A stretch of DNA of 40,128 bases from a bacterium (GCA_021845615.1 JAJZVP010000005.1:1-40128), one strand, 5' to 3'. Shown: positions 1 through 40,128, numbered from the stretch's first letter. Notes: generated by a model from the letters alone, not told the origin. Numbers and translations are program-made.

Positions 1-101
1 TGCAGCTCACCCTTCGGGCCCTTCACGAACACCTCGCGTTCGCCGAGTTTCACTTCGACGCCCGAGGGAACGTTGACCGGTAATTTTCCAATTCGCGACA
101 T
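1..101 (-). CDS. rplF: 50S ribosomal protein L6 (partial, N-terminus only)
   Basis: Only the first 33 codons lie in the window; the gene runs off the left edge. The translation begins [17 protein letters not shown], the typical L6 N-terminus, and continues with a KGPKGEL motif. L6 binds 23S rRNA near the GTPase-associated region of the large subunit. The ATG at 99-101 lies 15 bp after the rpsH stop in the standard spc order rpsH-rplF. The ORF track omits it because it is truncated. The identification rests on sequence plus gene order and is secure. Confidence 0.95.
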
Positions 102-116
102 GCTATTCGTTCCTAC

Positions 117-518
117 TTACCAGACGTACGCCAGGACTTCGCCGCCGACTCCGAGCTTTTTGGCCCGTTTGCCGGACATGATGCCCCGCGACGTGGAGAT
201 AATGACAATGCCGAGGCCGCCGAGAACCCGCGGGATCTCACCCTTTCCGGTGTAGACGCGCAGACCCGGGCGCGAGATACGGCGCAGGCCGGTGATGACT
301 TTCTCTTTCTCGGGGCCGTAGCGCAATTTGATGCGCAGCGTGCCCTGAGGTCCGTCGGCGAGCCGCTCGACGCCGTCGATGAAGCCTTCTTCTTTCAGAA
401 TCTCCGCGATCGCCGCTTTCACGCGCGATGCGGGAACGTCGACGGCGGGATGGTTCGCGGTGTTCGCGTTGCGGATGCGGGTCAGGAGATCGGCAACGGG
501 ATCGGTTGTTACTGACAT
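117..518 (-). CDS. rpsH: 30S ribosomal protein S8
   Basis: A 133-residue protein, the usual S8 length. It starts [19 protein letters not shown], a classic S8 N-terminus, and ends in the conserved block with STSRGIMSG and [10 protein letters not shown]8 binds helix 21 of 16S rRNA and in E. coli is the translational repressor of the spc operon; whether that control exists here cannot be seen. It sits 15 bp after rpsN and 15 bp before rplF in canonical order, so it is co-transcribed with them. Confidence 0.98.
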
Positions 519-533
519 TTTACGTTCCTTTCC

Positions 534-719
534 CTACCACGAAGCCTTCGTCACGCCGGGAACGACGCCACGATGTGCGAGTTCGCGGAAGCAAATGCGG
601 CACAGCGCGAACTTGCGCAGAAAGCCGCGAGGGCGTCCGCAAAGTTTGCAACGGTTGTGCGCGCGCACCGAAAATTTCGATTTGCGCTCCGATTTGACGA
701 TCATCGAGGTCTTCGCCAT
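534..719 (-). CDS. rpsN: 30S ribosomal protein S14, zinc-binding (type Z)
   Basis: A 61-residue short S14 with four cysteines in two CxxC pairs (C24/C27 and C40/C43), so this is the zinc-dependent form and not the longer C-minus form. It is a small-subunit head protein. The ATG overlaps the last base of the rplE stop (TAATG), indicating translational coupling. The 182-frame and 86-residue ORFs in the same place are shadows. No second, zinc-free S14 gene is visible in this window, so a zinc-starvation backup, if any, lies elsewhere. Confidence 0.97.
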
Positions 720-1267
720 TAGTTGCGTCCCTTCTGGATCGGCAATCCCATCGCGGTGAGGAAGGCGCTCGCCTCCTCATCGTTTTTCGCTGTCGTCACG
801 ATGGTGATATCCATGCCGCGCATTTTATCGACTTTATCGAAGTTGATTTCAGGAAACACGATCTGCTCTTTCAGGCCGAGGTTGTAATTGCCGCGCCCGT
901 CGAACGATTTAGCCGGCAGGCCGCGGAAATCGCGGATGCGCGGCAGGACGATGTTGAAGAGCTTGTCGAGGAAAACGTACATCCGCTCGCCGCGCAGGGT
1001 CACCTTCGCGCCGACGTTCATTCCCTCGCGCAGCTTGAAGGCTGCGATCGACTTCTTGGCCTTCGTAATCACGGGCTTCTGCCCCGCGATTGCGACCATT
1101 TCCGCGACCGCAACGTCGAGCGCTTTGGCGTTGCTGATGGCATCGCCGACGCTCATGTTGATCACGACCTTCTCGAGTTTCGGTACCTGCATCGCGTTCG
1201 AATAGCCGAACTTTTCGGTCAGCATCGAACGGACCGCCGATTCGTATTTTTCACGAAGACGATTCAT
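719..1267 (-). CDS. rplE: 50S ribosomal protein L5
   Basis: A 182-residue protein starting [20 protein letters not shown], with the L5 signatures around VINMSVGDA and the C-terminal [17 protein letters not shown]5 binds 5S rRNA and contacts the P-site tRNA in the central protuberance. Length and order (rplX-rplE-rpsN) are standard. It starts 3 bp after the rplX stop and its stop overlaps the rpsN start by one base. Nothing is unusual here. Confidence 0.98.
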
Positions 1268-1270
1268 CTC

Positions 1271-1636
1271 TTACGCTCCCTTGGCCGATTCGCGGGCCGG
1301 TTCGCCGCACTTCGCGCAGAGGCGCGCCGCGCGACCGTCGGGGTTGCGACCGTGGCGAATGCGGGTCGGCGCCTTGCACTTCTCGCAGACGTACATCAGC
1401 GTGGAGAGAGGCAGCGGGGCCTCCTTCTCGATGATGCCGCCGTTGGGAACCGCTCCGCCCATATTCTGTTGCTGCTCTTGTTGGGGCTTCGTGTGGCGCT
1501 TCACGATATTGATGCCTTCCACGGTCGCCGTACCGGCAGCGGGGAAAACGGCCTTCACCGTTCCGCGCTTTCCTTTGTCGCGTCCGCGGCGCACGAAGAC
1601 CGTGTCGCCCTTGATGATGTTCGCTTTATCGGCCAT
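1271..1636 (-). CDS. rplX: 50S ribosomal protein L24 with C-terminal CxxC...CxxC
   Basis: A 121-residue protein with the N-terminal KOW motif region (KGDTVFVRRGRDKGKRGTV), which is standard L24. The C-terminal third carries two CxxC pairs (C84/C87 and C107/C110), predicting a bound zinc. Zinc-ribbon L24 proteins occur in several phyla, but many bacterial L24 proteins lack these cysteines. A Q-rich linker (PQQEQQQ) precedes it. L24 is an assembly initiator for the 50S subunit. The gene lies 7 bp after rplN and 3 bp before rplE. Confidence 0.97.
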   Translation of the reverse strand: MADKANIIKGDTVFVRRGRDKGKRGTVKAVFPAAGTATVEGINIVKRHTKPQQEQQQNMGGAVPNGGIIEKEAPLPLSTLMYVCEKCKAPTRIRHGRNPDGRAARLCAKCGEPARESAKGA

Positions 1637-1643
1637 AGCTCTC

Positions 1644-2021
1644 TTAGAGTACCTCCGGAGCGAGCGACGCGATCTTCAAAAACCCGCGATCGCGCAGTTC
1701 GCGCATCACCGGCCCGAAGACGCGCGTGCCGCGCGGATCGAGATTGTCTTTTTCGCCTTTGATGATGACGCAGGCGTTGTCGTCGCAGCGAACGGTCGAA
1801 CCGTCGGGGCGACGCATCGGCGCCGAGGTGCGGACGATGACGGCCTTGACGACCTGTCCCTTTTTCACGGCGGCTCCGGGGATGGCGCTCTTCACCGATC
1901 CGACGACGATATCGCCGACGAAGGCGTAGGGGTGACGGCTACCGCCGGTCACGTGAATGACCAACAGTTCGCGGGCTCCCGAATTATCGGCGACTTTCAG
2001 TCGCGTCTCTTGCTGGATCAC
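1644..2021 (-). CDS. rplN: 50S ribosomal protein L14
   Basis: A 125-residue protein starting [19 protein letters not shown], the universal L14 N-terminus. It uses a GTG start (cac at 2019-2021 on the plus strand), which directly abuts the rpsQ stop codon at 2022. L14 lies at the subunit interface, where it contacts L19 and bridge B8 and is the docking site for RsfS. Family length is about 122, so the protein is complete. The plus-strand ORFs opposite it are shadows. Confidence 0.98.
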
Positions 2022-2297
2022 TTACTTCGCCCTCTCAACGATTTCGACCAGGCGCCAGCGCTTATCGCGCGAGAGCGGCCGGCACTCGGTGATGCGCACC
2101 ACGTCGCCGATATTCGCTTCGTTCTTTTCGTCGTGCGCTTTGAAGCGCGTCGACTTCCGAACGATCTTTCCGTACTGGGGATGCGGAACGCGCGTCTCGG
2201 TAACGACAACGATCGTCTTGTCCATCTTGTTCGAAGCGACGCGACCCTGCTTGATGCGGCGGTTCGGCGCGCGATCGACGTTCTTATGCTGCTCCAT
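2022..2297 (-). CDS. rpsQ: 30S ribosomal protein S17
   Basis: The ORF track gives a 114-residue frame from 2366, but the S17 start is most likely the ATG at 2295-2297. This gives a 91-residue product beginning [14 protein letters not shown], followed by the S17 core with [17 protein letters not shown]. The upstream part of the long frame lies inside rpmC and looks nothing like S17. With this start the gene overlaps the rpmC 3' end by 14 bp. S17 is a primary 16S rRNA binder of the OB-fold class. Confidence 0.93.
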
Positions 2298-2505
2298 GCT
2301 GCTCCTCGGCCATCCGCTTCTCGGAGATGACGGTCTGAATGCGCGCGTACGTCCTACGCATCGCACGAATTTTGCTGAAATCGCTTAAGTGACCGGTACG
2401 CAAAGCGAAACGAAGGTTGAACATCTCCCCTTTGGTCTCGCGGGCCTTTTGCTGCAATTCGGCAACCGTCAGGTTACGGAACTCGCTCAAATCACCGTGC
2501 TTCAC
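2284..2505 (-). CDS. rpmC: 50S ribosomal protein L29
   Basis: A 73-residue protein with the L29 pattern [18 protein letters not shown] and a helical, charged C-terminus. L29 sits near the polypeptide exit tunnel and helps form the trigger factor and SRP docking site with L23. It overlaps the rplP stop by 4 bp (2502-2505) and the rpsQ start by 14 bp, as expected of coupled genes in the rplP-rpmC-rpsQ order. Confidence 0.96.
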
Positions 2506-2921
2506 GCCGTCTCCTCCTCGCGCGCGACGACCTTCGTTCCGATCGGCAGCTTTGAGGCGGCCAAGCGCAACGCTTCTCGCGCAATATCCGGCGCGACGCC
2601 GGAGAGTTCGAACAGAACGCGTCCCGGGCGCACGACGGCGACCCAGAACTCGGGATTACCCTTACCCGAACCCATGCGCACTTCGGCAGGCTTCTTGGTT
2701 GCGGGCTTATCCGGGAACACTTTGATCCACACCTTACCGCCGCGCTTGATGTGGCGCGTCATAGCGATACGTGCGGCCTCGATCTGACGGTTGGTCATCC
2801 AACACGGCTCGAGCGCCTGAAGGCCGAACTCGCCGAACGTCAGGGAGTTGCCGCGCATGGCGCGCCCGGTCATGCGACCGCGCTGCACCTTGCGCCATTT
2901 CACTCGTTTTGGGGTTAACAT
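2502..2921 (-). CDS. rplP: 50S ribosomal protein L16
   Basis: The track frame reaches 3158, but the L16 start is the ATG at 2919-2921 ([19 protein letters not shown]), giving 139 residues, the family length. The extra 79 upstream residues are an Arg-rich reading of the rpsC tail in another frame. L16 organises the A-site tRNA region and includes the conserved [12 protein letters not shown] segment. It starts 2 bp after the rpsC stop and overlaps rpmC by 4 bp. Confidence 0.97.
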
Positions 2922-2923
2922 TT

Positions 2924-3757
2924 CTACTGCGGTGCCTCCATATCGGGCGCGGCCGTTTCGACGACGACGGGGTCGGCGGCGACGACGACGCTCTCTGTGC
3001 TCTCGGTCGATCCGGGCGCACGCATGGCCGGGCGGGCGGGACGGCCGGGAGCTCCCGAACGACCGCCGGCGCGCGGACCGCGATCGCGACCCGAACGTTC
3101 GCCGCGGGTCGGGCCGCTGCGCGTTCCGTCGGGTAGAACCTCTCCGCGATAGATCCACACCTTCACGCCGATGCGACCGAAGGTCGTGAACGCTTCGACG
3201 TTCGCGTAATCGATGTCGGCGCGCAGCGTATGCAACGGCACCTTTCCATCGGAGCTCCGCTCGGTACGCGCGATCTCCGCGCCGCCGAGCCGCCCCGAAA
3301 CCTGGACCTTCACGCCGCGCGCGCCGGCCTTCATCGTCCGCATGATCGCCTGTTTGATCGCGCGACGAAACGCGATGCGCTTCTCGAGCTGATCGACGAT
3401 GTTTTGGCCGACTAAGCGAGCGTCGAGCTCGGGAACCTTGATCTCCATCACGTTGACGGCGACGGCTTTCCCGGTCAATTTTTCGAGGTCTTTGCGGATC
3501 TCTTCGATACCGACCCCGCGCTTGCCGATGATGATACCCGGCTTCGCTGTGTTGACGATGACGCGCGCCTGATTGGAACGGCGCTCGACTTCGATCTTGC
3601 TGATCGAGGCCTTACGCTGCCAATTCTTCTCGAAGAACTTGCGGATCGCGACGTCCTCGTGCAGCCAGTCGATGTAGTGCTTCTTTTCGAACCACCGGCT
3701 GTCCCAGGTGCGCGTGATGCCCAGTCGCATTCCGACCGGATGAATCTTCTGCCCCAT
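2924..3757 (-). CDS. rpsC: 30S ribosomal protein S3 with long C-terminal extension
   Basis: A 277-residue S3; family members are commonly 210-235. The core is normal: N-terminus [20 protein letters not shown], a type II KH domain with [14 protein letters not shown], and the S3 C-terminal domain ending [10 protein letters not shown]. After residue ~209 there is a tail of about 68 residues, first Gly/Arg/Pro-rich and then acidic and valine-rich. It is likely disordered and solvent-exposed near the mRNA entry channel. Such tails are known from actinobacterial S3 proteins. Spacing is 2 bp on each side. Confidence 0.97.
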
Positions 3758-3759
3758 CG

Positions 3760-4233
3760 TTACTCCGTTGCCTTTGCAGTCGCGGTCGTTTTCGCAGGAG
3801 CGGGCCGACGCGTTGCCTTCGGCAGCGCGACCGACGCACCGGGACGCTTGAAGCGCGCCTTCTGCGGCTTGCTCTCGCTCACGACCACGGTGACGTGCGA
3901 GAGGCGTTTACGTTTGAAATACGCACGCCCTTGCGCGCGCGGGTCGAGCCGCTTGGTGAAGCGACCGCCCGGGCCGCCATCGACCGTAATGAGGGCGATG
4001 TAGAGCTCGTCGGTATTCATGCTGTGGTTGTTTCCGGCGTTCGCGACGGCGCTGCGCACGAGCTTCTCGATCGGCTCGGCGGCAAAGACCCCCGCGAATT
4101 TCAAGGTCGCCAGGGCTTCGCTCACGCTCATGCCGCGAATGGCATCGGCGACGCGACGCAACTTCCGCGGCGCCATGCGAACGAAGCGCAGGTGCGCGAC
4201 GGCTTCGGTGCGCGCTTGCGTTTCCTGACTCAC
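3760..4233 (-). CDS. rplV: 50S ribosomal protein L22
   Basis: A 157-residue L22 against a usual ~110-115, because of an Ala/Lys/Pro-rich tail of roughly 40 residues after the conserved [11 protein letters not shown] segment. The core ([17 protein letters not shown]) and the tunnel-lining hairpin region ([14 protein letters not shown]) are present, so the exit-tunnel function should be intact. It uses a GTG start overlapping the rpsS stop (GTGA). The gene order rpsS-rplV-rpsC is canonical. Confidence 0.96.
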
Positions 4234-4505
4234 TTCACACCTGCCTTATCGCCGCCGTGCCCCTTGAAGTGGCGCGTCGGAGCGAATTCACCGAGTTTGT
4301 GACCGACCATGTTTTCGGTTACGTACACGGGAACGTGCGCCTTGCCGTTATGCACGCCGATCGTATGTCCGACCATCGTCGGAACGATCGTCGAAGCGCG
4401 GCTCCAGGTCTTCACGACGCGCTTCTCACGCGTCTGATTGAGCTGCTCGACTTTGGCGAGGAGATGGTCCGCAACGAACGGACCCTTCTTTAACGAACGT
4501 CCCAT
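4230..4505 (-). CDS. rpsS: 30S ribosomal protein S19
   Basis: A 91-residue protein starting [20 protein letters not shown], an unmistakable S19, with the family motif [23 protein letters not shown]19 is in the 30S head next to S13 and contacts the A-site finger. It lies 3 bp after rplB and its stop overlaps the rplV GTG by 3 bp. Length is standard. Confidence 0.98.
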
Positions 4506-4508
4506 GTG

Positions 4509-5333
<825 letters not shown>

Positions 5334-5345
5334 TGCTTGGCTCCG

Positions 5346-5654
5346 TTACTGCTCGAAGTAGTTGATGCCGCCGAGTTCGATCTTCTGACCGGCCTTCAGC
5401 GTCACCACGGCTTTTTTGAAATCGCTCTGCTTGCCTTCGGTACGGATACCGCGACGCGCCGAGCTGCGGGACTTCCCGCGCACGTTGATCGTATTGATTT
5501 TCTCGACGTTCACCGAGAAAATTTCCTCGACGGCGAGACGGATCTGCGTCTTCGTAGCGGAGGGATGCACGACGAACGTATACTGATGGCCGATCGAGTT
5601 CGCCATCGACTTTTCGGTGATACGCGGCGAGAGGATGATGTCGCGTGCGTCCAT
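5346..5654 (-). CDS. rplW: 50S ribosomal protein L23
   Basis: A 102-residue protein beginning MDARDIILSPRITEKSM, the L23 signature, with the VNVEKINTINVRGK stretch. L23 surrounds the tunnel exit and carries the trigger factor/SRP binding site. The ATG overlaps the final base of the rplD stop, consistent with coupling in rplD-rplW. Its length is usual for the family (95-105). Confidence 0.97.
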   Translation of the reverse strand: MDARDIILSPRITEKSMANSIGHQYTFVVHPSATKTQIRLAVEEIFSVNVEKINTINVRGKSRSSARRGIRTEGKQSDFKKAVVTLKAGQKIELGGINYFEQ

Positions 5655-6310
5655 TATGCGTTCTCCTTCGGAGCCAGGCGAGCGCGAAGCGCCTCGAATG
5701 CCGCCGTCGTGAAGATGACGCGCTCGTGGCGCAGCAGATCTTTCACGTCGATCGCGCCGTCGTGCGTGACGCCGACGCGCGTGAGATTCCGGCAGACGAG
5801 CGCGAACGCGGCCGAGTTCGGTTCGCTCGCCGAAGTGACGACGAGCGTCCGCGGGCCGGCCTTCGCGGCTTTCGCCGAGCCGAAGAGCAGCGCCGCAGCC
5901 TGTGCGGTTTTGGTGAGGGCGAAGTCGCCGAGATCGAGGAACGTCACCGCATCCTCGGTGAAGCGCTGCGCGAGCGCGGCGAGGAAAGCGACGCGGCGCT
6001 CCTTCTTATTGAGATCCTCGACGTAACTGCGCGGCTGCGGCCCGAAGACGACGCCGCCGTGGCGCCACTGCGGGGAACGCGTCGAACCTTGGCGCGCGCG
6101 CCCGGTTCCCTTCTGCTTCCAGGGTTTGCGACCGCCGCCCGAGACTTCGTCGCGCTTCTTGGTCGAAGCGGTACCGGCGCGCGGATTTGCAAATTCGCGA
6201 TGGACGGCGCGGTAGAGGACGTGCCCCTTCCCTTCGTTCGCGCCGGCGAGGAACGACGGGGTCGCCTCGTCGCGCAGAACTTTACCTTTGGTGTCGATTA
6301 CTTGCGCCAT
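5654..6310 (-). CDS. rplD: 50S ribosomal protein L4
   Basis: A 218-residue L4 with the extended tunnel loop seen as KKRDEVSGGGRKPWKQKGTG followed by GSTRSPQWRHGGVVFGP, both typical. In gamma-proteobacteria L4 represses its own operon through the S10 leader. Here the leader belongs to rplC and lies at 6958-7062, so any such control would act there, but I see no recognisable L4 site. It lies 2 bp after rplC. Confidence 0.97.
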   Translation of the reverse strand: MAQVIDTKGKVLRDEATPSFLAGANEGKGHVLYRAVHREFANPRAGTASTKKRDEVSGGGRKPWKQKGTGRARQGSTRSPQWRHGGVVFGPQPRSYVEDLNKKERRVAFLAALAQRFTEDAVTFLDLGDFALTKTAQAAALLFGSAKAAKAGPRTLVVTSASEPNSAAFALVCRNLTRVGVTHDGAIDVKDLLRHERVIFTTAAFEALRARLAPKENA

Positions 6311-6312
6311 CG

Positions 6313-6957
6313 TTATGCTTTCGCCTCCGCGCTCTTCGCACGTTTCACCGAGGAGCGCACGACGACCAACGCGTTCTTCGGCCCGGGGATCGGGCCGCGA
6401 ACGAGCAGCAAGTTGCGCTCGCTGTCGGCACGGACGATCTCGAGGTTCTGATGCGTGGTGCGATCGACGCCGTAATGACCCGGCCGACGACTACCGCGGT
6501 GCGTGTGCCCCGCGTTCGTATCGCCGTTGCTGGCGGGCTGGCGATGGATCATCGACCCGTGGGTCTGATTGCCGCCCTTAAAGTTGTGGCGCTTCATGCC
6601 GCCCGAAAATCCGTGGCCCTTCGAAATGCCGACGACGTCGACGCGATCTCCGGGTTCGAAATTCGCAACGGTCACGCTCGCACCGACATCGACCCCGTCG
6701 ATGCCCTCGCGAAACTCGCGAATGAAGCGCGTCGCTTCGACGCCCTGTTTCTTAAAATGTCCGGCAAGGGCACGGGTAACGCGGTGCTTTTTAATTGCGC
6801 CGAAACCGAGCGCCACGGCATCGTAGCCATGTTGCTCTTTGGTTCGACGCTCGACCACCGTGCAGGGACCGGCTTCGATCACCGTGACCGGTACGTACCG
6901 GCCGTCTTCGGTGAACACGCTCGTCATCCCAACCTTGCGGCCAAGGATGTTCTTCAT
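6313..6957 (-). CDS. rplC: 50S ribosomal protein L3
   Basis: A 214-residue L3 starting MKNILGRKVGMTSVFTEDGR, with the motif KGHGFSGGMKRHNFKGG and the HRQPAS segment near the peptidyl transferase centre. It is the first gene of the S10-type operon here, because rpsJ is 3.7 kb away. A purine-rich SD-like stretch (GGACGAGG) precedes the ATG. The promoter at 7069-7097 gives a leader of roughly 105 nt. Confidence 0.98.
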   Translation of the reverse strand: MKNILGRKVGMTSVFTEDGRYVPVTVIEAGPCTVVERRTKEQHGYDAVALGFGAIKKHRVTRALAGHFKKQGVEATRFIREFREGIDGVDVGASVTVANFEPGDRVDVVGISKGHGFSGGMKRHNFKGGNQTHGSMIHRQPASNGDTNAGHTHRGSRRPGHYGVDRTTHQNLEIVRADSERNLLLVRGPIPGPKNALVVVRSSVKRAKSAEAKA

Positions 6958-7068
6958 CGTATCCTCGTCCTAAAAGTGTGTTATAACAACTGTGCCTAGC
7001 GTATTGCTCTTCGTTCCTTACGACGCGCGACAGAAAGCCGCGGCCGACGCTAGCGCCACAACCTCGGT

Positions 7069-7097
7069 ACTATACAGAGGAGCCGCCCCGCCGTCAA
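7069..7097 (-). promoter_or_regulatory. Sigma-70-type promoter of the rplC (S10) operon
   Basis: On the minus strand TTGACG (7092-7097) is followed by exactly 17 bp and then TATAGT (7069-7074). The expected transcription start is near 7062, about 105 nt before the rplC ATG. The -35 is identical to that of the rpsL promoter at 15420-15425. The match is strong in a GC-rich context. Direct sequence observation; activity is inferred. Confidence 0.8.
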
Positions 7098-7151
7098 GGT
7101 ATCAAGGGGCTCCAGAGCCCAAAATCGCCATTCTTCAGGAGACGAGGAACC

Positions 7152-7301
7152 ATGCCGACGACCAACGATCGAGATATCGAACTCAAGCGCATCGCCGCCG
7201 AGCTGACGACCTCGATGCTCGATAACCATAACGGCAACTGGAACGATGCCGATGTGGCCCGGGCCTTTCGGACGATTTACGAGGCGGTCCGGATCTCGTA
7301 G
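7152..7301 (+). CDS. Small protein of 49 residues, unknown
   Basis: An ORF too short for the ORF track: ATG at 7152, TAG at 7299-7301. A good Shine-Dalgarno (AGGAG at 7137-7141, then GAGG) stands before it. The product begins MPTTNDRDIELKRIAAELTT and contains NHNGNWNDADVARAFRTIY; it is soluble, acidic and probably helical. I do not recognise a family. It is the only plus-strand gene between rpsL and rplF, lying between the rplC promoter and the VOC gene and convergent with the latter (7 bp between the stops). Its RBS and amino-acid composition favour a real gene; its function is unknown. Confidence 0.6.
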   Translation: MPTTNDRDIELKRIAAELTTSMLDNHNGNWNDADVARAFRTIYEAVRIS

Positions 7302-7308
7302 GGCGCGC

Positions 7309-7662
7309 CTACGTCGCCTTCCGCTGGTGGAGGGTCACGGTATTGCCGTCGGGGTCGTGGAGCTGCGAGATCCAACAGATCGGCGTCTCGTAGGGCTCGC
7401 TGACTTCGATCCCCAGAGCGAGAAGGCGCGCGCGCATCGCGGGGAGGTCGTCGATCTCCAGGGCGAGCGCCCCGGCACTTCCCGGACTCCCCAGCTGGGC
7501 GAACGTTCCGATCCCGAAGGCCGTGCCGGCGATATCGAACTCGGTCCAGGCCTCGGAGGCGAGGCCGGAGGGGGCGAGCCCGAGGGCGTCGCGATAGAAC
7601 GCGAGCGCTCGCTCCATCTCGCGCACCGGGTACATGATGAAAGCGACTTCACGAACGGCCAT
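7309..7662 (-). CDS. VOC (glyoxalase/bleomycin-resistance-like) family protein
   Basis: A 117-residue single-domain protein with the VOC pattern: an N-terminal strand, MERALAFYRDALGL, and near the C-terminus LHDPDGNTVTLHQ. In metal-dependent VOC enzymes the motif is usually DPDGNxxEL; here the Glu position is Thr, and the first-strand His is also not evident (FIMYPV). Classical glyoxalase chemistry is therefore doubtful, and it may be a binding protein or a different VOC enzyme. It is last in the minus-strand run SRPBCC-AKR-acyl-CoA dehydrogenase-VOC, 21 bp downstream of the dehydrogenase. Confidence 0.85.
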   Translation of the reverse strand: MAVREVAFIMYPVREMERALAFYRDALGLAPSGLASEAWTEFDIAGTAFGIGTFAQLGSPGSAGALALEIDDLPAMRARLLALGIEVSEPYETPICWISQLHDPDGNTVTLHQRKAT

Positions 7663-7683
7663 CGCCGGATCTCCTCTGCTCGC

Positions 7684-8844
7684 TTACGAAAAGGCGGGAA
7701 TCCCGGTGATCGCCTGTCCGAGGACGAGCAGGTGGATCTCGCTCGTTCCCTCGTAGGTCAACACCGATTCGAGGTTGTTCATATGGCGAATGACCGGATA
7801 TTCCAGCGTCACCCCATTCGCCCCGAGAATGCTGCGCGCTTCTCGCGCGATCGTCAGCGCCTCGCGCACGTTATTGAGTTTTCCGAAACTCACTTGCGTG
7901 GGATGGAGCTTCCCGGCATCCTTCATCCGCCCGAGATGGAGCGCGAGCAAACTTCCCTTCTGGAGTTCCAGCAGCATGTTGACGAGCTTTTCTTGCGTGA
8001 GTTGAAAGCCGGCGATCGGACGATCGAACTGCACGCGCGATTTCGCGTACTCCAACGCCGTCGCATAGCAACTCCGGGCCGCGCCCATCACGCCCCAGAT
8101 AATTCCGTACCGCGCTTCGTTCAAACACGCGAGCGGACCGCCGAGCCCGCGGGCGCCCGGCAAACGCGCGGAATCGGGCACGCGCACGTTATCGAGAATC
8201 AGCTCGCTCGTCACGCTCGCGCGGAGCGAGAGCTTGCGGTGGATGGCGTTGGTGCTAAACCCTTTCGTCGTCGTCGGCACGACGAACCCCGCAATGCCTT
8301 CATCGGTATTCGCCCAGACGATCGCGACGTCGGCGAACGAACCGTTGGTGATCCACATTTTCGTTCCGTCGATCGCCCAGTCCGAACCGACGCGGCGCGC
8401 GGTCGTTCGCATGCCGGCGGGGTTGCTGCCGAAATCGGGCTCCGTGAGGCCGAAGCAGCCGATCTTTTCTCCACGCGCCATCGCCGGAAGCCATTCGTTC
8501 TTCTGTTCTTCGCTCCCGAACCGATGGATCGCGAACATCGCCAGCGATCCTTGCACCGAGGCGAAGCTACGAACCCCCGCATCGCCGGCCTCGAGCTCCA
8601 TGCACGCGATTCCGTAGGCAACGGCGCTCGCGCCGGGGCACTCGTAGCCGTGGAGATGCATCCCCAACAGCCCCAACGCTCCGAGCTCTCGCCCGATCTC
8701 GCGCGGAAGCGTGCCTTCTTCAAACCATTGCGCGATATTCGGCGAGATGCGATCCCGTACGAACGCCCGCACCGTATCGCGAATGAGCCGCTCCTCATCG
8801 TCGAGTAGCGCGTCGATCCCGAGAAAATCCATCGCGTCGGGCAT
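7684..8844 (-). CDS. gcdH: Glutaryl-CoA dehydrogenase (acyl-CoA dehydrogenase family)
   Basis: A 386-residue FAD enzyme. The track frame extends to 9060, but the family start is the ATG at 8842-8844 ([16 protein letters not shown]), which overlaps the AKR stop by one base. It matches glutaryl-CoA dehydrogenases throughout: SVQGSLAMFAIHRFGSEEQK, CFGLTEPDFGSNP, LNEARYGIIWGVMGA, and the C-terminal catalytic Glu in TYEGTSEIHLL. The enzyme oxidatively decarboxylates glutaryl-CoA to crotonyl-CoA in lysine, tryptophan and aromatic catabolism, passing electrons to ETF. The specific assignment within the superfamily is strong by motif, but I could not align it. Confidence 0.88.
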   Translation of the reverse strand: MPDAMDFLGIDALLDDEERLIRDTVRAFVRDRISPNIAQWFEEGTLPREIGRELGALGLLGMHLHGYECPGASAVAYGIACMELEAGDAGVRSFASVQGSLAMFAIHRFGSEEQKNEWLPAMARGEKIGCFGLTEPDFGSNPAGMRTTARRVGSDWAIDGTKMWITNGSFADVAIVWANTDEGIAGFVVPTTTKGFSTNAIHRKLSLRASVTSELILDNVRVPDSARLPGARGLGGPLACLNEARYGIIWGVMGAARSCYATALEYAKSRVQFDRPIAGFQLTQEKLVNMLLELQKGSLLALHLGRMKDAGKLHPTQVSFGKLNNVREALTIAREARSILGANGVTLEYPVIRHMNNLESVLTYEGTSEIHLLVLGQAITGIPAFS

Positions 8845-9830
8845 TAACGGTTCACGAAACGCATATCGGCGTATCGTTCTCCTGCAACGGCCTCGAGCGG
8901 AAACGCGCTCTCGATCTCCTCGATCTCCGCGCGAGTGAGGTCGACGTTCAACGCGCCGAGGTTCTCTTCGAGCCTCGTTCGAGCTTTTGTCCCGGGAATC
9001 GGCACGACATCCTCTCCTTGTGCGAGTACCCACGCAAGCGCAAGCTGCGCGGGCGTGCAATGTTTACGTTCGGCGATCGCGGCGACGCGATCGACGAGTT
9101 CGAGATTTTTGCCGAAATTCGCTCCGACGAAACGCGGCGAGGTGCGGCGAAAATCGTCCGGCGCGAAATCTTGCGGGCTGCGAATCGCACCGCTGAGAAA
9201 TCCGCGCCCGAGCGGGCTGTACGCGACGACGGCGATGCCGAGTTCGCGCGCCGCCGCGAGCTGGCCGTTCCGTTCGAGGTCGCGCGACCACAACGACCAT
9301 TCGTTCTGCAGCGCCGCGATCGGGTGGACCGCATGCGCGCGCCGAATATTCGCCGCGCTCGCCTCCGAGAGCCCGATAAAGCGCACTTTTCCCGCGCGTA
9401 CCAATTCGGCCATCGCGCCGACGCTCTCTTCGATCGGCGTTTCGGCGTCGACGCGATGCTGATAGTAGAGGTCGATGTAATCGACCCCAAGGCGCCGGAG
9501 CGATGCATCGCAAGCCTGCCGGACGTATTCGGCGCGCCCGTCGATCGAGCGCCGCTCCGGATGAGCGGGATCGCGAACGATCCCGAATTTCGTCGCCAGC
9601 ACGACGCGTTCGCGCCGGTCGGCGATCGCGCGTCCGACGAGAAGTTCGTTGGTGAACGGGCCGTACATATCCGCGGTGTCGAGCAGCGTTACGCCGAGTT
9701 CGAGCGCGCGGTGGATCGTCCGGATCGATTCGGCCTCGTCGCCGTGGCCGTAAAACTCCGACATTCCCATGCAGCCCAACCCGATCGCACCGACGTGCGG
9801 CCCGTGTGTTCCGATGCGACGCTGCTGCAC
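8844..9830 (-). CDS. Aldo/keto reductase
   Basis: An (alpha/beta)8 NADPH-dependent reductase. The catalytic tetrad is visible: Asp and Tyr in LLDTADMYG, Lys in LATKFG and His in YYQHRVD. It resembles the YghZ/IolS/AKR13-like group ([21 protein letters not shown]). The track starts at a TTG (9905), which adds 25 unsupported residues read through the SRPBCC gene. I prefer the GTG at 9828-9830 ([18 protein letters not shown]), 7 bp after that gene's stop, giving 328 residues. The substrate is unknown. It forms an operon with the glutaryl-CoA dehydrogenase (1-bp overlap). Confidence 0.88.
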
Positions 9831-9837
9831 GATATTT

Positions 9838-10263
9838 TTAACGCTTGAGGGCCCGGCCGAGCTTTTCAAAGAGCCCTTCGATCGCTCGTGATTGTTGATC
9901 TTCAACGCGGCGCCACAGGAGGCGCCCGTCGGGCTCGGCGAGCTCGACGTCGACGCGATGTTCGACGGTCGTTTGCTTTCCTTCGGTATGTAAATAGAAA
10001 CCGTGCGTGCCGTCGACGCCTTCGTTGAGAAAGCGCCACACGATGCGCTCCTCCGGAACCACCTCGTCCAAGCGCGCGTGGATGCCGAGGTGCCACGCCT
10101 CGGTCCGCCCCGGCGTTAGCGGCCCCGCGGTCCGCATGAACGGCTGCGAGGCATAGGGCCAAATATGGTCGCCCGAGGTCCCCATCTGTTCGAGCAGGTG
10201 GAAGATCCGACGTTTCGTGCCGGTGTAGGTGCGAGCGTGTGAAGTATGAAGCGGCTGGGACAT
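9838..10263 (-). CDS. SRPBCC/START-like domain protein
   Basis: A 141-residue protein from the ATG at 10261-10263 ([19 protein letters not shown]); the longer track frame to 10422 is unsupported. Features fit the SRPBCC fold: an N-terminal helix with HLLEQMG, a segment [20 protein letters not shown] typical of the central strands, and a long C-terminal helix ending [10 protein letters not shown]. Such proteins bind small hydrophobic ligands. The family call is moderate, based on pattern only. It precedes the AKR gene and follows a perfect 14-bp inverted repeat. Confidence 0.6.
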
Positions 10264-10275
10264 GCCCGCCCCATT

Positions 10276-10313
10276 CTCCGTCGGCATGCACGACTCCGCG
10301 CATGCCGACGGAG
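10276..10313. repeat. Perfect 14-bp inverted repeat (hairpin)
   Basis: CTCCGTCGGCATGC (10276-10289) and GCATGCCGACGGAG (10300-10313) are exact reverse complements with a 10-nt loop. The hairpin sits between the DUF5654-like gene stop (10320) and the SRPBCC start (10263). There is no T-run on either strand, so it is not a standard intrinsic terminator. It could attenuate, stabilise mRNA ends, or be an operator. Confidence 0.8.
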
Positions 10314-10319
10314 CTCTCC

Positions 10320-10568
10320 CTAGATCTTCGGGCCGATATCTTTTTGCGCGAGTTTGTTGAGGTGCCCGATGACGAGCACCGCGAGCACCGTCACGACGAC
10401 CGCATAGAGCAGTTCGGCCCAAACCCCGCTCCCATTCTTCAGATATTGCCCGACGAGATCGGCGATAAATTTATTCCAGGCTCCGGCGGCAAGGAGGCCA
10501 AAGGCCACCGTCGCCAGGGAGAGTACGCCCCTCTTTATAACGTCGATCGCGCCGCCGAAGGCGCGCAA
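10320..10568 (-). CDS. Small membrane protein, DUF5654-like
   Basis: An 82-residue protein with two predicted transmembrane helices: one around VLSLATVAFGLLAAGAWNKF and one around LLYAVVVTVLAVLVIGHL. The arrangement (a helix containing AWN, an amphipathic linker, a second helix) resembles DUF5654 proteins as I remember them. No function is known. The only available start is a TTG at 10566-10568, which lies within the T-tract of the rpsJ terminator, so the start and its promoter are uncertain. The gene may use a promoter inside the hairpin region, or receive read-through from rpsJ. Confidence 0.7.
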   Translation of the reverse strand: MRAFGGAIDVIKRGVLSLATVAFGLLAAGAWNKFIADLVGQYLKNGSGVWAELLYAVVVTVLAVLVIGHLNKLAQKDIGPKI

Positions 10569-10598
10569 AAAAGCGGCCCGAGTTGTTTCTCGGGCCGC
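10567..10598 (-). terminator. Intrinsic terminator after rpsJ
   Basis: Read on the minus strand, GCGGCCCGAG and CTCGGGCCGC form a perfect 10-bp GC-rich stem (10573-10598) with a 6-nt loop, immediately followed by six T residues. It begins 25 nt after the rpsJ stop (10623). This is a textbook Rho-independent terminator and separates the str operon from the metabolic genes beyond. Confidence 0.93.
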
Positions 10599-10622
10599 CC
10601 TCGATTCGCTTGCTTCGAATCG

Positions 10623-10931
10623 CTATGCTTTGAGTTCGATATCGACGCCGGCCGGCAGATCGAGATGCATGAGGGCATCCATCGTCTTGGGCGAGGCCTG
10701 AAGGATATCGACGAGGCGCTTGTGCGTCCGCATTTCGAAGTGCTCGCGCGACTTCTTATCGTTGTTGGTCGAACGCTGCACGCAGTAGCGGTTGATCTCG
10801 GTCGGTAACGGCACGGGGCCGCGCACGAACGCGCCGGTACGCTTGGCAGTCTCGACGATTCGCTCCGCGCTCTGGTCGAGGACTTGGTGGTCGTAGGCCT
10901 TGAGGCGAATGCGAATCTTCTGCTTAGACAT
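10623..10931 (-). CDS. rpsJ: 30S ribosomal protein S10
   Basis: A 102-residue S10 with [18 protein letters not shown] at the start and [20 protein letters not shown] further on; length and motifs are standard. S10 is in the 30S head and also acts as NusE in antitermination. Position is the unusual point: it follows tuf by 71 bp and is closed by its own terminator, while rplC, its usual downstream partner, starts 3.7 kb away with its own promoter. Confidence 0.98.
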
Positions 10932-11002
10932 CTCTCTTCGAATCCTTCAGTTGACAAAGAACGGTTGCGCGTAAACCGCGCGAGGGAATGGCGGAGGCGA
11001 AC

Positions 11003-12202
<1,200 letters not shown>

Positions 12203-12256
12203 GGTGTTTTTGCGTTGTCCTCTTTCGGTGTTACCTGGTGATTGAACGCCTCGAGC

Positions 12257-14365
12257 TTATGCCGCCGAGGTCTTCTTGCCGGCCGCCTTCGCGACGATCT
12301 CTTCTTCGACCGACTTGGGCGCCTTTTCGTAGTGAGAAAATTCCATCGTGTACGTCGCGCGCCCCTGCGTTGCCGAACGCATATCGGTCGCGTAACCGAA
12401 CATTTCGGAGAGCGGAACGTGGGCCAAAATGACCTGCGCCCCACCGGCGACTTCCTCGGTCGCCTGGATCATGCCGCGACGGCGGTTCAAGTCGCCGGTG
12501 ATCGCGCCCATGTAATCCTTGGGCGTGGTCACTTCGACCTTCATGATCGGTTCGAGCAGAATCGGCCCTGCGGCGCGATTCGCTTCTTTCCAACCCATCG
12601 ACGCGGCGATTTTGAACGCCATTTCCGACGAGTCGACATCGTGATAGGAACCGTCGAATGCCGTCGCCTTGAAATCGAGCACCGGATATCCGGCCAGGAC
12701 GCCGCTCTGCGCGGACTCCTCGATTCCTTGCATGACGGCCTTCTGGTACTCCTTCGGAACGGTACCGCCGACGATCTTCCATTCGAACTGGAAGCCGCTA
12801 CCGGGCTCCAACGGTTCGACGCGAAGCCAAATATCGCCGTACTGACCCTTACCGCCGGACTGCCGAACGAACTTCCCTTGTTTCTCGACGGTCTTGGTGA
12901 TCGCTTCTTTATAGGCGACCTGCGGTTTACCGACGTTCGCTTCGACCTTAAATTCGCGGCGCAGGCGATCGACGATAATTTCGAGATGCAACTCGCCCAT
13001 ACCGCCGATAATCGTTTGCTGCGTTTCCTCGTCGGTGCGCATGCGGAACGTGGGATCCTCTTGCGCGAGGCGCGCGAGCCCCTTACCGAGCTGATCCTGG
13101 TCGCCCTTCGTCTTCGGTTCGATCGCCTGGAAGATCACCGGTTCGGGGAAGGTGATCGATTCGAGAATGATCGGCGTCTTTTCGTCGCAGAGCGTATCGC
13201 CGGTGCGCGTATCGGTGAGCCCGACCGCCGCCGCGATGTCGCCCGCGCCGATCGAATCGATATCTTCGCGATGGTTCGCGTGCATGCGCAGGATACGACC
13301 GATGCGTTCTTTTTTACCGGAACGCGCGTTGTAGACGTAAGAGCCCTTATTGAGAACTCCCGAGTAGACGCGGAAATAGGTCAAATTGCCGTAGGGATCG
13401 GTCGCGATCTTAAACGCCAACGCCGAGAACGGCTCCGCGTCGTCGGGTTTGCGAACGAGTTCGATCGATTCGTCTTTCGGATCTTTGCCGACGATCGGTT
13501 TCGCATCGAGCGGCGAGGGCAAATAATCGACGACGGCATCGAGCAGCGGCTGCACGCCTTTGTTTTTAAACGCCGATCCGCAGAGCATCGGAAGCACCGT
13601 GCCGGCGATCGTCGCCTTCCGGAGCGCCGCCTTCATGCGTTCGACCGGCAGTTCCGCACCGTCGAAGAACATCTCCAACAACGCGTCGTCCTGTTCGGCG
13701 ATCGCCTCGACGAGTTCCTGACGCCACTTTTCGGCGGTCGCCTTCAATTCGCCGTCGGCATCGGTGAGCGGTTCGTCGCCCATCGTCGATCCGAGATCGT
13801 CGGTGTAGATGATCTTATGCATCGTGAACAGATCGACGACGCCCTTGAAATTGTCTTCGGCACCGATCGGCACCTGAATCGGAACGGCGCGCGCGCCGAG
13901 GCGCTCGCGAATCTTGTCCACGACGTTGAAGAAATCGGCGCCCATGCGGTCCATCTTATTCACGAAGATGATGCGCGGGACTTTATACTTATTGGCCTGG
14001 CGCCAGACCGTCTCGGATTGCGGCTGCACGGCGGCAACCGAATCGAAGAGCGCGACGAGGCCGTCGAGCACGCGCAAGCTGCGCTCGACCTCGACGGTGA
14101 AATCAACGTGCCCTGGCGTATCGATGATGTTGATGCGGTTCTCGCGCCACGTCGCGGCGGTCGCCGCGGAGGTAATCGTGATGCCGCGCTCTTGCTCTTG
14201 CACCATCCAGTCCATCGTCGCGGCGCCGTCGTGGACTTCGCCGATTTTATGGACGCGACCGGTGTAAAAGAGAATACGCTCGGTGCAGGTCGTTTTGCCC
14301 GCGTCGATATGAGCGGCGATGCCGATGTTGCGCGTACGCTCGAGGGGGAAATCTCGTACTGCCAT
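12257..14365 (-). CDS. fusA: Elongation factor G
   Basis: A 702-residue translocation GTPase of standard length. G1 is [10 protein letters not shown]3 is DTPGHVDF and G4 is NKMDRMGA. Domain IV carries the [11 protein letters not shown] and GGKGQYG segments. It starts [19 protein letters not shown]. Positioned rpsG-fusA-tuf as in the classic str operon, 24 bp after rpsG. The 714-residue plus-strand ORF opposite is a coding shadow. Confidence 0.99.
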
Positions 14366-14389
14366 GTCCTGTTGCGAAATCCTTAGCTT

Positions 14390-14860
14390 CTACCAGCGGT
14401 AATGAGCGAAGGCCTTATTCGCCTCGGCCATTTTGTGAGTGTCTTCGCGCTTCTTGATCGTCGCGCCGGTATTATTCGCCGCGTCGAGCAGTTCGCCGGC
14501 GAGCTTCTCTTCCATCGATCGGCCGCCGCGCGCGCGGGCAAAACCGATCAGCCAGCGCATGCCCATCGCTTGACGGCGATCGGGGCGCACTTCCATCGGC
14601 ACCTGATAGGTCGCACCACCGACGCGGCGCGGACGAACTTCGACCAGCGGCATCGCGTTGGAGAGCGCCTGCGAGAAAACATCCATCGGATCGCGTCCGG
14701 ATTTTTCACCGACGATATCGAGGGCGGAATAGATGATCCGCTCCGCGGTCGATTTCTTGCCGCTCAACATCAACTTGTTGATGAAGCGAGCGAGAATCTT
14801 CGAATTGAATCGCGGATCCGGAAGAATCTGGCGTTTTGGTGCGGGACCTTTACGTGGCAT
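14390..14860 (-). CDS. rpsG: 30S ribosomal protein S7
   Basis: A 156-residue protein beginning [18 protein letters not shown], with [19 protein letters not shown] and [14 protein letters not shown]-like motifs, exactly as expected for S7 and at its usual length. S7 nucleates assembly of the 30S head; in E. coli it regulates the str mRNA at the rpsL-rpsG gap. Here that gap is only 21 bp, so an E. coli-type site is unlikely. Confidence 0.98.
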
Positions 14861-14881
14861 AAATCGCTCTTTTTATCTCTC

Positions 14882-15322
14882 TTACTTTTTCTTGTCGCGC
14901 TTGGCGCCGTACTTCGAACGGCCTTGCTTGCGGTTTGCGGTGCCCGACGTATCGAGCGTGCCGCGAACGATGTGATAACGAACGCCGGGAAGATCCTTGA
15001 CGCGGCCGCCGCGGACGAGGACGACCGAGTGCTCCTGAAGGTTATGGCCGATGCCGGGAATGTACGCCGTCACCTCTTCGCCGTTGGTGAGACGGACGCG
15101 AGCGACTTTACGAAGCGCCGAGTTCGGCTTCTTCGGCGTGACGGTCTTCACTTGCGTGCAGACCCCGCGACGTTGCGGATTACCGACAACTTCGAAGGTA
15201 CGCGTCGGCAGATCGGGGTGTCCCGGTTTCGGGCCGGTCAAAATGACGCGGAACGCGCGGGTTTTGACCTTTTTTTCCGTCTGCTCGCGGCCCTTACGGA
15301 CCAGCTGGTTAATGGTGGGCAC
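14882..15322 (-). CDS. rpsL: 30S ribosomal protein S12 with ~21-residue insertion
   Basis: A 146-residue S12 against the usual ~124. It opens with [18 protein letters not shown] and resumes the family pattern at [23 protein letters not shown]. Between residues ~21 and ~47 lies an insertion of about 21 residues (containing [13 protein letters not shown]). The streptomycin-region lysines in TPKKPNSA and GRVKDLPG are conserved. A GTG start has a perfect SD (AAGGAG) 5 nt upstream. First gene of the str operon, with a strong promoter upstream. Insertions at this point occur in some other phyla, for example Chloroflexota. Confidence 0.98.
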
Positions 15323-15395
15323 TCGGACTCCTTAACAACGCGTTTTGCTTCACACACAAAGTCGGCCACACCCGTCGGTGGGCCAGAGCCAGGGG

Positions 15396-15425
15396 AGTAT
15401 AGCAGGCGCAGGTGAGGGGCGTCAA
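15396..15425 (-). promoter_or_regulatory. Sigma-70-type promoter of the str operon (rpsL)
   Basis: On the minus strand TTGACG (15420-15425), an 18-bp spacer and TATACT (15396-15401). The expected start lies near 15389, giving a leader of about 67 nt. The -35 begins only 31 bp after the stop of the upstream serine hydrolase gene, and I see no terminator between, so some read-through is possible. Confidence 0.8.
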
Positions 15426-15455
15426 ACCCTAATGGCGCCCGCTCGCGACTCTCCG

Positions 15456-16907
15456 TCAGGGCAGGAGCCTGGAACCCGCGATTTTGCCTGCGGAATCGAT
15501 CGCGACGGCAAAGGTGGGGGTGGTGCCGTTTGCGAGCTCGAGGCGATACCGGTAGAGCGTCGCCCCTCCGCCGAGTGCGGAGGCCCCGAGAAAGACCCAC
15601 CGTTTCGGGGTTCCGAGGGGGCCGACCCCTTGCGCCAGCGAGGCCGTGAAACTCGGCGTGAAGAGCGCCGCAAAGCCGGGGGCCATCTCCGCCAGCGGAG
15701 GCTTCCCCGCGCCGTACGCCGCCCAGAGCGCTTCGACGAGGCGTGTCACGGCGGGGTTCTCCCCGGCCGCCGGGCGCTCCGCGAAGGCTGAGGGGAGCGC
15801 CGCGCGGGCGATCGCCGCGACGAGTCGGCGCAGCGGCGCGTCGCCCGCCGCCGCGAAGCTCCCGGCGTTGGTGAGAACGACGATCCCCAAGCCCTCATCG
15901 GGGAAGAGGGCATTCCAACAGAAGCCGCCGGCACCCGGCGCGAAGCCGTTATGCCAGAGCTCGCGTTGCCCATCGAGGCGACCGACGACCCAGCCCATGC
16001 CGTACTGCGTCGCCGCGCCGTCGGCGAGGCGACCGGGGCTCCACCACAGCCGGTCCATCGCCGGCGTGAGGAGATGCCCTCCGAGCAGCGCGATATCCCA
16101 TCGAGCGAGATCGTCGGCGCTCGCGACGACGCCGCCCGCGCCCGAGTAGAGATCGAGCGAGAGGCGCTGCGTCGCGGGCACGGGCTGGAAGCCGTTCTTC
16201 GCCGCGAGAAAGGGAACGGCGATGCCCGGGAGCGCTTGCGCCGAAACGCCATAGCCGCTTCGCTTCATGCGTAATCGCGAAAAGATCTCCCGCCGAAGAA
16301 GCGTGCCGTACGGTACGCCGGTCACCGCCGATTCGATCGCGGCGAGCGCGGTGTAATTCGCGTTCGAGTACTCCCATCGCGTGCCGGGTACGAAATCGGA
16401 GCGGTCAGTCGCGAGAATTGCCAAAATCCGTGCTAAGCGAATGCGCCCCTGCGTCGGCCACCGATGCTCCATCAAATCGGGATAGTTATGCAAGCCGCTC
16501 GTTTGATCGAGCAGCTCGCGCACGGTTATCGCGCGAGCGTTCGGCAGCATCGGCAACCAGCGAACGATCGGCACGTCGAGCCCGAGCCGATGCCGTTGCA
16601 CGAGTCGGAGTGCGAGCAACGCCGTCATTTGCTTGGTAATCGATCCGATAGCAAACGGTGTCTGCGGAGTGACGCGCTCCGAACGCGCGGGGCCGGCATA
16701 GCCGAATCCCTCGGCGTACACGAGTTTCCCATCGTGCACGACGGCGACGGCGAGCCCCGGCGTAAACGCGCGAGCGAACGCCTTCGCGGCGACGGCGCCG
16801 AGCGCCGGGTTGGGAACGACGCCGTCGTCGTGCGCCGCGCTCGCCGAATGCGGTACGAGAGCGAGCAGGATGACCGGTGAGAGAATCGTGGAGATCGTAC
16901 GTTTCAC
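15456..16907 (-). CDS. Secreted serine hydrolase (class C beta-lactamase/PBP-like)
   Basis: A 483-residue protein with a Sec signal peptide (MKRTISTILSPVILLALVPH, then SASA). The catalytic motifs of the beta-lactamase/D-aminopeptidase fold are present: SxxK as S89-ITK, YxN as YSN in WEYSNANY, and HNG as the third box in ELWHNGFAPGAGG. A C-terminal ~100-residue domain follows. Substrates of this family range from peptides to esters; whether it attacks beta-lactams cannot be told. GTG start with an AGGAAAG SD. It lies 10 bp after the GntR gene, so it is probably in that operon. Confidence 0.88.
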   Translation of the reverse strand: MKRTISTILSPVILLALVPHSASAAHDDGVVPNPALGAVAAKAFARAFTPGLAVAVVHDGKLVYAEGFGYAGPARSERVTPQTPFAIGSITKQMTALLALRLVQRHRLGLDVPIVRWLPMLPNARAITVRELLDQTSGLHNYPDLMEHRWPTQGRIRLARILAILATDRSDFVPGTRWEYSNANYTALAAIESAVTGVPYGTLLRREIFSRLRMKRSGYGVSAQALPGIAVPFLAAKNGFQPVPATQRLSLDLYSGAGGVVASADDLARWDIALLGGHLLTPAMDRLWWSPGRLADGAATQYGMGWVVGRLDGQRELWHNGFAPGAGGFCWNALFPDEGLGIVVLTNAGSFAAAGDAPLRRLVAAIARAALPSAFAERPAAGENPAVTRLVEALWAAYGAGKPPLAEMAPGFAALFTPSFTASLAQGVGPLGTPKRWVFLGASALGGGATLYRYRLELANGTTPTFAVAIDSAGKIAGSRLLP

Positions 16908-16917
16908 AATACTTTCC

Positions 16918-17307
16918 TTATTGGGCGAGCGTTCGAAGTTCGCTCTCTATTTGCACCGCGATTTCCTTTGCCGAGTACCCGCGATGCGCGAGGGTGGTGA
17001 GAAATTGCGCGATCGCCTCGCGCAACGCCGTAGCGCGAGCGCGCTTGTCGGTAGCGGGCGTCTGCCGAGCGACGTGCGTTCCGCGGCGGCCTTCGCTCGA
17101 TAGCCACCCACGTTCTTGCAACGCGGCGTACGCGCGCGCGACGGTATTCGGGGCGACGCCGAGGTCGCCCGCGAGCTGGCGAACCGTCGGCAACACGTCG
17201 CCCGGACGAAGCTCGCCGCGTTCGATAAATGCGCGGAGTTGCTCCACGATCTGTTGGAACGGCGGGAGTTCGAGGTCGGGATCGACCGCGAGGAAGATCT
17301 CGCTCAT
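16918..17307 (-). CDS. GntR-family transcriptional regulator (YtrA-like)
   Basis: A 129-residue protein from the ATG at 17305-17307 (MSEIFLAVDPDLELPPFQQI), overlapping the membrane gene stop (ATGA); the longer track frame is unsupported. It has the winged helix of GntR: LRPGDVLPTVRQLAGDLGVAPNTVARAY, the recognition helix, and the wing RRGTHVA. The effector domain is a short ~50-residue helical tail, as in the YtrA subfamily, whose members usually repress their own operon. The 7-bp inverted repeat upstream of the operon (18056-18077) is the obvious operator candidate. Confidence 0.88.
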   Translation of the reverse strand: MSEIFLAVDPDLELPPFQQIVEQLRAFIERGELRPGDVLPTVRQLAGDLGVAPNTVARAYAALQERGWLSSEGRRGTHVARQTPATDKRARATALREAIAQFLTTLAHRGYSAKEIAVQIESELRTLAQ

Positions 17308-18023
17308 GGCGAGACGACGGGCGTCGCGTGGAAGTGGCGTTTTACGTACACGCTGGTCCAAACCCAGAGCCCGGCCCAAAGAATAAACATTGCGAGCCCC
17401 CAAAATCGTTCAACTCCTTCAATCGCCGGGAGCGTTCCGTTCACGAAATTGACGAACACGAACACGATGCCGCATGCCAACACGCACGCCATGCCGCTCT
17501 TTCGAATGCGCGAGGCCTGCTCGCGGATACGCTCCGTCGCGGGATTCGCACTGGTGAGTTGCGTCGGGGCACTCGCGATGCGCCACGCGATGGCAGCCAT
17601 CGCGAGCACGCAGGCGCCCGCGATCGACGCAGGAATACGTTCGTTTGCGAGCCGTAGGTACGGGACGAGCGCAAAAAATGAAACGAGCGCAGCGACGATC
17701 CACAGCGTGGGTACGACCTCCGCTACCGGTCGGGGAGCGAGCGCGGCGATGCGCCGCACGCGTGCCCGCTCGTCGCGAACCAAATCGGCGATCGCAACGG
17801 CGACCAACGAGAGCGCGGTGAGGCTATACCCTATGACGGGATCGAGATCGCGTAGCGCGACGAGCCCTGCAACCAGCAACGCAAAGGCCGCAGTGGCCGC
17901 TCGCGCCGAAGCCGATCCCTTGCCGTTTCGCTTCACGCGCAGGGCGGCCAAGAGATAGACAATCCCAGCAAAGACCGCAACGGCGGAGACGATAATTCGT
18001 TCCATAACAAGTAGCGACGGCAT
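17304..18023 (-). CDS. Multi-pass membrane protein in GntR operon, unknown
   Basis: A 239-residue protein with about seven hydrophobic segments, including VSAVAVFAGIVYLLAAL, AFALLVAGLVAL, SLTALSLVAVAIADL, LWIVAALVSFFALVPYL and FWGLAMFILWAGLWVW. There is a basic loop after the first helix and an Arg-rich loop (VRDERARVRRI) after the third. Pairing with a YtrA-like regulator is typical of small export or envelope-stress operons. I do not recognise the family. AGGAG lies 7 nt before the ATG. First gene of the operon. Confidence 0.75.
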   Translation of the reverse strand: MPSLLVMERIIVSAVAVFAGIVYLLAALRVKRNGKGSASARAATAAFALLVAGLVALRDLDPVIGYSLTALSLVAVAIADLVRDERARVRRIAALAPRPVAEVVPTLWIVAALVSFFALVPYLRLANERIPASIAGACVLAMAAIAWRIASAPTQLTSANPATERIREQASRIRKSGMACVLACGIVFVFVNFVNGTLPAIEGVERFWGLAMFILWAGLWVWTSVYVKRHFHATPVVSP

Positions 18024-18055
18024 CGCGAGCTCCTAAAGGTGTATTTGGTTTTTTA

Positions 18056-18095
18056 TTGTATTGCTACACTAATACAAACTGCGCCTTTGTGTCAA
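18056..18095 (-). promoter_or_regulatory. GntR operator (inverted repeat) overlapping operon promoter
   Basis: TTGTATT (18056-18062) and AATACAA (18071-18077) form a perfect 7-bp inverted repeat with an 8-bp centre. On the minus strand a consensus TTGACA lies at 18090-18095, followed by TATTAG (15 bp) or TAGTGT (18 bp), both inside the repeat. A regulator bound there would block the -10. A further half-like AATACAT occurs at 18102-18108, next to the divergent acyltransferase start. Confidence 0.7.
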
Positions 18096-18112
18096 TAGGG
18101 TAATACATACAT

Positions 18113-19249
18113 TTGAACGCTCCAGCGACGCACGCCCCACGGTTCGACGTCCTCGACGGCCTCCGCGGCGTCGCGATACTGCTCGTGCTCTGGTATCACG
18201 TCTGGGAGATATCCTGGCTGCCAGCGCCCATTCCGCAGATCGAGTTTCTTCCAGAGACCGGCTTCATCGGCGTCGCGCTCTTCTTCTTTTTGAGCGGTAC
18301 CGTCATCACGCTGCCTTTCGCACGCGCCGCAATGGCGGGCACACAGCCTCCTTCGTGGCGGCATTTTTATCTCCGCAGATTTTGGAAGATCGTTCCGTCG
18401 TATCTGCTCTCCATCGCCGTCGCCTACGCGATCGGGTACGCGGCACGGCAGGGCGGCGCCGGAGCCGTTCCCGATCTCCTCACGCATTTGCTCTTCATCC
18501 ACACCTGGTTTCCGCAGAGCGCCGGCGCGATTAACGGCGTGCTCTGGACACTCGCCGTTGAGGTCGAATTCTACGCGCTCTTTCCTCTGCTGTGGTGGTG
18601 TTTTCGTCGCGCGCGTTTCGCGACCACGGCGGTCCTGATCGCGCTCTCACTCCTCTGGCGCATGCACGCGGTCGCGTGCTGCGTGCATGCGGGTATCGTC
18701 TACCTCGATCAAGATCTTCCGGCATTCCTGAGTTGTTTCGCCTTCGGAATGCTCTCCGCGTCGCTCTTTTTCGAAGCGCGCGCGGGCTGGAGCGAAACGC
18801 GACAACACCTCGTTGGGACGGGCGCCTTCGTCGTCGGGACGATCGGCTGCATCGCGCTCCTGCAGTCGCTCTACGCTTTTCGCCTCGCCAATCAGTGGGC
18901 GGCCGTTTGGGCTGCGACCCATCGCGACCTTTTAGCCCTCACTTTCGCGCTGGTCGCGTTGGGCGCGTTGCTCGCGCCTCGCCCGCTCCAACGCCTTCTC
19001 GCCAATCGCCCGCTCGTTTATTTCGGCGCGATCTCCTACTCGCTCTATCTCTACCATCAGATGATCGCGCGGGAACTCCTCATCCATCGGTTTCCGCCCT
19101 TCGTTGGGACGCCGCAGTTCGACCCGCATTGGCAATCGGTATTTACGCTGCTCGCCTTCGCGCTCTCCATCGCCGTCGCCGCCGCACTCACCTATTGGTT
19201 CGAGCGCCCGTTGCAAACCTGGGGAAATCGCCGCTCGGAGCGCCCGTGA
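18113..19249 (+). CDS. Acyltransferase 3 family membrane protein
   Basis: A 378-residue integral membrane protein with about ten transmembrane segments. The N-terminal motif LDGLRGVAILLVLWYHVW contains the conserved Arg and His of the acyltransferase-3 (OafA/NodX-like) family; later YFGAISYSLYLYHQM is also typical. These enzymes O-acylate sugars, peptidoglycan or lipids at the cytoplasmic membrane. The TTG start at 18113 has only a weak SD (AGGG), but no other start precedes the family motif. Divergent from the GntR operon across the shared operator region, so it may be co-regulated. Confidence 0.9.
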   Translation: MNAPATHAPRFDVLDGLRGVAILLVLWYHVWEISWLPAPIPQIEFLPETGFIGVALFFFLSGTVITLPFARAAMAGTQPPSWRHFYLRRFWKIVPSYLLSIAVAYAIGYAARQGGAGAVPDLLTHLLFIHTWFPQSAGAINGVLWTLAVEVEFYALFPLLWWCFRRARFATTAVLIALSLLWRMHAVACCVHAGIVYLDQDLPAFLSCFAFGMLSASLFFEARAGWSETRQHLVGTGAFVVGTIGCIALLQSLYAFRLANQWAAVWAATHRDLLALTFALVALGALLAPRPLQRLLANRPLVYFGAISYSLYLYHQMIARELLIHRFPPFVGTPQFDPHWQSVFTLLAFALSIAVAAALTYWFERPLQTWGNRRSERP

Positions 19250-19256
19250 TGGATCG

Positions 19257-19820
19257 TTACTGCTTTACGATCGGGTCGAGCAAACGATAGACCTTCGGGT
19301 ACCCAGGCTCGTTCTGCATTCCCGGATCGCTCAAAATAAGCTTGGTAAGCGGGTTTTGCTGCGTCGGCTGCGGCACGTTCGCGATGATGAAATAGGTCGT
19401 TACCCCTTCGCCCGGATAGTACGTCGTGTTATAGAGTAATTGTTTGTATGCCGTCGACCACGGTACTCCATCGCCGTCGTCGGCCTGGGTTCCGTCCTTA
19501 TAAAAGACCGTAATCTTCAAATACTGAGCGGGCTGCGGATTTTTCGATGTATTCTTTTGCGGCACGGTAAAAAGGAGATAGCCGTTCGGGGCGGTCGCAG
19601 ACGGCATCTGCGGAAGATTTGAAATCGTCGTCGCGAGCGGATCGGAGGATGAAATCCATCGAATCGATGCAACGCGTAAATTATCGTCCTCGATGTGAAA
19701 GAATTGATTCATGCGAACGATATCGCCCTTGACCGCGCCGCGCGTGGGAACCGATGGGGCGGCAGAAACGAACGACGAACAGGCGAGGGAGAGAACGGCG
19801 GCAAGAACGATACGAATCAC
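19257..19820 (-). CDS. Secreted protein, unknown
   Basis: 187 residues from the GTG at 19818-19820, chosen because GGAGG lies just upstream and the product then begins with a signal peptide (IRIVLAAVLSLACSSFVSA). The track start at 19862 would overlap the upstream gene. The mature part includes GDIVRMNQFFHIEDDNLRV, a YLKITVFYKDGTQADDGDG stretch that might bind calcium, and TTYYPGEGVTTYFIIANV. I do not recognise a family. Two residues after 'A-A-P' suggest signal peptidase I cleavage. 22 bp downstream of the next gene, probably co-transcribed with it. Confidence 0.75.
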   Translation of the reverse strand: MIRIVLAAVLSLACSSFVSAAPSVPTRGAVKGDIVRMNQFFHIEDDNLRVASIRWISSSDPLATTISNLPQMPSATAPNGYLLFTVPQKNTSKNPQPAQYLKITVFYKDGTQADDGDGVPWSTAYKQLLYNTTYYPGEGVTTYFIIANVPQPTQQNPLTKLILSDPGMQNEPGYPKVYRLLDPIVKQ

Positions 19821-19842
19821 GATAGATCCTCCCGTACGCACC

Positions 19843-20346
19843 TCATATCCGAGATGCGGCAATCTTGGCGAGTTGGATCAATTGCGGCAACGGCGCCTTC
19901 GGATCGTTGAGGGCGGCGTTATCGCTTTGATAGTGCAGCAGAACGGTAAATGCAAACCCGCGCTTCAGGACGTGGATGATCTCCGCGTCGCTCTTCACCC
20001 AAAGGGCTGCATCTCCGATCCCATGAAGGTCGACGACGTCGCCGGCTAGCTGCTTCCGAAAGGCTTCGTAACTGTTCGCGTCGCCCACGTAGGTGACGCG
20101 CACATATCCCTTGGGAGCGCCGAAATACGCACAGGTGGTCTTCGGCGCATTCGGCGGTGCGTAGTCGCTCGCGGGCGCGGCGACCCCTGCGCGCGGCTGC
20201 ACCCCAAGGGCTCGCCGTGCGTCCGCCCGAGTCACCAACGCACACGGATTGCTTCTCGGGGACCACGCGCCGGCGGCGAGTGCGATCGCAACGAGCCCCG
20301 CAGCGAGGACGGGGAGCACGATCGAGAGCGCGAGTAGTCGCTTCAT
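19843..20346 (-). CDS. Secreted/membrane-anchored protein, DUF3558-like
   Basis: 167 residues, starting with a signal or anchor helix (MKRLLALSIVLPVLAAGLVA). The mature part has the pattern NPCALVTRADARRALGV followed by a second Cys in TTCAYFGAPKG, which recalls DUF3558-type and related secreted proteins in actinobacteria with a disulfide between such cysteines. The function is unknown. Transcribed from a consensus promoter (20358-20386) that leaves almost no leader. First gene of a two-gene operon with the secreted protein downstream. Confidence 0.75.
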   Translation of the reverse strand: MKRLLALSIVLPVLAAGLVAIALAAGAWSPRSNPCALVTRADARRALGVQPRAGVAAPASDYAPPNAPKTTCAYFGAPKGYVRVTYVGDANSYEAFRKQLAGDVVDLHGIGDAALWVKSDAEIIHVLKRGFAFTVLLHYQSDNAALNDPKAPLPQLIQLAKIAASRI

Positions 20347-20357
20347 AGCTCACGAGT

Positions 20358-20386
20358 ATTATAGCGCACGTCTGCTTGCCTTGCAA
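20358..20386 (-). promoter_or_regulatory. Consensus promoter giving a near-leaderless mRNA
   Basis: Minus strand: TTGCAA (20381-20386), 17 bp, then a perfect TATAAT (20358-20363). Only 11 nt separate the -10 box from the ATG at 20346, so the transcript should start about 4-5 nt before the start codon. No Shine-Dalgarno fits into that space. Sequence match is direct; leaderless translation is inferred. Confidence 0.82.
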
Positions 20387-20439
20387 CGAGCGGACGGGGA
20401 TCCGTCGCATCGCGCCGCGCCGCGGGAACCTCTGCCCGC

Positions 20440-20889
20440 ATGAGGGTACGCGCGCGAGGCTTTACCGCATTGGAAACGACGATCGCCGCCGGCCTCATCG
20501 CGGTGCTTTTCACCGCGGTCGGCAGCGGTCTCGTCCGCGAGGGCGCGGCGTTTCAGAGGGGCGTCACCGCCGACGTTCTCGCCGCGGCGGCGCACGAGGA
20601 GCTTCGCATCGCCGCCGACGCGCTGAAATACGAAGGCTCCTCACTCCAGGCTACCGATATCGCGACGACGTTGCCGATGCCGGTAGGATCGCCGATGCCC
20701 GCCCGGATCTCGCTCTCGATCGCGTCGCTACCGGGCGGCTCGCTCGCGATACGCGTGCGCGCGAGCGGTCGCGGTGCTTCGGGAACCCTCGCGCGCGAGG
20801 CGACGTTGGTCGTCGAACGGCGAATGCCCGTGCCGGGCAGCAGCATTACCGCGGCGGCGCCGGTTGCGGCACCCTTTGGGGCACCGTGA
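20440..20889 (+). CDS. Prepilin-like protein with N-methylation motif
   Basis: 149 residues. The start MRVRARGFTALETTIAAGLIAVLFTA is a type IV prepilin/pseudopilin signal: basic leader, Gly7 followed by Phe8, Glu at +5 of the mature protein, then one hydrophobic helix. PilD-type peptidase would cleave after Gly7. The rest is Ala/Ser-rich with predicted strands and no cysteine pair. It is likely a minor (pseudo)pilin, but no other pilus gene is nearby. It overlaps the next gene (GTGA). Confidence 0.8.
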   Translation: MRVRARGFTALETTIAAGLIAVLFTAVGSGLVREGAAFQRGVTADVLAAAAHEELRIAADALKYEGSSLQATDIATTLPMPVGSPMPARISLSIASLPGGSLAIRVRASGRGASGTLAREATLVVERRMPVPGSSITAAAPVAAPFGAP

Positions 20890-21494
20890 CGATCCTGCGC
20901 GCACTTTTTTTCGCCGCGATCGCTGCGGCGATCGCCCAAAGCTTCGCCGCGCTCGCGCTCTCGCTTGCGCGTACCGCCTCGCTGCATGCCGCGCGCGGCA
21001 GTGCGCGCGACGCACTCGGCGCGGCCCCGGTCGTCGTGCAGCAGATCGTCGCTTCGCGACTCGCACTGGGGAGCGATCCACTCGCCGCGATCGCGCCGAT
21101 CGTCGGCTGCACGGCGATCGGAGCGAACGCGTGCGCCCTGCGCGCCACGACGACGGTCGTTTTGCAGGCGAGCGGCGCGGGCGCGATTCTCCAAGATAAC
21201 GCCGGCGTCGATGAGGCGCGCGTCGCGATCTCTTTGCGAAGCGTCGTCACCGACTCCACCGGGCGCACCGTCGTGGTTGCGAATCGCAACGCGCTGCTAC
21301 GCACCTTCGCGCGACCGCCCTACGCAAGCTACGAAGGCGATGTGGAGAGTTCGGGAATCGCGCCGAGTTCGACGGCGGCCGGGACGCTGGTGGACGTGCG
21401 CTACGAAAACGTCACGAGCGGCGCGAGCATGCCCGGCAACATTTGGCGGAGCTCGACGGCGGCTCCGGCGAGCGCCGCGCCCTGGCCGCAATAA
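20886..21494 (+). CDS. Pilin-associated secreted protein with N-terminal helix, unknown
   Basis: 202 residues from the GTG at 20886-20888, which overlaps the previous stop; the longer track frame from 20376 is a shadow upstream of that. One N-terminal hydrophobic helix (ILRALFFAAIAAAIAQSFAALALSLA) without a clear prepilin G/F-xxx-E site. The rest has two Cys (GCTAIGANACALR), Val/Ala-rich strands and a Ser/Pro/Ala-rich C-terminus. By context it is a partner of the prepilin-like protein, comparable to PilX-like minor components; this is inference. Confidence 0.7.
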   Translation: MTILRALFFAAIAAAIAQSFAALALSLARTASLHAARGSARDALGAAPVVVQQIVASRLALGSDPLAAIAPIVGCTAIGANACALRATTTVVLQASGAGAILQDNAGVDEARVAISLRSVVTDSTGRTVVVANRNALLRTFARPPYASYEGDVESSGIAPSSTAAGTLVDVRYENVTSGASMPGNIWRSSTAAPASAAPWPQ

Positions 21495-21500
21495 GCTCCG

Positions 21501-22286
21501 TTACGGCACGAAGCGGTCGATCGCGCCGGCGAGTTCCGCGGGTGCCTCGATGGGAATGTTGTGCCCGCAATCGCGCAAGACGACGAAAATACTCCCGGCG
21601 ATCCGGTCCGCGACATCGGTCCGTAGGCGCGGCAAGCTTGCGAGTGGATCGCTCGCACCGGCGAGAACGAGCGTCGGAATGGCGACGACGCCGAGTTCGT
21701 CGCGAAAATCGAGGGCGCGCCCGGCGTCGTACCAGCCGAACCAGTGTTCGCGCGAGGCGATGAGGGCGTCGTCGATCAGCACGTCGCGCATCGCGTCATC
21801 GATGGGGCGCCGCATCGCACCCGCAACGAATCGCGCGATCCGCTTGCGGGAACCGAAGGCCTCGAGCGCGAGGTCGCGATGGCGTTGGTTTCCACGCGAT
21901 CCGCGCGCCGAACCCGGCGCGACGAGGAGCATCCGTTCGATGAGCGGATGAGCGCGAGCGGCGAGATATTGGCCGACGCGTCCACCCATCGAATGCGCGA
22001 CCAGCGTTACCGGCACGCCGATATGCGTCAGGATCGCTTCGTAATCGGCGGCGTAGCCTTCGAGCGAATGTCCCTCGCCGGGGCGATCGCTGCGGCCGCA
22101 TCCTCGAGCGTCGAAACGGTGGATCGTATATCGCTGCAGATCGAGTCGCGCGATCGAGGCGTCCCACATGCGACGCGAACTGATCCAGCCGTGCGCGAAG
22201 AGCAGATGTCGCCCTCCCTCTCCCATACGTTCCAGCCAAAGGCCGGTACCATCGCGTTCGATACTCTCGCCGGATACCTGGTGCAT
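21501..22286 (-). CDS. Alpha/beta hydrolase
   Basis: 261 residues with the canonical alpha/beta hydrolase layout: oxyanion motif HGW in LLFAHGWISSRRMWD, nucleophile Ser99 in AHSMGG, acid Asp in GASDPLASL and His in CGHNIPIEAP. The cap region is about 60 residues long. It resembles esterases, C-C hydrolases and haloperoxidase-like enzymes, and the substrate cannot be named. The start codon is only 8 bp from the divergent EamA gene, so one of the two starts may be slightly later, for example Met21 here. Confidence 0.9.
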   Translation of the reverse strand: MHQVSGESIERDGTGLWLERMGEGGRHLLFAHGWISSRRMWDASIARLDLQRYTIHRFDARGCGRSDRPGEGHSLEGYAADYEAILTHIGVPVTLVAHSMGGRVGQYLAARAHPLIERMLLVAPGSARGSRGNQRHRDLALEAFGSRKRIARFVAGAMRRPIDDAMRDVLIDDALIASREHWFGWYDAGRALDFRDELGVVAIPTLVLAGASDPLASLPRLRTDVADRIAGSIFVVLRDCGHNIPIEAPAELAGAIDRFVP

Positions 22287-22294
22287 GGTGACGA

Positions 22295-23230
22295 ATGATG
22301 CGCGCTACCGTGGAAAAGCGCCTGCCGACCTATCTCGGCCTGCTGTACGTCGTGTTCGTTTGGGGTTTGAACACCGTACTCGTCAAAATCGCCGTCTCGC
22401 ACGTCGACGCACTCGCATTTACGGCGCTGCGTTTTTCAACGATGGCACCGCTCGCATTGCTGTGGGTTCGCCTCTCCGGCGCCCGCTTGAGCTTCGAACG
22501 TCGCGATTGGCTGCTCTTGCTCGCAAGCGGAGCGTGTGGATTCGGCATCTATCAATACTTTTGGGTCATCGGCCTCGCCCACACGACGGCATTTGCATCG
22601 TCGCTGCTCGGAAGCAGCACGCCGATCTTTACCATGATCTATCTCGTCGCCCTCGGATGGGAGCGCGTGCGCAGCACCCGGTGGATCGGCGCTGGCATCG
22701 CCCTGCTCGGCATCGCGGTCTTCGAAGGCGCCTTCGCCGGACACGCAACCTTCCGCATCGGCGACGCACTCACGCTGCTCGCGGCGATGACCTTCGCCGG
22801 CTTCAACGTCATCAGCGCGCGCTTGGCTCCGCGCTATCATCCCGTCGCGCTCCTCGCCGCCACGTTACTCATCGGAACGGCGATGATTTTACCGGCCGGT
22901 ATTCCCGCACTCGTCGCCGACCCTCCCACCCTCTGGCCGCCAGTGGTCTGGGAGGTCTTTGCGTTCGCGGTCGTCTTTCCAATCGTCCTCACCTATCCGG
23001 TCTGGAGTACGGGGATCGCGCGGATCGGCGCGGCGCGCGTCGCGCTCTTTAGTTTCCTCGTCCCCATCGTTTCCGGAGCGCTCTCGATTCCGATGCTGCA
23101 CGCGCACTTCCAACCCCACCAACTGCTCGGCGCGGCGATCTCGCTCGTCGGGCTCGCCGTCGCCACTCTGCTCGGGCATCTCTCCGTTGCGGAGGCTTGG
23201 GCGCAGCGAGCCGGAGATATCGAGCATTAG
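22295..23230 (+). CDS. EamA-family (DMT superfamily) transporter
   Basis: 311 residues with ten predicted transmembrane helices in two EamA repeats: first around LGLLYVVFVWGLNTVLVKIA to AGIALLGIAVFEGAF, second around ALTLLAAMTFAGFNVISARL to LLGAAISLVGLAVATLLG. Members export amino acids, nucleosides and other metabolites. It heads a plus-strand run with a DUF3311 gene 18 bp downstream, a sodium:solute symporter and a Rid protein. Its link to the aromatic pathway is contextual only. Confidence 0.9.
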   Translation: MMRATVEKRLPTYLGLLYVVFVWGLNTVLVKIAVSHVDALAFTALRFSTMAPLALLWVRLSGARLSFERRDWLLLLASGACGFGIYQYFWVIGLAHTTAFASSLLGSSTPIFTMIYLVALGWERVRSTRWIGAGIALLGIAVFEGAFAGHATFRIGDALTLLAAMTFAGFNVISARLAPRYHPVALLAATLLIGTAMILPAGIPALVADPPTLWPPVVWEVFAFAVVFPIVLTYPVWSTGIARIGAARVALFSFLVPIVSGALSIPMLHAHFQPHQLLGAAISLVGLAVATLLGHLSVAEAWAQRAGDIEH

Positions 23231-23248
23231 CGCGAAGGCGCCGCCCTG

Positions 23249-23440
23249 ATGGCTCGCCGCGCATGGTATTGGCTCCTCGCGTTACCGTTCATCGCCTTGC
23301 TGGACGTTCCGCTCTACGATCGGATCGATCCGCGCTGGAACGGAATTCCATTTTTCTACTGGTACCAACTCGCGTGGGTCGTGCTGACCGCCGCGCTGCT
23401 CGGCATCGTCTATCTCGCAACGCGCGAGCGCGCCCGATGA
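23249..23440 (+). CDS. DUF3311 family small membrane protein
   Basis: 63 residues with two transmembrane helices and the DUF3311 pattern: LLALPFIALLDVPLYDRIDP, then GIPFFYWYQLAWVVLTAALL. Genes of this family are commonly paired with sodium:solute symporters, and here the stop overlaps the symporter ATG (ATGA). It is probably an accessory subunit, comparable in arrangement, not homology, to YjcH-ActP. A second copy of the same pair lies at 36514-38201. Confidence 0.88.
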   Translation: MARRAWYWLLALPFIALLDVPLYDRIDPRWNGIPFFYWYQLAWVVLTAALLGIVYLATRERAR

Positions 23441-24909
23441 GCGTCACCGCTTCGGTCTTCGTCGCGCTCGTGCTCGTCGCCAGCGCGCTCGGATTCACCG
23501 CCGCGCGACGCAACGGCGGCGACCTGCGCGCCCTCAATGAATGGGCGCTCGGGGGGCGCCGCTTCGGCACCATTCTCTCCTGGTTTCTCCTCGGCGGCGA
23601 TCTCTATACCGCCTACACCTTCATCGCGCTCCCGGCGCTCGTCTACGGCGTCGGCGCCCTCGGTTTTTTCGCCGTCCCCTACGCGACGATCGCCTATCCC
23701 ATCGTCTTTCTTCTCCTCGCGCGTTTTTGGAGCATCGCTCACGAACGCGGATACATGACCGCCGGCGATTTCGTCCGCGGCCGCTATCGTAGCCGTTCGC
23801 TCGAACTCGCAATCGCCGCGACCGGCGTCCTCGCCGCGCTCCCGTATATCGCGCTGCAGATCGTCGGTATGAAAGCCGTCCTCGCCCAACTCGGTGGTAT
23901 CTTCGCCATCGGCGGCGGTGCGATGCCGCTCGCCGTCGCCTTTACGTTACTCGCGGCGTACACCTATATCGGCGGGCTGCGCGCGCCGGCCACGATCGCG
24001 GTCTTCAAAGACATCCTGATCTATCTCACGATCGCCGCCGCCATCGTCGTCATCCCGCACGCACTCGGCGGATGGCACGCCATTTTCACCGCCGCCGATC
24101 GCGCGCTGGCGAGCCCGCTGCACCCGTTCCCGCTTCTCGTCGCACCGCAGATGCAGTTTGCCTACGCGACCCTCGCGCTCGGCTCGGCGTTCTCGCTCTT
24201 TCTGTACCCACACGCCATTACGTCGTTGCTCTCCGCTCGCAGCGCCGATGTCGTACGGCGCAACGCCGCGCTCCTACCGCTCTATTCGATCCTGCTCGGC
24301 ATCATCGCACTGCTCGGTTTCGCCGCCCTCGCCGCCGGCATCCACGCGCCTCCGAACGAAATCGTGCCGATTCTCTTCGCACGATTCTTTCCACCCTGGT
24401 TTGCCGGGCTCGCCGACGCCACGATCGTGATCGGCGCGCTCGTTCCAGCCTCGATTATGGCGCTCGGCGCGGCCAATCTCTTCCTCCGCAACGTCGTTTC
24501 GCCGCTCTCGGGGCGCGCACCGAGCCGCGACGCGGGGAGCACGAAATGGTTGACGCTCGCGTTTTGCGCGCTCTCCTTGATTCTGGTACTCTTCATGAAT
24601 GTAAAATTCGCCATCTACTTTCAACTGCTCGGCGGAGCGTGGGTGCTTCAAACCGCGCCTGCAATATTTTTCGGTCTCGGCGAACGCTCGCTGCCCGCGC
24701 GGGCGTTGCTTGCGGGCTGGCTCGCCGGCATGATCGCGGCAACCTCCTTCGCGCTCGTCGACGGCTTCTCGCCGAACATCGCGCTGCACGTCGGCTCGTG
24801 GACGCTGGTCGGATTTATCGCGATCTACGCGGTGGCGATCAATCTCGGAGTCGCGCTCGTCGCCGCCGCGCTCCTGCGCGTTCGGTCGCCGCAGGGTGAG
24901 ATCGCATGA
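23437..24909 (+). CDS. Sodium:solute symporter (SSS/SLC5 family), copy 1
   Basis: 490 residues from the ATG at 23437, which overlaps the DUF3311 stop. About thirteen transmembrane segments; the SSS signatures include NEWALGGRRFGTILSWFLLG, YMTAGDFVRGRYRSR and ALPYIALQIVGM. Residues of the Na+ site region follow in VPASIMALGAANLFLRNVV. SSS carriers of this branch import carboxylates such as acetate, pyruvate or aromatic acids. Given the operon with a Rid protein and the aryl-CoA genes next door, an aromatic acid is a plausible substrate; this is inference. Confidence 0.9.
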   Translation: MSVTASVFVALVLVASALGFTAARRNGGDLRALNEWALGGRRFGTILSWFLLGGDLYTAYTFIALPALVYGVGALGFFAVPYATIAYPIVFLLLARFWSIAHERGYMTAGDFVRGRYRSRSLELAIAATGVLAALPYIALQIVGMKAVLAQLGGIFAIGGGAMPLAVAFTLLAAYTYIGGLRAPATIAVFKDILIYLTIAAAIVVIPHALGGWHAIFTAADRALASPLHPFPLLVAPQMQFAYATLALGSAFSLFLYPHAITSLLSARSADVVRRNAALLPLYSILLGIIALLGFAALAAGIHAPPNEIVPILFARFFPPWFAGLADATIVIGALVPASIMALGAANLFLRNVVSPLSGRAPSRDAGSTKWLTLAFCALSLILVLFMNVKFAIYFQLLGGAWVLQTAPAIFFGLGERSLPARALLAGWLAGMIAATSFALVDGFSPNIALHVGSWTLVGFIAIYAVAINLGVALVAAALLRVRSPQGEIA

Positions 24910-25310
24910 GCGAACGGATCGAACCCGCCGGATGGGCGCCGCCGAGCGGCTATGCAAACGGGATGATCGCGTCAGGACGCGTCCTCGCAATCGCCGGGCA
25001 GGTCGGCTGGGACGCACGGCAGCATCTCGTCTCCGCGGATTTCCTCGCGCAGGCCGCCCAAGCGCTGCGCAACGTCGCCGACGTACTGCGTACCGCCGGC
25101 GGAGATCCCGAACATCTCGTGCGGATGACCTGGTACGTGCTCGATGCTGCGGAGTACCGCGCGAACGCGAAGGCGCTCGGCGCCGCCTATCGGGAGATTA
25201 TCGGCAGTCATTATCCGGCGATGACGTTGATCGTCGTTGCGGGACTGCTCGAAGAAGGCGCGCGAGTGGAAATCGAGGCGACGGCGCTCCTACCGGCGCT
25301 CGACCCGTAG
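24906..25310 (+). CDS. Rid (YjgF/YER057c/UK114) family protein
   Basis: 134 residues, Rid fold: GMIASGRVLAIAGQVGWD, then QAAQALRNVADVLRTAGG and the final ARVEIEATALLPALDP. RidA-type enzymes hydrolyse imines/enamines, with a conserved Arg in the motif PARxxxxV binding the substrate carboxylate. Here the equivalent segment reads YPAMTLIVVAGL, so the Arg is Met; it belongs to a non-RidA subgroup. The ATG overlaps the symporter stop. Context suggests a role on an amino-containing ring intermediate of the pathway encoded downstream. Confidence 0.88.
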   Translation: MSERIEPAGWAPPSGYANGMIASGRVLAIAGQVGWDARQHLVSADFLAQAAQALRNVADVLRTAGGDPEHLVRMTWYVLDAAEYRANAKALGAAYREIIGSHYPAMTLIVVAGLLEEGARVEIEATALLPALDP

Positions 25311-25334
25311 TACCCGAATGCTCCAGGCCGGCTC

Positions 25335-26957
25335 CTAGGGACGCTCGCGAAGTTTGTAGCGCTGCAGCTTTCCCGTCGCCGTGCGCGGAAGCGCGTCGAT
25401 GATTTCAATCTCACGCGGCGCCTTAAATGGAGCGATCGTCGCCTTGCAGTGCTCGATAAGTTCGGCGACGCACGCGGCGTCACCGACGCGCGGGGCGCGG
25501 AGGACGACGTAGGCCTTTACCATCGTCGTATGGTGCGCCGGATCGGGTTTTCCGACGACGGCGCATTCGAGAACGTCGGCGTGAAGCAAGAGCGCCTGCT
25601 CGACCTCCGGTCCCGATACGTTGAACCCCGCCGAGACGATCATATCGTCGGCGCGAGCGACGTACCTGAAGTAGCCCTTGCTATCGACCGAATACGCATC
25701 TCCGGGATAGTTCCATCCGTCTCGAACGTAGGTGCGCTGCCGGTCGTCGTCGAGATAGCGACAGCCGGTCGGCCCGTAGACCGCGAGTCGACCGACCGTA
25801 CCGATGGGCACCTCGTTGCCGAGCTCGTCGTGAATCTGTGCGACGTACCCCGGCACGACGCGCCCGGTCGATCCCGCCCGCGCCTCCTCGGCTGGTGACG
25901 CGATAAAAATATGCAGCATCTCGGTGCTGCCGATCCCGTCGACGATCGAGATTCCGGTCGCGGCACGCCACGCTTCCCAAACGACGCCCGGAAGGGTCTC
26001 GCCGGCCGAGACGCAGATCCGCAGGCTCGACCAGTCGCGCTTCGCCGCATGCGACGTCAACGCACGATACGCGATCGGTGCGGTAAAGAGCACGCTGATC
26101 CGATGGCGTTCGATCGCCGCTGCGAGTTCTTCGGTCCCCGCGCGTTCCAGAAGCACGGTCGATGCTCCGATAGCGAACGGAAACAAGAGTATGCCGCCGA
26201 GGCCGTAGGTAAATGCCAGCGGCGGAGATCCGCTAAAACGATCCTCCGGGTCGGCCTTGAGGACCTCCGCACCGAAGCTATCGCAGGTGGCGAGGAGATC
26301 GCGATGAACGTGCATCGCCGCTTTGGGAAGCCCCGTCGTTCCGGAAGTAAACGCGATCATCGCGACGTCCTCCGCGGCGGTCGCAACGTTCTGAAAAGTC
26401 GCCGATTTTTCCGCAACGCGTCGTTCGAGGGATTCATCGCCGCCGTCGCCCCAATAGCATATCGTCATCTCGGGCCGGGATGCGCGTGCGCGTTCGAGCT
26501 CCTCCGCGAGGCGAGCGTCGCAGAGCGCGATCGCAACGCGAGCGCGTTCGCTCACGGTCTGAAGTTCCTGCGTGCGATAGAGGGGCATCGTCGTCACGAC
26601 GATGCCTCCGGCCTTGAGAACCGCGAACCAACACGCGAGCAACGTCGGCGTATTCGCCGAGCGCAGTAAAACGCGATTTCCGGTGACGAGCGCGAAATCT
26701 TCGACGAGAACGCGAGCGATCCGATTCGCCCACTCCATCATCTCCCGATAGCTGTAGGTCGTGCCATCTTCGGCAATCGCACAGGGACGATCTCCGCGCC
26801 CCTCTTCAACATGACGATCGAGAAAATACCACGCGGCATTGATCCGGTCGGGATAGCGCATGCGCGGCAGCGTGAAGGCGAAGCGCGGAAGCGCGGCCTC
26901 GGGGGGAAGCCGGTCGCGAGCGAAGGTGTCGAGATGCGCGCTCTCAACCACGCGCAT
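25335..26957 (-). CDS. Aryl-CoA ligase, 2-aminobenzoate/benzoate-CoA ligase-like
   Basis: 540 residues, ANL superfamily adenylate-forming enzyme. Motifs: [19 protein letters not shown] (P-loop), [14 protein letters not shown] (A5), [22 protein letters not shown] (A7-A8) and the catalytic Lys in [13 protein letters not shown]. The N-terminal [20 protein letters not shown] resembles benzoate- and 2-aminobenzoate-CoA ligases. It would activate the aromatic acid with ATP and CoA before the flavin monooxygenase acts. The start overlaps the upstream dehydrogenase by 14 bp; a GTG at 26951 is an alternative. Substrate by context, not proven. Confidence 0.88.
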
Positions 26958-28101
26958 CCTCCTTCATCAGCGACCGAGCGATCACGGTTTGCTGCACCTC
27001 GCTCGCTCCTTCGTAAATGCGCAGCGAGCGAACGTCGCGATAAAGCCGTTCGACGATCTCTCCCCGCGTCACGCCGCGCCCGCCGAAGAGTTGCACCGCC
27101 CGGTCGCAGACGCGACCGGCGGCTTCGGTCGCATACCATTTTGCCATCGCCGCCTCCCGAGTGACCCGTTCCGCTCCCGCGTCTTTCGTATAAGCCGCTC
27201 GATAGACCAACAGCGCCGCGGCATCGATCTCGGTCGCCATCTCGGCGATCGCTCCAGAAACGAGTTGAAGATCTGCGAGCCGCGCTCCATATATTTCACG
27301 CTGCATGACGTGTGCCCGGGATTCGTCGAAGGCGCGTCGCGCGAAACCGAGCGCCGCCGCGCCGACGGTGGTCCGAAAGAGATCGAGCGTCGCCATTGCA
27401 ATCCGAAAGCCGTCCCCTTCGTTTCCGAGCAGCGCATCGGCGCCGACCCTCACGCCCGAGAAACGCAGCGCCCCTAAGGGATGCGGAGAGATCGTTTGAA
27501 TCGACCGCGTTTGCACGATGCCCGGTCGTCCGGCCTCGACGATAAAGGCACTCAACCCCTTCGTCGGATGATCGCCCGTGCGGGCGAAGAGCACGTAAAC
27601 ATCGGCGATACCGGCGTTGCTGATCCAGCATTTCTCGCCGGTAATGTCGTACCCATCGCCGCTTCGGTGCGCGCGCGTCGTCAGCGCCGCAACGTCGGAA
27701 CCCGCACGCTCCTCCGAGAGTGCGAACGCCGCGAGCGAGGTTCCGGCGAAGATGCCGGGCAAGACGCGCTCGCGCTGCGCCGCCGTTCCAAAAAGCGAGA
27801 TCGCTCCGCTACCCAGCCCTTGCATCGCGAATGCAAAATCGGCGAGCGCGCTCCGATAGGCGAGTTGTTCTCGCGAAAGCGCGACCGCGCGAATATCGAG
27901 GCGCGCGCAGGGCGCGAGCCAACCGCCCGCTCCGAGCTCTCGCGCCCACGAGCGCGTCCGCGCGGCGACAGAGGCATCGTCGATCCCATCGTCATTAAAA
28001 CGCTCGCGCGGCACGGCGTCGAGCCACCGCTCGAATGCCTCGGCCTGCTCGCGATGCGCGCGATCGAAAAACGGCCAGGCGAGGGTCGCGTCGAGTCGCA
28101 T
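26944..28101 (-). CDS. Acyl-CoA dehydrogenase
   Basis: 385 residues from the ATG at 28099-28101, which shares one base with the crotonase stop (TGATG). FAD binding and fold motifs: [58 protein letters not shown]. Catalytic Glu is in [13 protein letters not shown]. It probably oxidises a ring-derived or ring-opened CoA thioester of the aminobenzoate pathway and reduces ETF. Differs clearly from the glutaryl-CoA dehydrogenase at 7684. Part of the run lipoprotein-crotonase-dehydrogenase-ligase. Confidence 0.92.
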
Positions 28102-28898
28102 CAATTACCCTCAAACTGCGGCCGGCGTTTCGCGATGAAGGCCTCGTACGCGCGGCGGAAATCGCCGCTCGCCATCAACGCGGCTTGAACGCGCGCTTCC
28201 ATCGCGATTTCCTCGCCGAGCTCCATTCCCGGTGCCGCCTCAAGCATCGCCTTGGTGACCTCGTGTGCGCGCGTCGGTCCGTTCGCAATCTCCCGCGCGC
28301 ACGATCGCGCTTCTTCATCGAGAAGTTCCGGCGTGCAGAGCCGGTTGAAGAACCCCCACGAGAGCGCCTCCTCGCCGGAGAGTTCTCGCCCGGTGTAGAG
28401 CAACTCGCTCGCCCGGCCCAGGCCGAGAATGCGCGGTAGCATCGCGCAGGCGCCCATATCCGCCCCGGAGAGCCCGACGCGCACGAAGAGAAACGCGACG
28501 CGAGCCCGGGCGGTGCCCAGACGAAGATCGGAGGCCATCGCGAGGATCGCCCCAGCTCCGGCGCAGACGCCGTCGACGGCCGCAATGATCGGCTGCGGAC
28601 AGGCGCGCATCGCCGCCACGACGGCACCGGTCATCTCGGTAAACCGCAGTCGCTCGTCGGGAGCCATCGCTACCAGCGGCCCGATAATCTCCCGCACGTC
28701 ACCGCCGGAACAAAAATTCCCGCCCGCGCCGCGCAGCAACACCGCGCGCACGGCGCGATCGGTCTTCAACGCTTGAAAGCCGTCGCGTAAGGCCGCGTAG
28801 ATCTCAAACGTCAGCGGATTTTTTCGCTCGGGACGCGCGAGCGTCAGCGTCATGACGCCGTCGTCCGTCGATACCTGCAGGCCCTCCGCCTCGATCAC
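28101..28898 (-). CDS. Crotonase (enoyl-CoA hydratase/isomerase) family protein
   Basis: 265 residues from the GTG at 28896-28898, which overlaps the lipoprotein stop. Oxyanion-hole segments [11 protein letters not shown] and [17 protein letters not shown] are present. Both catalytic glutamates of enoyl-CoA hydratase are absent: where the family has GCELAMxCD this has GAILAMASD, and the PEI of the next motif is FVRV. An Asp in [16 protein letters not shown] aligns with the Asp of dienoyl-CoA isomerase. It may be an isomerase, ring hydrolase or decarboxylase instead of a hydratase. The track frame to 29414 is a shadow. Confidence 0.9.
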
Positions 28899-29326
28899 TG
28901 CATCACCAACGGGAGATCTTGCTCGCTTCGCAGCCCCGCACTGTTTCGAGCGATGACGCGGAGCGCGTACGAGCGCGTAAAAATCGGCGGCCAATCGAAG
29001 AGTGCGAGCTTGAATGCAAACCTGCCGTACGCCGTTCGCGGAACGTCGATCGAGAACAGATTCGTGCGTACCTCCACCGACGCGGTATTCGTCGAGGTCA
29101 CGAAGCTTCCGCTCCACGTCGTACCGCGGCGGAGATCGAGGCTCGAGAAGTGCATGGCGAGCATTCTCGGGGGCGCGTCGTTGCCGAGGATCTCGGGGCT
29201 CGGCATCGCAACGGGTGATACGCCGACCGAGACGTCCCGCGGAAGCGGCGGCACGTGCGAGACGCAACCGACGAGTGCGAGAAGCGCTATCGATGCGAGC
29301 GACCGGCGCAACGGAACGGCGAGCAT
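28895..29326 (-). CDS. Predicted lipoprotein, unknown
   Basis: 143 residues with a lipoprotein signal: [21 protein letters not shown], lipobox LVGC at residues 18-21. The mature protein is small, Pro-rich at first ([10 protein letters not shown]), and probably beta-rich ([32 protein letters not shown]). The last part resembles an Ig-like strand pair. I do not recognise a family. It overlaps the crotonase GTG by 4 bp, so it is the first gene of the lower aminobenzoate operon, which is an odd place for a lipoprotein. Confidence 0.75.
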
Positions 29327-29403
29327 ACCCTTTCATCGGCGCGTGCGGCGGTGGATTCCTGCACGTCGGAGGGACGCATGCCTCGCTTGCATAAGGTCGC
29401 GCC

Positions 29404-30450
29404 ATGGAAGGCAACGCACCACGTAGCCTCTCGCTCGATTATGCGATGGCTTTTTCGTGCCTCACGATCGTCACCGGCTTCTTCATCGATGCGTGGGCGC
29501 ACGGGCACGTGCCGATCGAAACCTTCCTCACGCCCTACCACGGCTTTATCTATCTTGGGATGCTCGCAATTCTCAGCACGCTCGGCGCCCAGTATCTGCG
29601 CGGACGGCGGCTCGGATATCGCGGCCTGCACGCCTTTCCGAAGCCCTATCATCTCGCCTTGATCGGCATTCCGATCTTCCTCATCGCCGCTCCCAGCGAC
29701 GTGGCGTGGCATGCGATCTTCGGGCTCGAAGAGGGCGTCGACGCGCTCTTGAGCCCAACGCACCAAATGATGGGACTGGCAATTTTTTTTCTCGCCTCGG
29801 CACCGATCCGCAGCGCGCTCGCTGCACGCGATAGCGAGGCTTCGCCGAAGGGATTGCGCGAACAGTTGCCTATCGCCATCGCACTGGCAGCCTGGCTGGG
29901 ATTGATCCACTTCGGTACCGCTTACGCCTTTATTCCCGCCGCCGATCGCGGCAACGCTCCGCCGCCGATCTCGCCGCTCCAGGCAACGTATTTTACGGCG
30001 ATCGCTCTGAGCTACTACAAAAGCTCGCTCGGCGTCCTCGTGGTGATCTTTCAATCGGCGCTCTTTGCCGGGTTCGCCCTCTTCCTGAGCGCGCAATTTC
30101 GGAGCGCGTTCGGCATGTTGACGGTCGTTCTGGTTCTCGGCAACACGCTCAACGCGATTCCCTTTACGAATGCGACGCCGTTGCTCGCGACGACCGTGCT
30201 CTGCTCGCTCGTCGCCGGGCTCCTCGGCGATGCTTGGGTCGCTCGATTCGATCCCCATCCTTCGCGCCCGGCGCCGTACCGTGCGCTCGCCATTATCGTT
30301 CCGCTTTCGTATTTTGCGTGCTACTTGATCGTGACGGATCTCACCTCGGGTCTCTGGTGGGACGTGCATTTTCGGTTCGGCGTCTTGCTTTGGTGCGCGG
30401 CGGTGGGAATGGGGCTCTCCCTTCTCACGATGAGCGCGCGCCGCGCGTGA
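29404..30450 (+). CDS. Multi-pass membrane protein, unknown
   Basis: 348 residues with about nine or ten transmembrane helices, e.g. [54 protein letters not shown] and [17 protein letters not shown]. Histidines recur in membrane-adjacent positions ([36 protein letters not shown]), a pattern that might bind a metal or heme. No family recognised. It overlaps the GT39-like gene (GTGA), and the two are a plus-strand module inserted between the two halves of the aminobenzoate genes. Confidence 0.75.
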
Positions 30451-31964
30451 TTCCCGAACTCATCGCGATCCTCACCGCACTCCTACATCTCGCGTTTGCG
30501 GGAAACTACGGCTACTTTCGGGACGAGCTCTACTTTCTTGCCTGCGCGCACCATCTCGCGTGGGGCTATCCCGATCAGCCGCCATTGGTCGCACTCGTTG
30601 CCCTGCTCTCCGCGCCGTTCCACTGGAACCTCTTCGTCCTGCGCGCACCCGTCGCTATCGCTGCCGCTCTCAACGTCCTCGTCGTCGCATCGCTCGCCCG
30701 CGAGGTCGGCGGCAAACACTTTGCGCGCGTCCTCGCCGCGATTGCGGTAGCGGCGCTTCCCGCCTATCTCACGCTCGGAAGCGTGCTCACGACGACCTCG
30801 TTCGAGCCGCTCACGTGGTCGCTCGTCGCGTTGCTGACGCTGCGCGCACTCCGTACCCCGACACCAGCGGCCGGGGCGCTCCTCGGTGCGGCGATCGCCT
30901 TCGGGACGTACGGCAAATATTCGATGCTGCTCTGGGTGGTCGCACTCGCGCTTGGCATCGCGTGTTCGCCACAACGAACGCTGCTGAGGTCGCCGTGCGC
31001 GCTTGCAGCCTTCGCCGTCGCGGCACTCGCGCTCGCTCCGAATCTACTCTGGCAGGCAACGCACGGTTGGCCGTTTGCCGCGGTCATTCACGCCGATTTC
31101 CTCGATCGGCACTCGTTCAATAACGGCTGGCAACTCGAATATCGCGGCTTTCTCGCAAACACGATTTCGTTCTCGCTCGAACAGATCGCATTTACGAATC
31201 CCGTGCTCGCTCCGCTCTGGATCCTGGGCATCGTTACGGCCCTGCGCACTCCCGCTCTCCGTTTTATCGGCATTGCCGCACTGGGAACCCTCGCCGTTGC
31301 CATAGCGCTCGAAGCGAAGGGCTACTACGTCATCGGTGCGTACGGGAGCCTCCTCGCAGTGGGGGCGACCGCGTTGGAACGTGCGAGCGAGTCGCTGCGT
31401 GCGGCTCGCGGCATCGCTATCGCCGCCGTTCTCGCGACCGCGACGCTCGCTCTCCCGCTCGCCGCGCCCGTTCTACCCGTCGATACCTTGATCGCGTACT
31501 CCAGGGCGCTCCACCTCACGGGGAATCACGGGACGGCGGCGCGCCTGATCCAACCGCTGTTCGCCGAAGAGTTCGGCTGGCAACGGCTCGCCGAAGATGT
31601 CGCGCGTGCCTACGAACGCATACCGACATCGCGGCGAGCGCGCACGGCGATCTATGCCGATACCTATGCCGATGCCGGCGCGATCGACCGCTACGGCCCG
31701 GCACTGCATCTACCGCCGGCGATTTCAAGCCAGAACGCCTATTGGCTCTGGGGGATGCGCGGATACGATATGCGCAGCGTTCTCGCAATAGGAGCGAGCC
31801 GCCAGCGCAGGCTCTTCGCCGCCTATGCGACCTGCACGCGGGTCGGCAGCACCTTCGATCGCTATCGCGCGGTCGTCGAAGGCCCGACACCGATATTTTT
31901 CTGCACGCACCCACGCATGCCGCGCGCGGCGCTCTGGCGCTCGCTCCGTTGGTATGGAGCCTAG
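30447..31964 (+). CDS. Glycosyltransferase family 39-like membrane protein
   Basis: 505 residues from the GTG at 30447, which overlaps the upstream stop; the longer track frame is spurious. The N-terminus has the PMT/ArnT-like motif YGYFRDELYFLACAHHLAWGYPDQPPL with the acidic Asp-Glu and then about ten helices with a large C-terminal soluble domain of ~150 residues (ARAYERIPTSRRARTAIYAD). Family members transfer mannose or aminoarabinose from polyprenyl-phosphate sugars. Substrate unknown. Confidence 0.88.
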   Translation: MIPELIAILTALLHLAFAGNYGYFRDELYFLACAHHLAWGYPDQPPLVALVALLSAPFHWNLFVLRAPVAIAAALNVLVVASLAREVGGKHFARVLAAIAVAALPAYLTLGSVLTTTSFEPLTWSLVALLTLRALRTPTPAAGALLGAAIAFGTYGKYSMLLWVVALALGIACSPQRTLLRSPCALAAFAVAALALAPNLLWQATHGWPFAAVIHADFLDRHSFNNGWQLEYRGFLANTISFSLEQIAFTNPVLAPLWILGIVTALRTPALRFIGIAALGTLAVAIALEAKGYYVIGAYGSLLAVGATALERASESLRAARGIAIAAVLATATLALPLAAPVLPVDTLIAYSRALHLTGNHGTAARLIQPLFAEEFGWQRLAEDVARAYERIPTSRRARTAIYADTYADAGAIDRYGPALHLPPAISSQNAYWLWGMRGYDMRSVLAIGASRQRRLFAAYATCTRVGSTFDRYRAVVEGPTPIFFCTHPRMPRAALWRSLRWYGA

Positions 31965-31978
31965 ACGAGCCCCACGCT

Positions 31979-32704
31979 CTAGGCGAGGACCAGCTCTTCT
32001 CCGTTCCGATCCCCGGTTAAGAACTCCATCGCGCCGCGAACGACCGTCGCAACGTCGATAATCCGGCCGCTCGGGTTCATCGCCGCGAGTTGCGCGCGTG
32101 CCTCCTCCGGGCTCGCGCCCGTGTGGCCGACGATTTGGTCGACTGCCTGTTGCATCATATCGGTCTCGGTATATCCCGGACAGATGGCGTCGATGCAGAC
32201 CCCCGAGCCGGCAAATTCGGCGGCGAGCGCGCGTGTCAACCCGATGACGCCGTGTTTGCTCGCGCAGTAGGCGGCGATATACGGCGCTCCGTAGAGCCCG
32301 GCGATCGATGCAATGTTGACGATGCGCCCGAAGCCGTTGGCGCGCATCTCGCCGATAACGGCGCGCGAACAGAGAAACGTTCCAGTAAGATTCGTGGCGA
32401 TGATCTGCTGCCAAAGCTCGTCGCTCGTGCGCCCCAATGGCGCCGATGCGGCGATCCCGGCATTATTGACGAGCATTGCGATCGTTCCGTGCCGCTCGCG
32501 CGCCATGGCGAAGGCTCGCTCCACGCTCGCCGCGTCGCCGACATCGCAAGCGATCGCATCGATACCCGGCTCGCTCGCACCGGCGCGGCTCAGTCCGCTC
32601 ACCGCAGCGCCGGCTTCGGCGCAGGCACGAGCGATCGCGAGCCCGATGCCCCGCGACGCACCGGTTACGACGACGTGCCGTCCCCGAAGATCGAATCCGT
32701 TCAT
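31979..32704 (-). CDS. Short-chain dehydrogenase/reductase
   Basis: 241 residues from the ATG at 32702-32704, overlapping the monooxygenase stop (ATGA); the 391-residue track frame is wrong. SDR motifs: [17 protein letters not shown] (NAD(P) binding), NNAGIA, catalytic Ser in [15 protein letters not shown] (Tyr and Lys), and the CPGYTETDM motif. The catalytic tetrad Asn-Ser-Tyr-Lys is intact. Likely oxidises or reduces a hydroxyl intermediate of the ring-reduced CoA thioester; it is the natural candidate for the 3-hydroxyacyl-type step of the pathway. Confidence 0.92.
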
Positions 32705-34977
32705 GATGGTTGCTCCAGTCTGCGCGCGATCGCGCGTTCGAGTTGTTCTTTTCCGGGGAGGTAGGGCTTCGGCCATCCCGGATCGCGATAGCCGAGATCG
32801 GCCGCCGCGTGAAGGGTCCAGTAGGGATCGGCGAGATGCGGTCGCCCGAGCGCGACGAGATCGGCGCGCCCCCCCGCGATCAGCGCGTTGACCTGTTCGT
32901 GATCGGTGATGTTTCCAACCGCGAGCGTCGCGATTTCGACCTCGTTGCGAATCGCATCGGAGAACGGCGCCTGAAACATGCGCCCGAAGCGCGGGCGGCT
33001 CTGCGGATCGGTCTGGCCGGTCGAAACATCGATGAGATCGGCACCCGCGGCCTTGAACGCGCGCGCGATCTCGATGGCGTCGCGCTCGTCGTTCCCGCCC
33101 TCGCACCAATCGGTCGCCGATATTCGCACCGAGATCGGGCGCTCCGCGGGCCAACGCGCGCGCATCGCACGAAAGACCTCGAGTGGAAAGCGCATTCGAT
33201 TTTCCAGCGGTCCGCCATAACGATCGTTGCGCCGATTCCGGAGCGGCGTGAGGAAGGACGAGAGCAGGTAGCCGTGCGCGCAGTGGAGCTCGAGCATATC
33301 GAAGCCGGCCTCGATCGCCATCTCGACCGCCGCGACAAACTCATCGCGAATCGCGCGCATCCCCGCCTCGTCGAGAGCGAGTGGAACCTGGTTTCCGGGA
33401 GCGTACGGAATCGCCGACGGCCCGACGACCGGCCAGTTCCCCTCCTCGAGCGGCTCGTCCATCCCCTCCCACATCAGTTTCGTCGATCCCTTCGGCCCCG
33501 AATGCCCGAGTTGGAGCGCGATCTTTGCCCGCGTACTCCGGTGCACGAAATCGACGATGCGCTTCCACGCGCCAACGTGCTCCGCTGCATACATGCCGGT
33601 GCATCCCGGCGTGATACGCCCCTGCGCGCTCACGCAGGTCATCTCGGTAACCACGAGCCCGGCACCGCCGAGCGCACGACTTCCATAGTGGACGAGATGG
33701 AAATCGTTGGGGGTGCCGTCGACGGCGCTGTAGGTATCCATCGGCGAGAGGACGACGCGATTTCGAAGGGTGAGTCCGCGCAGCGAAAACGGCGAGAACA
33801 TCGGCGGAATCGGAGGCCCGCCGAAATGAGCTTCCACGCTTTCGACGTACGCGGCGTCGCGCGCGCGAAGATTTTCGTGCCCTATCCGTTGGCTCCGCGT
33901 CAGCAGACTGTAGGCGAAGGTTTCGGGATCGAGCCGCGCGTAGCGCTCGACATTTTCGAACCATCGCGTCGAATTTCTCGCGGCGTTCTGTAATTTGAGC
34001 ACTTCGAGTTTCCGCTCGCTCTCGTACCCAGCAAAAGCTTCGTCGAGACGATCGCAACGTTCGAAGGACTCGACGAGCGCGATGGCATCTTCCATCGCCA
34101 TCTTCGTTCCCGAGCCGACCGAAAAATGCGCCGTGTGCGCGGCGTCACCGACGAGCACCAGGTTTCCGTCGTACCAGCGCTCGTTTTCCACGAAGGTAAA
34201 ATCGATCCACGCGCTGCCGCGGCGGTGGCCGGGGTTTACTTGCAGTCGGTGGCCGCCCAATTCCTCGGCAAAGAGCGCCTCGCAGAACGCCACCGTCGCG
34301 GCCGCATCGGCGCGGTCGAGGCCGTGCGCGCGCCAGGTCTCTTCGCGGCACTCGACGATGAAGGTGCTCGTGCGATCGTCGAAGCGGTAGGCGTGAACGG
34401 CGAACCAGCCGTGTTCGCTGCGTTTGAAAAAAAACGTGAACGCATCGAGCGGAATCGTGCTTCCCAGCCAGACGAATTTGCAACGTCCGCCCGAGACGGT
34501 CGGCCGGAACACGGAGGCGTAACGATTGCGGGTGGACGAATGGACGCCGTCGGCGGCGATAACGATATCGCAGCCGGCGCGAAAAACATCGAGATCCTCA
34601 ACGCGTTCGCGATAACGCATATCGACGCCGAGCGCGAGAGCGCGCTCGTGGAGAATCGCGAGCAGATGTTTGCGCGAGATGCCCGCGAAGCCGTGCCCGC
34701 TCGAACGAACGCTCGCGCCGCGAACGTGAATCTCGATATCGTCCCAATGCACGAAACTGCGCTCGATTCGCGCGAAGCTCTCCGGATCGGCGACCGCGAG
34801 CCCATCGAGCGTTGCGTCGGAGAAGACGACTCCCCAGCCGAAGGTATCACCGAACGGATTGCGTTCGACGAGTTCGACGCGCCATTCGGGAAAGCGCGCC
34901 TTCGCAAGCAGTGCCGCGTAGAGCCCGCCGGGGCCGCCTCCGAGCACGCGCAGGTGCAGCGAGCCGTTCGGGTTCAT
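32701..34977 (-). CDS. Fused flavin monooxygenase/Old-Yellow-Enzyme: 2-aminobenzoyl-CoA monooxygenase/reductase type
   Basis: 758 residues from the ATG at 34975-34977 (the track frame to 35394 is too long). N-terminal ~385 residues: class A flavoprotein monooxygenase with the FAD-binding GGGPGG motif, IAADGVHS (DG motif) and [22 protein letters not shown], resembling salicylyl-CoA 5-hydroxylase. C-terminal ~360 residues: OYE domain with [29 protein letters not shown] and RISATDW. This fusion is the hallmark of 2-aminobenzoyl-CoA monooxygenase/reductase, which hydroxylates at C5 and reduces the ring. Both ends overlap neighbours by 4 bp, so the operon is tight. Confidence 0.93.
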
Positions 34978-36488
34978 GCGAGGACGCGGTCGGCGAGCAC
35001 CGCCTGCGCGGCGCGGCGCCCCGGAAAGCCGCTCACGCAGCCGCCCGGATGCGTCCCCGAACCGCAGAGATAGAGCCCGCGCACCGGCGCGCGCACGCCG
35101 AAGCGCGCTTCGAAGATCTGCCCGGGGAGCAACTCGCCGTGAAAGATGTGTCCGCCGACGAGCCCGAACCGCTCTTCGAGATCGGGAGCGGCCATCAACT
35201 GTTGCGCCTCGATCGCGTTGGGAATATTCGGCGCGTAGCGCGCGAGCATGGCGACGATCTTCTTTGCGGCCGTATCGCGGCGCGCAGCACTCCAACCATC
35301 GGGGCGATCGTAGGGAAAATACTGCGCGAAGATCGAGAGAATATGCTTTCCCTGTGGAGCGAGGCTGGGATCGGTCGGCGTCTGCATGAAACACTCGAGC
35401 ATCGGCTCCTCGCTCTCACCGAGGCGCCGTGCATCGTCGTGCGCCCGCTGCAGAAACGAGAGATCGGGCGCGACGTGGATCGTCGCACGATGATGGGATT
35501 GCGGCGTCGTCCCCGGGCGCGCGGTAAAGTTCGGCAGCTCGCCGAGAGCGAGATTGAGTTTGAGCGCCGGCCCGACGCTCTGCCAGGCGGCGAGCCGACG
35601 TTTGCTCGCATCGTCGAGATGTTCCTCGCCGAGAAGCTCGCGGTAGGTCGTGATCGGGTGCGCGTTCGAGAGCACCGCGCACGCGCGAAACTCGCGTCCG
35701 TCTGCGGTAACGACGCCGACGACGGAGTCGCCGTCGCGCAGCAATCCCGTGACGTTCGCTTCGGTGAGCGCATGAGCACCGCGCGCCTGCGCCGCCGAGA
35801 GCAGTGCTTGCGAGATCGCGCCCATTCCGCCGCGCACGAAGCCCCACGCGCCTTGCACGCCGAAGACGCGCCCAGCGTAATGATGGGCGAGTACGTATCC
35901 GGTACCGGCGTCGAACGGCCCCCGGTAGGTGCCGATCAGCCCATCGGTCGCCAACGTCGCTTGGAGCACCGGCGTGCGCACGTGTCGCTCCACGAGCTCG
36001 GCGGCACTCCCCTCCAATGCAGCGCGCACGTGTGCATCGAAGCGATCGAAGCGCGGCTCCATATCCGCGAAGCTTTCGAAGAGCGCCGAACCGAGCGCCG
36101 TTGCCTCGCGTTCGAAGGCGGCAAAGCCTGCGTTATCGGCGGAATCGAAGCGTGCGATCTCCGCGGCGTTTTTCTCGTCGTCGGCGCCGAGCAAGAGCGA
36201 GCGCCCATCGAGCAGCGGTGTAAAGGACGCGGGATCCTTGCGGTAGGCATCGTAGCCGTGCGCGCGCAGATCGAGCCGATCGATCAGCCAGGGGTCGAGC
36301 AGGCTGCAGACGTAGCTCGCCGCCGAGATCGTGTACCCCGGCCAGCGGTCGCGCTCGCTCACCGTCGCACCGCCGATACGATCGGAGCGCTCGAGGATGA
36401 GGACCCGCAGGCCGGCTTCGGCGAGCAGTGCGGCGGCGGCCAAGCCGTTATGCCCGCTCCCAATCACGAGCGCGTCGTAGGTTTCCAT
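34974..36488 (-). CDS. PYROXD2/phytoene-desaturase-like FAD oxidoreductase
   Basis: 504 residues from the ATG at 36486-36488 ([20 protein letters not shown]); the earlier track start is unsupported. Dinucleotide-binding Rossmann motif [27 protein letters not shown] at the N-terminus, and at the C-terminus the FAD motif [28 protein letters not shown]2-type proteins are related to carotenoid and amine oxidases. Its position as first gene of the operon suggests it acts on a ring or amino intermediate, but the reaction is unknown. It overlaps the monooxygenase gene by 4 bp (ATGA). Confidence 0.9.
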
Positions 36489-36513
36489 ACCCGTTCTATA
36501 CAAGCCAGGGGCG

Positions 36514-36717
36514 ATGAACTCTTGGCGGCTTCGCACACTTCGCATCGCCATCGCTCTGCTACCGGTGCTCGCCTTCGCCGTCGGCACCCCGTTGCTCAAC
36601 CATGTCGAGCCCCGCATCGTGGGGCTGCCGCTCAACCTCGCCTGGGTCATTCTCTGGATTCTGCTAACGCCGCTCTGCCTGATGGCGATCGAGCGGCTGC
36701 GGAACGTGAAAACCTAA
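36514..36717 (+). CDS. DUF3311 family small membrane protein, copy 2
   Basis: 67 residues with two transmembrane helices (IAIALLPVLAFAVGTPLLNH and LNLAWVILWILLTPLCLMAI). Same family as the gene at 23249, though diverged: both keep an LLP/LLA...P helix, the short loop, and a Pro-Leu/Phe-containing second helix. It lies 25 bp from the divergent PYROXD2-like start. Its stop shares bases with the symporter ATG (TAATG), so the two are coupled. An AGGGG motif precedes the ATG. It is likely a symporter accessory subunit. Confidence 0.82.
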   Translation: MNSWRLRTLRIAIALLPVLAFAVGTPLLNHVEPRIVGLPLNLAWVILWILLTPLCLMAIERLRNVKT

Positions 36718-38201
36718 TGCTTGCATCGGCGCTCGCGGGGCGGATCGCGCTCTCCATCGTCGCCGTGGTGATCGCCGGGACGATCGCTTTCGCGTTGCTC
36801 AATCTCAAACGCGGTCGCGTCGACCCCACCGAATACGCGATCGGCGGGCGAAGTTTCGGCACCATCTTCCTGTGGGTGCTGCTCGCGGGTGAGATCTACA
36901 CCGCCTTCACCTTTCTCGGTGCCGCAGGCTGGGTCTATCTTCACGGCGCGGCGGCGTATTATATTCCGGCGTACGGCGCGATCGGCTACCTCGTGGGCTA
37001 CGCGCTGCTCCCACGGATTCGGCGCCTCGGCGCCGAGCGCGGCCTCGTCACGGCGCCCGACCTGCTGGCAAATTATTATCGCAGCCCACGGCTCGGCGTG
37101 CTCGCGGCGATCCTCTACGTGATCCTCGCGTTGCCGTACGTGACGCTCCAACTCAGCGGACTGCAGATCGTACTCTCGAGCGCCGGATACGGCTGGCTCG
37201 ATGGAGCGATCGGCGCGGCGGTCGCCTTTACGGCGATCGCGCTCTTTACGTTCACCGCCGGGTTGCGCGGCACGGCGTGGGCGAGTTTGGTAAAGGACGG
37301 CTTGGTGCTCGCGGTCGTGCTCTTCGCGGGCATCGCCCTGCCGATCCACTTCTTCGGCTCGCTCGGCGGAATGTTCGCGCAACTCCAACGCACGAATGCC
37401 GCCCTGCTCACCCTTCCGACCGGCGATGCGCCGTTCGGGCAAGTGTGGTTCATAACGACGGTGTTGTTTACCGGCATCGGGTTTTATATGGGCCCGCATT
37501 CGATCGCCGCAACGTTCTCCGCGCGCAGCGACAACACGCTGCGGCGGAATGCCATGCTTTTGCCGCTCTACTCGATCGTGTTGATCGTCATCTTCTTCGC
37601 CGGCTATGCGGCGTTATTGCTGGTACCGGGGCTGCACGGGCACGCCGCCGACCAATCGTTTTTGCTCGTCATCGCGCGCTACTATCCGCCCTGGGTGATG
37701 GGCTTCGTCGCCGGCGCCGGAGCGCTCGCGGCGCTGGTGCCATCCTCGGCACTCATTTTAGCCTCGGCGGCGATCGTGGTGCGCAACATCGTGCGCCCGG
37801 CCTTCCCCGGCCGCATCGACGAGCGACACGAAACGTTGGCGATGCGCGTCGCGGTGATCGCGATCTCCGCAGCGGCGCTGCTTGCATGGTGGCTCGCGCC
37901 CGAGACGCTCGGATCGCTCTTGCTGGTGTACTACAGCGGCATCACGCAATTTTTGCCCGGGGTGGTCGGAGCGGCATTCGGTCTACGGCTGCGCGGCATC
38001 GCGGTGACGCTCGGCCTTGCGGCGGGCGTCGTGACTGCGGCGTTGCTGACCTACGTGCTCGCCCATCTCGGCTTCAATCCCGGGTTCGGCGGGCTCATCG
38101 CGAACCTGCTCGTCGTCGCACTCGTCGAGTGGCTCGCCCCAAAAACGAAGACGAGCCCGCCGATGGCGAACTCGTCTTTCGAAGCTCCTACGACCGACTA
38201 G
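36717..38201 (+). CDS. Sodium:solute symporter (SSS/SLC5 family), copy 2
   Basis: 494 residues from the ATG at 36717. The track frame from 34812 is an in-frame extension through the reverse strand of other genes. About thirteen helices; signatures TEYAIGGRSFGTIFLWVLLAGE, GLVTAPDLLANYYRSPR, ILALPYVTLQLSGLQIVL and VPSSALILASAAIVVRNIV. It is paralogous to copy 1 but with clear divergence. It stands beside the start of the aminobenzoyl-CoA operon, the best candidate importer. Its TAG overlaps the opposing zinc-ribbon TAG in one CTAG. Confidence 0.9.
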   Translation: MLASALAGRIALSIVAVVIAGTIAFALLNLKRGRVDPTEYAIGGRSFGTIFLWVLLAGEIYTAFTFLGAAGWVYLHGAAAYYIPAYGAIGYLVGYALLPRIRRLGAERGLVTAPDLLANYYRSPRLGVLAAILYVILALPYVTLQLSGLQIVLSSAGYGWLDGAIGAAVAFTAIALFTFTAGLRGTAWASLVKDGLVLAVVLFAGIALPIHFFGSLGGMFAQLQRTNAALLTLPTGDAPFGQVWFITTVLFTGIGFYMGPHSIAATFSARSDNTLRRNAMLLPLYSIVLIVIFFAGYAALLLVPGLHGHAADQSFLLVIARYYPPWVMGFVAGAGALAALVPSSALILASAAIVVRNIVRPAFPGRIDERHETLAMRVAVIAISAAALLAWWLAPETLGSLLLVYYSGITQFLPGVVGAAFGLRLRGIAVTLGLAAGVVTAALLTYVLAHLGFNPGFGGLIANLLVVALVEWLAPKTKTSPPMANSSFEAPTTD

Positions 38202-38530
38202 CGGTAGCTGGGAGCGCTCCGCTGCGACTGGAAGCAGTCGCGGCAGTACACGGGCTTATCGCCGCGCGGATTGAAGGGCACTTCGGCGACGCCGCCGCAC
38301 CCGTTACAGGTGGCGGTGAACATTTCGCGCTGGCGACCTGCGCCACCACCCATGCCAGCACCACCGCCGCCGCCCGCAGTGCCGCGCTGCGCTTTACGCG
38401 CTTGGCGACAATCCAGACACCGGTTGGGTTTATTCTGGAACCCTTTTTGTTCGTAAAACCGCTGTTCTCCAGCGGTAAAAGCGAATTTGCTGCCGCAATC
38501 AACGCAGTTCAGCATTTCATCAACGTACAC
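38198..38530 (-). CDS. Two-domain zinc-ribbon protein (zf-trcl plus CxxC-x17-CxxC)
   Basis: 110 residues. I start at the GTG at 38528-38530, because related proteins begin M-Y-x-D just before the first CxxC and an AAAGG sits 9 nt upstream; the ATG at 38548 is the alternative. First domain: CVDCGSKFAFTAGEQRFYEQ, CLDC (zf-trcl type). A Gly-rich linker follows. Second domain: CNGC, exactly 17 residues, CRDC. Such proteins are small, probably nucleic-acid binding, of unknown role. Convergent with the symporter and sharing its stop. Confidence 0.88.
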   Translation of the reverse strand: MYVDEMLNCVDCGSKFAFTAGEQRFYEQKGFQNKPNRCLDCRQARKAQRGTAGGGGGAGMGGGAGRQREMFTATCNGCGGVAEVPFNPRGDKPVYCRDCFQSQRSAPSYR

Positions 38531-38644
38531 TAGACGAGACCTTTCCATTTCCTAGTAAGAACACGTTTCTTCGACTCGCCTGGTACGCCATGTAAAACCG
38601 GACCCGCGGACTTCGAAACCATTCGGGGAGTATCCCCGGCCGCC

Positions 38645-38674
38645 ACCATAGCACAAAAGAGGGCTCCTCTGCAA
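38645..38674 (-). promoter_or_regulatory. Candidate promoter of the zinc-ribbon gene
   Basis: Minus strand: TTGCAG (38669-38674), 18 bp, TATGGT (38645-38650). The mRNA would begin near 38638, at the base of a short 6-bp hairpin, leaving a leader of about 108 nt. The match is moderate. Confidence 0.45.
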
Positions 38675-38747
38675 TCGCTTCGAGCGCGAGCGAGCAGCCC
38701 CACGGGGGTTGGGGCCGGTGCTGGGCTGCCGACTGTTCAGAGGAGCC
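38662..38747. other. Structured multi-stem element, possible ncRNA
   Basis: GGCTCCTCTG (38662-38671) and CAGAGGAGCC (38738-38747) form a perfect 10-bp outer stem. Inside, GCAGCCC (38694-38700) pairs with GGGCTGC (38723-38729), and CGCT-TCG-AGCG (38676-38686) forms a small hairpin, giving a three-way-junction-like shape. On the minus strand the outer stem is followed by CTCTTTTG, a weak U-tract. It could be a small RNA with its own terminator, or a terminator/regulatory hairpin. Strand unresolved. Confidence 0.4.
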
Positions 38748-38979
38748 GGGGCGCGCGAGATGCGTCGCTATGGGGCTCCCCTGTATCGTCAGCCCGCTCC
38801 TCGGAGCTACGTCTGAGCCCACGCGCCTTTATTGCCCCCTTGCATATCTATTCGTGATTCTGGCCCAATCGCGTATCAGGCCGACTGTTTTTCGTCGAAG
38901 GGAGTCCAATGGCCGGACCGATGCGATAGCGACCCGCAGTGAAGGGTAAAATAGGGCGACGTTTTGAAAGCGTTCTGAC

Positions 38980-39723
38980 ATGGAAATGGAAGTTGTATCA
39001 CTGCGCAAAGAAGTGCGGCGGCTTCGGCTCCTCATCGTTGGAGCTACTGCGTTATTCAGCCTGGCATTGCTTGGCACGGCAGGTTATATGACAAATGCCG
39101 CGTCTTTCAACGCGATAACCGTTCACCGCATTAACATCGTTGACAACGACGGTGTCCTACGCATGGTGCTGGCCAACAAGGATAATTTCCCGCCCCCTCT
39201 AGAGCATGGCAAACCCACCGGAAGCCGAGACAATCATGGCCTTGCCGGTATTCTTTTCTATAATGATCGGGGAGACGAAAGCGGCGGTATCGTTTTGAAG
39301 GGCCGAAAGATCGCCGGAGTACCCGTTGCCCAATCGATGCTAAATTTTGACGACTTCGAGAGCAATGAAGCGGTGCAGTTGGTCTACAGCCGTAATGGCG
39401 CGAACCGCAGCGAGGGGCTCATGGTTACGCAGCAGGCAAATGCCCCAATTGCAGCATTCCGCCCCGCAATTCATGCGGCCCTTCGACTTCCGAAGGGTTC
39501 ATCTGCACGCGCAGCAGCGCTCGCTAAACTTCGCGACGAGGGCGCATTTGGGCACCTTCGCATGTTCACAGGCCTTACGGAGGACGGGCGATCGGTTCTC
39601 TACCTAGCGGACGCTCAGGGGCGACCACGACTCGCTTTTGTCGTTACGTCGAATGGCCGCGCTAAGATCGAATTTCTCGATAAGCACGGCAAAGCGGTAA
39701 AAGACATAAGCACGCACGGTTAA
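38980..39723 (+). CDS. Membrane-anchored protein with coiled-coil start, unknown
   Basis: 247 residues. Charged N-terminal helix (MEMEVVSLRKEVRRLRLL), one transmembrane helix (LIVGATALFSLALLGTAGYM), then a soluble beta-rich domain with the motif NIVDNDGVLRMVLANKDNFP, GLAGILFYNDRGDESGGI and TEDGRSVLYLADAQGRPRL; the repeated D-x-x-G-x-x-R/L units suggest a small repeat fold. I recognise the type as a widespread uncharacterised protein but no named family. Base composition is visibly less GC-rich than neighbours, and an IS lies 120 bp downstream; recent acquisition is possible. No clear SD. Confidence 0.78.
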   Translation: MEMEVVSLRKEVRRLRLLIVGATALFSLALLGTAGYMTNAASFNAITVHRINIVDNDGVLRMVLANKDNFPPPLEHGKPTGSRDNHGLAGILFYNDRGDESGGIVLKGRKIAGVPVAQSMLNFDDFESNEAVQLVYSRNGANRSEGLMVTQQANAPIAAFRPAIHAALRLPKGSSARAAALAKLRDEGAFGHLRMFTGLTEDGRSVLYLADAQGRPRLAFVVTSNGRAKIEFLDKHGKAVKDISTHG

Positions 39724-39845
39724 CTTTTTCGTTCAGAGCTGCATAGAACGTTCCCGAGGGTAACCCCGCACCGTCTGGTAAAACGTATAGCTGACCGCGA
39801 CGCAATCTTCAAAAATCGATGCTGCCCGTCCTACAGTCCGGAATG
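39724..39845. other. Short intergenic region before the IS end
   Basis: About 120 bp with no gene or clear terminator. It is AT-richer than the window average (CTTTTTCGTTCAG at the start) and includes the presumed junction of the IS3 element. Confidence 0.5.
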
Positions 39846-40128
39846 TGTCAATGGGTTTGAGACCACCGGAAGTTGAAAAATACTACGCGGCCTCTGGCCG
39901 GTTGATGTAGACGACGGGTTGGATCGCGGGCGGTTCCGGTGTACCGTGGACGAAACGTTCGGGATGTGCCTCCCACGCGTTGCGCAGAACGGTGCGGCGC
40001 ACGCTCGTCCGCTCCTCGACCCGACCGTGATGAACGTCGCTCGGTGTGAGAAGCGCAAGACCGCTATGCCGATGCTGCTGGTTGTACCAGGGGAAGAAGG
40101 CGCGGCAGAACTCACGCGCCTGCTCGAT
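39846..40128 (-). mobile_element. IS3-family insertion sequence, 3' end (runs off window)
   Basis: The transposase C-terminus plus about 40 bp beyond its stop (TTGAGACC-containing, ending near TGTCAATGGG) have the look of an IS3-family terminal region. The exact boundary (about 39844-39850) cannot be fixed, because the other inverted repeat and the target duplication lie outside the window. Confidence 0.65.
39883..40128 (-). CDS. IS3-family transposase OrfB, C-terminal fragment (partial)
   Basis: The track shows only an out-of-frame ORF here. In the frame starting at the window edge the minus strand reads WYNQQHRHSGLALLTPSDVHHG, then HPERFVHGTPEPPAIQPVVYIN and a TAG at 39883-39885. This is the end of the DDE integrase core (rve domain) of IS3-family OrfB proteins; the WYN...HRHSG motif is diagnostic, and it includes the last catalytic-core helix region. 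81 codons are visible; the rest lies beyond 40128, so whether the gene is intact is unknown. Confidence 0.9.
   Translation of the reverse strand: MEQAREFCRAFFPWYNQQHRHSGLALLTPSDVHHGRVEERTSVRRTVLRNAWEAHPERFVHGTPEPPAIQPVVYINRPEAA

Follow-up and report, generated by a model that had tools for sequence, protein, structure and literature searches.

A probable aerobic, CoA-dependent route for 2-aminobenzoate degradation in Ca. Eremiobacterota

Anthranilate (2-aminobenzoate), which can be made by cells from tryptophan, is degraded by an aerobic, CoA-dependent pathway of the type found in Azoarcus evansii. The clusters of this organism are said to have been described by Schuhle et al. in 2001 as holding a ligase, a monooxygenase/reductase fusion, three beta-oxidation-type enzymes, a translation-inhibitor-like (Rid) protein, a MarR protein and an ABC transporter. 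Two aerobic 2-aminobenzoate gene clusters and a ligase are recorded for Azoarcus (Aromatoleum) evansii (PMC8388817), and in Arthrobacter sp. Rue61a the genes of plasmid pAL1 have been linked to anthranilate by assayed ligases and CoA-metabolite analysis (PMC3534580). Related operons, annotated as salicylyl-CoA 5-hydroxylase, occur on plasmids of Paracoccus, Deinococcus, Comamonas, Aminobacter and Sinorhizobium, where the canonical order is fused gene, SDR, in some cases MarR, ECH, acyl-CoA dehydrogenase (ACAD) and in some cases thioesterase, usually with RidA and ligase genes nearby and often with 3-hydroxyacyl-CoA dehydrogenase (3HCDH) and pcaF thiolase genes or Liv-type ABC transporters. SdgC of Streptomyces WA46, which shares its database name with these proteins, belongs to a route with related CoA-ester aromatic hydroxylation chemistry that leads to gentisate.

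The locus considered here lies in a window of 40,128 nucleotides, contig C31 of a MAG of Ca. Eremiobacterota (2.22 Mb, 81% complete). Among named genomes, those closest to it are two 'bacterium' entries, MAGs at 96 and 95% identity, followed by MAGs of Candidatus Eremiobacterota at 89%. On sequence evidence, we put the probability that this locus is an Eremiobacterota version of the A. evansii-type aerobic, CoA-dependent 2-aminobenzoate pathway at roughly 85%.

Gene content and order

Gene boundaries were set by start-codon context and gene overlaps, and the reading frames of all named proteins are intact. The pathway gene set spans 23437-38201 and comprises two tightly overlapping minus-strand units, a plus-strand pair and a second, separate symporter gene. 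The first minus-strand unit, running from 29326 to 25335, encodes a small lipoprotein-like protein (28895-29326; no Pfam or NCBIfam match) whose gene overlaps the crotonase gene start, a PaaG-like crotonase-family protein (28101-28898), an ACAD (26944-28101; Acyl-CoA_dh domains) whose gene keeps its place close to the fused gene across many phyla, and an aryl-CoA ligase (25335-26957). The second, from 36488 to 31979, encodes a PYROXD2/phytoene-desaturase-like flavoprotein (34974-36488; Amino_oxidase and CrtI-type matches), the fused FAD monooxygenase/Old-Yellow-Enzyme (OYE) reductase of 758 aa (32701-34977) and, directly downstream with a 4-bp overlap, an SDR-family oxidoreductase (31979-32704; adh_short). 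A long open reading frame starting at 35394 was rejected as the fused gene, the true gene being that at 32701-34977 on the minus strand. Convergent with the first unit is the plus-strand pair (23437-25310), made up of an MctP-like SSS-family symporter (23437-24909; NF046076, 566.4 bits, cut-off 625) and a Rid-family protein (24906-25310; PF01042) whose genes overlap by 4 bp, and a second MctP-like SSS-family symporter gene (36717-38201, plus strand; NF046076, 215.5 bits, cut-off 625; TIGR00813) diverges from the second unit. An EamA transporter gene (22295-23230), the lipoprotein-like gene and, between the two minus-strand units, genes for a membrane protein (29404-30450) and a PMT-type glycosyltransferase (30447-31964) have no evident role.

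All proteins named in a preliminary description of this DNA (ligase, ACAD, crotonase, SDR, fusion, PYROXD2-like flavoprotein, Rid and two symporters) are present, and Pfam and NCBIfam searches assigned each named enzyme to its family; for the symporters, MctP/SSS models are the best matches, at scores below the cut-offs.

In common with the A. evansii abm clusters, the locus has a ligase, here recognised by phylogeny, a fusion of FAD monooxygenase and OYE in one chain, three beta-oxidation-type enzymes (ACAD, crotonase and SDR) and a linked Rid protein. Unlike those clusters, it has SSS symporters and is without MarR and the ABC-transporter protein, both accessory components on which the chemistry does not depend; its genes are split between two minus-strand operons and a plus-strand symporter-Rid unit, and a PYROXD2-like gene is added. 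The proposal that the island might be an undescribed variant proved overstated, since its enzymes are the standard ones and the differences are confined to transporters, regulator and gene order. The pAL1 locus shares with the window a homologous ligase, the fused monooxygenase/reductase and a Rid protein of the same kind, and differs from it in that cupin, FAH hydrolase and thioesterase genes adjoin in place of ECH and ACAD. The plasmid operons listed above resemble the window in their series of fused gene, SDR, ECH and ACAD, mostly with RidA and ligase nearby, and differ variously in MarR, thioesterase, Liv-type transporters and linked 3HCDH and pcaF thiolase genes.

Conservation of the operon and its flavoprotein neighbour

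In a survey of gene neighbourhoods, the fused-protein, SDR, crotonase, ACAD, Rid and ligase genes form a conserved operon in many phyla, Proteobacteria, Deinococcota, Myxococcota, Gemmatimonadota and Eremiobacterota among them. A chance grouping is excluded, because these genes are clustered not just in close kin but in phyla far removed from the host. In a second neighbourhood type, cupin and FAH genes replace ECH and ACAD; the two types are interspersed on the fused-protein tree, with at least four changes, and it follows that the downstream genes are swapped while the fused enzyme stays.

Within the class of the host, the fused gene was found in 65 of 117 genomes. In a sample of 250 genomes around G117, none had two copies of it. 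Eremiobacterota loci follow two layouts, whose fused proteins form separate clades on the tree. In layout E1, that of the window, the two symporter genes and the Rid gene lie on the opposite strand and MarR is missing, and homologues of the Paracoccus MarR and LivK references were found neither near the window cluster nor at other E1 loci; in layout E2, Rid lies within the operon and MarR is present at 13 of 16 loci. At the 29 E1 loci, a homologue of the first symporter (at least 50% identity) is near the cluster in 13, a homologue of the second stands beside the fused gene in 18, and the lipoprotein-like gene is upstream of the crotonase gene in 17. Wherever the SDR gene was found, it lay on the fused-gene strand (27/27 E1 loci and 12/12 E2 loci).

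The PYROXD2-like flavoprotein, for which the AlphaFold model was uninformative (mean pLDDT 39), raises the question of whether it contributes a dedicated extra step and thereby defines a distinct pathway variant, a reading that we regard as rather improbable. In the window, its gene and the fused gene share 4 bp; the two are neighbours at every same-genus locus with data and at five loci from three other genera, and three additional genomes have distant paralogues close to the fused gene; all of this speaks for a dedicated function. Set against it is the distribution across the 117 class genomes, in which homologues (at least 58% identity) occur in 34 of the 65 fused-gene genomes and in 19 of the 52 others (Fisher p = 0.10), leaving 31 of the 65 with no homologue. 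In most genomes the gene lies at another place or is missing, and it was not found at E2 loci. On this class-wide distribution, an obligate pathway enzyme is rejected; the gene is described as a lineage-specific neighbour whose role in the pathway is doubtful.

Substrate of the fused enzyme and of the ligase

The fused protein scores 1197.9 bits against NCBIfam NF006101 (cut-off 1078), with the Pfam domains FAD_binding_3 at residues 132-306 and OYE at 393-726. Across 68 diverse aligned members of the fused family, the FAD motifs GxGxxG, DG and GDAAH and the OYE active-site motif His-x-x-His-Gly-Tyr are conserved with few exceptions. In a tree built by a quick method from sequences that do not include A. 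evansii AbmA, it groups with fusions that neighbour ligase, ECH, ACAD, SDR and Rid genes, in keeping with the earlier suggestion of a 2-aminobenzoyl-CoA monooxygenase/reductase, the activity predicted here.

The ligase, an AMP-binding protein, finds its best HMM in the benzoate-CoA-ligase family (351.6 bits, just under the cut-off of 375.25), stays below the cut-off of TIGR02262, and has as its best PDB match the anthranilate-CoA ligase 4wv3 (283 bits), with the benzoate-CoA ligase 2v7b at 244 bits. In a tree built by a careful method, it falls in a clade of all linked ligases (support 98/96) that includes the pAL1 enzyme, to which it is about 49% identical and which has been assayed on anthranilate (PMC3534580); the benzoate-CoA ligases 2v7b and 4rm3 and the anthranilate-CoA ligase 4wv3 lie outside. 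It is thus predicted to be a 2-aminobenzoate-CoA ligase.

A possible internal source of anthranilate is encoded in the same genome. The host has a tryptophan 2,3-dioxygenase (TDO; 247.6 bits against TIGR03036, under the cut-off of that model), and its gene adjoins a kynureninase-like gene that is cut by the contig end, a pair found in all ten relatives examined. The full-length kynureninase-like protein of one relative has kynureninase 1qz9 as its best solved match (8.7e-33; next family 8.7e-17) and scores below the kynureninase family cut-off (80.4 versus 246.4 bits). With OYE-only matches left out of the presence lists, TDO occurs in 60 of the 65 class genomes with the fused gene as against 25 of the 52 without it (p = 8e-8; 117 genomes) and, by genus, in 25 of 26 as against 8 of 22 (p = 8e-6), both figures being uncorrected for kinship, genome size and completeness. 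Outside the class, kynU lies near the Aminobacter plasmid operon, and TDO and aminotransferase-V genes lie near the fused gene on a Rhodococcus plasmid. Several points count against the anthranilate reading: TDO is also present in genomes that lack the fused gene; the genomes are related, so that the association is not fully independent; the kynureninase-like protein stays below its family cut-off; the curated NCBI name of the fused family is salicylyl-CoA 5-hydroxylase; and some relatives of the fused gene adjoin cupin and FAH hydrolase genes, not beta-oxidation genes.

The 2-aminobenzoyl-CoA route put forward in the preliminary description is nevertheless supported and, as far as the trees reach, withstands the refuting condition set for it there, that of clustering with fusions of unrelated substrate. 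Support comes from the clustering of the fused protein, the ligase clade, the anthranilate-supplying genes and the failure to find a gentisate dioxygenase. There is a slim chance that the true substrate of this chemistry is, in place of anthranilate itself, a related aminoaryl acid such as a substituted anthranilate or a breakdown product of indole or quinoline. Fused-gene relatives beside indolepyruvate oxidoreductase, indole/styrene monooxygenase and quinaldine degradation genes would fit such a substrate, as would the identity of only about half between the window ligase and the assayed one, across which specificity may have shifted; the quinaldine route itself ends in anthranilate (PMC3534580), however, and the host's TDO and kynureninase-like genes also favour anthranilate.

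A route of the SdgC kind, in which the fused enzyme would turn salicylyl-CoA into gentisyl-CoA by hydroxylation and so feed a gentisate pathway, is very unlikely. NF006101, the best curated model, does carry the NCBI name bifunctional salicylyl-CoA 5-hydroxylase/oxidoreductase, and relatives, for example in Cupriavidus and Caballeronia, stand beside cupin and FAH-family hydrolase genes; the same automatic name is borne by the pAL1 fused protein, which is tied to anthranilate. Against this route, no gentisate 1,2-dioxygenase match (TIGR02272) was found in the host genome, at 81% completeness, or in nine same-genus relatives, no genome of the class that has the fused gene exceeds the cut-off, and the partial matches of nine such genomes in g37 fall short of it; no cupin was found at the Eremiobacterota loci scored for it; the ligase groups with an assayed anthranilate-CoA ligase; and plain hydroxylation would presumably need neither a reducing OYE domain nor Rid. 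With the dioxygenase not found, the salicylate/gentisate pathway is rejected. Box-type degradation of benzoyl-CoA through a benzoate-CoA ligase is likewise rejected, as the tree places benzoate-CoA ligases outside the linked-ligase clade.

Proposed route, deamination and ring opening

For 2-aminobenzoate as substrate, the symporters would take up anthranilate, or TDO and the kynureninase-like enzyme would make it from tryptophan (step 1, on homology and co-occurrence), and the ligase would convert it to 2-aminobenzoyl-CoA (step 2), the expected substrate of the fused enzyme (step 3), both by analogy with homologous, assayed systems. For the steps that follow, we infer that the Rid protein may hydrolyse an enamine to a dioxo thioester and ammonia (step 4), that the SDR, ACAD and PaaG-like crotonase would open and oxidise the ring (step 5), and that a thiolase and a 3HCDH encoded elsewhere in the genome would complete breakdown (step 6).

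The Rid protein departs from canonical RidA at a critical position. Its YPAM motif aligns with FPAR of human RidA, so that Met106 stands in place of the catalytic Arg (Arg105/107), which is essential in RidA and binds the substrate carboxylate (PMC4433059). The Rid protein of the preliminary description is present, but it lacks the residue on which the imine hydrolysis by RidA depends, and canonical RidA activity cannot be assumed. Met occupies this position in 109 of 110 Rid proteins linked to the fused gene, a set with many close kin (Paraburkholderia, Eremiobacterota), the sole exception being a haloarchaeon with Leu; the signature also occurs in Arthrobacter, including pAL1, Rhodococcus, Deinococcota and Proteobacteria, Alphaproteobacteria among them. 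Loss of the Arg is chemically sensible, because in the predicted thioester substrate no carboxylate is left free, and the Met-type Rid is proposed to be an enamine hydrolase for such a CoA thioester. The expected product of this deamination corresponds to the C7H8O4-CoA ester reported in anthranilate-grown Arthrobacter (PMC3534580).

The crotonase matches NF006107 best (402.4 bits, cut-off 330) and PaaG second among NCBIfam models. Aligned with the PaaG-like 3hrx, it shares Arg140 and Asp147, the latter in the region of the PaaG catalytic Asp and invariant in all 116 aligned rows of the linked set. Hydratases of the crotonase family use two Glu, and simple hydration is doubtful, since Arg140 stands at the first of these positions; isomerisation or opening of the ring is a plausible activity, judging from the alignment. 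A thiolase had been noted as missing from the window, and it is; the host genome has one elsewhere, on contig C37 with a 3HCDH gene and adjoining an aldehyde dehydrogenase gene; this thiolase and the pcaF-type enzyme from the Aminobacter operon share 56% identity. Taken together, it may be, and this is put forward as a tentative reading, that the Met-type Rid deaminates the CoA-thioester enamine, its Arg replaced by Met as there is no free carboxylate, and that the PaaG-like crotonase, in place of hydration at a double bond, opens the 2,5-dioxocyclohexanecarboxyl-CoA so formed.

If true, this pair of activities would add a new activity class to the Rid family and close the A. evansii pathway; in either case, the conserved enzymes with unusual active-site residues form a short list for the lower pathway steps that can be expressed and assayed. 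The comparison further suggests that 2-aminobenzoyl-CoA monooxygenase/reductase is the more likely activity for hundreds of proteins that now bear the name 'salicylyl-CoA 5-hydroxylase/oxidoreductase'. In a limited literature search, no paper was found joining Eremiobacterota with anthranilate or Vulcanimicrobiota with tryptophan. With this locus, a little-known way of degrading anthranilate aerobically through CoA esters would reach into a phylum that is uncultured. Over half of the class genomes sampled carry the key gene, and the statistical link between the fused gene and tryptophan breakdown suggests what these organisms may eat.

Genes in and between the operons

The two minus-strand operons (lipoprotein-like/crotonase/acyl-CoA dehydrogenase/ligase and PYROXD2-like/fused gene/SDR) include a short lipoprotein-like gene (window 28895-29326), which overlaps the crotonase start, is assigned to no known family and is kept at the same place in 17 of the 29 Eremiobacterota loci with the layout of the window. 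Inserted between the operons (window 29404-31964) are genes for a PMT-type glycosyltransferase and for a multi-pass membrane protein that matches no Pfam family; wider operon spacing in several relatives suggests that this insert is common to them.

Tryptophan dioxygenase and kynureninase-like genes

In Eremiobacterota, among them genomes that lack the fused gene, a tryptophan dioxygenase gene forms a conserved pair with a kynureninase-like gene (loci L230-L239 and L225:2-1499, the latter on host-genome contig G000:C140). Automatic annotation could miss the two proteins, since neither reaches its curated NCBIfam cut-off.

Clades and neighbourhoods of the fused protein

A haloarchaeal version of the cluster, on a Haladaptatus plasmid (L215), comprises the fused monooxygenase, a benzoate-CoA ligase family protein, acyl-CoA dehydrogenase, SDR, crotonase and a Rid protein with Leu at the RidA catalytic Arg position. 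On Cupriavidus and Caballeronia plasmids (L085, L217), the fused protein adjoins a long cupin, of gentisate-dioxygenase-like length, and an FAH-family hydrolase, with no ligase, crotonase-family or acyl-CoA dehydrogenase gene in these neighbourhoods; the enzyme family may here be represented by genuine salicylyl-CoA or 5-hydroxyanthranilate variants.

Within one class, the fused protein splits into two separate clades (L148-L160 with L177-L180 versus L141-L147 with L161-L176). The two differ in gene layout and in their transport or regulation genes, and they may have arisen by transfer or old duplication.
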